In this document: positions 1-64,000 of the stretch, in pieces
Layout: each line of letters begins with the position of its first letter
How positions within the stretch are numbered: position 1 is the stretch's first letter
Assembly (NCBI GenBank): GCA_020723305.1
Contig: DYJC01000001.1
Coordinates: 186,001 to 250,000 of the forward strand
Direction of reading: 5' to 3'
From: Desulfosudis oleivorans
GTDB lineage: Bacteria; Desulfobacterota; Desulfobacteria; Desulfobacterales; SURF-7
DNA: 64,000 nt
Program-made: the position numbers and the translations under genes
The notes under the pieces: generated by a model
Seen by the model: only the letters and a program-made list of their open reading frames with translations
The model's database searches: none
Told to the model about the DNA's origin: nothing

Positions 1-119
1 TCATAGTTCAACTCTTCGTCCGGTGATACCGCACGGGTTGAAACCGTACATCCGGCAGCCAGTCCGAGTACACACATCAAAAGAATCATAACAGACAATT
101 TTTGCATACATTTTTGCAT
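1..119 (-). CDS. Lipoprotein, N-terminal part only (runs off window start)
   Basis: Reading leftward from an ATG at 119 gives about 39 codons that stay open to the window edge. The N-terminus is a lipoprotein signal: basic/polar start, a hydrophobic stretch (VMILLMCVLGL) and the lipobox LAAGC at about residues 20-24, followed by TVSTRA. An AGAGG ribosome binding site lies about 9 bases upstream; a second in-frame ATG is at codon 5. The protein should be exported, lipidated on Cys24 and held in the inner or outer membrane. Too little is present to name a family. Confidence 0.7.
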   Translation of the reverse strand, partial: MQKCMQKLSVMILLMCVLGLAAGCTVSTRAVSPDEELNY

Positions 120-223
120 GATAATTTTTCCTCTGGGTTTAAAAATTAAATTCTGGTACATATCCGTCATAAAATGGGCACACAAATATCACCGTGTAAC
201 CGCATCTGGAACTTATTCATTTA

Positions 224-310
224 TTTAACAAATTCCCCCCTTGAGGGGGGCCTGGGGGGTGTCAATCTTTGTGTTACACCCCCCTACCCCCCTCAAGGGG
301 GGATTTAACA
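224..310. repeat. C/G-rich long palindrome (two inverted copies of a dispersed repeat)
   Basis: Two copies of the unit AATTCCCCCCTTGAGGGGGG followed by a GGGGGGTGT block face each other across a loop of about 12 bases. Each arm is itself a smaller palindrome. Related units occur near 6146-6180 and 15619-15653, so this is a dispersed repeat family and not a gene-specific site. It could fold as a strong hairpin between the upstream lipoprotein and the Sir2 relic, and may act as a terminator or REP-like element. Confidence 0.75.
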
Positions 311-381
311 GAATCGAATTCCAAAAGCAGTTGCTCTGACAAATATCAGATTTACCCTTTTTTGAAAAGGATATAAACCAT

Positions 382-682
382 ATGGCATCCAATCCGGTTT
401 CCACACTGAAAGAGGTTCAATCCCAAAAAGGACATGTTACCATACTGACCGGTGCAGGAATCTCTGCGGAAAGCGGAATCCCAACCTTCCGGGGACCGGA
501 AGGATACTGGACAATCGGAGCCAGGGAATACCATCCTCAGGAGATAGTGTGGGCAAACCCATCATGATATCAACATTGAAAAAAATCTATTCTCGCAACT
601 GGCTGAAAAAAGCAATGAAGGCGGATTTATTCAGGAATCGGCTGCTTCTGCCCTTCCCCGGCTGGTCAGGAATCTGTATTGA
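382..682 (+). pseudogene. Sir2-type NAD-dependent deacylase, internally deleted relic
   Basis: The first 58 codons are a clear sirtuin N-terminus, with the NAD-binding motif [15 protein letters not shown] and then EGYW. This frame stops at 565-567. From 560, in the +1 frame, a second stretch of 40 codons ends at TGA 680-682 and reads like a sirtuin C-terminus (DINIEKN ... ALPRLV). A full sirtuin of this type is roughly 240-260 residues, so about 150 central residues are gone, including the catalytic His and zinc-binding Cys, and the junction is out of frame. The protein cannot be functional. The start ATG follows a weak AAGGATATAAACC leader. Confidence 0.85.
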
Positions 683-891
683 GAAACCAAATCGCCTTCC
701 GGAGATCTAAACAGGACATTAATTATTCATTTTTTAATTGATTATTCTTTTAAAATAGTATATTAAATAGGACATATATCAGGACATTATAATGATTTTA
801 AAACTGGACGATGGTTGTTTGTATTTATCACATGTTCAATTAAATTACAGGATGTTGATTCGGTCATTGATCCGGACATCATGGTTGCAGA

Positions 892-2127
892 ATGGTTGAA
901 AGAACAAAAGATCTGTCATTCATCCCCCCGATCCCGGAAAAACGTCTGGGGGAACTTAAAGATCTGGCCCAGGAAGTGATCATTGCTTCGGCAACACTCG
1001 ATGGACGGATTGCCCGTGATACGGCAATGGCGCTTGGAGACCGGCTGCGGTTCCTGAACAGTTACCACTCCAACCTGATTGAGGGGCACAAGACTTCAAT
1101 CTGTGAAATCGAAGCAGCCCTGATGAAAAATTTTTCCGGAGATGAACAGAAGCGATATGCACAGGAGCTTTGTGCAGCGCATGTGAAAACGGAAAGGGAG
1201 CTGATGCAGGAGATTTTCATACGCCCTCCGGAAAATATATGCAGTTTTGATTTTGTTGCTGAAATTCATCGGAAATTTTATGAAAAATTGCCCGAGCATC
1301 ATCAATTTACCCATAGTCAGGGTGGATTTACAGGGTATTCTGTCCTTCCTGGAAAAATGAGGGATGAAAACATCTCCCTGGACGGCGGGATCACAACCCA
1401 TGGCCCGGATCATCAAACCCTCCCGAAAAAATATCAAGAGTTCAGCCAGTTGTATGCCCCAAAAAATTTTCACGGTGATGAACGACTGATTGCGGCTGCT
1501 GCGAGTCATCACCGGCTGGGATGGCTTCATCCATTCCGGGACGGCAATGGCCGTGTGGCCCGGCTGTTTTCCGGTCTGTACCTGGCCTGCATCGGAATCA
1601 ATCAGAACAATCTCTGGTCATTATCCAGAGGTTTTTCCAGAAAAAAACAGTGGTATATGACCAATCTCCAGTCAGCGGATTCCCCCTCAAAAGACCGGAA
1701 GCATTTTGATCCGGATTTTTTTGCAGATTATTGCATCTATTTTCTGGAAGTATGTCTGGATCAGATCCGCTTCATGGATCAACTGCTCGGACTCAATCGT
1801 ATTGACGCAAGGATCGAAGGATACATAAGAGACAGAGATAAAAAAAGAGGGGCAAACAATCCAATCGACCCAAGATCGGGCAAGCTGTTGAAGGCGTTAT
1901 TTCTGCAAGGCAAGATCCCGAGAAGTGAGGTGCAGGCGATCCTGGGAATGGAAAAACAGACAGAAAGGCATGTCCGGCGGATCATCAGCCAGCTTTTTAA
2001 GGAAGGGCTTGTACGATCTGAATCCCATCGCGCGCCCTTAACCATTGGCTTTCCAGCACACGTCCTTCGATACTATTTTCCGGATCTATTTGACCCATCT
2101 GTTCTTGGAGAGAACGACAGCTTTTAA
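892..2127 (+). CDS. Fic/DOC family protein (probable AMPylase) with N-terminal inhibitory motif
   Basis: 411-residue Fic protein. The catalytic loop [12 protein letters not shown] is at residues 213-224, with the invariant His213 and the phosphate-binding DGNGR. Fic enzymes of this type transfer AMP from ATP to hydroxyl side chains of target proteins. An inhibitory motif, S60-N-L-I-E64-G65, matches the [S/T]xxxE[G/N] consensus and lies N-terminal of the Fic core, as in class II (self-inhibited) Fic proteins. Residues from about 320 look like a winged-helix domain ([20 protein letters not shown]). No separate antitoxin gene is adjacent, which fits self-inhibition. The stop codon overlaps that of convergent hemL by 4 bases. 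Target unknown. Confidence 0.9.
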
Positions 2128-3422
2128 TCCATCAAATCAACCAGACCTGCCATCACCGCCTCGGCTGCTGCAATTGTTTCTTCAATATCTTCTTTTGTAT
2201 GGGCAGCCGAAACAAACCCGGCCTCAAACTGGGAAGGTGCCAGATAAATTCCCTTTTCCAGCATTCCCTTGTAATAGGATGAAAACATTTTCAGATCCGA
2301 TGTCTTGGCGTCTTCAAAACTGTGAACTGCATGGCTGGTGAAAAACATTCCCAGCATAGAGCCTTCTCTTGCAGATGTCACGGCAATACCGGCTTTCTGA
2401 GCTGCAGCAGCGATTCCCTCTGAGAGCTGATTGGAACGTTCATCCAGTGCTTCATAAAAACCGGTTTTTTTCAGCTCTTTCAGTGTGGCAATACCTGCCG
2501 CCATGGCAACCGGATTACCCGACAAGGTTCCAGCCTGATACACCGGCCCCTGTGGTGCGATATGCTCCATGATCTCTTTTCGTCCGCCATAAGCCCCGAC
2601 CGGCAGACCGCCTCCGATGATTTTCCCCAGACAGGTGAGATCCGGCTGGATGTTGTAAATCGACTGGGCTCCGCCATAAGCAACCCGGAATCCGGTCATC
2701 ACCTCATCGAAAATCAGGAGAGCCCCTGCTTTTTTCGTAATCTCCTGCAAACCCTCTAAAAAACCCGACAAGGGCGGAACCATCCCCATGTTTCCGGCAA
2801 CAGGCTCCACAATAATGCAGGCGATCTGATCCCCCTGTCTGTCCATAACCTTCTGAAGAGCCGACAGATCATTGAATGGCAGAGACAGCGTGTTTTGCAC
2901 AACCGATTCCGGCACCCCCGGGCTGCCCGGAATATTGAGGGTCGCCACACCCGATCCAGCCTCAACCAGCAACGTGTCCGCATGGCCGTGATAGCATCCA
3001 TCAAACTTAACGATCTTGTCCCGTCCGGTAAAACCGCGTGCCAGACGGATAGCACTCATGGTTGCCTCGGTCCCGGAATTCACCATCCTGACCATCTGAA
3101 TGGAAGGCACGGCATCAATCACCATTTCGGCAAGTTCAAGTTCAAGCCCGGTCGGTGCGCCAAAACTGGTACCCTTTTCCAGAACCTCCTGAATCGCCTC
3201 AATCACGGCAGGATGACGATGCCCCAGAATCATCGGCCCCCATGATCCCACATAATCGATATAGCGGTTTCCATCTGCATCAACCACCCTGCTTCCCTCG
3301 GCATGATCGATAAAAACCGGATCGGTTCCCACCGACTTGCATGCTCGGACAGGGCTGTTGACACCGCCGGGAATGATCTTCAAAGAGTGTTGAAATAGCG
3401 TGTTGGACTTTTCTGTATTCAT
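2124..3422 (-). CDS. hemL: Glutamate-1-semialdehyde 2,1-aminomutase
   Basis: PLP enzyme that converts glutamate-1-semialdehyde to 5-aminolevulinate, the last step of the C5 route into tetrapyrroles (haem, sirohaem, B12). The protein opens with the family hallmark [16 protein letters not shown]. The PLP-binding Lys is K267 in [18 protein letters not shown], and [10 protein letters not shown] precedes it. The frame is open for 56 codons further upstream, but the ATG at 3422 has an AAGGA site 7-8 bases before it and gives 432 residues, the normal family length. It is transcribed away from the KptA-like gene and ends tail-to-tail with the Fic gene. Confidence 0.97.
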
Positions 3423-3610
3423 ATCACTATCCTTCCAACCGATCCCCAAAGGATCGATCAGGCCAAGATTGCTGCCGAATCGGGGTACTGTTGTTCTTGC
3501 TGAATTGGGTTGACATTTTTTTTTAATCGAAGGAAATAGCATTGTCAGCGGATTCATGCAAGTATTTGTATGATATCTTCCGTGCGTCACTGCATCTGAT
3601 GAGGTTAATA

Positions 3611-4357
3611 ATGATCAGTTTCAGCCAATCTCACAAACAGCTTTCCAGATTCATTGAATATATCCTGGGACGCAGTCCGCATGAATTCGGCCTTGTGCCG
3701 GATCAGGATGGTTTTGTCAAACTCAAAGAATTTATTCTTGCAGCCAATGAAGAGGAAGGCGGACGCCACATCCGGCAATCAACCATCAACGAGCTTATCA
3801 ACAGCATGCCGGATCCCCCTGTGGAGATTGTGGAGAACCGGATACGCGCCGTCAATCGGGATCATCTTCTCAAAATCCAGCATGCGGTGCAGATTCCAAA
3901 ACTCCTTTACACCACCGTAACCCAGAAATCCCATCCGGCCATCCTTGAAAACGGAATCTTTCCCACCCAGCATGAGTATGTCATCCTGTGTGCGGAAAAA
4001 AGCTTGGCCCTCCGGATTGGAAAGCGAAGAGACCCATACCCTGTTTTGATCACCGTAAACGTTCTTCAGGCAGAAGAGCAGGATATTTTTTTCAAAGAGG
4101 CTGGAGATAAAATCTTTCTGGCGGAACAGATACCTGTCGACTGTTTTACCGCGCCGCCTCTTCCCAAGGAAAAACCAGAATCCAGAAAACCCAAAAAACA
4201 ATCGGAACAGGAAGGGCCCAAAATGCCAGGCAGTTATCTCATTGATCTCCAGAACAAAAAAGAAAAACCCTGGAAAGCGGTAAAAGAAAAAAACGATTCA
4301 TGGAAAAGAAATAAAAAACGCCTCCGAAAGCAAAACTGGAAAGAATGGCCTGAATAA
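3611..4357 (+). CDS. kptA: RNA 2'-phosphotransferase (Tpt1/KptA) family protein
   Basis: 248 residues. Residues 10-60 ([26 protein letters not shown]) and later blocks ([33 protein letters not shown]) follow the KptA/Tpt1 fold, whose members use NAD to remove a 2'-phosphate from RNA. The start is ATG 3611 with GAGG 6 bases upstream. In characterised Tpt1/KptA enzymes the N-terminal catalytic pair is Arg-His in LRH; here the same place reads L19-G20-R21, so the His is missing. The two later arginine positions seem kept. The last 50 residues are Lys-rich and low in complexity. Activity is therefore uncertain. It lies just upstream of tRNA-Lys, which may be chance. Confidence 0.75.
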
Positions 4358-4398
4358 TGGCCTAATTAAAAAATCCCTGAAAACCCTTGATAAAAAAA

Positions 4399-4427
4399 TT
4401 GACTTCTTTTTACGGTTTTGTTACTTA
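4399..4427 (+). promoter_or_regulatory. Probable sigma-70 promoter of tRNA-Lys
   Basis: TTGACT at 4399-4404 and TACTTA at 4422-4427 are separated by 17 bases and lie about 40 bases before the tRNA 5' end. The -35 box is good and the -10 box is weak; a TTATAC at 4425 is an alternative with poorer spacing. Confidence 0.5.
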
Positions 4428-4465
4428 TACGTTCCTTCCCGGATCAATGGTGGAAAAACAAATTC

Positions 4466-4542
4466 GGGCCGTTAGCTCAATCAGGCAGAGCACCTGACTC
4501 TTAATCAGTAGGTTCTGGGTTCGATTCCCGGACGGCCCACCA
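4466..4542 (+). tRNA. tRNA-Lys (anticodon CTT), CCA encoded
   Basis: Complete cloverleaf. The acceptor stem GGGCCGT pairs with ACGGCCC, the D loop is TAGCTCAATCAGGCAGAGCA, the anticodon stem CCTGA/TCAGT frames the loop CTCTTAA (anticodon CTT), and the T arm contains GGTTCGATTCC. The 3' CCA is encoded at 4540-4542. A hairpin follows immediately. Confidence 0.97.
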
Positions 4543-4549
4543 AGGATAT

Positions 4550-4590
4550 TAAAGGGTTATGTATTATAGCATAGACCCTTTTTCATTTTT
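4550..4590 (+). terminator. Rho-independent terminator after tRNA-Lys
   Basis: AAAGGGTTATG and GCATAGACCCTTT form an imperfect stem-loop that ends in a T-rich run (TTTTTCATTTTTT). It lies 8 bases beyond the tRNA CCA. Confidence 0.75.
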
Positions 4591-4682
4591 TGCTGCCGTT
4601 TTGCTACCATCATTTTTATAAACAGTTTTTTCTATTCTACAAGCACTTGATATATGACTGCTTTCAAGCTGAGTGTTGGGTA

Positions 4683-4721
4683 TAAAAAAAGGGCTTAGAG
4701 ATATTTTTCTCTAAGCCCTTT
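4683..4721 (-). terminator. Rho-independent terminator after tRNA-Asn
   Basis: A perfect 14-bp stem (AAAGGGCTTAGAGA at 4688-4701 with TCTCTAAGCCCTTT at 4708-4721) has a 6-base loop. On the minus strand it is followed by TTTTTTTA, and it begins 7 bases beyond the tRNA-Asn 3' end. Confidence 0.85.
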
Positions 4722-4728
4722 GATTTTT

Positions 4729-4804
4729 TGGCTCCCCAGCACGGACTTGAACCGCGGACCCAGTGGTTAACAGCCACTTGCTCTGCCGACTGAGCTACTG
4801 GGGA
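4729..4804 (-). tRNA. tRNA-Asn (anticodon GTT), CCA encoded
   Basis: On the minus strand the acceptor TCCCCAG pairs with CTGGGGA, the D arm reads TAGCTCAGTCGGCAGAGCA, the anticodon loop CTGTTAA carries GTT, and the T arm contains GGTTCAAGTCC. The discriminator is G and CCA is encoded (4729-4731). Its promoter is at 4901-4929 and its terminator at 4683-4721. Confidence 0.97.
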
Positions 4805-4900
4805 ATAGATGTTTTTCCAGTCACCCGGAAGTTCGTTTTATCTGGAGGATGAACCGGTTATGGATTCAATATCGTTTCATTCCCGCCTAAACGATCCTGC

Positions 4901-4929
4901 TTTATAGACCAGGCTTATTTCCTTGTCAA
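4901..4929 (-). promoter_or_regulatory. Sigma-70 promoter for tRNA-Asn
   Basis: On the minus strand, TTGACA (4924-4929) and TATAAA (4901-4906) are spaced by exactly 17 bases, a near-consensus promoter. It would start a transcript about 90 bases before the mature tRNA-Asn 5' end. Confidence 0.8.
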
Positions 4930-5117
4930 TATGAAAAATCCGGTTTTTTGATCAAGATACCGGATCTGTCTTCCGGCAGAGGCAAAAACAGAAAACATTT
5001 CATGATATTTTATACTTGTTGATTAATATGAATGTCTTAGATATGATTCGATAAGACACATGAAGAAATGCCTGCAGGCAGGCCAGGCTGAGTCATAACC
5101 TGTGAGAAGGTGAAACA

Positions 5118-5459
5118 ATGAAAAACAATCTGATTCTGATACCGGTTTTCATCGTGCTAATCCTGCTTGCGGGATGCAACGCAGACAACGACCACAACAC
5201 ATCCAACGGAAGATTGATTGTCTATAATGAAACGAATCAGAACATCGAGGTCCGGTATACGAAAGAGACCGGTTCCGGATTCACGGAACAATCCACCTGG
5301 ATAGAAGCCAACAGCCAGGGAGTCCTGTATGTCTATGCCCTGTGGTATGATGCCGAGGTGATTGTGATCTATAACGGGATATCCAGACAATATGATCTGG
5401 ATTTCCGAATTACGGAAACAGCCGAGCTTTATGTACACATAGAAGATTTTCAATCATAG
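5118..5459 (+). CDS. Small lipoprotein of unknown function
   Basis: 113 residues with a lipoprotein signal peptide (NLILIPVFIVLILLAGC, lipobox LLAGC), so it is probably exported and lipidated at the Cys. The mature part is about 95 residues, rich in aromatic and acidic residues with alternating hydrophobics (RLIVYNETNQNIEVRYT), suggesting a small beta-sandwich. I do not recognise the family. GAAGGTG lies about 6 bases upstream of the ATG. The PagL-like gene starts 11 bases after its stop, so the two are probably co-transcribed and both act in the envelope. Confidence 0.75.
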   Translation: MKNNLILIPVFIVLILLAGCNADNDHNTSNGRLIVYNETNQNIEVRYTKETGSGFTEQSTWIEANSQGVLYVYALWYDAEVIVIYNGISRQYDLDFRITETAELYVHIEDFQS

Positions 5460-5470
5460 GGCGCAGATTC

Positions 5471-6091
5471 ATGATCCGGATATTTAAAATCATGATTAGG
5501 ATTCCGGGCATCTTGTTATTCTGTCTTGCGATGCTTTCCCCTGGTTTTGCAGACACCGGAACATCGGATAAACATCTGGAAGTAAAAGCCCCCTTTGAGC
5601 TGGGCATGGAATATCTCTGGCCCACAAACCGGGACCGGAGGATTCAGACAACTGCTCTCAATATGCTCTGGAGACACGGTTATTATAGCGACCTTCTTGT
5701 ATCGGTCTATAGCGGTTTGACCCTCACCTACGCCTGGGGAAATAGTATTCAGAAGGATCTGGATGGCCGGAAGACAGAGTATTCAAACTCCGCTTTCGGG
5801 ATCGGTCCCCAGCTTCACTTTCGATGGGCGCCTGTTTCACTGGACAATCTGACATTTTCCATGGATGCAAATGGCGGATTCATTTTTCATAATAAGGAGT
5901 TTCCGGCAGGAGGCGATCTTTACAATTTTATCTGGCGTATCGGCCCGTCGATTCAATTTCAGCTTGAAAAAAAAGAAGCATTGATCTTTGGTCTCAGGAT
6001 CATGCATGTTTCAAATGCGCAGGGCCGGACCAGGGATAATCCGGCTTATAATGCAGCAGGGGTCGGTTTGCATGTGGTCAGGTATTTCTGA
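5471..6091 (+). CDS. PagL-like lipid A 3-O-deacylase / acyloxyacyl hydrolase family protein
   Basis: 206 residues with a signal peptide (to about residue 27, ending in FADT) and the alternating pattern of an outer-membrane beta-barrel. The C-terminal block RIMHVSNAQG holds the PagL-type His-x-Ser pair (H179, S181) followed by N, with DNPAYN downstream and a terminal aromatic (RYF) typical of barrel proteins. PagL enzymes remove the 3-O acyl chain from lipid A in the outer membrane. The family match rests on this C-terminal motif and the barrel-like architecture; deacylase activity is inferred. It follows the small lipoprotein closely. Confidence 0.75.
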   Translation: MIRIFKIMIRIPGILLFCLAMLSPGFADTGTSDKHLEVKAPFELGMEYLWPTNRDRRIQTTALNMLWRHGYYSDLLVSVYSGLTLTYAWGNSIQKDLDGRKTEYSNSAFGIGPQLHFRWAPVSLDNLTFSMDANGGFIFHNKEFPAGGDLYNFIWRIGPSIQFQLEKKEALIFGLRIMHVSNAQGRTRDNPAYNAAGVGLHVVRYF

Positions 6092-6139
6092 CAGAGGAGT
6101 GTGGGTTTGCAGCGGGTTTGTGAAATGTGATTGCACTCC

Positions 6140-6240
6140 GCTTGATTACACCCCCCTTGATCCCCCCTCGAGGGGGGAATTATTGGGGTTTTGTCATCAC
6201 TTAAGGGAGGAGTTATCGGGATTCTGTCATCCCCATTAGG
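6140..6240. repeat. Degenerate copies of the C/G-rich dispersed palindrome
   Basis: ACACCCCCCTTGATCCCCCC followed by TCGAGGGGGGAATTATTGG repeats the unit seen at 224-310. Two decayed versions follow (TTAAGGGAGGAGTTATCGGG and a GGGTGGGAATCATTGG block), like a tandem of worn copies with the ending AATTATTGGG. It lies between the convergent PagL-like gene and aspS and could serve as a bidirectional stem-loop. Confidence 0.6.
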
Positions 6241-6255
6241 GTGGGAATCATTGGA

Positions 6256-8040
6256 CTACTTTTCAATCATCACCTTTATGGCAAGCTCCAGAAGCTGTTC
6301 CCTGCCGGGTTCGGAAGGCGCATCCGTAAGCAGACAGGCGGCCCGCTGGGTTTTGGGGAAGGCAATCACATCCCGGATGGACTGCATGCCGCAGAGAATC
6401 ATCACCATGCGATCCAGTCCAAATGCCAGCCCGCCATGGGGAGGCGCCCCGGAATCCAGGGCAGACAACAGAAAGCCGAATTTTCCCTCATAATCCTTCT
6501 TTTCCATGCCAAGGGCCTGGAGAACCTTTTCCTGGCGTTCTCTCTGATGAATACGGATGCTTCCGCCTCCGATCTCGGAACCATTCAGCACCATGTCATA
6601 GGCCCGTGACCTCACCTCAAGAGGTTTGTCGAACAGTTTGTCAAAATCTTCATCCAGCGGCGCGGTAAACGGATGATGAAGGGCCTGGTATCGTTTTTCC
6701 GTTTCATCGTACTCAAACATGGGGAAATGGGTCACCCACACAAACCTAAACTCATTTTCATCGATCAGGTTGAGCTTCTTTCCCAGATGATTCCGGAGAT
6801 GCCCCAGTGCTTCATTCACGATCTTGGGCTGGTCTGCTACAAAAAAGACCAAATCCCCTGTCTCCATATTGATCCGCTCCGCCAGTGCCTCTTTTTCCGC
6901 ATCGGTAAAAAACTTGGCAATGGGAGACTGCCAGGAATCCTCCTTGACCTTGATCCAGGCCAATCCTTTGGCCCGGTATACAGCAACAAATTCCGTAAGA
7001 TCATCGATCTCTTTTCTGGAAAAATCGATGCATCCTTTCGCATTCAGGGCTTTCACGATTCCGCCTTTTTCCACTACACTTGAAAAAACTTTGAAGCCGG
7101 AGTGTTCAACAATATCGGAAATATTCTGGAGTTCCAGGCCAAAACGCATATCGGGTTTATCCAGGCCAAACCGGTCAATGGCATCTGCATAGTCCAGCCG
7201 TTCAAAGGGTGTCGCAAGATTTCTACCCAGAACATCCTTGAATAGCGCTGACACCAGCCCTTCTGCGGTTGACATCACATCATCCTCTCCCACAAAAGAC
7301 ATCTCAAGGTCGACCTGTGTAAACTCCGGCTGACGGTCCGAACGGAGATCTTCATCCCGGAAACAGCGGACAATCTGATAATACCGGTCAAAACCCGCAA
7401 CCATCAGAAGCTGTTTGAACAACTGGGGAGATTGCGGCAAGGCATAAAACTGCCCCTGGTTGACCCGTGACGGCACCAAATAGTCCCGTGCCCCTTCCGG
7501 GGTACTTCTTGTCAGTACCGGTGTTTCAATATCCAGGAAACCATTGGCATTCAGATACTGCCGGATGGAGGCGGCAGCCATATGCCGGGTGATGATATTT
7601 TTCTGAAGCTGGGGCCGCCTAAGATCAATGTGACGGTGCTTGAGCCGGATGCTTTCGGACACATCGACGGTTTCTTCAATCATAAATGGCGGTGTCTGTG
7701 CGGTATTCAGGATTTTCAGCTCGGTCACAAGGATCTCGATTTCACCGGTTTTCAAATTCGGATTGATCATGCCATCGGGCCGCGCTTCCACCTTTCCCCT
7801 GATGCCCAGGACAAACTCGCTTCGCACGGAATGCGCTTTTGCATGTGCTTCCTGCTCTCTTTCCGGGTTGAAAACAATCTGGGTGATCCCTTCCCGGTCG
7901 CGCAGATCCACAAAAATAACCCCGCCATGATCACGCCGCCGCTGAACCCAGCCCATTAAAACAACTTCTTCTCCAATCTGGCCTTTTCCCAGCGCACTGC
8001 AGTGATGCGTTTTCCTCATTTCTCCAAGTATATCGGACAA
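6256..8040 (-). CDS. aspS: Aspartyl-tRNA synthetase
   Basis: 594-residue class II synthetase that charges tRNA-Asp (and possibly tRNA-Asn, as bacterial-type AspRS often does when no AsnRS exists). It shows the OB-fold anticodon domain ([22 protein letters not shown]), motif 2 ([20 protein letters not shown]), the GAD insertion of bacterial AspRS, and motif 3 near the C-terminus ([13 protein letters not shown]). The start appears to be TTG at 8040, with AAGGAG 7-9 bases upstream; an internal ATG seven codons later is the alternative. It lies 17 bases behind hisS, in a synthetase operon. Confidence 0.97.
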
Positions 8041-8057
8041 TGGATTGCTCCTTTATT

Positions 8058-9314
8058 TTATCGATTTAAAAATTGTGTAATTGTCTCTGTCAGTTTATCC
8101 ACAGCAAATGCATGCTGTTCTTTTGTTTTCATATCCCGCAGAACCACCCTGCCCTCTTTCAGCTCGCTATCGCCAACCATCAGCACAAAAGAAGCGCCCA
8201 TTCTGTCCGCCCGTTTCATCAGGCTTTTCAGGCTTTTTCCGGAAAAATCCGCCTCGGTTGAAACACCGGCCATGCACAGTTCATTTGCCCAGATATACCC
8301 ATTCCGGATGCCTTCTTCTCCCAAGGCTGCGATAAAAATGACCGGCTTTTTCTCCAGGTTTTCCTGTCTCTGGGAAACAATCTCCACGAGCCGGTCAAAC
8401 CCGATGGCAAAACCAATGGCCGGCTGAGCCGGGCCTCCCAGTGCTTTCACCAGGCCGTCATACCGTCCTCCGCCGGCAACCGCACTCTGGGCTCCCAATG
8501 CTCCGGTCTGAAGCTCAAAAGTTGTGCGGGTGTAATAATCAAGCCCCCTAACCAGACGTTTATCCAGTTCAAACCGGACTCCCTGTTTTATCAGCATGGC
8601 CCGAACCGTATCAAAATGACGTGCACAATCCGGACAGAGAAAATCCATGATGGAAGGCGCCTCTGAAACCGCTTCCCTGCACGCTGGAACCTTGCAATCC
8701 AGCACACGCAGCGGGTTCCGATCACTCCGCCGGATGCAGTCCTCACAAAGCTGCTCTTTCCTGGATATCAGAAGTTCAGACAATGCTTTCCTGAAATTGG
8801 GACGGCATTCCGGACATCCCAGTGAATTGATATGGGCATTGATATCCATTACACCCAGTTTTGAAAACAGCGTCACCAGCATGAAGATCAGTTGCGCATC
8901 AATATAGGGAGACGCCTCGCCGAACACCTCGGCATTGATCTGATAAAACTGCCGGTACCGCCCTTTTTGCGGCCTCTCCCTCCGGAACATGGGGCCGATG
9001 GTATACATTTTCCGGATCGGATCAATTGCATACATCTTGTGTTGAATATAAGAACGCACAACCGATGCGGTCGCTTCCGGACGAAGGGTGATGAGATCTC
9101 CGTTCCGGTCTGAAAAAGTGTACATCTCCTTTTCAACTATATCCGTATCCTCACCGATACTGCGCTTGAACAACTCTGTTTTTTCCAGAACCGGTGGATG
9201 AATCTCCCTGAACCCGAAATCCTCAAACAAGGTTCTGGCTGTATTTTCAATATGCTGCCGGAGAGCGGATTCCTCCGGCAGGATGTCTTTAAAACCTCGA
9301 ATTAACTGTATCAT
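8058..9314 (-). CDS. hisS: Histidyl-tRNA synthetase
   Basis: 418-residue class II synthetase. The N-terminus IRGFKDILPEE and the motif-2 region (TLRPEATASVVRSYIQH, FRRERPQKGRYRQFYQ) are typical of HisRS, as are the histidine-A motif LVRGLDYYTRTTFE and motif 3 (AIGFAIGFDRLVEI). A C-terminal anticodon-binding domain follows. The ATG at 9314 gives a normal family length, though no strong ribosome binding site is seen. It is the first gene of the hisS-aspS pair. Confidence 0.97.
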   Translation of the reverse strand: MIQLIRGFKDILPEESALRQHIENTARTLFEDFGFREIHPPVLEKTELFKRSIGEDTDIVEKEMYTFSDRNGDLITLRPEATASVVRSYIQHKMYAIDPIRKMYTIGPMFRRERPQKGRYRQFYQINAEVFGEASPYIDAQLIFMLVTLFSKLGVMDINAHINSLGCPECRPNFRKALSELLISRKEQLCEDCIRRSDRNPLRVLDCKVPACREAVSEAPSIMDFLCPDCARHFDTVRAMLIKQGVRFELDKRLVRGLDYYTRTTFELQTGALGAQSAVAGGGRYDGLVKALGGPAQPAIGFAIGFDRLVEIVSQRQENLEKKPVIFIAALGEEGIRNGYIWANELCMAGVSTEADFSGKSLKSLMKRADRMGASFVLMVGDSELKEGRVVLRDMKTKEQHAFAVDKLTETITQFLNR

Positions 9315-9707
9315 GCAAGTCCAGTTTTTTGATCAATAATAACAAAAATTTGCTGTAAAATATCAGATTGAATCGTGAATGCACCGGGATCAGAATCATT
9401 TATGGGCGCTTCCACGCGATAACCGTTACCCTATTACCCCAGAGCCTGTCTTTAAGTCAATATGAATGTTTTCCCTTTTGAATATTGAAATAATATGAAA
9501 AATCATTGTAAAACAGCCTGAAAGAAAGTAATCAGATGGACAGATCAGCCAACAGCCTGGTAAAAACTGGACACCCGGTCCAGCATGACACCAATAAGTT
9601 AATTTGGTCAATCCGATAAAAGCCGAACAGGCAGTAAAACTATGTGCTATCCATAGGTAAACTGAAAATCAACTCTTTTAATAGTATTTGAAAGGAGCAG
9701 CGCTTTC
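9315..9707. other. Divergent intergenic region (hisS / DUF2520 gene)
   Basis: 393 bases between divergent genes, so it must hold both promoters. I see no convincing -35/-10 pair, hairpin or RNA motif. The only clear signal is the GAAAGGAG ribosome binding site in front of the gene at 9708. Confidence 0.5.
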
Positions 9708-10592
9708 ATGAAAGAATCGTTTGCAATCGTCGGGTGTGGAAAGCTTGGATGCGCATTGGCAAAACAGATGAAATCTTCAGGGTATCCACTGGCAGGTCTG
9801 GCGAGCAAAAACATTATATCTGCCCAACAGGCAGCAGACGAAATAGGAACGGATATCTTCAGTGACAAGCCATGGGAGATAACCCGATCCGCTGATGTGG
9901 TTTTTATCACAACGCCCGATGGTCAGATTGAGGCAGCCGCCACCCTTCTGGCTGAAAATAAAGGGTTGAAGAAAAATGCAGTAGTATTGCATTGCAGCGG
10001 GTCCCAGCCGTCCACGATTCTGATGGCAGCAAAAAAATGCGGGGTTTCCATCGGCTCTCTCCATCCTCTGCAAAGCTTTGCCTCAAGCCGTGCAGAGGGG
10101 AATCCGTTTCAAAATATCATCGCAGCCATAGAAGGAGAAGCAGAAGCGGTTGCACTGGCCAGACAGATTGCACAGGATCTGGGGGCAACCTGTTTTTTTA
10201 TCAAAACCCATGCAAAAACTGCATACCATGCTGCCGCAGTGGTGGCCTCCAACTATCTGGTCACCCTTCAGGATATGGCATTCAAGCTGTTACAGATTGC
10301 CGGCATTCCGCCGGAAAATGCGTTTCAGGTTCTGAAGCCATTGATCCATGGCACTCTTTTCAACATTGAAAAAAAAGGCACGGAAAAAGCACTGACCGGC
10401 CCGATTGTTCGGGGGGATACGGAAACCATCCGTACCCATATTGATGAGATTCTCCGGATGGCCCCGGACCTGCTCAATCTGTATCAGACCATAGGAAGAT
10501 ATACGGTGAATATTGCGGAATCCGGCGGCAATATCACAAAAGAAAGAGCCCGGGAATTGATTCAGATATTGTCTGAAAAAAAATCATCCTGA
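9708..10592 (+). CDS. Rossmann-fold and DUF2520 domain protein
   Basis: 294 residues. The N-terminal NAD(P)-binding domain has the nucleotide loop FAIVGCGKLGCALA and then DVVFITTPDGQIE. The middle motif HCSGSQPSTIL ... SLHPLQSFAS is diagnostic of DUF2520 proteins. The helical C-terminal domain resembles that of ProC/6-phosphogluconate-type dehydrogenases (YHAAAVVASNYLVTL). It is probably a cytoplasmic oxidoreductase of unknown substrate; these proteins are sometimes annotated near pantothenate genes, but none is present here. A GAAAGGAG site precedes the ATG. It ends 7 bases from the convergent propeller gene. Confidence 0.85.
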   Translation: MKESFAIVGCGKLGCALAKQMKSSGYPLAGLASKNIISAQQAADEIGTDIFSDKPWEITRSADVVFITTPDGQIEAAATLLAENKGLKKNAVVLHCSGSQPSTILMAAKKCGVSIGSLHPLQSFASSRAEGNPFQNIIAAIEGEAEAVALARQIAQDLGATCFFIKTHAKTAYHAAAVVASNYLVTLQDMAFKLLQIAGIPPENAFQVLKPLIHGTLFNIEKKGTEKALTGPIVRGDTETIRTHIDEILRMAPDLLNLYQTIGRYTVNIAESGGNITKERARELIQILSEKKSS

Positions 10593-10599
10593 TTCATCT

Positions 10600-12147
10600 T
10601 TACCTCTCATTCAGGCAACCGAGGAAACAACCTCCCTTTGCGTTGCTGCCGGAACTGCTGCCTGTTGAAGCCGGCACACTCTCTGTCTGTGCGTCCCTAA
10701 AGCCGGGGCCTCCGATATCCATGATCTTACCATCCAGGGTATACACATCATCCCCGCGCTTTCCATCAATAAAATGGAGGGTAACCACATTGCCATCGAT
10801 TTCAGCCCCGGTCTCTCCGTTAAACATGAATTCATACCAGTGATCCTGGGGCTGATCCGGTGTCGGCCCATATTTGTAATAGGTTGCCGGAGCCGCATCC
10901 TCTGGGAAATAGAGGGAGACAAATGCACTCTTTCCTGCCCCGACACCTTCAATTGTAAAACCGATCAGACCATAGATAAAATCCAGATCCGATGGGGTAG
11001 CCGAAGAGGATGGAATATCATTAATCGTCAACCCTGTGATTTTTGTACCTTGTGACGAGACAACCGTCAGATATTCGCCATCGGATAATGGAAGGGACTC
11101 GACATTATCCTGACTGTCATCTGGAACCCCATCGTCATTCATATCCTCATCCGATAGGTCTTCATCCGGGGTATCCTCTGCATCCGGCAGACTGCTTTCC
11201 GTGTCGAACTCACTAACACCTGCAGACGTACTGATCCATATATGTCCATCCATATCTATGGCAACAGCTGTCACCTGATTACTGATCAGGCCATCTGCTT
11301 TTGTGTATCCAGTCCAGCTATCCTCAAAGAAATCACTGACTCCTCCACCATAGCAGCCAAACCATTTATGCCCGGCCTTATCAACGGCAATATCATTGAC
11401 AAGATCCGCTGCAAGACCATCCTGGGTCCGATAGGTTGTCCAGGTGCTGCCGTTATACAAACTGACCCCGTTATCGGTTCCAAACCATCTGTTTCCGGAA
11501 TCATCCACCTCAATCGCGTTCACCTTGTTGTGAGCAAGCCCGGTTGCAGTGGTATAGGTTGTCCATTTATTTCCATTCAACCGGCTCACACCCTGATTGG
11601 TACCGAACCAGATATTTCCCGATGCATCGGTAGTGATCACATTCACTAAATTTCCTGCAAGACCGGTCTTATCCGTATAAACAAGCCATCCATTTCCATC
11701 ATAACTGCATGCCCCCTGAGTGGTGCCGAACCATTTCACCCCGGAGCTGTCAATTGCCAAGGCTCGGACCTGATTGCTGACCAGTCCGTCTGCTGTGGTA
11801 AAGCTGACCCAGCCCAAGCCATCAAATCGGCTTACACCACCCAGGGTGGCGAACCATCTGTTGTTGTTTCCGTCAATGGCAATGTCCATCACTACCGAAT
11901 TTATCAGGCCATTTTTGGTTGTAAACTGAACAAAGGTTCCGTCACTGCGTTTGATACGCCAGACGCCGGTTGTGCTGCCGATCCAGATATAATCCCCGTC
12001 CGGTTGTATGCAGATCGCATTTTGAATATAGTCATGAACCTTCCAGGTACCGGCGTCAGCGGTTGAAGGGTAAAAAAAGGAACTAGCCGGAAACAACAGT
12101 ACAGCCAATACAAGAATTCTGAATTCCGGATATTTTCTGTTTTTCAT
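10600..12147 (-). CDS. Exported beta-propeller protein with choice-of-anchor U domain
   Basis: 515 residues from the ATG at 12147 (RBS AGAGGG 5 bases upstream; an in-frame start 10 codons earlier has no such site). A signal peptide is followed by about seven repeats of about 40 residues of the pattern (N)xWFGTxxGVSxxxGxxWxxYTxxxGLxxNxVxxIxxD, the propeller repeats of two-component sensor domains, here without a kinase. An Asp/Glu-rich linker (DTPDEDLSDEDMNDDGVPDD) leads to a domain ending in YYKYGP...WYEF...GAEIDGN..TLHFIDGKRGDD..GGPG, which matches choice-of-anchor U. The C-terminus GGCFLGC with two cysteines may be an anchoring tail. It is probably a surface protein; ligand unknown. Confidence 0.8.
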   Translation of the reverse strand: MKNRKYPEFRILVLAVLLFPASSFFYPSTADAGTWKVHDYIQNAICIQPDGDYIWIGSTTGVWRIKRSDGTFVQFTTKNGLINSVVMDIAIDGNNNRWFATLGGVSRFDGLGWVSFTTADGLVSNQVRALAIDSSGVKWFGTTQGACSYDGNGWLVYTDKTGLAGNLVNVITTDASGNIWFGTNQGVSRLNGNKWTTYTTATGLAHNKVNAIEVDDSGNRWFGTDNGVSLYNGSTWTTYRTQDGLAADLVNDIAVDKAGHKWFGCYGGGVSDFFEDSWTGYTKADGLISNQVTAVAIDMDGHIWISTSAGVSEFDTESSLPDAEDTPDEDLSDEDMNDDGVPDDSQDNVESLPLSDGEYLTVVSSQGTKITGLTINDIPSSSATPSDLDFIYGLIGFTIEGVGAGKSAFVSLYFPEDAAPATYYKYGPTPDQPQDHWYEFMFNGETGAEIDGNVVTLHFIDGKRGDDVYTLDGKIMDIGGPGFRDAQTESVPASTGSSSGSNAKGGCFLGCLNER

Positions 12148-12382
12148 ATGCCCTCTTGAAAAGATAAATTTATTCAACCAATTCCCATGAGAGGGGAATT
12201 TTAACAGTTTTTCATCTTTGGATAGCCAGATAAGATAGCAATTGGCATACCAATCCTGAAAAGATATGAAAAAATATTGAAAAACAAATGGTTAGGATGC
12301 TGCTTCATCCAGGGCATAAAAGTCTGGAATGATGAATTCATGAAAAACCGGCAGTTATTTCCTATCCCGGAAAGATTGTCAC

Positions 12383-15364
12383 TTATATCTTATGCAATGA
12401 AAGCGCTTTCTCTCCCAGCTTCTGATTGGACGCCAGGATCTTATCTTCGCCGGATATGACGGCAATGGCATGCTGGTCTTCTCTATAATGAAAATACTTT
12501 TCAGATACACTCATGACCTTCTTGCGGTTAACCTGAACCAGATTCTTCTTGAATTTTATCCGGGTATCATCGGATAGGGAAATGATTTTTCGAAAAAATG
12601 CCTTGCGTCCGGCAACACCCGGAGTATCGGGCTTATCAATTTCCGAACATACCTGAAAAATCGCCTCTTTGATGTCCTCTTCATCATACTTTCCGGATCG
12701 GATAAATTCCGGTACCTCTTTGAATGCATTCAAAGTTTGAAGGATATGGGGGTCACGATAGGAGGCATAACCGAACAGACCGTCTTCGGAATTGTAAACA
12801 GCAAATCCTCCGTAAGCGCCTCCCTTTTCACGGATCTCCCGGTGGAGATACATGGAACGTATCAATTTGGAAATGACCGAAAGCACCGGCGCATCCGGAT
12901 GGTTCATTCTGACGGTCTTGAACATCCCTGCGACAAAAGATACGGCAGAGGAGGTGCTCCACCCCTCCCTCGGAAGCTCCGAATCGATTGAAATCGAAGG
13001 CATCCTGAAAAAATCGGATGTTCCATCCGGAATCCCTTCATAAACAGACTGAACAAGGTCAATGCCGGATGACAACATACTTTCATCTCCGATAAGCGCT
13101 GTTCTGAGATTTGCGGATTGAAACAATGACTTTCCGATCCGGGAGAGATCCTGGGCCAGCTTCTGAAGTTCTGTATCTGTCTGTTGCGTTCCCATAAATT
13201 TCTGCGTGATGCTCTGTATTGTTTTCAACTGATGTACGCCATTCCACAATTCACCCAGAGCGGCTGACGGCGTAAAGTTTCTGGATGCCAGAGATATGGC
13301 CAGTCTGTGACCGTTGTTGACGATCATGGATTCCATGCCGGCCTGGTATTCCAGTAGTAAACTCTTCAACCGGTTCAGATCGGAAAAATCAACCCTGCCG
13401 AAAAGCTCTGCAATGATCCCGAACATCTTCTCAAGGTTGCGAACCAGACATTTGCCTCCAAAGGACACAAACGGCAGGCTCTCATTATCCGGCCCGAAGC
13501 TTGTTCGCGCCTGCGGTGACAGGCCAACGCCACCGGTATACAAGTCGATCAACTGAGCCATCTCCGTATAATCATGATCTTTTGTTCCGACCCGTGTAAA
13601 AGAAGAACAGAAAAACGGCAGCAGAGGGATCAGATCCTTTTCCACTCCTCCGGCTCCGGCTGCTGCAGAAAAATAAAAAATTCCGGATGTGGGCTGCTCA
13701 TAACATTCCGATACAGCACCCGGATAGGCATCCGATGCTTTTACAATGGAAACATCCGGAGGGATATCCTCTCGTGACAGGGTCGGAAGACAGGTCAGAT
13801 CTTCCTCCATATCCTGTAACCGGACCAGTTTTTCCGTATACTGTTTGATGGTTTCCAGATCTTCCGGAGCAAGTTTTTCCTGTATCGCTTCCAGCTCTTT
13901 CCGCACTCGTTTCTTCTCTGCTTCAGCCATCTGACCATCCGGCTTGAGCAAAAGGCGGACACGATGGTTGTTATCCAGAAAATGCTGCCGGATCTTGTTT
14001 TCAAAAAACGGTTCCTTTGCAAGCTTTTCCCATATCTGATTCAAATCCGAATCCAGCAGCAGTATATTTTCCGGATCTCCTCCGTGAAACCAGTTACTGG
14101 ACATGGAAAGCAACAGCTTGATGCCATATGGATGGGGGGAGTTTGTCACTTCTTTTCGATGGAATTCGATCTGATGGATCGCAGATTCAATCATCTGCCG
14201 GGGTACTCCGTTTGTTGCCAGATCGTTCAGCACCGAGAAGATCAGTTCTTCAATCCTGTCTTCACTTTCTGCAGACACGCCTTTGAGTCCGCAGGAAAAA
14301 AGCGTATCCCGATTATCCGCATCAAACCCGGTGCCATCGCTCAGGGCTGTTCCAATCCCGGATTCAATCAAGGCCTTCCGCAAAGGGGATGCGGAATTCC
14401 CGAGCAGGATCTGTTCCAGGAGAAAAAGTGACAGAATTTCGAAAGAATCCTTGATATCGGCTGTCAGCCAGGCCAGGGCAACCTGACACTTTCCGGAATG
14501 GTCTTCATTCGGGTCCAATGGGTATGAATAGGATACCTGAACCGGTTTCTTCCATCGGGGTTGAGATGGAACATCGGTCTGGGGGTCGATTGAATCAAAC
14601 CGGCTGAGAATTTTCTCTTCGATCAACCGGAGATGATCCTGTAACGGCAGGCTCCCGTATGTATAAAAAAAAGCGTTGCTCGGATGATAATGCTGTTTAT
14701 GGAACGCTTTCATCTGTTCATGGGTCAGTTCCGGAATCACGGAGGGATCTCCGCCGGAATTAAACCGGTAGGTTGTTTCCGGGTACAGGGCGTTTAAAAG
14801 AGACCGGACCATAACCTGATCCTGGGATGACATGGCTCCCTTCATCTCATTATATACTACCCCTTTATAAACGAGCCTGGATTGTTCATCCAGCTCCATG
14901 CGATGCCCTTCCTGCATGAAACTGAGGACCTCAATGTTCGGGAAAAAAGCAGCATCCAGGTACACATCCATCAGGTTATAATAATCTTTTTGATTCTGAG
15001 TCGTAAACGGATACATGGTCCAGTCCGATGCCGTAAATGCATTCATGAATGTATTCAGGCTTCTTTTGATCATGGAAAAAAAAGGATCGCGTACCGGAAA
15101 TTTTCTGGAACCGCACAAAACCGTATGTTCCAGAATGTGTGCGACACCCGTTGAATCCTTTGGAACAGTCTTGAAGGCTACTGCGAATGTGTTTTCCCTG
15201 TCATCATTTGCAATATGGATGTGCTGTGCTCCGGTTGCCTTGTGCAGCAACCGATAATAAATAGCGTTAATCTCATCAAGTCCGGCGGTTCGGGTAACAA
15301 CATAGCCGCCAATCACATCTCCTTCACGTAATGCAACATTTCCGGTTGTAGAATGATTCTTCAT
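12383..15364 (-). CDS. M16C family zinc metalloprotease (presequence-protease/insulinase type)
   Basis: 993 residues, the usual length for the single-chain M16C family (PreP/Cym1/falcilysin). The inverted zinc motif H76-I-L-E79-H80 is followed by TVLCGSRKFPVRDPFFSM and NAFTASDWTMYPF, all typical of M16C, which degrade short unfolded peptides inside a closed two-half chamber. A central M16C-associated domain and a second inactive half follow (LIRSMYLHREIREKGGAYGGFA). No signal peptide is seen, so it is probably cytoplasmic. AAGGAG lies upstream but about 20 bases from the ATG. It is monocistronic. Confidence 0.92.
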   Translation of the reverse strand: MKNHSTTGNVALREGDVIGGYVVTRTAGLDEINAIYYRLLHKATGAQHIHIANDDRENTFAVAFKTVPKDSTGVAHILEHTVLCGSRKFPVRDPFFSMIKRSLNTFMNAFTASDWTMYPFTTQNQKDYYNLMDVYLDAAFFPNIEVLSFMQEGHRMELDEQSRLVYKGVVYNEMKGAMSSQDQVMVRSLLNALYPETTYRFNSGGDPSVIPELTHEQMKAFHKQHYHPSNAFFYTYGSLPLQDHLRLIEEKILSRFDSIDPQTDVPSQPRWKKPVQVSYSYPLDPNEDHSGKCQVALAWLTADIKDSFEILSLFLLEQILLGNSASPLRKALIESGIGTALSDGTGFDADNRDTLFSCGLKGVSAESEDRIEELIFSVLNDLATNGVPRQMIESAIHQIEFHRKEVTNSPHPYGIKLLLSMSSNWFHGGDPENILLLDSDLNQIWEKLAKEPFFENKIRQHFLDNNHRVRLLLKPDGQMAEAEKKRVRKELEAIQEKLAPEDLETIKQYTEKLVRLQDMEEDLTCLPTLSREDIPPDVSIVKASDAYPGAVSECYEQPTSGIFYFSAAAGAGGVEKDLIPLLPFFCSSFTRVGTKDHDYTEMAQLIDLYTGGVGLSPQARTSFGPDNESLPFVSFGGKCLVRNLEKMFGIIAELFGRVDFSDLNRLKSLLLEYQAGMESMIVNNGHRLAISLASRNFTPSAALGELWNGVHQLKTIQSITQKFMGTQQTDTELQKLAQDLSRIGKSLFQSANLRTALIGDESMLSSGIDLVQSVYEGIPDGTSDFFRMPSISIDSELPREGWSTSSAVSFVAGMFKTVRMNHPDAPVLSVISKLIRSMYLHREIREKGGAYGGFAVYNSEDGLFGYASYRDPHILQTLNAFKEVPEFIRSGKYDEEDIKEAIFQVCSEIDKPDTPGVAGRKAFFRKIISLSDDTRIKFKKNLVQVNRKKVMSVSEKYFHYREDQHAIAVISGEDKILASNQKLGEKALSLHKI

Positions 15365-15618
15365 ATTGGATTAAGGTACTCCTTATATATTTAAAATATT
15401 TCTTGGAAATAACAAACTCTGACAACAAAATTTACGTTTTTTCGGCTTGTACTGCCTTTCGAGCCTCCTTTTTGATCACAAACGAGGGGAATGCATCAAG
15501 GGGGATAATAAAAATGGTTCATGCAAGCGTTCAATCCCTACTGAATCCGGGGATAAAAGTCAAGTTCCGAATCCGGGCAGGACGTGGACGAGTGACCGCA
15601 TTTGGCGTGCTATTTTAT

Positions 15619-15660
15619 TAAATTCCCCCCTTGAGGGCTTAGGGGGGTGTCGATCCATTT
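15619..15660. repeat. C/G-rich dispersed repeat, partial copy
   Basis: AAATTCCCCCCTTGAGGG followed by CTTAGGGGGGTGTCGATCC is the same unit as at 224-266, with the central G run shortened. Confidence 0.65.
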
Positions 15661-15752
15661 TTGAATGGAAGCATTTATAAATTTATCAGGTATTACATTC
15701 ATTAATACCGCTTCATGAATAATTGTAAGACTGCGTCGTTCAAACTCATGAA

Positions 15753-15870
15753 TAAGGGCTCGTAAGCAAAAAACAGGATTGCAAAATTAAAGAAATGTTC
15801 GAGCCAGCCACCTGAACTTGAATCAAGTCACAACCGGAGAGAGAAGCTGTTTTTTGCTAACGATCCCTAA
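15753..15870. repeat. MITE-like palindromic element, single copy
   Basis: A 24-base left end (15753-15776, core AGCAAAAAACAG) and its inverted partner (15847-15870, core CTGTTTTTTGCT) match at 21 of 24 positions and enclose about 70 bases with no coding potential. The size and end structure fit a small non-autonomous element or large hairpin. No target duplication is obvious and no second copy was found in the window. Confidence 0.5.
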
Positions 15871-16712
15871 TCCATTCAGACAGTGAACGACTCCGCTATA
15901 AAATCATTCATTCCGCTGTAGGCTGGAATTTTTGCTATCTATTGCCGTAAGTGACGTAATCATCGTGACGACGTTGCTGCCATCTTTTTCTTTTTGATGC
16001 TGTCGCAATAACCGCCATGTTTCAAAACGATCAATATGTAATGGAAATTGGCATGCTGAATTTACATACCAAAATTGTTGATTTCAACGAATATGTACTT
16101 TCTGGAATATCGATTTTTAGGGATATTCGACTTGCCGATCTCAGATGTATGTTTTCAAAAAATTCCAGATACCTTATTTCAATCGCTGAACTCCAGCATC
16201 GCCTGAGCTGATTTTTTCTTTTCAGGATCGGAGAGGTTTTATGAGCCTGCATTCTTGGCTTAAAATGCTCTTTTTCACGCCCAAAACATCGCTTTAAGAT
16301 AAAATATCGCCGCCTTTTTAACCCTAAACCCTTGTCAGATTGGCGTTAAGCTTGGTCCGACAAGAAATCAAAGAAATCAAATACTTTCTGGATGACCCCA
16401 GAATTCCCAGAATTCAGAATTTCCCTTTAAAAACACATTTCACACTTGCAAAAAAAACAAAAAATCTGGTACCCTCACTCAAATCATTCATTCTGGAAGC
16501 TAAAACGATGACCGAGCTGATCGAGCGTTGTTCAAAATAGCATCGAAAGGCGTCCTTGGGCTTACATTTTGCTGATGTTTTTGTACCTGGTTTTGTCGGT
16601 CCTCCATACCTTTTTTGTTGTTTCTGGTCTGGTTGTGATAAATGGTTAAAATTAAGGGCAATGTCCCCTGAATTAAAAATAGGCTTTATACATAAAAACA
16701 TAAGGTATAAAA

Positions 16713-16958
16713 ATGGAATCTGTTAAAATAGTTAACGAAATTAAAAAGCTGCCGCCGGAAGCCCAGCAGCAGGTTTTCGACTTTATCGCGTTTATGAAAA
16801 ACCGTTACAGACGCACGTTGAATAAAAAACGTCCTCAAAAGGTCAACCTTGCCAGTGAAACTTTTATCGGCATATGGAAAGATCGCGATGACATGAAAGA
16901 CAGCCGTAATTGGCTCCGTCGAATTCGAAAATCAGAGTGGAGTGACCCAAATGTCTGA
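16713..16958 (+). CDS. DUF2281-type antitoxin (VapB-like)
   Basis: 81 residues. The N-terminus (ESVKIVNEIKKLPPEAQQQVFDFIAFMK) is the DUF2281 signature seen in antitoxins paired with PIN-domain toxins. The C-terminal half is basic and ends in WLRRIRKSEW, which would wrap the toxin. Its last 8 bases overlap the toxin start (ATGTCTGA), giving translational coupling with antitoxin first. As a family, such antitoxins bind the toxin active site and repress their own promoter. Confidence 0.85.
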   Translation: MESVKIVNEIKKLPPEAQQQVFDFIAFMKNRYRRTLNKKRPQKVNLASETFIGIWKDRDDMKDSRNWLRRIRKSEWSDPNV

Positions 16959-17352
16959 TATGGTCGTTATCGATACGGATATTTTGATTGATGCAGGCCG
17001 AGGAGTAAATGAGGCAGTGGATTGTCTGAAACGGATCGAGCAAAAATCTGATATTGCTATCAGCGTTGTTACTCAAATGAAATTGATTATCGGCTGTCGG
17101 AACAGGGATGAACTTCTGTCATTGGAACTTTTTTTAAAGCGATCTCAAATTTTAAAAATAGATGAAGCCATTTCTGATAAATCTGTTGAACTTCTGAAAC
17201 AATACCGTTTAAGCCATGGGCTGCTCATTGCCGATGCACTCATAGCAGCTACGGCAATAGTGACCGACCACCAATTTGTATCCAAAAACCAAAAAGATTA
17301 TCGATTTATAGAAGGCCTTCAACTTCTCCCCTATCCAAATCCATTCGATTGA
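16951..17352 (+). CDS. VapC-like PIN-domain toxin with altered active site (E44K)
   Basis: 133 residues from the ATG at 16951, which has GGAG 8 bases upstream; a GTG at 16942 in the same frame is the alternative. PIN hallmarks: VIDTDILID (Asp8) at the N-terminus, SVVTQMKLIIGCRN, ADALIAATA with the third acidic residue, and NQKDYRFIEGL near the end. VapC toxins are Mg-dependent RNases cutting tRNA or rRNA. In the family the second block reads T-x-x-E-L-x-x-G, with Glu binding the metal; here the codon at 17080-17082 is AAA (Lys44), one transition from GAA. The toxin is therefore probably weakened or dead while the frame is intact. Confidence 0.85.
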   Translation: MSDMVVIDTDILIDAGRGVNEAVDCLKRIEQKSDIAISVVTQMKLIIGCRNRDELLSLELFLKRSQILKIDEAISDKSVELLKQYRLSHGLLIADALIAATAIVTDHQFVSKNQKDYRFIEGLQLLPYPNPFD

Positions 17353-17410
17353 AGCCAAGTCTGACTTTCCTCTTTTTGACAGCATAAACCCGGGAAAAAC
17401 CTTCAAAGCA

Positions 17411-18328
17411 TCAGCTCGCCAGCCGTTTTAAAGAAAACACCCCATCAAGACCGCTGACGGATTTTGGAATTTTTTCATTTCTGGATTGAAACAGATGCTG
17501 AAACCGTTGATAGTTCTGCCGGACAAACTCTTTGGAACCAATGATTCCTGAATCCGTAAAATAACGGGTCCGGTTTTGAAACCGGTCTGCCCTGGTTATC
17601 TGGAATTTTTTTTCACGTTCATTTTTCAACAAACCCGGATCAATCTGCCTGCCTTTTTTGGTATTGATCGCTCCGCTTTCATACACAAACTCCCGGTATT
17701 GCCGCACTCTTTCCTTTGCATCCATAGGCCCGAATTTCTGCAAACCAAAATCAAATGACAGAAACCCATCCTTGTTTTGGGTCTGCAAATGATACCCGAT
17801 GGAACTCCACCGGTATGCTTCGGGCTTCTCCACAATCCCCGCCCTCACCGGATTCAGGTCAATATAGGCCAGACAGTTGATCAGGGTTTCTCCCTGCTCA
17901 ACAATCACGCTTTTATACCGGTCGCCCCACAGTGTCCCCCTCCGGTTATGACGTTTGTTGTAGTACGAAGAAAAAGCCTGTTTGATCTCTTTCATGTACT
18001 TGGGCAAACTGGACAGTTTTTCCCGGTAATATCCCACTTGTCTATCGGATATCTGAAAATCGTCTCCATAAAAAACCCGGCAGCGTTTTCGGACCTCATC
18101 ATCGGAAAAATACTGCTCCGGAAACACCTGAGCAAGAAGGTGAAAATGGTTCCCCATGATGCAGTATCCAAACACCTCCATAAAAAACAGTTTGCTAAAT
18201 TTCTGGATAATTGTAACCAACTCATCCTTTTCGACATCACCGAACGGATAGCCGTCCAGGGCCGTACGGGACATGATATGATAGGCTGTCTTATCCTGAC
18301 TATTGATCATTCTTGCGGTTCTGGGCAT
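17411..18328 (-). CDS. REP-associated tyrosine transposase (RAYT, IS200-like Y1/HUH)
   Basis: 305 residues. An N-terminal RAYT block (MPRTARMINSQDKTAYHIMSRT) is followed by the HUH metal motif GNHFHLL and, after YMKEIKQAFSSYYNKRH, the candidate nucleophilic Tyr. RRGTLWGDRYKSVIVE and YIDLNPVRAGIVE complete the family pattern. Such single-strand transposases act on REP palindromes and are usually single-copy and domesticated. All motifs are intact. No clear REP pair could be delimited, although TGTCCCCT-containing AT-rich stretches lie on both sides (about 16650 and 18423). It sits between the vapBC-like pair and the Rhs fragment. Confidence 0.9.
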   Translation of the reverse strand: MPRTARMINSQDKTAYHIMSRTALDGYPFGDVEKDELVTIIQKFSKLFFMEVFGYCIMGNHFHLLAQVFPEQYFSDDEVRKRCRVFYGDDFQISDRQVGYYREKLSSLPKYMKEIKQAFSSYYNKRHNRRGTLWGDRYKSVIVEQGETLINCLAYIDLNPVRAGIVEKPEAYRWSSIGYHLQTQNKDGFLSFDFGLQKFGPMDAKERVRQYREFVYESGAINTKKGRQIDPGLLKNEREKKFQITRADRFQNRTRYFTDSGIIGSKEFVRQNYQRFQHLFQSRNEKIPKSVSGLDGVFSLKRLAS

Positions 18329-18544
18329 CTGATCCGTTCTCCATGTTATGTTTCTTGCCTGCCTGAGAAAGCCTTCATATAATTACCATTTAATGAAATG
18401 AGAATTAAGCATAAAGAGCCTGTCCCCTATTTTCCCTAATTTTCCCAGGATTACAGAAATCTTCTGCCGAAAAATATTGAGCCGGGCTTACTGAAAATTT
18501 GAATTCAACTCGGTGTGGTTTATTGGACGCTTACGAAAAAAGAA

Positions 18545-18976
18545 TCATATCGGATACATCACGGACACCCCGTCAAGGGGAGACTCTTCGTTCTCATAGT
18601 TATGACAATAAAACCCAAGGCCGATTTTTTTTGACTCAAATCCGTAAGTATTTTTTGTAAAAGTAGGAGATAACATCTCACATAGAGCTTGAATATCTGC
18701 CATATTTTGTTTTTTTAACGAGATATCTTTGATCGTTAATACGGGATCATTATGCTGAACTCTTGTAGAAGCTTCAATAAAATTACATCTCTCATTTTCA
18801 TCATAGAAAATATAAATACCCAAAAGCTTGATATTATCAGTACGATAAATTGATTTCTTTGATTTATAAAAACAATTTATAGGATATCTATTCTGTGACC
18901 AAACTTCCTGTCTTGACATTCCTAACCTATAAGGACCAATTGATTTTCCTGGTACAATTTCAAGTATTTCACTCAT
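18545..18976 (-). CDS. Hypothetical protein, possible immunity protein for the Rhs toxin
   Basis: 143 residues, no signal peptide or membrane segment. The opening (IVPGKSIGPYRLGMSRQEV) has the GxxIGPxxLGMSxxEV pattern common in small proteins that follow polymorphic toxins; the rest (LLGIYIFYDENERCNFIEAS) suggests an alpha/beta fold. It lies 126 bases downstream of the Rhs tip gene on the same strand, the usual place for a cognate immunity gene. Family not recognised, so the function rests on position and this motif. Confidence 0.65.
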   Translation of the reverse strand: MSEILEIVPGKSIGPYRLGMSRQEVWSQNRYPINCFYKSKKSIYRTDNIKLLGIYIFYDENERCNFIEASTRVQHNDPVLTIKDISLKKQNMADIQALCEMLSPTFTKNTYGFESKKIGLGFYCHNYENEESPLDGVSVMYPI

Positions 18977-19102
18977 AAATCACCCTGTTTTAAGTCGCTT
19001 GCAAGTGTACTGAATCTTTTCAGGCGGCAGATAGAAAATTTCGTATCTTTTTTTAACTTCATTTATCATTGAAAAAGCCTTATTGAAAATAAAAAAAAGC
19101 CT

Positions 19103-20347
19103 CTATCGAGGTTGTATCCAGTCGTTATAATCATCCGGCAAATTATCTATCATTTCACCTAGTTCTTTATCGTATTTTGTGCCATTTTTTTCCTGGACAT
19201 CATCGATACCCTTCTGGATTGCGTCATCCCACAGCCCTTGTTCGATAAGCTGATTTTCTTCATCCCGAAATTGCTGTGATTCTCCCGAATTTCCCCAACT
19301 GCCTGTATCCATATGGTCTTCAGGGTCCATTTGAATTGCTGAACCATCATCTGGATGTATGCCATATTTTTCCATAACGCCTTTTGAAGGTATGTGGTGT
19401 GACTCTTTACCATCTCCTACAGGTCCTTTAGTGTCTCTGTGACGACCTCCACGGCCATTTTTATCTGCAAAAAGCCTGTCTATATAATATTTGGCAGCTA
19501 TTGCAAAAGGTGTGTTAAGAGTGCGGCCAAATTCCATAATTTTAGATGCAATAACCTCATTATGATTAATTTGACCTTGTCTATAAGCTCCAGCAGATGC
19601 TGCGGCGGCATTGTTCATCATTATTTGGTCTGCCATTAGCTTTTGTGCCATTACAAAAGCATGTCCATCCGGATCAACATATTTCAGAGGATTATTCCTA
19701 CAATATGCATACCTATTCAAGCTCTGCGGATCATGCCAATCCTGAACTATGCTATCGGCACTAATGAACATCCCCAACCCCGGATCATACAGTCTTGCAT
19801 CGTAATTATACAGTCCAGTACTCGTATCCTGCTCCTGATCCGTAAACTTGTAATTGGTAACCGTCTGACCGCCGGTTGTTCGCTCAAGGCCAAATGGCAT
19901 GTATTCTGTCTTGGAACTGCCAACGATGCTCTGGCTATCGTCAGTTATCAATGCTGTGCTGCCCAAATGATCTTTATGATAATAATATGTCTGATCGTTT
20001 TTAATCATGGCAACACGGGTGCTGCCGGCAAAAATATACATCGTACTTGTGCCATTAGTCTCTTCAAAATAGTCATTAACATAGTATGTAACGTTGCTGC
20101 CGTTGACTTTTTTGGCTCGTTTACCGTCACCGTCATAAACGATAGAGGTTGTTCCATTTACGGAATGAGGAATTTTAGTTGGCTTGTTTTCCGCATTCCA
20201 TTCCATTGGGGTTGTATTATATCCTCTTTCCATTGGCTGGGCTGGGCGGGAAAAATCAAAACCTCTTATCATATTGCCGTTTTCATCGTATTCGAGTGTA
20301 TAATCCGCCACATTCCCGTTATAATTCAGGACTACATTATCGGACAT
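19103..20347 (-). CDS. Rhs-repeat core fragment with C-terminal nuclease-like toxin domain (5'-truncated)
   Basis: 414 residues. Residues 1-226 are only the last YD/RHS repeats plus the conserved core (YYYHKDHLGSTALITD, GLYNYDARLYDPGLGMFISADS, NRYAYCRNNPLKYVDPDGH). The variable C-terminus carries KESHHIPSKG (about residues 313-322) and then IQMDPEDHMDTGSW, resembling HNH/endonuclease-VII-type toxins with an SHH signature. Full Rhs proteins exceed 1,000 residues and carry export or VgrG/PAAR regions; none is here. Upstream the frame is open for only 11 more codons (to 20381), where a dead transposase begins. It is probably a displaced Rhs tip kept as a toxin reservoir, or a pseudogene. Confidence 0.8.
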   Translation of the reverse strand: MSDNVVLNYNGNVADYTLEYDENGNMIRGFDFSRPAQPMERGYNTTPMEWNAENKPTKIPHSVNGTTSIVYDGDGKRAKKVNGSNVTYYVNDYFEETNGTSTMYIFAGSTRVAMIKNDQTYYYHKDHLGSTALITDDSQSIVGSSKTEYMPFGLERTTGGQTVTNYKFTDQEQDTSTGLYNYDARLYDPGLGMFISADSIVQDWHDPQSLNRYAYCRNNPLKYVDPDGHAFVMAQKLMADQIMMNNAAAASAGAYRQGQINHNEVIASKIMEFGRTLNTPFAIAAKYYIDRLFADKNGRGGRHRDTKGPVGDGKESHHIPSKGVMEKYGIHPDDGSAIQMDPEDHMDTGSWGNSGESQQFRDEENQLIEQGLWDDAIQKGIDDVQEKNGTKYDKELGEMIDNLPDDYNDWIQPR

Positions 20348-20380
20348 ACAGGGACGTACATGAAAATATGAAAAATAGCT

Positions 20381-20820
20381 TCAGTTTAAATAATATTGAT
20401 TGTTTTTTACAAAAACTCGTCCCCTTCGGGCAGCATGACTGATAGCGGACTGAGTTAGATTCAGCTTTTCCGCCAATTTGGTTCGAGTAATACCCAACTG
20501 ATCTGTTGCCCAATGCATCAGTATGCTCCGGGCATCTGTCCGCCTTTTATCCCTCACTCCATCCAGCATCTCATCCTCTGTCAGTCCGTTCAGTTCTGCC
20601 ACCCGATGAATGAGACTCTCTAAGTCGAAACCTTTGGCCTTCATTCGGTATTTATTTTCCAGCTTCTCTTTCGCGCAGGCAAGAACCTCTGTGACAAATT
20701 CCCCATCACCCAAAATACGTTCATCCCCTTTTTGATATTCTTCTGCCTTTACCATTGAATACCACGACCGATTATGTGATGTATGGCACCTGGTGCATCT
20801 ATTCTTGCTTTTCTTGGCAT
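20381..20820 (-). pseudogene. Y1 (IS200/RAYT-like) transposase, internally deleted
   Basis: From ATG 20820, 22 codons give the family N-terminus (PRKARIDAPGAIHHIIGRG). The frame then runs into a stop at 20749-20751. From 20755 another frame gives 124 residues of the family C-terminus: KGDERILGDGEFV, then a helix-turn-helix ending LTQSAISHAARRG. The middle 150 or more residues, including the HUH motif and the catalytic Tyr, are missing and the junction is out of frame. If translated from 20755, the C-terminal piece could still be a small DNA-binding protein. It is not a close relative of the intact RAYT at 17411. Confidence 0.85.
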
Positions 20821-20974
20821 AACGATGCCAACTATCATTGACCTAATTGCAATGTAAATTCTTATTTTCATGTACTTCCAGTAATAAACCAACAGAACCT
20901 CGGTATTTTTTCTACACATTTTAAAAAGGAAAAAACAAATGAGGTTGAATCAGAAATGGATTCAAGCTATATAA

Positions 20975-21012
20975 AAAAATCAAAAAAGGGGGAGGCATTT
21001 AAGCCTGCCCCC
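20975..21012 (-). terminator. Terminator after tRNA-Arg
   Basis: AGGGGGAGGC and GCCTGCCCCCCT pair across ATTTAA (about 20986-21012). On the minus strand the stem is followed by TTTTTTGATTTTTTT. It starts 12 bases beyond the tRNA CCA. Confidence 0.8.
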
Positions 21013-21023
21013 CTTGTTATCTA

Positions 21024-21100
<77 letters not shown>

Positions 21101-21274
21101 AGTATTCAGAATTAGTGTGGATAACATGACAGGCCTCCAGTTGTCCATATTTTTTTGACAAAATACTGGATATTTTTTCAGATCCTGATACTATAAGCGC
21201 AAACGTATGAATATAAAATTGGGACTTTTAATATAGCAGTGATTGTGTGTTGTGTGACAGATTGATTGGAAATT

Positions 21275-22222
21275 ATGAAAATACCGAATTCCGTAAAACC
21301 TTTGGAAAAAAAGAAACAGACTGACAGTGCAAAAGCCTCAAATAGAACCACTGAAAAAAGTTTAGTAAGATTTGACCCTCTTCAACGGTACCTGACTGAA
21401 ATCAGCCAATATCAACTGCTAACCAGAGAACAGGAAATTGAACTGGGGAAACAGGTTCAGGAATCAGATGACCCGGATGCAGCCTATACCTTGGTAACCG
21501 CGAATCTTCGATTGGTTGTAAAAATTGCACTTGAATTCCAAAGAGTCTGGATGCAGAATCTTCTGGATCTGATCCAGGAAGGGAACATCGGCTTGATGCA
21601 GGCGGTTAAAAAGTTTGATCCCTATAAAAACGTCAAATTTTCTTATTATGCTTCATTCTGGATCAAGGCATATATCCTTAAATTTATAATGGATAACTGG
21701 CGCCTTGTAAAAATAGGGACCACCCAGGGCCAGAGAAAACTGTTTTTTAAACTGAAAAAGGAAAAACAAAGGCTGATCGAACAGGGATTTGATCCAAAAC
21801 CAAAGCTTCTTTCCGATCGTCTGGGTGTATCAGAACGCGAGATCGTTGACATGGATCAACGTCTGGATGGTTGGGATGTTTCTTTAGATGCTCCTGTAAA
21901 AGATGATTCCGATACAGAACGAATCGATTTTCTGAAGACAGTGACAGAATCTATTGAAGATCAGGTAGCCAAAAAAGAGATCGAAACAATTCTGCATACA
22001 AAAATCACGGAATTTAAAAAAAGCTTAACCGGCAGGGAACTTGAAATTTTCAATATTCGGATTTTTTCTGATAACCCGGTGACCCTGCAAGAAATTGGTG
22101 ATCTCTATGATATTTCAAGAGAGCGTGTAAGGCAGGTTGAAAAAAACATTATCAAAAAAATGAAGGCCTTCTTTAAACGGGAGCTTCCGGATTTTAACAT
22201 ATATACGAATAGTTTTGATTAG
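21275..22222 (+). CDS. rpoH: RpoH-type sigma-70 family RNA polymerase sigma factor
   Basis: 315 residues. Region 2 is clear (LVTANLRLVVKIALEF, DLIQEGNIGLMQAVKKFDPYKNVKFSYYASFWIKAYI). The RpoH box follows (TTQGQRKLFFKLKKE), a contact specific to heat-shock sigma factors. Region 4 has the helix-turn-helix (TLQEIGDLYDISRERVRQVE). The protein lacks the 1.1 and non-conserved regions of RpoD. The Ser/Thr/Lys-rich first 30 residues are an extension. The start is taken as ATG 21275; a TTG three codons earlier is possible. It begins a co-directional run with the TPR lipoprotein 11 bases downstream, hinting that envelope genes share its transcript. Confidence 0.9.
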   Translation: MKIPNSVKPLEKKKQTDSAKASNRTTEKSLVRFDPLQRYLTEISQYQLLTREQEIELGKQVQESDDPDAAYTLVTANLRLVVKIALEFQRVWMQNLLDLIQEGNIGLMQAVKKFDPYKNVKFSYYASFWIKAYILKFIMDNWRLVKIGTTQGQRKLFFKLKKEKQRLIEQGFDPKPKLLSDRLGVSEREIVDMDQRLDGWDVSLDAPVKDDSDTERIDFLKTVTESIEDQVAKKEIETILHTKITEFKKSLTGRELEIFNIRIFSDNPVTLQEIGDLYDISRERVRQVEKNIIKKMKAFFKRELPDFNIYTNSFD

Positions 22223-22233
22223 ATCGGATTGAG

Positions 22234-24159
22234 ATGTTCATCATGGGAAAAAAATATCTGCAACTTTCCTGTTTACTTTTTGGTATCATCTTCTTTACGG
22301 GATGTGCAGTATCAAAAAATGGGCTCCATTCTGCCGCAACCAAGCTGCCTGATCCACCCCAATCGGAAAACAAATACTATTATTTTACTGCTGCACAATT
22401 TCAACTGTTGAATGAAAATATAGATAATGCCATATTTTATTTAAAAATGGCCATTCAAAATGATCCGCAATCATCTTTCCTGAAAAAAGAGCTGGTCTTT
22501 CTCTATCTGCAACAGAATAATTACGAAGATGCACTTGTTTTCATTGATCAACTGCTTGTAAAAAATCCGGATGACATAGAAGCCCTCATTTTAAAGGGAA
22601 ACATCTGGATGTATCTCGATCAGAAAGATAAGGCAAAAGCAATTTATGAAAAAGTGATTTCTATAGATCCCCAAAAAAAGAATGTCTATCTTTTCCTCGG
22701 GTCGATTTATATGGATGGGAATGAAAACCGGAAAGCTTTAGAGATGTATCAAAAACTGGTAAAAAATTTTCCGAATGCTTATACTGGATATTTTTTCCTG
22801 GGTAAAGCCCATGAAAGATTAAAACAATATCGTGATGCGGAAAGAGAATTTAAAAAGGCACTTGAAATTGAGCCGATGCTTGTTGAACCTCGGTATGAAC
22901 TTTTACATATTTATAAAAACAATCAGGTCCAGGTAATGGATCCGGTAATCATCACTGTACAAAAAGGGGATTCACTTAAAAAAATCGGCCTCAGATTGTA
23001 TTCGGAGTATACTCCGAAAACAGAGAAATCGATTCTGAAACTAAACCCTGAAATTTCAAACCCGAAACAAATCAAAATCGGGCAAAAACTTTCTTTCCCC
23101 CCCCCTTCCATCAAAGGAAAACAAAACCCAAATAAAGAAAAAATAATAGAGCTTTACCAGGAAATCCTTGACCTGTATCCAAATGATATAAGAGCGAATA
23201 TGGAGCTGGCTCTTTATTACGATAAAACCAATGAAAAAAAGAAAGCGCAAGAAATCTTTGATTGGCTTGCGGATCGCTCCCCGACAGATCCGGATATTGC
23301 AGGAAAAATCATCTATCTGTTTATTGATCAGAAAAAATTTGACGACGCGCTGATATTATTGAACGGGATTCTGAAAAAGATACCGGATGATTCAGATATG
23401 AATCATCTGGCTGGTGCTGCTTATGATGGAATCAGTAATATTGAAAAAGCACTTTTTCATTTTACTAAGGTTACGGATAATTCCAAATTTTTTGAAAACG
23501 CGACCATTTATCTGGCCTATATTTATAAAAACCAGAATCAAACGGATAAGGCAATCCAGATTCTTGAAAAAGCGATTCAAAAAAAACCGGATAACCCTGA
23601 ATTTTATTTTTACCTGGGGTATTTTTATGAAGATTTCCAGGAGTACCAGAAGGCTGAGTCTGTTCTGAAAAAAGGACTTAAAATCATGCCGGACAGTTCC
23701 AGACTTCACTTCAGGCTGGGAGTTGTATATGACAAAAGGGGAGAAAAGAATCTTTCCATTGAACAGATGAAAAAAGTGATCGGTATCGATCCGATAGATG
23801 CGCATGCGCTCAACTATCTGGGTTATACCTACCTTGATTTGGATATAAATCTTATAGAGGCGGAACAGCTCATTCGAAAAGCCATGGAGATTGAACCCAA
23901 AGATGGGTATATCACCGATAGCCTTGGATGGTTATTGTTCAAAAAAGGTCTGTTTCAGGAAGCACTGACGACACTTGAACAGGCGATATCCTTGGTACCG
24001 GATGATCCGATCATCCTTGAACATATCGGTGATGTTCACACCAAGATGAATAACCGGGAAAAAGCCGTTGAATTTTATAAAAAAGCGCTCATGAAAAAAG
24101 AGAAGGACACAGAGACTCTTTTGGAAAAGATAAAAAAATTATCCCATGGTAATAATTAG
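22234..24159 (+). CDS. TPR-repeat lipoprotein with embedded LysM domain
   Basis: 641 residues. Lipoprotein signal (LSCLLFGIIFFTGCAVSK, lipobox FTGC). At least 12 tetratricopeptide repeats flank a single LysM-like module at about residues 236-285 (IITVQKGDSLKKIGLRLYSEYT ... GQKLSFPP). LysM binds peptidoglycan and TPRs form protein scaffolds, so the mature protein probably sits at the outer membrane or cell wall as an assembly platform. The LysM splits the TPR array: four to five repeats before, seven or more after. Two starts are possible (22234 or 22243). The next gene overlaps its end by 14 bases. Confidence 0.88.
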   Translation: MFIMGKKYLQLSCLLFGIIFFTGCAVSKNGLHSAATKLPDPPQSENKYYYFTAAQFQLLNENIDNAIFYLKMAIQNDPQSSFLKKELVFLYLQQNNYEDALVFIDQLLVKNPDDIEALILKGNIWMYLDQKDKAKAIYEKVISIDPQKKNVYLFLGSIYMDGNENRKALEMYQKLVKNFPNAYTGYFFLGKAHERLKQYRDAEREFKKALEIEPMLVEPRYELLHIYKNNQVQVMDPVIITVQKGDSLKKIGLRLYSEYTPKTEKSILKLNPEISNPKQIKIGQKLSFPPPSIKGKQNPNKEKIIELYQEILDLYPNDIRANMELALYYDKTNEKKKAQEIFDWLADRSPTDPDIAGKIIYLFIDQKKFDDALILLNGILKKIPDDSDMNHLAGAAYDGISNIEKALFHFTKVTDNSKFFENATIYLAYIYKNQNQTDKAIQILEKAIQKKPDNPEFYFYLGYFYEDFQEYQKAESVLKKGLKIMPDSSRLHFRLGVVYDKRGEKNLSIEQMKKVIGIDPIDAHALNYLGYTYLDLDINLIEAEQLIRKAMEIEPKDGYITDSLGWLLFKKGLFQEALTTLEQAISLVPDDPIILEHIGDVHTKMNNREKAVEFYKKALMKKEKDTETLLEKIKKLSHGNN

Positions 24160-24946
24160 GTTAAAAACGTCTGTTGTTTGTCTGCTTGGTTTATTCTGTC
24201 TCCTGATTCAATCCTGCAGCAGTATTCATAAAAATTCAATTTTCGGATTACCTGACCTGGCATCCCAAGATGAATCCCTGTCGATCATTGCCTCCATACG
24301 GGAAAAAAACAACTCTCTCCGCACATTTAAGGGAATCGGTAAGATTGAACTGAACAAGGACAAGGACACTTTCATTACCCGAACTGCCTGGATGGGTTCT
24401 TATCCAGACCGTTTCAGAATTGAAATATTCGGAATTGCGGGTCAGCCACTCATCAGTTTATCAGCCGATAAGGATCAGCTCTTCTTTCTCTCCCATACGG
24501 ATTCCAAATATTTTCAAAAAGATGACCCCGCATCAACTCTTGAGGAGTTATTGTCTCTACCCGTAGACGTAGAAGATGCCATAGAATTTCTCACCGGTCG
24601 GATACCCATTCGGGAACATGCAACCTCACGCGTTGAAAAATCAGATTCAGATGGTGGTTTTATTTTGATTCTGGAAAAAAACTGGACCGGTGTAACTGAA
24701 AAAATTTATCTTGATGAACAAAAAACAAAAATCTATAAGGTTGAAATATTTGGAATCACCGGAGCGCTGAACTATCGAGCAGAATTGCTTGATGAAATCC
24801 TGATCGATGGATTTCGTCTTCCATCCCATCTGGTTCTTTCCAATGGAGATGGAGAATCCGTCAAATTGCGTATCGACCGGTATTATGCAAATGCTCCGGT
24901 TACACAATCCATGTTTTTCATACCTCCGCCAGGAGTTGTAGAATGA
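24146..24946 (+). CDS. DUF4292-type lipoprotein (LolB/LolA-like fold)
   Basis: 266 residues with a lipoprotein signal (VVCLLGLFCLLIQSCSS, lipobox IQSC). The mature part (TFKGIGKIELNKDKDTFITRTAWMGSYPDRFRIEIFGIAGQPLISLSADKDQLFFLS) has the long-strand pattern of the LolB/outer-membrane lipoprotein carrier fold, close to DUF4292. Proteins of this fold bind lipids or lipoproteins in the periplasm. It overlaps the TPR lipoprotein by 14 bases, which implies translational coupling and a shared envelope role. A dedicated LolB is not seen elsewhere in the window, so it could fill that role. Confidence 0.8.
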   Translation: MVIIRLKTSVVCLLGLFCLLIQSCSSIHKNSIFGLPDLASQDESLSIIASIREKNNSLRTFKGIGKIELNKDKDTFITRTAWMGSYPDRFRIEIFGIAGQPLISLSADKDQLFFLSHTDSKYFQKDDPASTLEELLSLPVDVEDAIEFLTGRIPIREHATSRVEKSDSDGGFILILEKNWTGVTEKIYLDEQKTKIYKVEIFGITGALNYRAELLDEILIDGFRLPSHLVLSNGDGESVKLRIDRYYANAPVTQSMFFIPPPGVVE

Positions 24947-24998
24947 TATTCCCGTTAACAATTGATGAGTCAACCAAACGTTGCCCAATGCAGTCTAA

Positions 24999-25787
24999 AT
25001 GATGGAGAGCGTTCATACAGCAATCGCACTTGGTTCGCGGCTTCGAAATTGTCGCAATGTAATCACATTGGGTATTCAGTCCAATTTTTCAAAGTATAGT
25101 GAACCGGAAAAAGAGCTGATCCGGAAAGCATCGAAAATTTATTACCCCGGAACTTTTTATGCCGACCTTTTCAATACAATTGAAAAACCAACATTTCCAA
25201 GCTACCATACCTACAAGTTTGTACAGGATAAAATCAAACAGACCGCTCTTTTTCAACTTCTCAACATTCCCCACCCCAAAACAAGAATTTTTTATGGAAA
25301 GAAGCAAAAAACAAATATCCTCGATTATTTCAAATATCCGTTTATAGCAAAAATTCCAAGAGGTTCGGCTATGGGAAGGGGCGTCTTCCTCATTCAGAAT
25401 CAGGATGATTTTTCAGAATACTGCAACCTAACGAAAATCGCCTATGTTCAGGAATTTCTTCCAACAGATCGGGATATACGTGTTGTCGTTATTGGTGACC
25501 GCGTTGCCCATGCCTACTGGAGAATTGCAGCACCCGGTGAGTTCCGGAGCAACATTGCCAAAGGAGCGGAGATCAAACTAGATGACGTTCCGGAAGATGC
25601 GGTCAGGCTGGCATTGTTTGCCGCAAGACAATGCGGATGGGATGATGTGGGTATGGATATTCTCATTCATAAAAAAAACTATTACATACTGGAAGCAAAT
25701 ATGAAATATGGCAAAGCCGGTTTTCAAAAAGCAGGAATTGACTATATTGGACTGATGGAAAAAAAAATTGCAGCCGGTGAAATCTGA
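24999..25787 (+). CDS. RimK-like ATP-grasp ligase
   Basis: 262 residues. ATP-grasp elements: TFPSYHTYKFVQDKIKQTALFQLLNIPHPKT, the Lys and glycine-rich loop in PFIAKIPRGSAMGRGVFLI, VQEFLPTDRDIRVVVIGDRV, and the metal-binding end DVGMDILIHKKNYYILEANMKYG. This follows RimK/glutathione-synthetase-like enzymes that join an amino acid to a carboxylate using ATP. Substrate not predictable. The exact start is uncertain: ATG 24999 or 25002 is used, without a strong ribosome binding site. The gene follows the DUF4292 lipoprotein by 52 bases, and a MITE copy lies 7 bases after its stop. Confidence 0.85.
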   Translation: MMESVHTAIALGSRLRNCRNVITLGIQSNFSKYSEPEKELIRKASKIYYPGTFYADLFNTIEKPTFPSYHTYKFVQDKIKQTALFQLLNIPHPKTRIFYGKKQKTNILDYFKYPFIAKIPRGSAMGRGVFLIQNQDDFSEYCNLTKIAYVQEFLPTDRDIRVVVIGDRVAHAYWRIAAPGEFRSNIAKGAEIKLDDVPEDAVRLALFAARQCGWDDVGMDILIHKKNYYILEANMKYGKAGFQKAGIDYIGLMEKKIAAGEI

Positions 25788-25794
25788 GACCTGT

Positions 25795-25914
25795 GAGCCA
25801 ATTTCAAAACTATTATAAAGCGTCACACCGGCGAAAGTCAGTGCCCAGAAAAGAGCCAAAATACTGGATTTTGTTTTCGCCGGAACTACAACAACAGACT
25901 TTTGAAATTGGCTC
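25795..25914 (+). mobile_element. 120-bp MITE, copy 1
   Basis: Begins GAGCCAATTTCAAAA and ends TTTTGAAATTGGCTC, perfect 15-bp terminal inverted repeats. An inner pair (CCGGCGAAA / TTTTCGCCGG) makes a second stem. Flanks are CTGT and CTAT, a 3-of-4 match to a short target duplication. It lies between the ATP-grasp gene and the dNTPase gene. Other copies are at 33144, 51211 and 55358. Confidence 0.92.
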
Positions 25915-25938
25915 CTATAAAAAAAATGTGAAATCACC

Positions 25939-27099
25939 ATGAATTTCAATCTTGAGTCTTTGAAACAGACCCTGGATGACCGCGAACAGGGATATCTATC
26001 CCCTCTTTCCACGATGAGCAGAGATGGCGCACGGCGTAACCAGGAAACCCACCTGGATAAAGGATATCGCCAGGCCTTTTCCGTGGATGTGGATCGAATC
26101 CTTCACTCGCTGGCCTATACACGTTACATCGATAAGACGCAGGTCTTTTATCTGGTTAAAAATGATCATGTCACCCATCGGGTCTTGCATGTGCAGCTTG
26201 TTTCCAAGGTTGCAAGAACCATTGGCCGGCTCCTCAGACTGAATGAAGATCTGATTGAAGCAATCGCATTGGGTCACGATATTGGACACGTTCCATTTGG
26301 TCATGAAGGTGAGACCTATCTGTCCCGGCTTTGCAAAACCGCAGGGATCGGAAATTTCCGCCATAATGTCCAGAGTATTCGATTCCTTGATCAGCTTGAA
26401 AAAAAAGGACGCGGATGGAACCTGTGCCTCCAGACACTGGATGGAATTCTTTGCCATGATGGAGAAACCCACAACCAAAAACTTGAACCTGAACAAAACA
26501 GGACATTTGAAATCCTTGATCAAAACATTATAGAGCTGACAACCGGATCATTACACATGGTTATCCCCATGACATTGGAAGGATGTGTCGTCAGAATGGC
26601 GGATACCATCTCCTATATCGGGCGGGATATTGAAGATGGTATACGGCTGGGACTGATTGCACGTAACGACCTGCCGGAAAATGCTGTTGCTTTGCTGGGT
26701 GAAACAAATGGGACGATTGTGTACAAGCTGGTGACCGATCTGATTGCAACCAGTTACGGAAATCCCTTCATTGCATTCAGCCCTGAAATCTCAAATGCCT
26801 TGAAATCCCTGAAAGCATTTAATTATAAGCATATCTATCTGAATCAACGGATTAAAAAAAATTCAAAAACAATTGAGGAGATGTTTCAATATCTGTTTGA
26901 AACATCTCTGGAGGATCTGTCCAAAAAAAACCGTTCCTCCCTGATCTATTCAAATTTCCTGAAAGATATGTCGGAATCCTATGTTGAGAGCAATTCCCAT
27001 CCTGAAATTGTAAGGGATTTTGTTGCCGGTATGACCGACCGGTATTTTATTGAATTATGCCCGGAAAACTTGAAATCCAAATTACAATACACTTTCTGA
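25939..27099 (+). CDS. dgt: dGTPase-like HD-domain dNTP triphosphohydrolase
   Basis: 386 residues. HD-phosphohydrolase motifs: YRQAFSVDVDRILHSLAYTRYIDKTQVF at the N-terminus, THRVLHVQLVSKVART (His), LGHDIGHVPFGHEGE (the HD pair), and later RMADTISYIGRDIEDG. This is the pattern of dGTPase-like enzymes that hydrolyse dNTPs to nucleosides and triphosphate. It is shorter than E. coli Dgt and fits the bacterial 'dGTPase-like' type. The ATG at 25939 follows MITE copy 1 by 24 bases, so its upstream region was altered by that insertion. Confidence 0.9.
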   Translation: MNFNLESLKQTLDDREQGYLSPLSTMSRDGARRNQETHLDKGYRQAFSVDVDRILHSLAYTRYIDKTQVFYLVKNDHVTHRVLHVQLVSKVARTIGRLLRLNEDLIEAIALGHDIGHVPFGHEGETYLSRLCKTAGIGNFRHNVQSIRFLDQLEKKGRGWNLCLQTLDGILCHDGETHNQKLEPEQNRTFEILDQNIIELTTGSLHMVIPMTLEGCVVRMADTISYIGRDIEDGIRLGLIARNDLPENAVALLGETNGTIVYKLVTDLIATSYGNPFIAFSPEISNALKSLKAFNYKHIYLNQRIKKNSKTIEEMFQYLFETSLEDLSKKNRSSLIYSNFLKDMSESYVESNSHPEIVRDFVAGMTDRYFIELCPENLKSKLQYTF

Positions 27100-27123
27100 T
27101 TTTTACGAAGGTCTCCTGATCCA

Positions 27124-27876
27124 ATGAACCGTGATGAAGAATACCGGAAATTCATGAAAAGAAAAAACCTGGTATCCTTTTCCGTCATGGTGAAAGAGAC
27201 CGATATCTCTGTTCAGGCAGACAAAAATCTGTTTGATATGGCAAGGGAAAGCGTTTTTACATATCGTGGACATATCGAAACCTTCATACAAAACAATCCC
27301 GGTTTTTTAACATCACTTGTTCCCTGGAACATGAAAAGTCCTGCCCCGCTGATTATCCATGAAATGATCAAAGCCGGCAATCTGGCCGGAGTGGGTCCCA
27401 TGGCGGCTGTTGCCGGTGCAATCGCCGAGTTTGTGGGCAAGGATCTGCTTGCACATTCAGAGGAAGTTGTGGTTGAAAACGGCGGGGATATCTTTTTGAA
27501 ACTGAATGATCCGGTTACCATAGGCATCTATGCCGGCAAATCGCCTTTGAGTATGAAACTCGGCGTGCGTCTGATTCCGGAAAACCGCCCCCTTTCCATC
27601 TGCACATCCTCCGGAACAGTCGGCCATTCTCTCAGTTTCGGCAAATCCGATGCAGTGTGCATCATCTCCCACTCCTGCGCCCTTGCAGATGCAGCAGCAA
27701 CCGCAATCGGAAATCGGATCCGATCCAAAGGAGATGTAAAAACCGCGGTGCAGGAAGCTAAAAAAATGGATGGGATTATCGGTGCCGTCGCAATCATTGA
27801 TGACATTATCGGACTTTGGGGCGACCTTGATATTATACCATTGACAGAAGCGTATTCACGTGGGAAAAAAGGTTGA
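27124..27876 (+). CDS. UPF0280 family protein
   Basis: 250 residues. UPF0280 pattern: FSVMVKETDISVQADKNLF, the glycine-rich centre AGVGPMAAVAGAIAEFVG, VENGGDIFLKL, and SICTSSGTVGHSLSFGKSDAVCI with SCALADAAATAIGN. The family is distantly related to ApbE-type flavin transferases but its own role is unknown; it is widespread in methanogens and sulfate reducers. It starts 24 bases after dgt, with mutS about 90 bases downstream, all on the same strand. Confidence 0.85.
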   Translation: MNRDEEYRKFMKRKNLVSFSVMVKETDISVQADKNLFDMARESVFTYRGHIETFIQNNPGFLTSLVPWNMKSPAPLIIHEMIKAGNLAGVGPMAAVAGAIAEFVGKDLLAHSEEVVVENGGDIFLKLNDPVTIGIYAGKSPLSMKLGVRLIPENRPLSICTSSGTVGHSLSFGKSDAVCIISHSCALADAAATAIGNRIRSKGDVKTAVQEAKKMDGIIGAVAIIDDIIGLWGDLDIIPLTEAYSRGKKG

Positions 27877-27967
27877 GTTTTCGATGGTAAAAGAGTAGAA
27901 GCTGTTTCAGAAAACAGTCACCATCAAACAGACCCGTATCATATAAAAGACAAAGTACCAAATTTTT

Positions 27968-30613
27968 ATGATGAGCATCCCCACAGAAACACCGATGGTC
28001 AGACAATATCTCTCCATCAAGGAAAAATACAGCGATGCCATCCTGTTTTATCGAATGGGTGATTTTTATGAGATGTTTTTTGAAGATGCTGTAACCGCAT
28101 CCAAGGTTCTTGAAATCACGCTTACCTCCCGGAATAAAAAAAATGAAGATGCCATTCCCATGTGCGGTATACCGGCACGGGCGGTAGACAGCTACATTGG
28201 CCGTCTGATTGATAAGGGGTACCGGGTAGCCATATGTGAGCAGATTGAAGATCCTGCTCTTGCCAAAGGAATTGTAAAAAGAGATGTGATCCGTGTCATA
28301 ACGCCCGGCATGATCATCGACAGCAACCTGCTGGATGAAAAATCCAATAATTATATCCTGTCCATCTCCGCCAACCATTCCATCACCGGAATCTCCTTTC
28401 TGGATATTTCGACCGGGACTTTCCGTATGACGGAATCCGACCAGATCCATGCGATCCTGGATGAATCCCTGCGCATCTCTCCGAGCGAAATTCTGCTGCC
28501 GGAATCGATGCGTGAGAGCGACAGCCACGCAAAATTGCTTCGGGCCTTTTCAGAAAAACCCATATCCTTTCTCCCGGACAAAGAATTTCAACCCCAGGCC
28601 GGGCGGGAAATCCTGATCGAACAATTCAAGACCAGAAGTCTGGAAGGATTCGGATGTGAAAATGCTACCGTTGGAATTGGAGCGGCCGGTGCCCTGCTGG
28701 CCTATGTCCGTGAAACCCAGAAACAGAAGACAGAACATATAAAGCGCATCGAGCCCTATTCTCTTAATGGTTTTCTGATCGTAGATGAGATGAGTTGTAA
28801 AAATCTTGAACTCATTGAAAATCTTCGAACCGGGAAACCGAACGGTTCCCTGCTGGGGATTATCGACCAGTGTATCACAGCCATGGGAAGCCGGCGCTTA
28901 AAAATGTGGCTTCGATATCCCTTGATCGACGCGGATCTGATCCAAAAACGATTAACCGCAGTGGCAGAAGGAAAATCAAATATCGAATGCCGATTCCAGG
29001 TTCGGGAAAACCTGAAATCCATTTACGACCTTGAAAGGCTGTCCAGCAGGATCAATATGGGAAGAGCCAATGCAAGGGACCTGGTTGCCTTAAAAAAATC
29101 CCTGATGAAAATTCCGGATATCCTGCATATCCTAAATAAACTCAGTTCAGACCTTTTTCAATTCAGCCGGGAGTTTACAGACCCGTCTCTTGACAAAGTG
29201 AATCAGCTTGTCACCCTGATCGAGAAATCCATCCGGGAAGATGCGCCCCCTGTCATAAACGAAGGGGGGATCATCAAAACCGGATATCATGAAAAACTGG
29301 ATGAATTGATCAAAATCAGGCAGGACGGCAAAGGCTGGCTGGCCAGACTGGAAGCGGAAGAAAAAGAAAAAACCAAAATCAATTCATTGAAGGTAAAATA
29401 CAACAAAATTTTTGGTTATTATATTGAAATCCCCAAAACCCACTCGGAATCCGTTCCCGGACACTATATCCGGAAACAGACCCTTGTCAATGCGGAACGG
29501 TACATCACCGATGAACTGAAAACATTTGAAACCAAGGTATTGAACGCCCACGAACTCATGGCGGAACTTGAGTACAGGCTGTTTACCGAGATCCGGGGAA
29601 AAATAACAGAGGCCAATGACGAGATTCTTCGTTTTGCAGACTTTCTTTCATCCATTGACTGTATCTTTAATCTATCTGAAATTGCGGAACAGAACAACTA
29701 CATCCAGCCGGAACTCAACGAAGAGGGATATATCCATATCCAGGAAGGGCGTCATCCAGTGGTTGAAAAATTGATCACAGGGGAAAGGTATATACCCAAT
29801 ACAATCAAACTGGATGACTCGGAAAACCAGATTCTGATCATAACCGGGCCGAACATGGCCGGAAAGTCAACCGTCCTTCGCCAGGTGGCCATTCTTTCCA
29901 TTATGGCACAGATGGGTTCCTTTGTTCCGGCCAAAAAAGCCTCCATCTGTGTTACAGATCGAATTTTCACGCGGGTCGGAGCGCTCGACAACCTTTCTTC
30001 CGGTCAAAGCACTTTTATGGTCGAAATGGAAGAAACCGCCAACATTATGAACAATGCGACTCCCCGAAGTCTGGTGATCATGGATGAGATCGGAAGAGGA
30101 ACAAGCACCTATGACGGACTGAGTATTGCATGGGCGGTAGCGGAATATCTGCATGACCTTAAAGGAAAAGGAGTCAAAACCCTTTTTGCCACCCATTATC
30201 ATGAACTTACCGATCTATCTGACCAAAAACCCCGGGTGAAGAATTTCAATATTGCAGTAAAAGAATGGAATGATGAAATCATTTTTCTTAGAAAACTTGT
30301 TGAAGGCAGCACAAACAGAAGCTATGGTATCCAGGTAGCCCGGCTTGCAGGGATACCGGAAACCATTATACAACAGGCAAAAAAAGTTCTTTCAAGGGTA
30401 GAACAGGCTAACCGGAATATTCCAGGGTCAAAAAAAACGATCCGGAAAAATACAGAACCATCCAAAAGACAGGTTCAGCTCAGCCTGTTTCAGAACCCGG
30501 ATGAGATCATCATCCAGAGCTTACAGAAATTGAATATTTCAACCATGACGCCTATTGATGCAATCAATTATTTATGTAAATTAAAGGAAAAAGCAGACAG
30601 CATTATTTCATGA
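27968..30613 (+). CDS. mutS: DNA mismatch repair protein MutS
   Basis: 881 residues, full length. The mismatch-recognition motif is near the N-terminus (FYRMGDFYEMFFEDA, containing the Phe-x-Glu-type element). The ATPase domain has the Walker A GPNMAGKST, Walker B SLVIMDEIGRGTS and the signature DNLSSGQSTFMVEM. It finds base mismatches and recruits MutL. The last bases overlap the amidase gene (ATGA). No strong ribosome binding site precedes the ATG; two adjacent ATG codons are present. Confidence 0.98.
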   Translation: MMSIPTETPMVRQYLSIKEKYSDAILFYRMGDFYEMFFEDAVTASKVLEITLTSRNKKNEDAIPMCGIPARAVDSYIGRLIDKGYRVAICEQIEDPALAKGIVKRDVIRVITPGMIIDSNLLDEKSNNYILSISANHSITGISFLDISTGTFRMTESDQIHAILDESLRISPSEILLPESMRESDSHAKLLRAFSEKPISFLPDKEFQPQAGREILIEQFKTRSLEGFGCENATVGIGAAGALLAYVRETQKQKTEHIKRIEPYSLNGFLIVDEMSCKNLELIENLRTGKPNGSLLGIIDQCITAMGSRRLKMWLRYPLIDADLIQKRLTAVAEGKSNIECRFQVRENLKSIYDLERLSSRINMGRANARDLVALKKSLMKIPDILHILNKLSSDLFQFSREFTDPSLDKVNQLVTLIEKSIREDAPPVINEGGIIKTGYHEKLDELIKIRQDGKGWLARLEAEEKEKTKINSLKVKYNKIFGYYIEIPKTHSESVPGHYIRKQTLVNAERYITDELKTFETKVLNAHELMAELEYRLFTEIRGKITEANDEILRFADFLSSIDCIFNLSEIAEQNNYIQPELNEEGYIHIQEGRHPVVEKLITGERYIPNTIKLDDSENQILIITGPNMAGKSTVLRQVAILSIMAQMGSFVPAKKASICVTDRIFTRVGALDNLSSGQSTFMVEMEETANIMNNATPRSLVIMDEIGRGTSTYDGLSIAWAVAEYLHDLKGKGVKTLFATHYHELTDLSDQKPRVKNFNIAVKEWNDEIIFLRKLVEGSTNRSYGIQVARLAGIPETIIQQAKKVLSRVEQANRNIPGSKKTIRKNTEPSKRQVQLSLFQNPDEIIIQSLQKLNISTMTPIDAINYLCKLKEKADSIIS

Positions 30614-32331
30614 TCACAATTCATAAAAAACTTCGCATTGTATTGTTTTCGGTTTGCAGCATATTGATCTTCTGCTCTGCTGCAAGTGCAGGAAAATCTC
30701 CAAAAGACCTATATTATCAGGCGGAATCCTGTTATCAATTTCTTCTGGAAAATCAGAAAAAACAGCAGGATCGGGGAAACTGGCTGTACTGTATTCAAAA
30801 ATATAAGGAAGTACACAGGCTCAATCCTTATGGTCCATGGGCTGCTGCGGGCCTGTATAAAACCGGTCTCCTTTATGCCGGATTATCCAGATTGTCCAAG
30901 AGAGAATCGGATAGAAAAGAAGCTCTGACTTTTTTCGAACAGATCATTAAACAATATCCCAAAAGTAGATATAAAAACCAGGCCGTGGATGAAATCAGAC
31001 AGCTTTCGATGAAAAAGCCTGTAATGGAATCTACGGAAGTCCGTCATATAAAAAAGAAAGCCGGCCTGCAAAAAAAGAAAGCCGGCCTGCTTCCCCCAAA
31101 AACCGAACCTCCGAAAACAGCCGAACCGGAACCGGTAGCAAAAGAGACCAGCCTCCCCCTTTTTCCAAAAGGGTTTTCAACAGTAAAAGACCTCAGGTTC
31201 TGGTCGAACCCCAGTTATACAAGAATCGTTATTGATTCAGACAAGGAAACCGATTATACGCATCGTCTACTGAAAAAAGACCCATCCATCAGCAAGCCAC
31301 AGCGTCTTTATGTGGATCTGAGCCAAAGCCGGCTCGGAAAAACATTTGAAAAAACAAAACAGATCAACGACAACCTGCTCAAAGATGCCCGAGCCGGCCA
31401 ATACACAGCGGATACCGTTAGAGTCGTCATTGACATCAAATCTTTTAAAAATTATAAAGTCTTTTCTTTAAAAAATCCTTTTCGAATCGTGATCGATGTA
31501 TGGGGAAAAAATGGCAAACCGGAAAAGCATGTTAAAACAGTGCCGCCTGAAAAAACCTACCATTCCTCCGTCAACCAGAAAATTACTCCAAGTGCGATTG
31601 CAAAGCAGCTGGCACTGGGTGTCCAAACCATCGTTATCGATCCCGGACATGGAGGACACGACTTCGGAGCTCCCGGCTACATTAAAGGAACCCATGAAAA
31701 AGATATTGTGTTGCAACTGGCTAAAAAACTGGCCCGAAAAATCAAAGATACAATCCATTGTAATGTTATCCTGACACGGGAGACCGATCGATTCCTGACT
31801 CTTGAGGAGCGAACGGCAATTGCAAACACAAAGAATGCGGATCTTTTTCTTTCAATCCATACAAATGCGGCCAGAGACAAGAGAGCCTTTGGAATTGAAA
31901 CCTATTTTCTCAACCTCGCAACCGATGATGAGTCCATCATGGTAGCCGCAAAAGAAAACGCCACATCCACCAAAAACATCAGCGATCTTCAATCGATTCT
32001 GATCGACCTTATGCAGAATGCAAAAATCAATGAATCCAGCAGGCTGGCAACTCATGTTCAGGATTCCATGTTTACTAGCCTGCGGGGACAATACAACCGG
32101 ATAAAAAGCAAAGGAGTCAAACAGGCGCCCTTTTATGTTCTCCTGGGTGCACAGATGCCGGCCGTTCTTATTGAAACCGCTTTTATCAGCAACGAAAGTG
32201 AATGCAAAAGATTAATAGATCCAACCTATCAGGAACGCCTCTGTGATTCCATCCTTTATGGAATTCGGAACTATATCAGAGAAACAAACCCGACAGCCTT
32301 TATTGAAAAAAAACAGGATGAACAGACATAA
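30610..32331 (+). CDS. N-acetylmuramoyl-L-alanine amidase (AmiC-like, AMIN + Amidase_3)
   Basis: 573 residues. A signal peptide (IVLFSVCSILIFCSAASA) is followed by a helical TPR-like region, a Lys/Pro-rich linker, an AMIN domain (about residues 190-300: SYTRIVIDSDKETDYTHRLL...RLYVDLSQSRLG), and the catalytic Amidase_3 domain with zinc ligands in TIVIDPGHGG, E of GTHEKDIVLQL and SIHTNA, and the catalytic Glu in AVLIETAFISN. It cuts the stem peptide from peptidoglycan during cell separation. The linker contains a 21-base tandem duplication (31051-31092, KKKAGLQ/KKKAGLL). Start codon overlaps the mutS stop. Confidence 0.95.
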   Translation: MITIHKKLRIVLFSVCSILIFCSAASAGKSPKDLYYQAESCYQFLLENQKKQQDRGNWLYCIQKYKEVHRLNPYGPWAAAGLYKTGLLYAGLSRLSKRESDRKEALTFFEQIIKQYPKSRYKNQAVDEIRQLSMKKPVMESTEVRHIKKKAGLQKKKAGLLPPKTEPPKTAEPEPVAKETSLPLFPKGFSTVKDLRFWSNPSYTRIVIDSDKETDYTHRLLKKDPSISKPQRLYVDLSQSRLGKTFEKTKQINDNLLKDARAGQYTADTVRVVIDIKSFKNYKVFSLKNPFRIVIDVWGKNGKPEKHVKTVPPEKTYHSSVNQKITPSAIAKQLALGVQTIVIDPGHGGHDFGAPGYIKGTHEKDIVLQLAKKLARKIKDTIHCNVILTRETDRFLTLEERTAIANTKNADLFLSIHTNAARDKRAFGIETYFLNLATDDESIMVAAKENATSTKNISDLQSILIDLMQNAKINESSRLATHVQDSMFTSLRGQYNRIKSKGVKQAPFYVLLGAQMPAVLIETAFISNESECKRLIDPTYQERLCDSILYGIRNYIRETNPTAFIEKKQDEQT

Positions 32332-32354
32332 ATACCTATCGGACGGAGGGAATA

Positions 32355-33167
32355 ATGAAATATAATACAATCCTTTTTCAAATTGAAAACAACATCTCCA
32401 TCATCACATTCAACCGCCCCAAAGCCTTGAATGCACTGAACTCGGAACTTTTGTCCGAATTCTCAGCAGCCCTGGATGAAATCCAGAAAAACCAGGAAAT
32501 ACGGGTACTGATTTTAACCGGCGCAGGAGATAAATCATTTGTCGCAGGTGCGGACATAACCGAACTTGCCTGCTGCCTTTCTTCAATTCAGGCCAGACAT
32601 TTCGCGTCATTGGGTCATCTGGTCATGAATAAGCTTCAGGAGCTGCCCATACCGGTAATTGCGGCAGTAAACGGATTCGCCCTTGGGGGAGGAAGCGAGG
32701 TTGCCCTGGCCTGTGATTTTATTTATGCATCTGAAAATGCAAAGTTTGGTCTGCCGGAAATCACACTGGGTATTATCCCCGGATTCGGCGGAACCCAGCG
32801 GCTCGCGCGGCAGATTGGAAAAAATATGGCCAAAGAGATGATTTTTACCGGAAAAATGATTAGTGCTTCCGAAGCGCATCAGATCGGGATGGTGAATAAA
32901 ATCCTGCCTCCTGCGTCTCTCATGGAAGAGGTTATCAAAACAGCCGGCATGATTGCATCCAAAGGGAGAGTCAGTCTGAGAGCTGCCAAACAGGCAGTAA
33001 ACAGCGGAATGGATGTTGATCTTGCTACAGGCTGTAAATTGGAAATCGACGCATTCTCCATCTGCATGGCTGGAGAAGACGCACGGGAAGGGACAACGGC
33101 TTTTCTTGAAAAAAGAAAACCGGAATTTAAAGGCCAACTGAATGAGCCAATTTCAAAACGATTATAA
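32355..33167 (+). CDS. Enoyl-CoA hydratase (crotonase family), C-terminus supplied by a MITE
   Basis: 270 residues. Crotonase motifs: FNRPKALNALN, the oxyanion-hole block AGADITEL, LGGGSEVALACDF with the first catalytic Glu, and LPEITLGIIPGFGGTQRLAR with the second. It hydrates a trans-2-enoyl-CoA in beta-oxidation or a related route. GGAGG precedes the ATG. The normal family end is at FKGQ; the last seven residues EPISKRL and the stop lie inside MITE copy 2. Removing the element and one TGAAT gives an original end of QLNK-stop. The C-terminal helix is otherwise intact, so activity is probably kept. Confidence 0.95.
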   Translation: MKYNTILFQIENNISIITFNRPKALNALNSELLSEFSAALDEIQKNQEIRVLILTGAGDKSFVAGADITELACCLSSIQARHFASLGHLVMNKLQELPIPVIAAVNGFALGGGSEVALACDFIYASENAKFGLPEITLGIIPGFGGTQRLARQIGKNMAKEMIFTGKMISASEAHQIGMVNKILPPASLMEEVIKTAGMIASKGRVSLRAAKQAVNSGMDVDLATGCKLEIDAFSICMAGEDAREGTTAFLEKRKPEFKGQLNEPISKRL

Positions 33168-33265
33168 AGCGTCACACCGGCGAAAGTCAGTGCTCAGAAA
33201 AGAGCCGAAAATACTGGATTTTCGTTTTCGCCGGAACTACAACAAGAGACTTTTGAAATTGGCTC
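33144..33265 (+). mobile_element. 122-bp MITE, copy 2 (inside the end of the enoyl-CoA hydratase gene)
   Basis: Same ends as the other copies (GAGCCAATTTCAAAA ... TTTTGAAATTGGCTC). It is flanked by a perfect 5-bp direct repeat TGAAT (33139-33143 and 33266-33270), the mark of transposition. Its first 24 bases are translated as EPISKRL-stop by the host gene. Confidence 0.95.
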
Positions 33266-33334
33266 TGAATAAATAATTTTCAATTTCATTCTCCGATATT
33301 GGATAATGAGAGACCTGATCAAAGGATAAAAAAC

Positions 33335-34636
33335 ATGATATTCAACATTGAATACGAAACCATGCCAAGGGAAGCCCTTGAAGCTATCCAGCTCAGACGG
33401 CTTCAAGCCACGCTGAATCGTGTTTATGCAACCGTTCCATTTTATCAAAAAAAATTTGAAGAAGCAGGAATCACCCCGTCTGAAATCAGATCACTTGCGG
33501 ATATTCAGAAAATACCGTTTACGACCAAGCAGGATCTGCGCGATAATTACCCGTTTGGGATGTTTGCCGTCCCGATGGATAATGTCGTCCGCATTCATGC
33601 ATCCTCCGGAACCACTGGAAAACCTACGGTTGTCGGCTACACTGCCCGCGATATCGGTACATGGTCTGAACTCATGGCACGTTCTTTATCCGCAGGTGGA
33701 GCCACACGCGGAGATATTATCCATAATGCTTACGGATACGGGCTATTCACCGGAGGGCTTGGCGTTCATTATGGAGCGGAAAAACTCGGGGCATCCATTA
33801 TACCGGTTTCCGGTGGTAACACCAAAAGACAGATTATCATCATGAAAGACTTCGGCCCTACAATCCTGACAGCCACCCCCTCCTATACCCTGCACCTTGC
33901 GGAAGTGGCTGAAGAGATGGGCGTTTCGTTTAAAGACCTTAAGTTTAAGTACGGTATCTTCGGGGCAGAACCCTGGTCTGAAAGCATGCGGCAGGAAATT
34001 GAGAACAAACTGAAAATCATCGCGGTTGATATTTACGGCCTCAGTGAGGTCATGGGTCCGGGAGTGGCCATTGAATGTCATGAAGCAAAGGCCGGCCTTC
34101 ATATTTACGAGGATCATTTTATCGCAGAAATCATTGACCCAAAAACCGGCAAGGCCCTGCCCTATGGCGAAACCGGAGAGCTTGTTTTCACCTCTATTAC
34201 AAAAGAAGCATTTCCTGTAATCCGATACCGAACAAGAGACATCTCTGCACTGAATCCTGAACCATGCATTTGTGGCCGATCTCATGTAAGAATGAAACGG
34301 GTCAGCGGCCGAACAGACGATATGCTGATCATCCGGGGAGTCAATGTATTCCCCTCACAGATTGAAAGCGTACTGATGCAGATTGACGAAGTCGAACCCC
34401 ATTATCAACTGGTGGTTGACCGGAAAGACAATCTGGACACGCTGTCCGTTCTTGTTGAGGTCGGCGAACATCTGTTCTCGGATGAAGTCAGAAATCTCCA
34501 GAATCTTGAGAAAAAAATCTCAAAAGACATCAAAGAAATTTTGGGAGTCTCTGCTGCGGTCAAACTGGTTGAACCCAAGACCATTGTCCGGAGTGAAGGA
34601 AAGGCGATTCGTGTCATTGATAACCGAAAACTATAA
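33335..34636 (+). CDS. paaK: Phenylacetate-CoA ligase
   Basis: 433 residues from ATG 33335 (AAAGGA 9 bases upstream; a TTG 12 codons earlier is not needed). The N-terminus is family typical ([19 protein letters not shown]). The AMP-binding loop is [16 protein letters not shown], with [11 protein letters not shown] and [12 protein letters not shown] downstream and a C-terminal lid [19 protein letters not shown]. It adenylates an aryl acetate and transfers it to CoA. With the adjacent ACT protein it forms a pair often found with keto-acid oxidoreductases in anaerobes, suggesting aromatic amino-acid turnover. It lies 70 bases after MITE copy 2. Confidence 0.95.
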
Positions 34637-34675
34637 AAGAACAACTGTGCTTTGAACCCGATAAGGAGGTCAGAA

Positions 34676-35107
34676 ATGAAAGTTGAACAGATTTCGGTTT
34701 TTTTGGAAAACAAGTCCGGTCGTATTGCCGAAGTGACCGGCATCCTCGCAGAATCAGGGATCAATATCCGCGCATTATCCCTTGCAGACACATCTGACTT
34801 TGGCGTATTGCGCATGATTGTTGACAACAATCAAAAAGCGGAAGAAGCATTGAAAAAACATAATTTTACGGTGGGAAAAACCTTTGTCGTGGCTGTTGAG
34901 ATTGAAGACAAACCAGGAGGCTTGTATAAAATTCTCAGCATATTGCATAAGGTAAGTATTAATGTTGAATATATGTATGCATTTGTCCAGCCGAATTCCA
35001 AAAATGCAGTCATGATATTCCGATTTGAAAAGCTGGAAGAAGCAGTCCGAGTGCTACAGGAAAATGGGGTTGTGGTTATTGACGGAGATAAGGTTTATAC
35101 CCTATAA
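34676..35107 (+). CDS. Tandem ACT-domain protein
   Basis: 143 residues made of two ACT domains, residues 1-70 ([37 protein letters not shown]) and 71-143 ([33 protein letters not shown]). ACT modules bind amino acids. A strong AAGGAGG lies 7 bases before ATG 34676. It is 39 bases downstream of paaK and is commonly its partner; it probably senses an aromatic or branched amino acid to control the pathway. Confidence 0.92.
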
Positions 35108-35120
35108 TTCAAATATTCAC

Positions 35121-35149
35121 TTGACAGCTTTGAAAAGTTTCGTTATTGA
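35121..35149 (+). promoter_or_regulatory. Sigma-70 promoter for rpsT
   Basis: TTGACA (35121-35126), a 17-base spacer and TATTGA (35144-35149) lie about 50 bases ahead of the rpsT start, so rpsT has its own promoter although it follows the ACT gene. Confidence 0.7.
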
Positions 35150-35197
35150 TTTCCGTTCAGTGTGGAATAAACTTAATATGTAAAGGAGCAAATCAAG

Positions 35198-35461
35198 TTG
35201 GCAAATCATAAATCTGCATTAAAACGCGTAAAACAAAGTGAACTCAAGCATATGCGTAACAAAGCGGTCAGAACGAGAGTAAAAAATATCGTTAAGGATA
35301 TTCGCACTGGTTCTGCAGAAACTGGAAAAGATAATACCTCAATCCTGAACACAGCCAAATCAATTATTGATAAAGCTGTTAAAAAAGGGGTTATTCATAA
35401 ACGAACAGCCTCCAGAAAAATTTCACGCCTGTCCAAGCTGATCAATTCAAAATCTGCCTGA
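35198..35461 (+). CDS. rpsT: 30S ribosomal protein S20
   Basis: 87 residues, very basic, with the S20 opening ANHKSALKRVKQSELKHMRNKAVRTRVKN and ending VIHKRTASRKISRLSKLIN. It binds 16S rRNA early in 30S assembly. The start codon is TTG, with AAAGGAG 9 bases upstream. In E. coli rpsT also starts with UUG and that weak start is part of autogenous translational control, so the same kind of feedback is plausible here. A strong hairpin follows 7 bases after the stop. Confidence 0.97.
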   Translation: MANHKSALKRVKQSELKHMRNKAVRTRVKNIVKDIRTGSAETGKDNTSILNTAKSIIDKAVKKGVIHKRTASRKISRLSKLINSKSA

Positions 35462-35468
35462 TTGACTT

Positions 35469-35500
35469 CCGGTTTGCCTTTTTTTCATAAGGCAAACCGG
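35469..35500. terminator. Bidirectional hairpin between rpsT and lptE
   Basis: Perfect 12-bp stem CCGGTTTGCCTT / AAGGCAAACCGG with an 8-base loop, exactly between the convergent rpsT and lptE stop codons. It lacks a long T run on either side, so it may act as a weak terminator or a 3'-end stabiliser. Confidence 0.7.
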
Positions 35501-36007
35501 CTAAAAATCATCTGTAAGCCTCTGGTAAAAAGTCCGCGAAAGCCGTTTTACCAGATCGTTAATGGCTTTCTTCTTTTGTCTATCCTCGTCTACGCCTGCT
35601 TGATAGGCCTCACTATCTTCTAGACCGGTTCGAGCCCATAAAACCTTGCCCTTACCATTCATCAGCTTCATATCGAGTCTGACATAAACGCGTCTCTCCG
35701 ATGAGGTGTTTGCACTGGATCGCGCAATGGTTTCCGTATAAACAGATGCAACAGAACCGGTAAGTATCCCATCCGCCCTTGCCGGATCTTTTGTCATGGG
35801 CACACCATTTCTGGTAAACTCATTAACGATTGAGTTTGTAATGGTTCTTTCCAGACCGGTTTCATTGGTATTATTTTTCAACATGGTGACACATATGGTT
35901 TTCACTCCGCCGGGAATCTTTCCCATACCAGCAAAATTATAACCACATGCTAAAAAAAAGCATGGAATCCAAAAAACACAAAAAACCTGTTTTATCAATT
36001 TGCTCAT
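35501..36007 (-). CDS. lptE: LPS-assembly lipoprotein LptE
   Basis: 168 residues. Lipoprotein signal with lipobox FLAC, directly followed by [32 protein letters not shown], the usual LptE opening. LptE plugs the LptD barrel that inserts LPS in the outer membrane. The start overlaps the leuS stop by 4 bases (ATGA); the leuS-lptE (rlpB) order is a conserved arrangement in proteobacteria. Confidence 0.92.
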
Positions 36008-38595
36008 ATTACAATATTCACCAGTTTCTTTTTCACAACAATTACTTTTCGGATTGGTTTTCCCTGAATAAATTTTATGGCCATCGGATGTTTTAAGGCA
36101 GTTGTCTTGATTTCCTCGTCGGAAGCATCTGCCCCGATTTCGAATTGTCCCCTGAGTTTTCCATTTACCTGTATCACAATCGTCATGTTATCGTGCACCA
36201 GAACATCTTCACGGTACATAGGCCATTTCATATCAAGAACGCTTGGAGTCTTGCCCATGCTTTCCCAGAGTTCTTCTGCAATATGAGGCACAATCGGAGA
36301 GATCAGGAGTACCGTTGTTTCCATGGAAAACCGCATGACAGCATTTCCATTCGGAATTTCATGGAATTTTTCAACGCTGTACATCATGTTCACCAGTTCC
36401 ATAACAGCGCTGATCGCTGTATTAAAATGAAACCGGTCTTCAATGTCATTGGTAACCTTTTTAATGGTCAGATGCGCCTTCCGATATAGCTCTTTGAGCC
36501 TTTCATCTAAAAGTTGGATCTCTCCATTATAGGGAACTGCATCATGGATTTTTTCCATGGCACTCTCTGCCAGACGCCAGATCCTGTTTAGAAAACGATA
36601 ACTGCCGTCAACCCCCTGCTCACTCCATTCCAGATCCCTTTCAGGAGGAGCGGCAAACAAACAGAAAAGACGGGTTGTATCCGCGCCATACTGGTCCAGC
36701 AGGATATTCGGGTCAATCACATTTTTCTTGGATTTGGACATCTTCTCCACACGGCCGACCTTGATTACACTGCCGCACATCCTGCAGACAGACGAATCAC
36801 CTTTTGTATCCACCTGTTCCGGAAAAAGAAATCCGTGCTGGGGGCAGGAAACCGTCTCCTTGCATACCATTCCCTGGGTCAGCAGCCTTGTAAATGGTTC
36901 CTTGAAGTCCACAAGGCCGACTTCTTTTAAAACACGGGTAAAATATCGTGAATAGAGAAGATGAAGAATCGCGTGCTCTACACCCCCGATATACTGGTCA
37001 ACCGGCATCCAGTAATGAACAGCCTTCCGGTCAAACATCGCCCTGTCTTCATGCGGACTGCAGTACCGTTCAAAGTACCAGGAGGATTCCATAAATGTGT
37101 CCATGGTATCGGTATCCCTTCTGGCATCAGGGCTTCCGCATCTGGGGCATTTTGTTTTTTGAAAATGGGCAAGAAAAGCCAAAGGGGATTTTCCACCTTC
37201 CTGCATTTTCACATTTTCAGGCAGAAGAACAGGAAGCTCCTCTTCCGGAACCGGCACGATACCACAGGCATCACAATGAATCATGGGAATCGGCGCTCCC
37301 CAGTAGCGCTGTCTCGAGATTCCCCAATCCCGGAGACGGAAACTGATGGTTTTCTTTCCCAGATTATTTTTTCCCAGATATTCCGCGATAGCATCCTGGG
37401 CTTTTGTATTGTCCAGCCCGTTAAAATCGCCTGAATTAACCAGAACGCCTGGTCCGGTGTACGCTTCTGTCATTTCCGAAGCATCAAGATCCCGGTCATG
37501 CGGCTTCACCACAACGATTTTTTCCAGTCCATATTTTTCTGAAAAGTCGTAGTCTCTCTGGTCATGGGCAGGAACAGACATCACGGCACCCGTACCATAT
37601 TCCATCAACGCGAAGTTGGCTGTATAAACAGGCATCTTTCTGCCGCTCAATGGATTGATACAATGAACCCCGATAAATACACCCTCTTTCTCATACTTTT
37701 CCACTGCCTTGCTGGACCGGTCCTGAAGAGACATTTTTTCCACAAATGCCTCAACCTTTTCTTTTTCCGGTGTATTCCGGGATAGTGAAAGAACCAATGG
37801 ATGTTCCGGAGCAAGACACATAAATGTCGCACCAAACACGGTGTCCTGACGGGTGGTAAAAACCGGTATCACCTGATCCGAATTGTCAACAGGAAATCGG
37901 ATCTCCGCACCAATACTCTTTCCGATCCAGTTTTTCTGCATGGTTGTAACCTTGTCAGGCCAACCAGTTAGTTTATCACAATATAAAAGAAGATCTTCGG
38001 CAAAATCCGTGATCCGGAAAAACCACTGCTCCAATTTTTTCTGGCGTACCTGTTTTCCGCAACGCCAGCACATGCCGGCCTCAACCTGCTCATTGGCAAG
38101 AACCGTCTGGCATGGATCACACCAGTTTACCGAAGACTCCTTCCGGTAAGCCATTCCCTTTTCAAACATCTTGATAAACAGCCACTGCTCCCACCGGTAA
38201 TACTCAGGTTTACAGGTTGCGACTTCCCTGCTCCAGTCATAACTGAATCCCAGTTTTTTCAGTTGTGTCCGCATATAATCAATATTGTCATACGTCCAGG
38301 CGGCAGGATGCGTATTATTGGCAATGGCAGCATTCTCAGCCGGCATGCCAAATGCGTCCCAACCCATGGGATGAAGGACATTCAGACCCTGCATTCTTTT
38401 ATACCTGGCCACCACATCCCCGATGGTATAATTCCGGACATGCCCCATATGGATTTTGCCCGATGGATAGGGAAACATCTCCAGCAGGTAATATTTCTTT
38501 TTTGTCTCATCTTCCACAACCGTAAACAGTTCGGTATCTTCCCAGAATGTCTGCCATTTGTTTTCAATCGATCTTGGATTGTAGTTTTCTTGCAT
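36004..38595 (-). CDS. leuS: Leucyl-tRNA synthetase
   Basis: 863 residues. Class I motifs: [15 protein letters not shown] (HIGH-type) near residue 40 and [10 protein letters not shown] (KMSKS) near residue 615. The CP1 editing domain is present ([33 protein letters not shown]). Extra Cys pairs (CDPC, CWRCG, CPRCGS, CRMCG) suggest zinc sites. The start is taken at ATG 38595 with AAGGA 9 bases upstream; a TTG two codons earlier is possible. Confidence 0.98.
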
Positions 38596-38734
38596 TTTCA
38601 ATCTTCCTTACCTATCTCTTCATTCAGGTTCTTTTCCATTTATTTGAACATTACGCAATATCATTATTTTGATGAATCCAGACAATACAAATATTCATCC
38701 AGCTTGGCAAGGTGTAATTCAGGATAAAAACTGT

Positions 38735-38763
38735 TTGACTTATCTACTTCAATTCTTTATTTA
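38735..38763 (+). promoter_or_regulatory. Sigma-70 promoter for rng
   Basis: TTGACT (38735-38740), a 17-base spacer and TATTTA (38758-38763), about 95 bases before the rng ATG. Confidence 0.65.
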
Positions 38764-38857
38764 AACTTAAATCTTCATCATCAATGAAAATCAAAATCGC
38801 ACTGTAATTTCTTCACGGAGAACGATTAGAAAAAAAAGGATAAGCACAGGAAATAAT

Positions 38858-40318
38858 ATGGGTAATAAAATTCTTATCAATGCAGTTGATATGGAAGAAT
38901 GCAGAATTGCTATTGTTAAAGACAATAAACTGGAAGAATTTCACATTGAAACCACATCCAAAGCCATAACCAGAAGCAATATATATAAAGGTATTATTAC
39001 CAGAATCGAGCCAAGCCTTCAGGCTGTTTTTGTTGATTATGGAGAAGAACGACACGGCTTTCTACAACAGAGCGAGATTCACAGCGACTATTTTATCGAC
39101 AGCAGCTCCGGCGACCGAACATTGCAAAAGATCGTAAGAAAAGGCCAGGAGATTCTCGTACAGATTACCAAAGATCCAATGCTGAATAAAGGGGCCATGC
39201 TGAGTACCTTCATCTCTTTGCCCGGAAGGCATACCGTGCTGATGCCCGGCAGCACAACCATTGGTATTTCGAGAAAAATAGAAGATGAAAATGAACGCAA
39301 ACGCCTGAAGGAAATCATTGCGGAAATGCTGCCGGAAGAGTTCGGCCTGATTGTCCGTACTGCTGGAGAAAGCTGCACCAAAACACTTCTCTCAAAAGAT
39401 ATCCGATATCTCCTGCGCCTCTGGAAAAATATCAAAAAAAAGGCAGTTGAACAAAAAGCCCCGAGTCTGCTCTATAAAGACAGGAACCTTGCAGTAAGAT
39501 CGATCCGTGACTACTTTACCCCGGAGACGGATGAAATTCTGATTGATGACCAATCCGTATACCGGGATATTAAAACCTTTATGAGTATCATCTCTCCGAA
39601 ACAGGTCCAGATTATCAAACATTTCAAGAGCGACAAACCTATTTTTTCAAAATATCAACTTGAGGACCAGATCTCCTCTATTTTCGAGAACCGGGTACAA
39701 TTGAAATCCGGGGGTTCCATTGTGCTGAATCCAACCGAAGCGCTTGTTGCTATTGACGTGAATTCCGGAAAAGCGACCCGAAAAGAATCCATTGAAGAGA
39801 CCGCTTTTCAGACCAATATGGAAGCTGCAGAAGAGATTGCAAGGCAACTCCGGCTTCGAGACTTAGGGGGGCTGATTGTGATCGATTTCATTGACATGCG
39901 GGATCAGAAACACAGGGTTCAGATACAGAATGCCATTAAAACATTCTTAAAAGAAGATAAAGCCAGAACAAAGGTCGGCATTATCTCAAAATTCGGCCTT
40001 ATGGAAATGTCAAGACAGAGAATCAACCCTTCCATTGAATCCGGAAGCTATGTAAAATGTTCTCACTGCAAAGGTAAAGGCCTCATCCCATCCGTGGAAA
40101 CACTTGGCGTTTCCGTGTTGCGGAAACTCCGATTGGCCACCATGAAAACAAATGATACCAATGTCACGGTTACGGTTCCCATGAATGTATCCTCCTACCT
40201 CCTGAACAGAAAAAGAAGCGAAATACAGAATCTGGAAATGCGGCTTGACATTCGAATCGCAATTGAAGGTGACCCTGAAATGATTCCGGGTGACAGCAAA
40301 ATCGTTTGTGATTCATAA
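38858..40318 (+). CDS. rng: Ribonuclease G (RNase E/G family)
   Basis: 486 residues. The S1-like domain (NIYKGIITRIEPSLQAVFVDYGEERHGFLQQSEI) is followed by the RNase H-like/DNase I-like catalytic core with the metal-binding region EALVAIDVNSGKATR and GGLIVIDFIDMRD. The zinc link C-S-H-C and the C-terminal small domain are present (YVKCSHCKGKGLIPS). It lacks the long RNase E scaffold tail, so it is the G type, an endonuclease of rRNA maturation and mRNA decay. RNase E/G often limit their own mRNA through the 5' leader; here the leader is about 90 bases. Confidence 0.95.
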   Translation: MGNKILINAVDMEECRIAIVKDNKLEEFHIETTSKAITRSNIYKGIITRIEPSLQAVFVDYGEERHGFLQQSEIHSDYFIDSSSGDRTLQKIVRKGQEILVQITKDPMLNKGAMLSTFISLPGRHTVLMPGSTTIGISRKIEDENERKRLKEIIAEMLPEEFGLIVRTAGESCTKTLLSKDIRYLLRLWKNIKKKAVEQKAPSLLYKDRNLAVRSIRDYFTPETDEILIDDQSVYRDIKTFMSIISPKQVQIIKHFKSDKPIFSKYQLEDQISSIFENRVQLKSGGSIVLNPTEALVAIDVNSGKATRKESIEETAFQTNMEAAEEIARQLRLRDLGGLIVIDFIDMRDQKHRVQIQNAIKTFLKEDKARTKVGIISKFGLMEMSRQRINPSIESGSYVKCSHCKGKGLIPSVETLGVSVLRKLRLATMKTNDTNVTVTVPMNVSSYLLNRKRSEIQNLEMRLDIRIAIEGDPEMIPGDSKIVCDS

Positions 40319-40372
40319 CTTACCTCTATAATATAGAATTTTATTTTCCATGAAGAATATATCCACCCTGTA

Positions 40373-40401
40373 TTGACACCGGGATCTGATTGCTGTATCA
40401 G
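40373..40401 (+). promoter_or_regulatory. Possible sigma-70 promoter for yajC-secDF
   Basis: TTGACA (40373-40378), a 17-base spacer and TATCAG (40396-40401), about 90 bases before yajC. The -10 box is only moderate. Confidence 0.5.
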
Positions 40402-40492
40402 TGGTGTCGACCCGTGTTCAACACAGAGAAAGTGACATGTTTTTCATAACTAAAAAAGAAACGGTTTTGTTAAAATATAAGGAGGAATCATC

Positions 40493-40831
40493 TTGTTTAA
40501 TATAGCATATGCAATGGGAACCGGAGGGGCGACCGGAGGCGCTGGAAGCGGAGGTGGATTGACCGCTTTTGTACCGTTGATTTTAATGTTCGCCATTTTT
40601 TATTTTCTGTTGATCAGACCCCAGCAGAAAAAAGCCAAAGAACATCAAAATATGATCAACTCTGTAAAAAAGGGCGACCGTGTGATTACCAGCGGAGGGA
40701 TTCACGGCCGGATCACAGCGGTTGATGACACTACCATCACCCTTGAAGTTGCCGAAAAGGTAAGAATCAAGGTTTCAAGAGGTAATATCGGAACAGTCAG
40801 TCCAGGATCAGCTTCAGCGGAAAAAGAATAA
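40493..40831 (+). CDS. yajC: Preprotein translocase subunit YajC
   Basis: 112 residues. A Gly-rich N-terminus and one transmembrane helix (FVPLILMFAIFYFLLI) lead to the signature RPQQKKAKEHQNMINSVKKGDRVITSGGIHGRI. It associates with SecDF-YidC at the inner membrane. The start codon is TTG, preceded by AAGGAGG 8 bases upstream. It is the first gene of yajC-secD-secF. Confidence 0.95.
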   Translation: MFNIAYAMGTGGATGGAGSGGGLTAFVPLILMFAIFYFLLIRPQQKKAKEHQNMINSVKKGDRVITSGGIHGRITAVDDTTITLEVAEKVRIKVSRGNIGTVSPGSASAEKE

Positions 40832-40907
40832 ATTCCCATTTACCGGATCAAGGGCTAACCATTCTGAAATAGGAATAGAAATACGGATTGAAGAAAGGAA
40901 ATGAGCT

Positions 40908-42503
40908 TTGAAGAATCTTTCATGGAGACTCTATGTTGTGCCTGTGGTGATTGTTGTCACGTTGATCTATCTGTTTCCGACAATCCACATGGCCATTAAC
41001 AAAACCGAGCAACCCACGGTATGGCCGAATAAACAGATCAACCTGGGCCTTGATTTACAAGGCGGCATGCATCTTGTTCTGGAAGTTGAGACAGAAAAAG
41101 CAGTTGAACGGCAGATTGAGACAATGACGCAGGAAATCAAAACGCTTCTTCGAACTGCCCATATCAAACACTCCGGAGTGCGGTCAGCCGGAAAAAACAG
41201 GATTGAAATAACCATAAAAGAAGAGATGGTTGAACCATTTAATGAATTTTTAAATAAAGAATACAAGGAACTAGAAGTTAAATCCGAATCCAGAAACAGT
41301 GAAACTGTTTTTCTTCTTTCCCTTCCCGGACAGGAAGTGGAATATCTGAAAAAAATGGCAATTGAACAGGCCATTGAAACCATTCGAAACCGGATTGATG
41401 AATTTGGTGTGAGCGAACCGGACATCCGGCTTCAGGGAGACAACCAAATCCTGATTCAGCTTCCGGGCATCAAGGATACAAACCGGGCAAAAAGCCTGAT
41501 CGGCAGGACTGCCCTTCTGGAGTTCCGGCTTGTGGATGAGGAGGGGGATGTGTCTGCGGCTGTCAATGGCAGCATTCCACCCGGAAGCGAGCTTCTCTAT
41601 GAAACCCGTAAAAACAGGGAAACCGGCCAGACCACAAAAACACCCATGCTGATCAAAAAGAGAACCTCTTTGACCGGCGCGGATCTTACCGATGCAAAAG
41701 TCCAGATTGACTCCCAATATAATGAACCTCATGTTGCCATGACTTTCAGCAAAAAAGGCGGCCGGATCTTCGAACGGATAACAGGAGAGAATGTAAATAA
41801 AAGGCTGGCCATTGTACTGGATAATACCATTTATTCCGCACCCAATATCCGGTCCAAGATATCCGGTGGCAGTGCAATTATCGAGGGCAATTTCACGATG
41901 GAGGAAGCCCGCGATCTGGCTATCATACTGCGGGCCGGTGCCCTTCCCGCTCCGGTAAATATTGTCGAAGAAAGAACCGTCGGCCCTTCCCTTGGACAGG
42001 ATTCCATCAACAAAAGTTTGCTTTCCGGTTATATCGGCAGCGTTATTGCGATCGTGTTCCTGATTATGTATTACAAAGGTTCCGGAGTCATTGCAGTCAT
42101 TGCCCTGATCTTCAATATGATCATGCTGCTTGGAGGCTTGGCCGCTTTTCAGGCCACACTGACGCTTCCCGGTATCGCCGGTATTATTCTTACCATCGGC
42201 ATGGCGGTGGATTCGAATGTTTTGATTTTTGAACGTATCCGGGAAGAATTAAGGCTCGGAAAAACACCCCTGGCTGCCCTGAATGCCGGTTTTGACCGGG
42301 CGACACTGACGATTCTGGATTCTAACATCACAACCCTGATTGTCGCTTTTGTGCTGTTTCAATATGGAACCGGGCCTGTGAAAGGTTTTGCTGTCACACT
42401 GACTATGGGTATTCTCATCAGTCTGTTTACAGCCCTTATTCTCACGCGGCTGATTTTTGATTACTTTCTGGTTGTACGGCGAGCAAAAAGCATTAGCATT
42501 TAA
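40908..42503 (+). CDS. secD: Protein-export membrane protein SecD
   Basis: 531 residues. One N-terminal transmembrane helix, then the motif INLGLDLQGGMHLVLEVE, a large periplasmic region (P1 head), and five C-terminal helices with GIAGIILTIGMAVDSNVLIFERIREEL. It uses the proton gradient to pull exported proteins through SecYEG. The start is TTG (40908), with AAAGGAAA 7 bases upstream. It is followed by secF after 55 bases. Confidence 0.97.
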   Translation: MKNLSWRLYVVPVVIVVTLIYLFPTIHMAINKTEQPTVWPNKQINLGLDLQGGMHLVLEVETEKAVERQIETMTQEIKTLLRTAHIKHSGVRSAGKNRIEITIKEEMVEPFNEFLNKEYKELEVKSESRNSETVFLLSLPGQEVEYLKKMAIEQAIETIRNRIDEFGVSEPDIRLQGDNQILIQLPGIKDTNRAKSLIGRTALLEFRLVDEEGDVSAAVNGSIPPGSELLYETRKNRETGQTTKTPMLIKKRTSLTGADLTDAKVQIDSQYNEPHVAMTFSKKGGRIFERITGENVNKRLAIVLDNTIYSAPNIRSKISGGSAIIEGNFTMEEARDLAIILRAGALPAPVNIVEERTVGPSLGQDSINKSLLSGYIGSVIAIVFLIMYYKGSGVIAVIALIFNMIMLLGGLAAFQATLTLPGIAGIILTIGMAVDSNVLIFERIREELRLGKTPLAALNAGFDRATLTILDSNITTLIVAFVLFQYGTGPVKGFAVTLTMGILISLFTALILTRLIFDYFLVVRRAKSISI

Positions 42504-42558
42504 AGAATTACTCATTATCAATCGATATGGATCAGACGATATGTAAAGGAATGAATAA

Positions 42559-43587
42559 ATGCAGTTCATCAAAGCCAATATTAATATAAACTTCATCGGC
42601 AACCGTAAACTCGGTTATGCTCTCTCTGTTTTGCTGATTGTGATCAGTATCGGATCGCTGATCATCAATAAAGGCCTTAAATATGGTGTTGATTTTGCCG
42701 GAGGCTCGCTTCTTCAGGTAAAATTTGATCATACCGTTAAAATCGATGATATTCAATCCGGCCTCAATGCCATTGGTCTGGAAAAAACCTCTGTCCAGCA
42801 GTTTGGTGATGAAAACGGGAATGAGTATCTGGTCCGCACCAATACCCCCATAAACACATCCGAAGGTTTTTCCACCCGCATTGAACAAGCTCTTACAAAA
42901 TCAACCGGCAAGGGTTCCCATATCCTCCGGGTAGAGATGGTCGGCCCCCAGGTTGGAAAAGATTTGAGGGGAAAAGCGCTGTTTGCGATTTTTTTCTCAC
43001 TCTTGTTCACGGCCATTTATATCTCAGGCCGTTTCGAACTTAAATGGATCCTGAGCGGCGTCATTGCTGCTGCGTTGTTCAGCGCTGTTTCGATCCTGTC
43101 GATTTTTAATGTAAGCATCCCCATCCTGATTGCCGCCGCCCTGCTGATAACCCTCGTTCTTTTCTGGGTTCTGGGATTAAAATATGCCCTGGGAGCGATT
43201 ATTGCGCTTATACATGATGTTTTGATCACAGTGGGAGCGTTCTCTGTTCTTGGGAAAGAGTTTACACTGCCGATCATTGCAGCGCTGCTCACTATTATCG
43301 GTTATTCATTGAATGATACGATCATTGTTTTTGACCGTATTCGTGAAAATCTGAAAAAACAACAAAAAGATACCCTTGACATCACCATCAACAGAAGCAT
43401 TAACGAAACCTTAAGCCGAACCTTGCTGACTTCTCTGACAACGCTGTTTTCCGTAATCGCTCTGTATATTTTCGGAGGCGGAATCATTCATGATTTTGCC
43501 TTTGCCATGATTGTCGGAATTTTGGTTGGAACCTATTCTTCCATATTTATTGCCAGCCCGATACTGCTCGCGTGGCAGGAGGAGTGA
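42559..43587 (+). CDS. secF: Protein-export membrane protein SecF
   Basis: 342 residues with six transmembrane helices. Motifs: [14 protein letters not shown] after the first helix and [22 protein letters not shown] in the fourth-fifth helix region, then [26 protein letters not shown]. Partner of SecD in post-translocational pulling. AAAGGA lies upstream of the ATG. Confidence 0.97.
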
Positions 43588-43697
43588 ATGGTATAATAAA
43601 ACCCTTCACATAGAACAGGACGGGCGGATTTGATGGACATGTAATTCATTCCACTTGTTTTCGTAAGTTTCGATAAACAGGATACATGAGGACGCCT

Positions 43698-44510
43698 ATG
43701 AAAAAATCTTTCCAGACTCCTTTGCGCAGAAAGTTGTCATGGTCTTGCCTTCTGTTAATTTTTTTATCCGGCTGTCCGGTTCTGTTTCAATCGTGTGCTG
43801 CGGTAAATCCACAACCCCAGGAAGAGTTTCAGATTACACTGCTTGAAAAGCAGATCCAGGAGATGGATAAAAAACTGGATGAAATCTATCATCGGGTTTC
43901 CATTATTCAATTCATGCTCGATAATCATGAAAGGAAAATGAAAGACCTTGAAAAATCAGGCGTAATCAAAAGCAGTTCAATTGAGGAGACGCCACTTCAG
44001 GAAGAATCCATCACCAGATCGAACTCTTCTGAAATAGTACAGGAGCAGCCGCTTTCGGAACAAAATCAGGAACCAAACCCTCAGCCACCGCCGGAAGTGC
44101 CTGGAACAACCGAATCATCCAGGCACTTATCCAATGAAGCCCCGGAAACATTATATAACAATGCGCTCGCCTCATATAAAAAAGCGGATTATGAAAAAGC
44201 AGCCTCTGCTTTCATCTCTTTTTCCGACAAATTTCCGAATCACGATCTTGCGGATAATTCACTTTATTGGGCCGGGGAATGCTATTATGCCAAAAAGAAC
44301 TATTCCGCCGCCATCCTTTCCTTTAAAAAAGTAGTCACCCGCTATCCGGAAGGAAGTAAAATACCGGATGCATTTCTCAAAACAGGATATTCGTATCTGT
44401 CTATGGGCGATAAAGGAAATGCGCGGTTATTTCTAAAAAAAGTGATTGAAAACTTTCCCTTCAGCCCGGCCGGTTCAAAAGCGGAGGAGATGTTAAAACG
44501 GATAAGATAA
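43698..44510 (+). CDS. cpoB: Tol-Pal system protein YbgF/CpoB-like lipoprotein
   Basis: 270 residues from the ATG at 43698 (GAGG 6 bases upstream). The N-terminus is a lipoprotein-type signal with two candidate lipoboxes (LSGC, FQSC). A coiled coil follows (LEKQIQEMDKKLDEIYHRVSIIQFMLDNHERKMKDLEKSG), then a Pro/Gln/Glu linker and three C-terminal TPRs (LYNNALASYKKADYEKAASAFISFSDKFPNHDLADNSLYWAGECYY), the YbgF layout. In E. coli CpoB links Tol-Pal with peptidoglycan synthesis. No tol or pal genes are adjacent here. Confidence 0.88.
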   Translation: MKKSFQTPLRRKLSWSCLLLIFLSGCPVLFQSCAAVNPQPQEEFQITLLEKQIQEMDKKLDEIYHRVSIIQFMLDNHERKMKDLEKSGVIKSSSIEETPLQEESITRSNSSEIVQEQPLSEQNQEPNPQPPPEVPGTTESSRHLSNEAPETLYNNALASYKKADYEKAASAFISFSDKFPNHDLADNSLYWAGECYYAKKNYSAAILSFKKVVTRYPEGSKIPDAFLKTGYSYLSMGDKGNARLFLKKVIENFPFSPAGSKAEEMLKRIR

Positions 44511-44520
44511 ACCATTCCTT

Positions 44521-45630
44521 ATGAATACTGTTCTACAGTGGTTTTCACTTAAAAATGTAAAAGGCGTCGGTAATCATCTCATTAAAAAATTGATTGGCCG
44601 GTTTCAATTTCCCGAAAATATTTTCAAGGTCTCGATAGAGGAATTAGCTCGGATTCCGGGCATTTCCTATCCTGTTGCAAAGGCAATCCTTCATAAAAAA
44701 ATTACGGATCTTGAAAAACAGGAATTTGAATCCGTATGTGAAAAAGGCATCCGGATCATCACAATGGTTGATGAAAACTATCCTCCTTTGCTGCTTCAGA
44801 TCCCTGATCCCCCGCCGTTTCTCTATGTATTGGGTAATCTAGAAAAATCAGCCGTACACTTGGCGATAGTCGGATCACGGGATGCTACCCGATACGGAAT
44901 CACAACGGCAAAACAATTGAGCCGGGAATTGGTTCATCATGGCATATCCATTGTCAGCGGGATGGCCAGAGGCATTGACACCGCAGCACACGATGGAGCG
45001 ATTGAGGCAAACGGTCACACTGTCGCGGTGTTAGGGTGCGGCGTCGATGTTGTCTATCCACCGGAAAATCGATCCCTTTTCCAGAAAATCAGGGAGACCG
45101 GAGCCGTGATCTCTGAGTTCCCGCTCCATGCAAACCCGGAACCATACCATTTCCCTTTACGAAACAGAATTATATCCGGAATGTCGGTTGGTACAATCGT
45201 TGTTGAAGCTGCCATGAAAAGCGGATCACTCATCACGGCAAAACTTGCGGCAGATCAGGGACGTGAGGTTTTTGCCGTTCCCGGATCCATCCATTCCTTT
45301 AAAAGTTCCGGTACACATAACCTTCTGAAGCAGGGTGCGAAACTGGTGGAAACCGCAGCAGACGTTCTTGAAGAGATTCAGCCATTCCTTTATCATCATG
45401 AATCATCCGGGGACTCTCCAATGGTTCAGATCAAAAAAAAACACTCAATGCTTGACTCGGAAGAGTCAATTGTGCTTAAAGCCCTTGAGCCATATCCGGT
45501 TCATTTTGATGATATTGTCCGTTCGACTGGTATTGAACCAGGAAAACTGGCTGGTATTCTTTTGAAATTTGAACTTGAAGGCATGGTAACCCAATCACCG
45601 GGCAAACATTTTTCAAGCTGTGAGGAATAA
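44521..45630 (+). CDS. dprA: DNA-processing protein DprA
   Basis: 369 residues. Helix-hairpin-helix at the N-terminus (VKGVGNHLIKKLIGRF), then the Rossmann-like core: AIVGSRDATRYG, VSGMARGIDTAAHDGAI, VLGCGVDVVYPPEN, GSLITAKLAADQGREVFAVPGS. A C-terminal winged-helix domain (DS..EESIVLKALEPYPVHFDDIVRSTG) ends it. It loads RecA on incoming single strands during transformation. It lies 10 bases after cpoB and 2 bases before topA; dprA-topA is a common pair. Confidence 0.96.
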   Translation: MNTVLQWFSLKNVKGVGNHLIKKLIGRFQFPENIFKVSIEELARIPGISYPVAKAILHKKITDLEKQEFESVCEKGIRIITMVDENYPPLLLQIPDPPPFLYVLGNLEKSAVHLAIVGSRDATRYGITTAKQLSRELVHHGISIVSGMARGIDTAAHDGAIEANGHTVAVLGCGVDVVYPPENRSLFQKIRETGAVISEFPLHANPEPYHFPLRNRIISGMSVGTIVVEAAMKSGSLITAKLAADQGREVFAVPGSIHSFKSSGTHNLLKQGAKLVETAADVLEEIQPFLYHHESSGDSPMVQIKKKHSMLDSEESIVLKALEPYPVHFDDIVRSTGIEPGKLAGILLKFELEGMVTQSPGKHFSSCEE

Positions 45631-45632
45631 AC

Positions 45633-47906
45633 GTGTCAAAACCATTAATTATCGTCGAGTCCCCAACCAAGGTGAAAACCATCAAAAAGTATATCGGGGA
45701 TCGATTTAATGTAACCGCCACTTCCGGCCATATAAAAGATTTACCCCCCAATGAAATGGGAATTGATATTGAAAATAACTTTACGCCAAAATATATCGAC
45801 ATCAAAGGGAAACAGAATGTTATCAAATCCCTGAAAGCCGCGGCTGCCAATGCAACCGATGTTTATCTGGCTCCTGACCCGGATCGGGAGGGAGAAGCCA
45901 TTGCCTATCACACTGCGGATATCCTGAAAAAAAAGGGTCGGAATTTTTATCGGGTGCTTTTTCATGAACTGACTAAAAACGGTATTGATGAAGGAATCCG
46001 CTCTGTTCACAAACTGAATCAGGATAAATATGATGCTCAGCAAACCCGCCGAATTCTCGACAGGCTTGTCGGATATCAGATTTCACCGCTTTTATGGAGA
46101 AAAGTGCAGGGCGGATTAAGCGCCGGACGGGTTCAATCGGTTACTGTCCGGATGATATGTGAACGGGAACGGGCCATTCAGGCATTTACGCCTGTTGAGT
46201 ACTGGTCCATTACAGCCAACCTGGAAGGAAAATATCCGCCGGCCTTTGATGCCAAACTGATTAAAAAAAATGGAGAAAAAATTGAAATACCGGATGAAAA
46301 ACATGCCAATGAAATTCTTGAAATATTACATAACGCCGACTATTCAGTGGACAAGATCCATAATAAAACAACCAAAAGAAATCCCCTGCCCCCCTTTATC
46401 ACCAGCAAGCTTCAGCAGGAAGCCATCGGCAAGCTGCGATTTTCCGCCAAAAAAACAATGGTTGTCGCTCAGCAGCTTTATGAAGGAATTGAAATCAGTC
46501 CGGGAGAACCCACCGGTCTGATTACTTATATGCGTACGGATTCGGTAAGGATTGCCAATGATGCTGCTCTGGAAGCCCAGGATCTGATTCGGGAAAAGTT
46601 TGGACCGGAATACGGCATTGAGAGTCCTCGTTTTTTTAAAAATAAAAACAAAGCGCAGGATGCCCATGAAGCCATACGTCCGACATCGGTTTATAACACA
46701 CCGGAAAAAATGGCCCCTCATCTTGCTAAAGATCAGCATGAATTGTATACACTGATCTGGAAACGGTTTGTCGCCTCCCAGATGGCTCAGGCACTGATTG
46801 ACCAGAAATCCGTATCCATTCAATCCAATGACTTTACATTCAATGTCAGCGGATCTACGGTTAAATTCCCCGGATTCATGGCTCTCTATATATCATCGGA
46901 TGAGAGTACTGATAAAGAGCAGAAGAAACAGGTTCTTCCGGAACTCACCGAAGGGATGGCACTCAAACTGATCAAACTGGATCCCAAACAGCACTTTACA
47001 CAGCCTCCGCCCCGTTTCTCCGAGGCATCGCTGGTAAAGGAACTGGAAGAAAACGGTATTGGCCGGCCCAGCACCTATGCAACCATTCTGACCACAATCC
47101 GGGATAAAGGATATGTGGATTTTGAAAACCGGTACTTCCGGCCCAGTGAACTTGGATTTCTCGTAAACGATCTTCTGGTGGACAACTTTCCGGACATACT
47201 GGATGTTGATTTTACAGCCAAATTCGAAACCAACCTGGACCGGATCGAGATCGGTGAACTTCCCTATCTGGAAGTTCTTCGAACCTTTTATAATCAGTTT
47301 TCCCAGAAACTTGATTTTGCAAAGGAAAATATGATCAGTATAAAGGGGGTTGGTTTTCCCACAGATCTGGATTGTCCCCTGTGTCAGAAAAAGCTTCATA
47401 TCAAAGTGGGTAAAAACGGCCCCTTTCTCGCTTGTAACGGATATCCGGATTGCTCCTACTCCAGAAATTTTGCCCGGGATGAAAAAGGAAAAGTTCAGCC
47501 TGTTGAGCCTTCATTTAAGCTGGCAGAAGGTAAATACTGCGAAAAATGCAATAAGCCCATGGTTCTCAAGCAAGGTCGTTATGGAGAGTTTCTGGCCTGC
47601 TCCGGATATCCGGACTGTAAAAATACTCAATCCGTAAACGGCGGAACTTCAGGAGGGAAAAACACAGGTGTCAAATGTCCGGAAAAGGATTGCGGAGGAG
47701 ACCTTGTGGAACGAAACTCGAAACGAGGCAAGGTTTTCTATGGATGCAGCCGTTATCCGGACTGCTCTTTTGCAACCTGGGACAAACCGGTTGACCAGGT
47801 ATGTCCGCAATGTGATGCAAAATTCCTGGTTGAAAAAACCAGCAAAAAACAGGGTACTTTTTTGAAATGTGCCAATCCGGACTGTAACTTTAAAACAAAT
47901 AAATGA
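45633..47906 (+). CDS. topA: DNA topoisomerase I
   Basis: 757 residues. TOPRIM domain (LIIVESPTKVKTIKKYIG ... DPDREGEAIAYH), catalytic Tyr in GLITYMRTDSVRI, then PPRFSEASLVKELEENGIGRPSTYA. The C-terminus has four zinc ribbons of the C-x2-C...GYPDC type (CPLCQKK, CEKCNKP, CPEKDC, CPQCDAK). It relaxes negative supercoils. The start is GTG (45633), with GAGGAA about 6 bases upstream. Confidence 0.98.
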   Translation: MSKPLIIVESPTKVKTIKKYIGDRFNVTATSGHIKDLPPNEMGIDIENNFTPKYIDIKGKQNVIKSLKAAAANATDVYLAPDPDREGEAIAYHTADILKKKGRNFYRVLFHELTKNGIDEGIRSVHKLNQDKYDAQQTRRILDRLVGYQISPLLWRKVQGGLSAGRVQSVTVRMICERERAIQAFTPVEYWSITANLEGKYPPAFDAKLIKKNGEKIEIPDEKHANEILEILHNADYSVDKIHNKTTKRNPLPPFITSKLQQEAIGKLRFSAKKTMVVAQQLYEGIEISPGEPTGLITYMRTDSVRIANDAALEAQDLIREKFGPEYGIESPRFFKNKNKAQDAHEAIRPTSVYNTPEKMAPHLAKDQHELYTLIWKRFVASQMAQALIDQKSVSIQSNDFTFNVSGSTVKFPGFMALYISSDESTDKEQKKQVLPELTEGMALKLIKLDPKQHFTQPPPRFSEASLVKELEENGIGRPSTYATILTTIRDKGYVDFENRYFRPSELGFLVNDLLVDNFPDILDVDFTAKFETNLDRIEIGELPYLEVLRTFYNQFSQKLDFAKENMISIKGVGFPTDLDCPLCQKKLHIKVGKNGPFLACNGYPDCSYSRNFARDEKGKVQPVEPSFKLAEGKYCEKCNKPMVLKQGRYGEFLACSGYPDCKNTQSVNGGTSGGKNTGVKCPEKDCGGDLVERNSKRGKVFYGCSRYPDCSFATWDKPVDQVCPQCDAKFLVEKTSKKQGTFLKCANPDCNFKTNK

Positions 47907-48042
47907 TCAAATGTACATTCCCTTGCTTTATAGAAACTTGTAAGCTATAGAAGTCCTTATATTTATCATTAATGAATCCAAGGCGGCCAATTCATCCGGA
48001 AATCGTTTTGAAAAAAAACCTCTACTCAGGTATCGGGAAAGA

Positions 48043-48954
48043 ATGAAAAACAGTAAACCAATTGATATTACGCCATTTCAACATCTCTACCCGTTTCAAT
48101 CCCATTTTATGAAAAGAAACAGCATGCAGATGCATTATCTTGATGAAGGATCCGGTGATCCTGTAGTCATGCTGCATGGAAATCCAACCTGGTCATTTTA
48201 TTATCGAAGCCTTGTAAAAGGGTTGTCTGCCGGTTATCGAACCATTGTGCCGGATCACATTGGTTGCGGTCTTTCGGACAAACCGGATGAAAATCAGTAT
48301 GATTTCCGGTACCAAAGCCGGGTCGAGGACCTGGAGGCATTACTTGATCATCTTGACATTAAAAGCCGCATCACACTGGTTCTTCACGACTGGGGCGGAA
48401 TGATCGGCCTTGCCTATGCCTTGAGGAATCTGGAAAAAATCAGTCGGATCGTGATCACCAACACAACCGGTTTTTTTACTCCCGGCGGAAAAGGACTTCC
48501 GCTGCGCCTTTGGATGATCCGCCATATCGCCCCGTTTGCGACGATCGGGGTAAAGGGGTTTAATCTGTTCTCAAGGGCTGCCCTGTACATGGCCCCTTAC
48601 AAACGCCTGGCAAAAGATGTCAAAGCCGGTCTAATCGCACCTTACAACTCATGGGAAAACCGGATTGCCACATTGAAATTCGTTCAGGATATCCCTTTGA
48701 AACCAGGTGATCCCAGTTATGATCTGGGACAATATGTGGATCAGAATCTTTACAGACTTTCGGGCATCCCCAAGCTGATCTGCTGGGGGAAACACGATTT
48801 TGTTTTCACACCCGCATTTTTTGAAGAATGGAAACAAAGGTTTCCGGATGCAGAATCCCATTTTTTTACAGATGCCGGACACTATCTGCTGGAGGATGTA
48901 CCGGATAAAATTCTGCCGATTGTTCAAACTTTTTTAACAACGCATCCTGTGTAA
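48043..48954 (+). CDS. oleB: OleB-type alpha/beta hydrolase (beta-lactone decarboxylase, haloalkane-dehalogenase-like)
   Basis: 303 residues. Oxyanion motif LHGNPTWSFYYR, nucleophile Asp116 in VLHDWGGMIG, acid Asp252 in WGKHDFVF and His280 in DAGHYLLED. An Asp nucleophile with HGNPTWSF is the haloalkane-dehalogenase superfamily, which includes OleB. Because OleC- and OleD-type genes follow on the same strand, OleB is the better call: it splits the beta-lactone made by OleC into a cis-olefin and CO2. It starts about 135 bases after topA and 2 bases before the next gene. Confidence 0.85.
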   Translation: MKNSKPIDITPFQHLYPFQSHFMKRNSMQMHYLDEGSGDPVVMLHGNPTWSFYYRSLVKGLSAGYRTIVPDHIGCGLSDKPDENQYDFRYQSRVEDLEALLDHLDIKSRITLVLHDWGGMIGLAYALRNLEKISRIVITNTTGFFTPGGKGLPLRLWMIRHIAPFATIGVKGFNLFSRAALYMAPYKRLAKDVKAGLIAPYNSWENRIATLKFVQDIPLKPGDPSYDLGQYVDQNLYRLSGIPKLICWGKHDFVFTPAFFEEWKQRFPDAESHFFTDAGHYLLEDVPDKILPIVQTFLTTHPV

Positions 48955-48956
48955 CG

Positions 48957-49517
48957 ATGATCCAAAATAAATATAATAACTCTGGAAAACTGCTGATTAT
49001 CCTCCTTTTGATCATTACGATTGCTGTTGCAGCAGGCGGTTTTTTTGCCTATACATTCTTATATGCAAAAAAGACTTCGGACACTGAAATGGTTAATATC
49101 CACCTCCGGGAGGAAACCATTGCCTTTGTCCATCAGTCCATGCCCGATGTTTACAACTCTCTTTTCGAACTCAACCAGGAAATTGTCGTGATTGAGAAGG
49201 AATTGAAGCGTCTTGAAGTCATCGAAAATGAATATCCGAAACAGAAAAAAATTGTCCAGGATGAGATAAAAATGTGGATCAAGACCCGGAAAGATCTACA
49301 GACCATGATTGAAAATCTGGAAAAAAACATCGAACCCCTGTTTGTCGCCTATACGGTGAATATGGAAAAAGGAACGGAACTGCTGGCATCGAAAAAGGAA
49401 GAGCTTCTGGCTTCGGTAACCGAAGCCCTGGAAGCATCCAAAAAACAGACTGCCCGGCTAAAAGATAACGAAGATAAAAGTTTTATCCAAAAAATAAAAG
49501 AAAAAATTTCAAAGTGA
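48957..49517 (+). CDS. Membrane-anchored coiled-coil protein within the ole operon
   Basis: 186 residues. One transmembrane helix near the N-terminus (LLIILLLIITIAVAAGGFFAYTFLYA), then about 140 residues of long amphipathic helices with heptad-like spacing (EIVVIEKELKRLEVIENEYPKQ ... LASKKEELLASVTEALEASKKQ). No catalytic motif. It is packed between oleB (2 bases upstream) and oleC (GTG start overlapping its TGA), so it is almost certainly co-translated with them. OleBCD form a large complex in characterised bacteria, so this protein may anchor that complex to the membrane; that is inference. Confidence 0.8.
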   Translation: MIQNKYNNSGKLLIILLLIITIAVAAGGFFAYTFLYAKKTSDTEMVNIHLREETIAFVHQSMPDVYNSLFELNQEIVVIEKELKRLEVIENEYPKQKKIVQDEIKMWIKTRKDLQTMIENLEKNIEPLFVAYTVNMEKGTELLASKKEELLASVTEALEASKKQTARLKDNEDKSFIQKIKEKISK

Positions 49518-51172
49518 CCTTATCAAACAAAACGATTGTCAATGTCTCCATGGGCGTGACAGAGACAGCAAAAAAAGACCCGTATAAAAAAGCGGTTGTA
49601 TATCCTGAATCCAGGAATCAGAATGGACGTCTGGCTTATTCCCATTTCACTTTTCGTCAACTGGATCAGGAATCGGACTGCATGGCTGCCGGACTTGAAA
49701 ACGCTGGAGTAGTCCGCAACACCAAAACCATCCTCATGATGAAGCCATGTCTGGATTTTTTCTCACTTGCCTTTGCCCTCCTGAAGATCGGCGCGATTCC
49801 GGTTCTGGTTGATCCCGGCATGGGGATTACTCCTCTGCTTCGCTGCGTAAAGCAAATAAAGCCCGAAGCATTTATCGGGGTTCCCTGGACCCGGCTCCTC
49901 AAACTGTTCCGCCCGGATCTTTTTAATAGTGTAAAAACCTTTATCACGACTGGCCGGTGTTTGTTCTGGGGCGGGATGACCCTGGAAGATATTCGAAAAG
50001 TTCCATGGATCACACCGGTCATTGCCGATACACAGGCTGACGATACTGCCGCGATCCTGTTTACTCCCGGGAACACCGAACCAGCCAAGGCGGTTATCTA
50101 TACCCATGGCAATCTGATCGCCCAATTCAGGCAAATCAAAGACCAATTTGATATCTCATCAGATGAAATCGATCTCTCAACACTCTCTTCATTTGCTCTT
50201 TTGGGTCCGGCTCTTGGAATAACTACGGTCATTCCGGATATCGACACTGCGCGCCCGGCACTTGCGAACCCACAGAGCATCATTGAGACAATCTTTGACC
50301 AGGGAGTGACCAACATGATCGCCTCCCCTGCCCTGTTAGACCTGGTGGGGCGATATGGGCAAAACAACCGGATGATGCTTCCTTCCCTGAAAAGAGTGAT
50401 TTCCGTAGGAGCGTCGTTTCCGCCTTCACAAGTTGAACGATTTGCAAAAATGTTATCCGGAACCGCTGAAGTGCACACATCCTATGGTTCTACAGAAGCC
50501 ATGCCGATCCTGTCCATTGGCAGCAACGAAATCCTGTCCGAGACAAAGGGTCTGAGTGAAAAAGGATATGGAAACTGTATTGGCCGGCCCATCAAAGATA
50601 TCGATGTCCGCCTGATTCAGATAACCGATTCCCCTGTATCCATTTTTTCCGATGATCTGCTGCTCCCACATGGCGAGATTGGTGAATTTATTGTCAAGGG
50701 CGATCTTGTATCCGGAAATTATCTTGAAAACAGTGAACATGACATCCAGCAAAAAATAAAGGAAAACAGTGAAACATGGCACCGGATGGGAGACCTTGGA
50801 TGGATGGACAAGAGCAATCGTTACTGGTTCTGCGGCAGAAAAAGCCATCGGGTCATGACTGAACACGGAACATATTATTCGATTCCCTGTGAAGCGATTT
50901 TCAATACCCATCCGGATGTTTATCGAAGCGCACTCGTCGGTATTGGTACGGAAGAAAACCAAACACCGGTAATCTGCATCGAACTGGAAGAGAGCCGCAA
51001 TCTTGAACAGAATCGTATTGAAATGGAGCTTCTGGCTCTGGCGGAAAAAAATGTAATTACCCAGAACATCAAAACCATCCTGTTTCACAAGGTGTTCCCA
51101 GTGGATGATCTGCATCATACAAAAATCATCCGGGAAGAGCTGGCTGTCTGGGCGGAAGAGCAACTGGAGTAA
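49514..51172 (+). CDS. oleC: OleC-type AMP-dependent synthetase (beta-lactone synthetase)
   Basis: 552 residues, adenylate-forming enzyme: AILFTPGNTEPAKAVIYTHGN (ATP loop), VHTSYGSTEAMPI, and MGDLGWMDKSNRYWFCGRKSHRV with the hinge. OleC turns the beta-hydroxy acid from OleD into a beta-lactone. The ATP loop is unusual: family members read TSGSTGPAKG, here TPGNTEPAKA, with a Pro, an Asn and a Glu replacing small residues; the Lys is kept. The start GTG at 49514 overlaps the previous stop (GTGA). MITE copy 3 lies 38 bases after its stop. Confidence 0.85.
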   Translation: MTLSNKTIVNVSMGVTETAKKDPYKKAVVYPESRNQNGRLAYSHFTFRQLDQESDCMAAGLENAGVVRNTKTILMMKPCLDFFSLAFALLKIGAIPVLVDPGMGITPLLRCVKQIKPEAFIGVPWTRLLKLFRPDLFNSVKTFITTGRCLFWGGMTLEDIRKVPWITPVIADTQADDTAAILFTPGNTEPAKAVIYTHGNLIAQFRQIKDQFDISSDEIDLSTLSSFALLGPALGITTVIPDIDTARPALANPQSIIETIFDQGVTNMIASPALLDLVGRYGQNNRMMLPSLKRVISVGASFPPSQVERFAKMLSGTAEVHTSYGSTEAMPILSIGSNEILSETKGLSEKGYGNCIGRPIKDIDVRLIQITDSPVSIFSDDLLLPHGEIGEFIVKGDLVSGNYLENSEHDIQQKIKENSETWHRMGDLGWMDKSNRYWFCGRKSHRVMTEHGTYYSIPCEAIFNTHPDVYRSALVGIGTEENQTPVICIELEESRNLEQNRIEMELLALAEKNVITQNIKTILFHKVFPVDDLHHTKIIREELAVWAEEQLE

Positions 51173-51210
51173 TTGTTTTGTAAAAAACTCAATAATCAGT
51201 TTAAGATCAG

Positions 51211-51332
51211 GAGCCAATTTTAAAACCATTATAAAGCGTAACACCGGCGAAAGTCAGTGCTCAGAAAAGAGCCGAAAATACTGGATTTTAGTTTTCGCCG
51301 GAACTACAACAAGAGACTTTTGAAATTGGCTC
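51211..51332 (+). mobile_element. 122-bp MITE, copy 3 (between oleC and oleD)
   Basis: Starts GAGCCAATTTTAAAA (one change from the others) and ends TTTTGAAATTGGCTC. It is flanked by TCAG at 51207-51210 and 51333-51336. The right TCAG leads straight into GGAGAAAAA-ATG of oleD, so insertion happened at the oleD ribosome binding site and left an AGGAG intact. Confidence 0.95.
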
Positions 51333-51344
51333 TCAGGAGAAAAA

Positions 51345-52361
51345 ATGATCAACTCCGAGAAAAAAAAAGCGCTGGTAACCGGCGGAGGTGGTTTTCTGGG
51401 CAAGGCCATTATCCGGAAACTGGTTGAACAAGGTCAACCGGTATGGAATTTTTCCCGACATTCCTACCCGGATCTTGAGGCATTGGGTGTTCAACAGATT
51501 CAGGGGGATCTTTCCGATAAAAACGCAGTTGAAAAAGCATTATCCGGAATGGATATTGTTTATCATGTTGCCGCAAAACCAGGCGTATGGGGAACTTATG
51601 ATGAATATTTCAAACCCAATGTTATAGGTACTCGTAACGTGATCCATGCCTGTAAAAAGAATAATATCCAAAATTTGATCTATACCAGTTCACCCAGTGT
51701 GATCTTCACCGGTGAAGATATGGAGGGTGTGGATGAATCCATTCCCTATCCGGAAAAAACCCACACACACTACACCCAAACAAAAACCATTGCGGAAAAA
51801 GAGGTGCGCGAAGCGGCAAAACAGGGGTTGAATATCATCATCCTTCGCCCGCACCTGATATGGGGGCCAGGTGATCCCCATCTTGTCCCGCGGGTTATCC
51901 AGCGTTCCCGGAAACTCGTCCGGGTAGGAAGCCGGAACAGTTTGGTGGACACCATCTATATTGACAATGCTGCCGATGCCCATATTCTGGCAGCAAAAAA
52001 GCTCGAAGAAAACCCGTCGCTTTCCGGTAAAATCTATTTTATCAGTCAGGATGACCCGATCCCCATTTGGGATATGATCAACGGCATCCTGAATGCCGCC
52101 TGCCTGCCCCCGATAACCAGAACACTCCCGCTCAAGGTTGTCTGGACTGTCGGAGCGATTCTTGAGTTTGTATACACTGTTTTCCGGATTCCAGGAGAAC
52201 CGAAAATGACCCGGTTCGTTGCCAATGAGCTGGGGACATCCCATTGGTTTGATATCAGCGCTGCCAAGAAAGACCTGGGATATTCACCCCGAATTTCCAC
52301 CGAGGAAGGATTCAAGCGCCTGAAAGAATGGCTGGTTCAGAACCCGATATTGGTGGAATAA
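51345..52361 (+). CDS. oleD: OleD-type NAD(P)-dependent epimerase/dehydrogenase (beta-ketoacid reductase)
   Basis: 338 residues, extended SDR. Nucleotide loop ALVTGGGGFLGKAIIRKL, YHVAAKPGVWGTYDEYFKPNVIGTRNVI, active site Ser (YTSSPSV) and Y-T-Q-T-K (HYTQTKTIAEK). The pattern PGVWG and RPHLIWGPGDPHLVPR fits the OleD/3-beta-hydroxysteroid-dehydrogenase-like group. OleD reduces the long beta-keto acid made by OleA. AGGAG lies 6 bases before the ATG, just beyond MITE copy 3. OleA itself is not in the neighbourhood. Confidence 0.87.
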   Translation: MINSEKKKALVTGGGGFLGKAIIRKLVEQGQPVWNFSRHSYPDLEALGVQQIQGDLSDKNAVEKALSGMDIVYHVAAKPGVWGTYDEYFKPNVIGTRNVIHACKKNNIQNLIYTSSPSVIFTGEDMEGVDESIPYPEKTHTHYTQTKTIAEKEVREAAKQGLNIIILRPHLIWGPGDPHLVPRVIQRSRKLVRVGSRNSLVDTIYIDNAADAHILAAKKLEENPSLSGKIYFISQDDPIPIWDMINGILNAACLPPITRTLPLKVVWTVGAILEFVYTVFRIPGEPKMTRFVANELGTSHWFDISAAKKDLGYSPRISTEEGFKRLKEWLVQNPILVE

Positions 52362-52492
52362 TTTGGTTAGAATTCTTTAATGATACATGATATCGATTTT
52401 TTCATGACGACATCATTAAAAATCAAGTCTTTTTCAAATACCCAAATCATATTCCAATTCCCGGCCTTACCAGTACCTGGATTTCGATCCTC

Positions 52493-52521
52493 TTGACACA
52501 ACATCTTATCTCAAATATACA
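52493..52521 (+). promoter_or_regulatory. Sigma-70 promoter for the MopE-motif lipoprotein
   Basis: TTGACA (52493-52498), a 17-base spacer and TATACA (52516-52521), about 40 bases ahead of the ATG. Near consensus. Confidence 0.75.
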
Positions 52522-52561
52522 AAATATATTAAAAACAGGTCTTTTCAAAAGGAGGTGTACT

Positions 52562-54361
52562 ATGCAAAAAAAAGTCAAGCATTTTTGGAACAATGCAGCG
52601 ATCCGGGAATTATTGATTTATCATATTATCTTCTTTTTTATTATCACTCCTTTTTTATCAAGCTGCAGCAGTTCCAGTAATAGCACGGACAGCAGCAATA
52701 TTCCATCAAGCACAGATACTACTGTAACAGATGCCGTGGACAGTCAGAACAGATCAGCCGAATCCGCGATATCCGGTGCTGCGGAAGTGGAAACCGACCT
52801 AAAATCCGGCAGGGCGTTGATTGAAGATGCATTTGGAACAGTATCCCCGAATCAGGAAGCGATCGAGGATTATGTTTACGCACATCCGGAGGACGCTGCC
52901 ACTCTTATTGCTAAACTCACGGAACTGGCCAATGATATTCAATCGGCTGCAAGCACATTCAGCGCTTCCATAAAAGAATTAAAGGATCAGGAAAATATCA
53001 TTTCCGATTCACTGGAATCCGGCAATGATGAAACATCGGTCGTCATCCGGGATTCTCAATCCATCGGCCTGGTAGGCGGCGCCCTTGTTCTGCTGTCCGT
53101 CTTCGGAGCCGTTGCTGCCGCAGGAAAAGGAGCTGCCGATGCCATTCATGAATGTGATGGTTTGCCGGAATGCAATCCAATGCCGGCTGCAACAGATGCG
53201 AGATTTGCCGAATGCATGAAATGGAGAGCGGAAAAGCTTGCCTGTATTATCCAAAAGTGGCCCAAGGCTGCCGGGGAAGCAATCAAGGCAACAATTTCCA
53301 ATGGTGTTACCGACATATCCAGTTGGGCCGCCGGTGTCAAGGAATGGAAAACCATAAAATTTCTGATTGAGGCTTACGACACCTATGACGATGTCGATTC
53401 CATCAAAAAAGCTTTCGGTATCAGGCGCTGCGATGATACGGATGGTTACTTGAAAACGGATAATCCGGATTTTCGGCAGATTCAGGCCATCAATCCAAAT
53501 GATCTGACTCCGGACGATATTTACATTGGCACAAGCCAGAACGGATCGTTCCACAATGTCCCGAAAGGGGACTGGACCTTCCTGCTTATGGAAGACGGCC
53601 ATCTGCGGAAGACCACCATTTGTGTGGATGCCAACGGAAATAGTCCGATTCAATCCCTTGTAAAGCTTGTTCCGGTTCGGGCGTTGACAGATGACGACAA
53701 GGACGGGTTTTCGGAAGTTCAGGGAGACTGTAATGATCAGAATGCAGCCATTCACCCCAATGCTGCTGAAGTCTGCACAGATGGTGTTGATAACAACTGT
53801 AACATGCTCATTGATTGTTATGACAGTTCGTGTGATGCCCATGAATCCTGTCAGGATAATACTCCAGCCGACGTAACCCTGAGTGCAAATGTAAATATTC
53901 CCGGTTATGGTGGATTTTCTCCCAATTTCAAAGCGATTGCACTTGGCGAGTGCGATGACAGCACCAATAAATATATGGTTCCGGTCGTTTACGGCAGTAC
54001 CGGCGGGGATACCCTGAATATTTTAACCAGTGATGTTCTTACCCTGCATCTTAATAACGACATGGGAACAGGCACCTGGAATCTGGGTTTTGGTCCATGC
54101 GATACGCCAATTCTCTTCTTTTCCAGCAAAAATATTATTGATAAACGAGATGGAACACCTGTTGTATTCGGATCGGAATCCGGATCCGTTACCATACAAA
54201 CCTATGGCACCCAGTATGGGGAACGATTAACAGGCAGTTTTGACATGGATGTAATGGGATCTCAGTGTCTGGACGCTGCATGCGAAAATGAAACCGAAAT
54301 CACAGGAACAATCACAGGAACATTTGATGGTGTGATTACCCAATATACGCCGGGAAACTGA
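52562..54361 (+). CDS. Large lipoprotein with MopE-type metal-binding motif
   Basis: 599 residues from ATG 52562, which has AAAGGAGG 7 bases upstream. Signal (YHIIFFFIITPFLSSC) with lipobox LSSC, then a Ser/Asp-rich segment and helical regions. Near residues 377-420 is the 'putative metal-binding motif' first seen in MopE: DDDKDGFSEVQGDC ... NAAIHPNAAEVC ... DGVDNNCNMLIDC, an Asp-rich loop closed by Cys pairs. The last 150 residues look like a beta-rich domain (GYGGFSPNFKAIALGEC). It is probably a surface-exposed calcium- or metal-binding lipoprotein; its role is not known. It has its own promoter. Confidence 0.85.
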   Translation: MQKKVKHFWNNAAIRELLIYHIIFFFIITPFLSSCSSSSNSTDSSNIPSSTDTTVTDAVDSQNRSAESAISGAAEVETDLKSGRALIEDAFGTVSPNQEAIEDYVYAHPEDAATLIAKLTELANDIQSAASTFSASIKELKDQENIISDSLESGNDETSVVIRDSQSIGLVGGALVLLSVFGAVAAAGKGAADAIHECDGLPECNPMPAATDARFAECMKWRAEKLACIIQKWPKAAGEAIKATISNGVTDISSWAAGVKEWKTIKFLIEAYDTYDDVDSIKKAFGIRRCDDTDGYLKTDNPDFRQIQAINPNDLTPDDIYIGTSQNGSFHNVPKGDWTFLLMEDGHLRKTTICVDANGNSPIQSLVKLVPVRALTDDDKDGFSEVQGDCNDQNAAIHPNAAEVCTDGVDNNCNMLIDCYDSSCDAHESCQDNTPADVTLSANVNIPGYGGFSPNFKAIALGECDDSTNKYMVPVVYGSTGGDTLNILTSDVLTLHLNNDMGTGTWNLGFGPCDTPILFFSSKNIIDKRDGTPVVFGSESGSVTIQTYGTQYGERLTGSFDMDVMGSQCLDAACENETEITGTITGTFDGVITQYTPGN

Positions 54362-54383
54362 TCAAGGCGCTTGTAGGGTAATG

Positions 54384-54415
54384 GACAGACAATCCCTTTA
54401 CCGGGATTGCCTGTC
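54384..54415 (+). terminator. Hairpin after the MopE-motif lipoprotein gene
   Basis: GACAG-a-CAATCCC and GGGATTG-c-CTGTC form a 12-bp stem with one internal mismatch and a 6-base loop, 23 bases after the stop codon. There is no T run (TCACAAAAA follows), so it may be a weak terminator or mRNA end. Confidence 0.45.
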
Positions 54416-54451
54416 TCACAAAAAAACAAGGCATAAGGACTGCTCATTAGG

Positions 54452-55402
54452 ATGTTTACAGATAAACAACCGTTTACCTGCCCGCATGACCACGATTTCC
54501 TGCCCGATTCCCATCATGCCAATGAACGCCGCACCTGGTTCGTGATCATCCTCACCTTCACGACCATGGTTGTGGAGATCATTTCCGGAATTCTGTTCGG
54601 CTCCATGGCCCTTCTGGCTGACGGTTGGCACATGGCCAGTCACGCCTCAGCCATGGGTATCACGGCCATGGCCTATTATTTTATAAAAAAACATAAAAGC
54701 AATTCCAACTTTTCATTCGGAACCGGCAAGATAGGCGACCTTGCCGGTTACAGCAGCGCACTTCTTCTTGCCTTTATTGCATTATTTATGGCGTATGAAT
54801 CCATCCATCGTCTGTTTGAACCCCGCTCCATTCGCTTTAACGAGGCTTTGATCGTTGCGGTTATCGGACTGGCGGTCAATGTGATCTGCGCATTTATACT
54901 CAAAGAAGATTCGGAGCATCACCACCATGAACACGACCATGACCACAATCTTCGTGCAGCCTATCTCCATGTGCTGGCCGATGCCTTGACATCGATTCTG
55001 GCTATTGTCGCACTCTTTTTCGGAAAGACTCTCGGATGGACATTTCTGGATCCGGTTATGGGTATTGCAGGAGCGCTGATGATCAGCCGCTGGTCCGTCG
55101 GCTTGCTGAAAGAAACCGGCAAGGCACTGCTCGACCACAACAGTGACAACCGCATGCTGCAGGATATCCGGGAGACCGTCGAATCCATCGGGGGAGCAGC
55201 TTCGGTGGAAGATCTGCACCTCTGGCGACTAGGCCAGGGACATTACAGTGCAATTATTTCAATTAGATCTCATACGGAGGCAGTTCCGGAAGACTATAAA
55301 ACAGCTTTATGCCGATTTCACTGGTTGTCACATGTGACCGTTGAAATCAATAAAACAGAGCCAATTTCAACAGTCTCTTGTTGTAGTTCCGGCGAAAACT
55401 AA
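54452..55402 (+). CDS. dmeF: CDF-family metal exporter (DmeF-like), C-terminus supplied by a MITE
   Basis: 316 residues, six transmembrane helices. The N-terminus CPHDHDFLPDSHHANERRTWFVI and the motifs MALLADGWHMASHASAMG (His/Asp metal site) and AYLHVLADALTSILAIVAL (second site) match the DmeF branch, exporters of Co/Ni and related divalent ions. The His loop EHHHHEHDHDH lies between helices 4 and 5. From residue 303 on, the protein (EPISTVSCCSSGEN) is encoded by MITE copy 4. Removing the element and one AACA gives an original end of NKTK-stop. The new tail adds two adjacent cysteines. Confidence 0.92.
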   Translation: MFTDKQPFTCPHDHDFLPDSHHANERRTWFVIILTFTTMVVEIISGILFGSMALLADGWHMASHASAMGITAMAYYFIKKHKSNSNFSFGTGKIGDLAGYSSALLLAFIALFMAYESIHRLFEPRSIRFNEALIVAVIGLAVNVICAFILKEDSEHHHHEHDHDHNLRAAYLHVLADALTSILAIVALFFGKTLGWTFLDPVMGIAGALMISRWSVGLLKETGKALLDHNSDNRMLQDIRETVESIGGAASVEDLHLWRLGQGHYSAIISIRSHTEAVPEDYKTALCRFHWLSHVTVEINKTEPISTVSCCSSGEN

Positions 55403-55479
55403 AATCCAGTATTTTCGGCTCTTTTCTGAGCACTGACTTTCGCCGGTGTGACGCTTTATAATCGTTTTGAAATCGGCTC
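55358..55479 (-). mobile_element. 122-bp MITE, copy 4 (inside the end of dmeF, inverted)
   Basis: Opposite orientation to the other three. Ends are GAGCCAATTTCAA and TTTTGAAATCGGCTC (one change). It is flanked by AACA at 55354-55357 and 55480-55483. Its first 45 bases are read as the last 14 residues of the exporter plus the stop. Confidence 0.95.
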
Positions 55480-55605
55480 AACAAAATAACGATACAGGTT
55501 GAATAATCCTTACTGTTTCTGTATAGTGATATAGCTACTTAAGCCAATCACCTGATCACATTACAGTTGCCTGATCGTCTTCCGGATGGAAAAGGAGCGG
55601 AATTG

Positions 55606-56928
55606 ATGAAAGAAGCGTTCAAAATCAATCCCTTTGAAAGGGATTCCATGGTCCTGATCGGAATCAGTCTATCCGTGGCGTTCTGGTTTATTGAATCGTT
55701 CATGCATATCTTTCTGTCCCCTGGTTTCAGTTTTTCCGAAAATCTTTTCGGTGCCAACCTGTATGATATTTATTCCCGTGTCATTGTTTTATGTCTTTTT
55801 CTCATATTTGGATCTCATGTTCAATATACGATCAACAACCGGAGAAAAGCCGAAAGCGCTTTGCGTGAAAGCGAAGAAAAATACCGATCCATTCTGGAAA
55901 GCATTGAGGAAGGATATTATGAGGTTGACCTGAATGGAAATATCACCTTTTTTAACGATTCATTCCGCAGGATATTGGGTCTTTCCAGTAGTGAACTGTT
56001 GGGCCGAAATCAAAAAGAGTTTCTTAGTGAAGAAAATTTGAAAAAAATTATTATAGAAGCCAAAAAGGTTTTTAAAACCGGAAGGCCCAATTCACTTTTT
56101 GAAGTGGAGTATGTAAACAAAAATGGTTCAAATCGAATTATCGAAGCTTCCATTGCCCTTTTCACAGACTCAAAAAGTAACCCGGCAGGTTTCAGGGGGA
56201 TTGCACGCGATGTCACGGAAAAGAGAATCATGGAAAGAAAATTGATTGAAGCGGATAAAAAACTTCAGGCAGCCCGTGGCGCGACAATACTAGGACTTGC
56301 GAAACTGGCTGAATACCGGGATATGGATACGGGTCTGCATCTGGAACGGATGAGGGAATACAGTAAAATCCTAGCAGAAGCCTTGTCTGATCTGCCGGAC
56401 TACAAAGATTACATAACCAATGAATATATTGATGATGTTTTCAACTCTTCCATTTTACATGATATCGGCAAGGTAGGCATACCGGATTCCATTCTGCTGA
56501 AGCCGACCACCCTCACTCCTGAAGAATTTGAAATCATGAAGAGCCATGCCAGGCTGGGCGGAGAGGCCATCGAACTGATTGAGCTGGAAACCAAGGGGCA
56601 GTCTTTTCTAACTATTGGAAGGGAAATTGCCTATTATCATCATGAAAAATGGGATGGAAGCGGGTATCCGGAAGGCCTCAAGGGAGAAGCCATCCCCTTA
56701 TCTGCAAGGCTCATCGCCCTGGCGGATGTTTATGATGCACTGACATCCAAAAGAGTTTATAAGGAATCCTATTCCCATGAAAAAGTAAAAGAAATGATTT
56801 TAAAAGCCAGAGGCAAACATTTTGCACCGGAAGTAGTGGATGCATTTCTGGCACAAGAGGAAAAATTCAAATCTATCCGCCTCAATATGCAGGATTCAGA
56901 TCATGCCTGCGTGATGCATGACTACTAG
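55606..56928 (+). CDS. PAS and HD-GYP domain protein (probable c-di-GMP phosphodiesterase)
   Basis: 440 residues from ATG 55606 (AAAGGAG 8 bases upstream; an earlier TTG is less likely). Two N-terminal transmembrane helices (VLIGISLSVAFWFIESFMHIF and VIVLCLFLIFGSHVQY), a PAS domain (residues about 90-210: EEKYRSILESIEEGYYEVDLNGNITFFNDSF), then the HD-GYP domain: HDIGKVGIPDSILLKP, SHARLGGEAI, HHEKWDGSGYPEGLKGEAIPLSARLIALADVYDALTS. All metal ligands and the GYP motif are present, so c-di-GMP hydrolysis is likely. It ends 3 bases from the convergent MBL relic. Confidence 0.92.
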   Translation: MKEAFKINPFERDSMVLIGISLSVAFWFIESFMHIFLSPGFSFSENLFGANLYDIYSRVIVLCLFLIFGSHVQYTINNRRKAESALRESEEKYRSILESIEEGYYEVDLNGNITFFNDSFRRILGLSSSELLGRNQKEFLSEENLKKIIIEAKKVFKTGRPNSLFEVEYVNKNGSNRIIEASIALFTDSKSNPAGFRGIARDVTEKRIMERKLIEADKKLQAARGATILGLAKLAEYRDMDTGLHLERMREYSKILAEALSDLPDYKDYITNEYIDDVFNSSILHDIGKVGIPDSILLKPTTLTPEEFEIMKSHARLGGEAIELIELETKGQSFLTIGREIAYYHHEKWDGSGYPEGLKGEAIPLSARLIALADVYDALTSKRVYKESYSHEKVKEMILKARGKHFAPEVVDAFLAQEEKFKSIRLNMQDSDHACVMHDY

Positions 56929-56931
56929 AGA

Positions 56932-57492
56932 TTACTTTGCATAGAACAATGAATCCAAGCCGGCTTCAGCGAGTTGACGACCCTCTTCCGATTCTTCCCA
57001 CCACCTGGATATCAGAGGGGCTTCGGGCAATTCAACCATCCTTCCCGGCCTTGGCATCAACAGCGGAAAGCCGCCGGCTTTTGCATATTGAATCACTTCC
57101 TCAGCCGGTGCGCTCCATGTATGCAGCGCCAGTTTGAAGGTGCCCCAATGGATAGGCATGAGTACTTTTCCACGAACAGCAGAATGAGCTTTGACAGCAT
57201 TCTCAGGCCCCAGATGGATCTCTCCCCAACCAGGATGATAGGCACCGATTTCCAGTAAAGTCATATCAAAAGGTCCGTACAACTCACCGATGGTTTTCAT
57301 TCCCGGGAAAAAACCGCCGTCACCGCTGAAAAACACGCGGTGCGTTTTCCCCTGAATCACCCAGGAAGCCCATAAAGTCTTGTTGCAGTCGAAAACACCG
57401 CGCCCGGAAAAATTCCGGACAGGCGTGGCGATTATTTGGTGATCAAAGCCGATGCGGGAGCCTTCCCACCAATCGTAGTGAAAAAGCTTATC
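56932..57492 (-). pseudogene. MBL-fold metallohydrolase, 5'-truncated relic
   Basis: The minus-strand frame is open from just after a stop at 57493-57495. It reads the C-terminal two-thirds of a NAPE-PLD/UlaG-like metallo-beta-lactamase protein: HYDWWEGSRIG, TPVRNFSGRGVFDCNKTLWASWVI, FFSGDGGFFPGMK, LEIGAYHPGW, MPIHWGTFKLALHTW. The N-terminal part with the first zinc motif HxHxDH, about 120-130 residues in relatives, is absent, and nothing like it lies upstream. A GTG inside (57360) could start a 142-residue fragment, but without the metal site it would be inactive. Confidence 0.85.
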
Positions 57493-57565
57493 TTAAGAAA
57501 ATACCTGCGAGTGTTCATTACCCCTCTCTTATTCAACAATGATGATTCATATTCTTATGAAATCC

Positions 57566-57600
57566 AAAAAAAAAAGCGGGAGGCAAATGCCTCCCGCTTT
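57566..57600 (-). terminator. Rho-independent terminator of the PEP-CTERM gene
   Basis: Perfect 9-bp stem GCGGGAGGC / GCCTCCCGC (57576-57597) with a 4-base loop. On the minus strand it is followed by ten T residues (57566-57575). It lies 22 bases after the PEP-CTERM stop codon and also faces the MBL relic. Confidence 0.92.
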
Positions 57601-57619
57601 TCAAATGGATCAATCCCAA

Positions 57620-58291
57620 TTATTTCTTGTTGAATCTTTTTCGACTGGCCCCGCCCAGTCCTAATAAGCCAGCGCCCAACAGCATCAGCGTAGCAGGTTC
57701 CGGAACTGGAGCAATATCGTTGCCGATGACCGTCATGTCATTCCAATCACGATCTCCGCCGCCCTTCTGGTCGTCGAGGTAAATGCTGGCTGTATCAAAG
57801 CCATTCCAGCTCGTAGCGACATGCTCAATATTGGTGTCCAGTGGCGCGCCATTGGCATAACTGTTAAACTGTTTGTCGGTGTACCAAAGATAATCCAAAG
57901 TGGTATCCGTTCTTCCGCCTGTATAAACACCATAGTAGAAGCCGAAATACTTGTCAAAAAGCTTCCAGTCTTCCAGGTTGGATTTGGCCCACCATCCGCC
58001 GGCATCATGTTTAAAATAGACATTTGCTGTGGAAGTCGGCTCAGCTTTGGCTTCAAAAACCAACAGTTTTTCCACGATTGAGGTGGGAGCGGTGATATTA
58101 TCTACTGTAAATAATCCGAAATCAGACTCATACCCGGCGACTTCGACAGATAAAATAAAAAATGAGGATCCGTCTTCGTGAGTGGTAAAATCCGTGCAAG
58201 ACCAGTAGTCCTGTGTAAAAGACAGAGCAAATGCATTATTGGCCAAAAAGAACATCGCTAAAAAGGTGAATAATTTAATTCCGATTTTCAT
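57620..58291 (-). CDS. PEP-CTERM sorting-domain protein (DUF4114-like)
   Basis: 223 residues from the ATG at 58291 (AAGGAG 8 bases upstream; upstream in-frame start lacks one). A signal peptide (LFTFLAMFFLANNAFA) leads to a beta-rich body. The motif GGGDRDWNDMTV near the end matches DUF4114-type domains. The tail VPEPATLMLLGAGLLGLGG plus ASRKRFNKK is the PEP-CTERM signal: PEP motif, transmembrane helix, basic end. Such proteins are cleaved by an exosortase and go to the surface or exopolysaccharide. A sigma-54-like promoter lies upstream and a strong terminator follows, so it is monocistronic. Confidence 0.93.
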   Translation of the reverse strand: MKIGIKLFTFLAMFFLANNAFALSFTQDYWSCTDFTTHEDGSSFFILSVEVAGYESDFGLFTVDNITAPTSIVEKLLVFEAKAEPTSTANVYFKHDAGGWWAKSNLEDWKLFDKYFGFYYGVYTGGRTDTTLDYLWYTDKQFNSYANGAPLDTNIEHVATSWNGFDTASIYLDDQKGGGDRDWNDMTVIGNDIAPVPEPATLMLLGAGLLGLGGASRKRFNKK

Positions 58292-58917
58292 TGTTTCTCT
58301 CCTTATCAACTTCTGCTGCCTTGGATCTTCTTGCATCAGTTTTGTTGATCATTGTCGGTTTATATTTTTTGATTCGCTTACAAAAACGAATTTATTTGTT
58401 CGTTTGGCCGATCATAGAGCAATTGCAGTGCCAAAAAACTATATGGAATAAAAAATAAAGATAACTGACCTAAATAAAACATAAAAAGTGGATAAATGTG
58501 TTGTGTGGATCTTTTTCAGAAAGACAGCATATGAGTAAAAATGGGAATAAAAAATGGACAATCATCAGAATGATGACTTCTACTGGATTTAAAATTTTTT
58601 ATAATATAAATAATATGTTATGGCATATAAACTGTAAGCGGAAAAAGGTACGACAGCACGATCCAGTGTATTACATATATCCCCAGATGTAGGTATTTCA
58701 TTACATATACCTCTTTCAGTGAAAAAGACTGGAAAAAAGGAAAGCTTACAGACATTAATCAAATAAGGATATCATTCCAAGAATATATGATTTTCCCTTG
58801 ATATCAGGATGGATCTATTTTATGAGTGAAATATGGAAGGAGAACCTTTTACCGCAAAGATTGATGATCATCTCCGGTAAAAGATAAAGAGTAACACTGT
58901 AAAAAAAGGAAGCGCAT
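58292..58917. other. Divergent intergenic region (PEP-CTERM gene / SRPBCC gene)
   Basis: 626 AT-rich bases. They hold the leader and sigma-54-like promoter of the PEP-CTERM gene (to about 58433). The remaining 480 bases contain no credible gene, only an open frame at 58498-58692 without family features, and a GGAAGGAGAA stretch near 58835 that does not precede a good frame. Confidence 0.55.
58417..58433 (-). promoter_or_regulatory. Sigma-54 (RpoN) promoter for the PEP-CTERM gene
   Basis: On the minus strand TGGCACTGCAATTGCTC matches the -24/-12 consensus TGGCAC-N5-TTGC, with GG and GC separated by exactly 10 bases. It lies about 115 bases before the PEP-CTERM start codon and points at it. 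In several bacteria PEP-CTERM genes are driven by RpoN with the PrsK/PrsR two-component system. Confidence 0.8.
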
Positions 58918-59358
58918 ATGAGCAGGCACCACATTGAAATACGGCAAACATTTAATGCCCCTGTTGAAACCATTTTTAATCTTTTGACGGATCACGAATC
59001 CTTTGGAAAAGTTATTGCAACTGATATCAAACGTGTGATCGACAGCCAAGATGAAAATAAAAATGGCGTCGGTTCCGTCAGACGAATCCGGTCTTTTCCT
59101 GTTCCTGCTTTTGAAGAAACCGTCATCACATTCAAACCAAACCAGTTGATGGAATACATCGTCAGCAAAGGCAGCCCCATAAAAAACCATAAAGGCCGGA
59201 TGGAATTCTCAGAAGCAAAAGGCAAAACCAATCTTTATTACACGATTGAATATGAACCCAGGTTTGCCTTCAAGCTTCTTGGCCCTGTTTTGAAAAGAGC
59301 GATTGAAAAACCCATCCGAAGCAGTCTGGAAAGACTTGCCAAGCGCTATGCTCCCTGA
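58918..59358 (+). CDS. SRPBCC (START-like) family protein
   Basis: 146 residues. IEIRQTFNAPVETIFNLLTDHESFGKVIA is the usual opening of the polyketide cyclase/dehydrase-like SRPBCC superfamily, followed by a beta-sheet cavity region (GSVRRIRSFPVPAFEETVITFKPNQLMEYIVSKG) and a closing long helix. Such proteins bind a hydrophobic ligand; the ligand cannot be predicted. Cytoplasmic, no signal. AAAGGAAG lies upstream of the ATG. It converges with cobO. Confidence 0.85.
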   Translation: MSRHHIEIRQTFNAPVETIFNLLTDHESFGKVIATDIKRVIDSQDENKNGVGSVRRIRSFPVPAFEETVITFKPNQLMEYIVSKGSPIKNHKGRMEFSEAKGKTNLYYTIEYEPRFAFKLLGPVLKRAIEKPIRSSLERLAKRYAP

Positions 59359-59382
59359 ATACGAAACGATATCTTCACCGTG

Positions 59383-59904
59383 TTAAAACTCAATTCCCTT
59401 TTGAGCCTTTACTCCTGATGAAAACGGGTGTTTGATCTCCTGCATCAGGGTAACCATGTCAGCTGCATCCATCAGTGCTTGAGGGGCATCACGCCCTGTA
59501 ATGACAAGATGGAGATTCTCTCTCCTTTTTTGAATACATTCCATCACTTCATTTACATCGATAAATCCAAAGTTCATGATATAGGTAATTTCATCCAGGA
59601 TGACCATGAAGTATTTATCCGATGCCAAGGCTTCTCTGGCAAGCTCCCACCCCTGTCGAGCAATTTTTTTATCCTCTTCCAGATTTTCGGACAGGAATGT
59701 AAATCCCCTGCCCATGACATGAAAATCCAGAAGCCCCTGAAAACGGTCTTTTGAAAACAGTTCCCCGTATTTCCATGACCCCTTGATAAACTGGATGATA
59801 CAGACATTGAGCTGATGCCCCAGCGCTCTGAATGCCTGACCCAGCGCTGCAGTTGTCTTTCCTTTTCCATTGCCGGTATTGATGATGAGAAGTCCTTTTT
59901 TCAT
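59383..59904 (-). CDS. cobO: Cob(I)yrinic acid a,c-diamide adenosyltransferase (CobO/BtuR type)
   Basis: 173 residues from ATG 59904 (AGGAAT just upstream); an in-frame ATG at 59985 would add 27 residues without family similarity. Walker-type loop NTGNGKGKTTAALGQAFRALGH, then VCIIQFIKGSWKYGE, ILDEITYIMNFGFID and LVITGRDAPQALMDAADMVT, the CobO/CobA pattern. It transfers the adenosyl group of ATP to cobalt in making coenzyme B12. It lies 8-88 bases downstream of cusA on the same strand, depending on start. Confidence 0.93.
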   Translation of the reverse strand: MKKGLLIINTGNGKGKTTAALGQAFRALGHQLNVCIIQFIKGSWKYGELFSKDRFQGLLDFHVMGRGFTFLSENLEEDKKIARQGWELAREALASDKYFMVILDEITYIMNFGFIDVNEVMECIQKRRENLHLVITGRDAPQALMDAADMVTLMQEIKHPFSSGVKAQKGIEF

Positions 59905-59992
59905 AATTCCTGACTCTTCCCTGATTTGATGTTTTGTTACCGCTCCCTCGAATCCTGATTTAGAATTTGTTACTTGTTCTTCCATATGTCAT

Positions 59993-62900
59993 TCAGACAG
60001 GCGATACTACTGTTTTCTTTTTCCAGAGCTTGTAAATTGCCGGATAAACGATCAGCTCCAGCAAAAATGAAGTGACAAGTCCCCCGATCATTGGGGCTGC
60101 AATACGTTTCATAACATCCGTACCGGTAGCCGTCGACCACATGATCGGCAGAAGGCCCATAAATGCGGCAGCAACCGTCATCATCTTGGGGCGCACCCTT
60201 TTAACTGCGCCGTGAACAATCGCCTCATCCAGTTCGCCGATATTGTTCAGATTCCCCGACTTTTTTGCTGAATCATAGGAAAGATCAAGAAAAAGCAGCA
60301 TGAATACTCCTGTTTCAGCATCGAGCCCTAAAAGTGCGATCATTCCGACCCATGCAGCAATCGAAACATTGTAATCAAGAATATAGAAAAGCCAGATGGC
60401 ACCGATTGCGGAAAAAGGCACAGCCAGCATGACAACCATGGACTTGAAGGCGGAACGGGTGTTTATGTAAAGAAGAACAAATATCAGAACCAGCGTAATC
60501 GGAACGATCACCTGAAGGAGTTGACGAACGCGCAGCATATTTTCATACTGGCCGCTCCATTGCAATACATATCCGGTTGGAACGGTAAGTTTTTCTGCTA
60601 CTGCTTTTTTGGCTTCCGCAACATAGCTACCGATATCACGGTCTGCGATATCCACATAAACGTATCCTGTAATAAATCCGTTTTCATTACGCAGCATGGA
60701 AGGCCCGTTTACAATCCCGATATCGGCAAGATGTGCCAGCGGCACCATTGATCCAGTTGGAGTTGAAACCAGAATCCGGCCCAGCTTGTCCATATCATCC
60801 CGGAGTTCCCGCGGATATCGAAGGTTAACCGGATACCGTTCCCGCCCCTCGATTGTTGTGGTTATGTTTTCACCCCCGATTGCGCTCATGATAACCGACT
60901 GGAGTTTTTCAATCGTAAGCCCATAACGGGCAAGCTGATCCCTGCGGGGTTGAAAATCCACAAAAAATCCTCCTGCCACTCGTTCGGCATAAACACTTCT
61001 TGTACCCGAAACGTTACGGACAATACGCTCAAGGTCTGCGCCTATCTTTTCAATCTCTTTGAGATCAGACCCTGATATTTTTATACCCACGGGGGTTCGG
61101 ACTCCTGTGGAAAGCATATCGATACGCGCCTTGATCGGCATGGTCCAAGCGTTTGTCACCCCCGGAATACGCAAGGCAGAGTCCATCTCATGAATCAGAT
61201 CCTCCCATGACAGGGTATCCGGCCATGCCGGACGAAGCATTGCCTTTAAAAATCCCGGAGCCCATGAGGAGTACCATCTCTCCTTGGGTCTCCACTCGTT
61301 TTCAGGCTTCAGAATAACCGTCGTCTCCATCATGGAAAAGGGAGCCGGGTCGGTTGATGTTTCAGCACGCCCGGCTTTCCCAAACACTCTTTCTACTTCA
61401 GGGAATGATTTTAATACACGGTCCTGTGTGGTAAGCAGTTCCTGTGCTGCTGAAACTGAAATCCCGGGCAGGGTCGTCGGCATATACAGAATACTTCCTT
61501 CTTTTAAAGGCGGCATGAATTCTGATCCAAGCTTGAAATAAACCGGCACGCTTACAGCAACCAGTAAAACCGAAGATACGATGATCAGCACAGGATGCTT
61601 TAATGAAATTCTGCATATTGGTTCGTAGATTTTAAATATCACCTTGCTGACAGGATGCTGCTCTTCGGAATAATATGTACCGACCAGTGTTTTATTGGCA
61701 ATCCATGCAAACCATTTTGGCCGGAATACAAAAGGATCAATTCTAGTAAAGAGCATCCTCATTGCAGGATCAAGAGTTATGGCTAGAAGTGCGGCAATCC
61801 CCATTGCAAGAGTTTTTGAAAAAGCAAGAGGCTTAAAAAGTCTACCCTCCTGATCCACAAGGGAAAAAACAGGCAGAAAAGCAACTGCAATGACAAGCAG
61901 TGAAAAGAAAACCGAAGGGCCTACTTCCTTCAATGCTTCGAGCCGAACTTCATGAAAATCTTTTTTTCTGCCTTCTTCCTGCCAATGATAAATCCTGTTA
62001 TAGGCGTTCTCCACTTCGACAATCGCCCCGTCAACAAGAACACCGATTGATATCGCTATGCCGGCAAGGGACATGATGTTTACATTAATATTCAGAAAAT
62101 ACATCGGAATAAATGCGATCAGTACTGAAATCGGGATGGTGATAATAGGAACAATGGCCGAAGGAATGTGCCAGAGAAAAAAAAGAATAATCAGCGACAC
62201 GACAACCATTTCTTCTGTGAGCTTGTCCTTTAAGGTCTCTAGCGCTCTGTGTATCAGATCGGATCGGTCATATGTCACAATGATTTCAACTCCATTTGGA
62301 AGGGAAGGCTTAATATCCTCTATCTTCTGCTTGACCCTGTTAATGACATTCAGGGCGTTTTCCCCGTGCCTCATGACAACAATGCCGCCTACCGTATCGC
62401 CAAGACCGTCAAGATCTGAAACTCCTCTTCGTATTTCAGGCCCCAGCTCAACTCTTCCAACATCCGAAAGCAGAACCGGAACACCGCCGGCGCCGGTTTT
62501 CAATACGATCTTTTCAAAATCGGCCGTGGAACCGGCATATCCATGCCCACGCACCATATATTCAGCACCGCTCCACTCCAGAAGTCTCCCGCCGACTTCA
62601 TTATTTGATTCCCGGACTGCTTCCGCGACTTCATTTAGTGAAAGGCCGAAAGCAGCAAGACGGTTCGGATCTACCGTCACCTGGTACTGCTTCACAAAGC
62701 CCCCGATTGAGGCGACCTCGGCAACACCCTGAACCGACTGCATCGCATAACGCAGCGTCCAGTCCTGGAAAGAACGGAGTTTGTCAACGGAATGGGTTCC
62801 GGAACGGTCGACAAGGGCATACTGGAACACCCACCCGACTCCCGTGGCATCCGGCCCAAGCTCTGTCTGAACTCCCTGGGGAAGACGTGACTGAATTTTG

Positions 62901-63241
62901 GAAAGATATTCAAGAACTCTTGAACGCGCCCAGTATATATCCGTTCCGTCCTGGAATATCACGTAGACGTATGAAAATCCAAAATCGGAGAAACCCCGTA
63001 TGGCTTTCACCTTGGGAGCGCCAAGGAGAGCGGTTATGATGGGATAGGTCAACTGGTCTTCAATGATATCCGGAGACCGATCCCATTTTGAGTATATGAT
63101 GACCTGTGTATCGGAAAGATCCGGAAGCGCGTCAAGACGTATTATTTTCAAGGTATATACAGATGCCGCCATGAGCACCAGTATCCCCAAAATAACAAGA
63201 ATCCGGTTTTTTGCGGAAAATTCGATTATTTTATGTATCAT
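59993..63241 (-). CDS. cusA: Heavy-metal efflux RND transporter, CusA type
   Basis: 1,082 residues, the expected size for an HME-RND pump with twelve transmembrane helices. The N-terminus (SAKNRILVILGILVLMAASVYTLKIIRLDALPDLSDTQVIIYSKW) and GFSDFGFSYVYVIFQDGTDIYWARSRVLEYLS are CusA-like. Methionines fitting the Cu/Ag relay occur in FMPPLKEGSILYMP and AWTMPIKARIDML. Proton-relay acidic residues are expected in GIAISIGVLVDGAIVEVENAYNR. It exports Cu(I)/Ag(I) from the periplasm with CusB and an outer-membrane channel. The start overlaps the cusB stop (ATGA). Confidence 0.95.
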   Translation of the reverse strand: MIHKIIEFSAKNRILVILGILVLMAASVYTLKIIRLDALPDLSDTQVIIYSKWDRSPDIIEDQLTYPIITALLGAPKVKAIRGFSDFGFSYVYVIFQDGTDIYWARSRVLEYLSKIQSRLPQGVQTELGPDATGVGWVFQYALVDRSGTHSVDKLRSFQDWTLRYAMQSVQGVAEVASIGGFVKQYQVTVDPNRLAAFGLSLNEVAEAVRESNNEVGGRLLEWSGAEYMVRGHGYAGSTADFEKIVLKTGAGGVPVLLSDVGRVELGPEIRRGVSDLDGLGDTVGGIVVMRHGENALNVINRVKQKIEDIKPSLPNGVEIIVTYDRSDLIHRALETLKDKLTEEMVVVSLIILFFLWHIPSAIVPIITIPISVLIAFIPMYFLNINVNIMSLAGIAISIGVLVDGAIVEVENAYNRIYHWQEEGRKKDFHEVRLEALKEVGPSVFFSLLVIAVAFLPVFSLVDQEGRLFKPLAFSKTLAMGIAALLAITLDPAMRMLFTRIDPFVFRPKWFAWIANKTLVGTYYSEEQHPVSKVIFKIYEPICRISLKHPVLIIVSSVLLVAVSVPVYFKLGSEFMPPLKEGSILYMPTTLPGISVSAAQELLTTQDRVLKSFPEVERVFGKAGRAETSTDPAPFSMMETTVILKPENEWRPKERWYSSWAPGFLKAMLRPAWPDTLSWEDLIHEMDSALRIPGVTNAWTMPIKARIDMLSTGVRTPVGIKISGSDLKEIEKIGADLERIVRNVSGTRSVYAERVAGGFFVDFQPRRDQLARYGLTIEKLQSVIMSAIGGENITTTIEGRERYPVNLRYPRELRDDMDKLGRILVSTPTGSMVPLAHLADIGIVNGPSMLRNENGFITGYVYVDIADRDIGSYVAEAKKAVAEKLTVPTGYVLQWSGQYENMLRVRQLLQVIVPITLVLIFVLLYINTRSAFKSMVVMLAVPFSAIGAIWLFYILDYNVSIAAWVGMIALLGLDAETGVFMLLFLDLSYDSAKKSGNLNNIGELDEAIVHGAVKRVRPKMMTVAAAFMGLLPIMWSTATGTDVMKRIAAPMIGGLVTSFLLELIVYPAIYKLWKKKTVVSPV

Positions 63242-64000
63242 CTGTTTTCTCCGGTCCCCGCCGCCTGCTGGATCGCGGCTCGCAGGCGTGATTCGGAATC
63301 CAGAAGAAAATTGGCCCGGACAACAACCTTTTCATCTGCATTAACCCCGGATAAGATCTGGGTCAGACCTGCACTGCGATATCCGGTTTTTACTTCCCGG
63401 GGTTCGAAACGATCTTCACTGATTTTCACAAAAACAATCTGGCGAATACCCGTATTCATAATGGATGAATCAGGAACAACTACCGAATCCAAAGTCTCGA
63501 TCTTCATCGAAACATTCACATACATTTCCGGTTTTAAAGAAAAATCGTTATTTTGAAACTCGAATCTTGCTCTCAATGTTCGGCTCTGCGGATCAAGATA
63601 AGGATATATATAGGAGATCTGTCCGGCCTTTTGCGCTTTTGGATCATATGGAAATGTAAATACAGCCTTTTGTCCCAGCCGGATCAGGGGAGCTTCAAAC
63701 TCGTAAAAATCAGCCTCGATCCATATTCTTGAAAGATCTGTAATGGTAAAAAGCTCCATTCCCGGTTCCACCTGCTGGCCTTCATAAACCCCTTTTGCCG
63801 TTACAAAACCGGAAACAGGCGCAAGCAGGGTAACGGTGCGTTTCGGCATGTTGGTACGCTCGATTTCCTGGATCAGGCTTTCCGGAACATCAAAGAGTTC
63901 AAGCCTTCTTCTTGCGGCCTTTAGCAGATCTTCACCTCCCTTCCGGACTTCAGGAATGGACGAGTTTGCAAAACGCATGGCATTTTCCTTTGCGCGCAGA
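63238..64000 (-). CDS. cusB: Efflux RND periplasmic adaptor, CusB type (runs off window end)
   Basis: The frame is open to the window edge (at least 253 codons). It contains the alpha-hairpin end (LRAKENAMRFANSSIPEV ... AARRRLELFDVPESLI), the lipoyl/beta-barrel region (VTLLAPVSGFVTAKGVYEGQQVEPGMELFTITDLSRIWIEADFYEFEAPLIRLGQKAVFTFPYDP) and the membrane-proximal part (VVVPDSSIMNTGIRQIVFVKI), all CusB/CzcB-like. It bridges CusA and the outer-membrane channel. The N-terminus lies outside the window. It overlaps cusA by 4 bases in one operon. Confidence 0.93.
   Translation of the reverse strand, partial: LRAKENAMRFANSSIPEVRKGGEDLLKAARRRLELFDVPESLIQEIERTNMPKRTVTLLAPVSGFVTAKGVYEGQQVEPGMELFTITDLSRIWIEADFYEFEAPLIRLGQKAVFTFPYDPKAQKAGQISYIYPYLDPQSRTLRARFEFQNNDFSLKPEMYVNVSMKIETLDSVVVPDSSIMNTGIRQIVFVKISEDRFEPREVKTGYRSAGLTQILSGVNADEKVVVRANFLLDSESRLRAAIQQAAGTGENR

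Follow-up and report, generated by a model that had tools for sequence, protein, structure and literature searches.

The window, meaning the whole analysed stretch of 64,000 nucleotides of Desulfosudis oleivorans DNA, contains a dmeF-family CDF exporter gene at 54452..55402 on the plus strand. Its product was identified as DmeF by the NCBIfam equivalog NF033827 (409.8 bits, cut-off 250). The gene encodes 316 amino acids with an element-encoded C-terminus, compared with 303 by excision. MITE copy 4 is located at 55358..55479 on the plus strand, is 122 bp long and has the ends GAGCCAATTTCAA and TTGAAATCGGCTC. It is flanked by a target duplication, an exact 4-bp repeat AACA at 55354..55357 on the left and at 55480..55483 on the right. 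The old gene end AAA TAA (55484-55489) directly follows the right AACA. Codons 55358-55402 of copy 4 encode EPISTVSCCSSGEN and the stop TAA. These are residues 303-316, the last 14 of the open reading frame, which ends in EINKT-EPISTVSCCSSGEN and the stop. Excision of copy 4 and one AACA from the window sequence gives an end of NKTK. A single sense codon separates the insertion from the old stop (k = -6, where k is measured from the end of the stop codon to the position at which the left repeat ends).

According to the initial annotation, the end of dmeF had been rewritten by a MITE that inserted independently. The inverted ends, the AACA duplication and the position of the last 14 codons within the element bear this out, and 55358-55479 was confirmed as a genuine dispersed MITE copy with inverted ends. 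Copy 4 differs from the family consensus at two positions. An Rfam scan of positions 51000-56000 gave no match at gathering thresholds. NKTK had been put forward as the original end; it is recovered by excision but is not conserved, as one close orthologue has 21 other residues after VEINK. This orthologue is found in Desulfobacterium sp. SW.3.97, a congeneric MAG (locus L202, 91% protein identity), in which the gene order is the same through the next gene and the element is absent. A homologue lacking the element and sharing the tail had been named as the case that would speak against a rewritten end. The L202 DmeF continues after VEINK with KKSQRKNSDIVKMMISKSDTG and a stop, so the tail is not found in this element-free homologue. 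At the insertion spot the loci differ by a 44-bp indel (the shared words are 60 bp apart in one and 16 bp in the other), and L202 therefore cannot serve as a clean empty site. With its different 21-residue end and 44 bp more than the empty site of the window, L202:6880-6960 points to repeated changes at this gene end.

MITE copy 2 (33144..33265, minus strand) has a 5-bp target repeat, TGAAT, and ends the upstream open reading frame with EPISKRL and a stop. The affected gene (32355..33167, plus strand) belongs to the enoyl-CoA hydratase/isomerase family and encodes 270 amino acids including the element-encoded C-terminus, or 264 by excision. Copy 2 was also inserted at k = -6 and in the same reading frame as copy 4, and its target repeat differs from AACA, so it is an independent insertion event. 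Two insertions of opposite orientation in the same frame near stop codons, as first noted from the window, are thus present. Copy 1 (25795..25914, minus strand, 120 bp) is just downstream of a gene ending at 25787 and has an imperfect target repeat. Copy 3 (51211..51332, minus strand) is in the gap between the same-strand genes 49514-51172 and 51345-52361. Downstream of dmeF is a gene with PAS and HD domains (55606..56928, plus strand). An outward sigma-70-like site within copy 4 (55433..55462, plus strand), comprised of CTGACT, 18 nt and TATAAT, is directed toward this gene.

The element family and the search for its transposase

The stretches of the draft genome that were examined cover half of it (2,712,524 of 5,404,902 bp). 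A profile search of this half gave 127 matches, of which 115 full copies were kept and 12 partial copies were dropped. By extrapolation from the 115 full copies the whole genome holds roughly 230. Of 245 candidate matches in the genome 40 were scored, and all of these were 93-100% identical. Perfect 11-bp ends on both sides were present at 66 places compared to 0 for a reversed-pattern control, so the element pattern is not due to chance. An alignment of 30 copies had conserved ends, unrelated flanks and short direct repeats. Exact direct repeats of 4 bp were found at 78 of the 115 copies and of 5 bp at six (84 in total), with neither at 31. Full copies ranged in size from 112 to 168 bp, with 79 at 112-123 bp, 30 at 141-144 bp and six at 165-168 bp. 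The element therefore has the features of a MITE: terminal inverted repeats, target-site duplication, short size with high copy number, and too little sequence for a transposase gene.

Any match to the family was found in nine of the 59 genomes searched, the own genome included. At least 14 matches were present in each of G002 (best identity 98%) and G003 (best identity 96%), while G001, from the same genus, had one match of 72% identity. G002 is of this genus too and, judging by coordinates, is probably the genome to which locus L202 belongs. Among the 14 own copies listed at least six were identical to the family consensus. Judged from these matches the family is mainly genus-level and recently active. 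The inverted ends and 4-bp duplications suggest that it would move by DDE-type cut-and-paste transposition.

Three DDE families in Pfam were searched in the own genome. DDE_Tnp_1 gave one match, in a 3456-bp locus where the MITE end motif was absent even with 3 mismatches allowed, and DDE_5 (PF13546) and DDE_Tnp_1_4 (PF13701) gave no match. Outside the elements the end motif (up to 2 mismatches) occurred 40 times in the half genome. Inward end pairs less than 6 kb apart were formed only twice there, at lengths of 54 and 142 bp. No autonomous partner with the ends of the family was found among the three DDE families in the own genome or the end pairs in the half genome. Seven Y1_Tnp (IS200/RAYT-like) matches were present in the own genome, one of them with an internal stop. 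Y1_Tnp transposases are not expected to leave target duplications. A genome rich in this MITE thus holds only one DDE_Tnp_1 match compared to seven for Y1_Tnp.

Some unusual relatives were seen among the copies. The 142-bp repeat at L074:9097-9238 has near-identical ends (GAGCCACTTTCAAAACG) and an unrelated interior, and a lone end of this kind lies near L082:3412; this repeat may represent another MITE family mobilised by the same enzyme. At L112:14466-14519 a 54-bp deletion derivative has kept little beyond both ends. The copy at L074:18539-18660 is in frame inside an MCP signalling domain gene. Its first in-frame stop is mutated. The 122 bp of the element and the 4 bp of the repeat make 126 bp, which is divisible by 3, so 42 residues are added and the original end then resumes.

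Distribution of copies around stop codons

Each copy was excised together with one repeat, and a simple home-made caller based on codon usage was then applied to the emptied sequence (2249 genes). The 115 insertions were classed as 58 between same-strand genes, 32 in genes, 18 in divergent gaps, six in convergent gaps and one at an edge. Clustering near stop codons with a frame bias, as suggested in the initial annotation, was strong in this tabulation of the half-genome copies: 43 of the 115 insertions were within -8..+17 of the stop end, a zone which makes up 2.1% of the sequence. A lack of bias toward gene 3' ends, which the initial annotation had given as a refuting outcome, was thus not observed among these copies. 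The density per kb was 0.72 at -10..-5, 0.92 at -5..0, 1.25 at 0..5, 0.86 at 5..10 and 0.65 at 10..15, with 0.04-0.54 in the bins past +15. The zone from -30 to -10 contained one insertion of the 115, and seven were deep inside genes, over 100 bp ahead of the stop.

The position one codon before the stop (k = -6) was occupied by eight of the 115 copies, four per orientation; two of the eight lacked an exact repeat. One copy was at k = -12 and every other k in -15..-3 was empty, so that all nine insertions in this range were in frame 0 (115 copies; the frame test is post hoc). The consensus in frame 0 encodes EPISKVSCCSSGEN or EPISKRL before a stop. Among the other four combinations of frame and orientation, the tail length is 26 to more than 40 residues in three and 9 residues in one. 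Four copies were at k = -2 and one at k = -1. When the element lands inside the stop codon its terminal GAG rebuilds the stop (T+GA, TA+G), and protein length was unchanged in all five of these.

A held-out set from other contigs comprised 18 loci, one of them without a match; the 17 matches minus 2 duplicates left 15 copies. Five of the 15 were within -8..+17 and none was at k = -6. A left-oriented copy was at k = -8 in frame 1, for which the predicted tail is the 9-residue one, and another copy was at k = -24 in frame 0. These loci are short, so some genes may be missed there. When the sets were pooled, nine of the ten insertions at k -15..-3 were in frame 0 (P 0.003 against a target-weighted share of 0.43, post hoc).

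The symmetrised target was rich in A and T, and its 4-bp repeat was immediately preceded by C and followed by G (C-NNNN-G). The flanking C/G had a frequency of 48% in 78 sites and 50% in the 51 sites far from stops, compared to a background of 18-19%. Three bases further out from the target C/G, G was nearly absent. A target model was built as a regularised matrix of 16 positions, with a training set restricted to insertions over 25 bp away from any stop; it replaced an overfitted 28-position matrix. The 28 near-stop sites outside training had a median score at the 94.5th percentile of their own ±100 bp. Across k -30..-1 the mean weight was highest at k = -6 (2.33), followed by k = -2 (1.93), while weights at k -12..-7 were 0.61-0.92. 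The weight was also raised at k = -5 (1.29) and k = -4 (1.38), yet no insertions were found there, and frame rather than target is therefore the reason. Frames 1 and 2 contained no insertions at -15..-3 (weight 16928), and the zone -30..-16 contained none in any frame (weight 25264). Insertions per 1000 weight were 1.53 at k = -6 (8 insertions), 0.74 at k = -2 and -1 (5), 0.79 at 0..4 (8), 0.84 at 5..12 (17) and 0.36 at 13..20 (7). Other frame-0 sites in -15..-3 had 0.14 (1 insertion). The idea that stop triplets themselves attract the transposase was tested at far sites and rejected: such triplets were at the key offset on 12 of 100 sides, where about 4 are expected from plain intergenic sequence and 17 from target composition.

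A weak AT-rich palindromic target combined with selection against disruptive frames probably explains most of the pattern. The transposase would favour a loose, AT-rich palindrome, C-NNNN-G flanked by A/T. A gene end, with its stop codon at the right spacing, would by accident fit this target in a single register, which places the insertion one codon ahead of the stop; the fit would be better still when the last codon starts with G. Purifying selection would then remove insertions which truncate proteins or extend them badly. The survivors would be those in which the last codon is replaced and 7 or 14 residues are added before an element-supplied stop, those inside the stop codon where the terminal GAG rebuilds it, and those beyond the stop. 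Copies apparently cluster at stop codons because the surroundings of stops resemble the preferred target and other landings in genes are weeded out. Target choice or selection had been offered as alternatives for the two insertions in the window; both seem to act, with the target being a weak AT-rich palindrome and not the stop codon as such.

Recognition of gene 3' ends themselves by the transposition complex, through termination, transcript ends or the terminating ribosome and with selection playing a minor part, is quite unlikely. The sharp peak at k = -6, the 1.53 insertions per 1000 weight there and the high density from +1 to +12 would agree with such targeting. The 57 insertions in same-strand gaps do lean toward the stop (21, 10, 11, 8 and 7 in successive fifths; KS p 0.01), but once a 25-bp strip next to the start is left out the 48 remaining sites are uniform from the stop onward (KS p 0.68). 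The model, built from the sequence of far sites, peaks at the same registers within genes, and at those far sites stop triplets are no more frequent than composition predicts. The absence of frames 1 and 2 at k -15..-3 among the 115 copies, with one frame 1 insertion in the held-out set, would be invisible to a targeting mechanism. After target and selection are taken into account, a modest excess remains at k = -6 (1.53 per 1000 weight, compared to 0.36-0.84 for gap positions beyond the stop). Deeper frame-0 sites are also fewer than would be expected if insertions were simply tolerated there, and a small additional preference linked to the stop may therefore contribute.

Consequences of the insertion at dmeF

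The new tail adds CC to the end of a Co/Ni exporter, at a C-terminal end which we take to be cytosolic as in the DmeF/CDF family. It had been suggested that this Cys pair has a metal-related role. An adaptive tail, with the pair giving the cytosolic end a metal site for which the insertion was kept, is highly improbable. Two of the other three left-oriented insertions at k = -6 give similar Cys tails to unrelated proteins, RCCHSGEGRNPEK at the end of a 512-residue hexapeptide-repeat protein and ACCCSSGESRTRMKA at the end of a methyltransferase-domain protein, and the third gives ELI. The four k = -6 tails of opposite orientation contain no Cys (EPISKRL in three, EPISKLF in one). The DmeF tail of the congener is unrelated, and copy 4, only two positions off the consensus, is too young to show selection. 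The suggested metal role was not upheld by these comparisons. The new dmeF tail would be a by-product of insertion one codon before the stop and is presumably neutral.

Among possible effects of the insertion, a regulatory one appears from the sequence to be a better candidate than the metal tail. The outward TATAAT promoter could drive the PAS/HD gene, or a hairpin at the mRNA end could alter translation or stability of dmeF; a regulatory change of this kind is possible but doubtful. The CTGACT-18-TATAAT site of copy 4, which points at the next gene, has 10 of 12 matches to the sigma-70 consensus, as a consensus match only. Between same-strand genes, eight TATAAT-bearing copies, in which the motif is near the right end, pointed downstream and 27 did not (8/35, p 0.0019), an avoidance that would fit a promoter which tends to do harm. 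Copies without TATAAT between same-strand genes had no such avoidance (19 compared to 22; 19/41). The contrast between the two classes was marginal (Fisher p 0.054), and the three held-out copies between same-strand genes were one anti and two co. Copy 4 belongs to the minority orientation among the TATAAT copies, in an orientation test that was post hoc. The RNA of copy 4 folds better than shuffled sequences on both strands (z -3.05 and -4.25), which would suit a hairpin effect. An effect of REPs near stops is known from E. coli, where REPs at most 15 nt from the stop are reported to stall ribosomes (PMC12306157).

Palindromic core and relation to known repeats

A minority of copies contain a REP-like core of two outward-tagged palindromes, each with CGTC or TGTC, an 8-bp stem and a 4-base loop, mostly followed by CCA. 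Stems with at least 7 of 8 pairs were present on both sides in 21 of the 115 copies, on the right only in eight and on neither side in 86. A pattern count allowing 2 mismatches, looser than the stem-pair count, gave both palindromes in 23, the right only in 74 and neither in 18. The right palindrome had CGTC in 96 of 115 copies, and the left had TGTC in 30 and TGTA in 75. CCA followed the left palindrome in 81 copies and the right in 52, with TCA on the right in 47 (of 115 each). Copies of the copy 4 type, with a mutated left palindrome, belong to the group without intact stems on either side. Outside full elements the half genome had few close matches, 8 and 11 for the two palindromes at up to 4 mismatches, which in part coincide and are in some cases within partial copies. 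Palindromes in the half genome are therefore mostly inside the element.

The repeats compared below are likened according to extracts of the cited papers. The layout in 21 of the 115 copies is that of CGTC-1 REP HH dimers of the dRS3 type as described in PMC3733652; the likeness is to that description. According to the same source the CGTC dimers of H. neapolitanus lie within a longer palindrome, and CGTC repeats apparently have no dedicated transposase. Unlike the CGTC-1 REP HH dimers as described, the dimer here is within defined inverted ends with 4-bp duplications, and most copies are without stems. The family could be a vehicle of CGTC-type REPs that arose from an outward-tagged dimer between the ends of a DDE transposon, its GAG termini and early stops having been shaped for harmless landing at stop codons with gene ends as the niche. 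This origin is unlikely, and the loss of stems in most copies speaks against a need for them.

The Coxiella elements QMITE1 and QMITE2 (PMC5896051) are likewise short, have inverted ends and many copies, and overlap gene 3' ends by 1-50 bp. EnhC of one Coxiella strain presumably has 33 C-terminal residues from QMITE2 (PMC5896051). They belong to another host and are likened by description, and in that comparison the target model and frame statistics are particular to the present family. The enterobacterial RU/ERIC repeats (PMC2759123) include a 127-bp class likewise fused in frame to ORFs; in one amidase the stop was lost and the C-terminus became longer. In those fusions the addition is mostly the ORF of the repeat itself, whereas the usual tail here is a stub of 7 or 14 residues. 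The Chunjie MITE of Geobacter uraniireducens (PMC10969869) also has conserved inverted ends, direct repeats and intergenic copies, one of them in an operon; its size is described as 178-235 bp, a longer range than here. Rickettsia palindromic elements are palindromic repeats which likewise encode in-frame peptides in unrelated proteins, and RPE-4 and RPE-6 are CGTC repeats (PMC10969869, PMC3733652). The Rickettsia elements are often inside proteins, whereas deep insertions in genes are few in the present family.

C-termini encoded by MITEs or REPs are thus already established (PMC5896051, PMC2759123, PMC10969869). No frame-resolved study of such insertions near stop codons was found in the portions of the open-licence literature consulted. 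As far as seen in that literature, the new points are the family itself, the distribution at codon resolution and the separation of target from selection within it, the ends that rebuild stop codons, and a CGTC dimer enclosed by ends that have target duplications. Earlier precedents for bacterial MITEs at gene ends, as given in these sources, are lists of single cases, while here one genome begins to separate target from selection. At codon-level resolution the insertions reveal a simple route by which unrelated proteins may receive the same short C-terminal tag. CGTC-type REP dimers, which are said to be without a transposase, are here tied to an element that has inverted ends and duplicates its target, and the spread of such REPs becomes a testable question.
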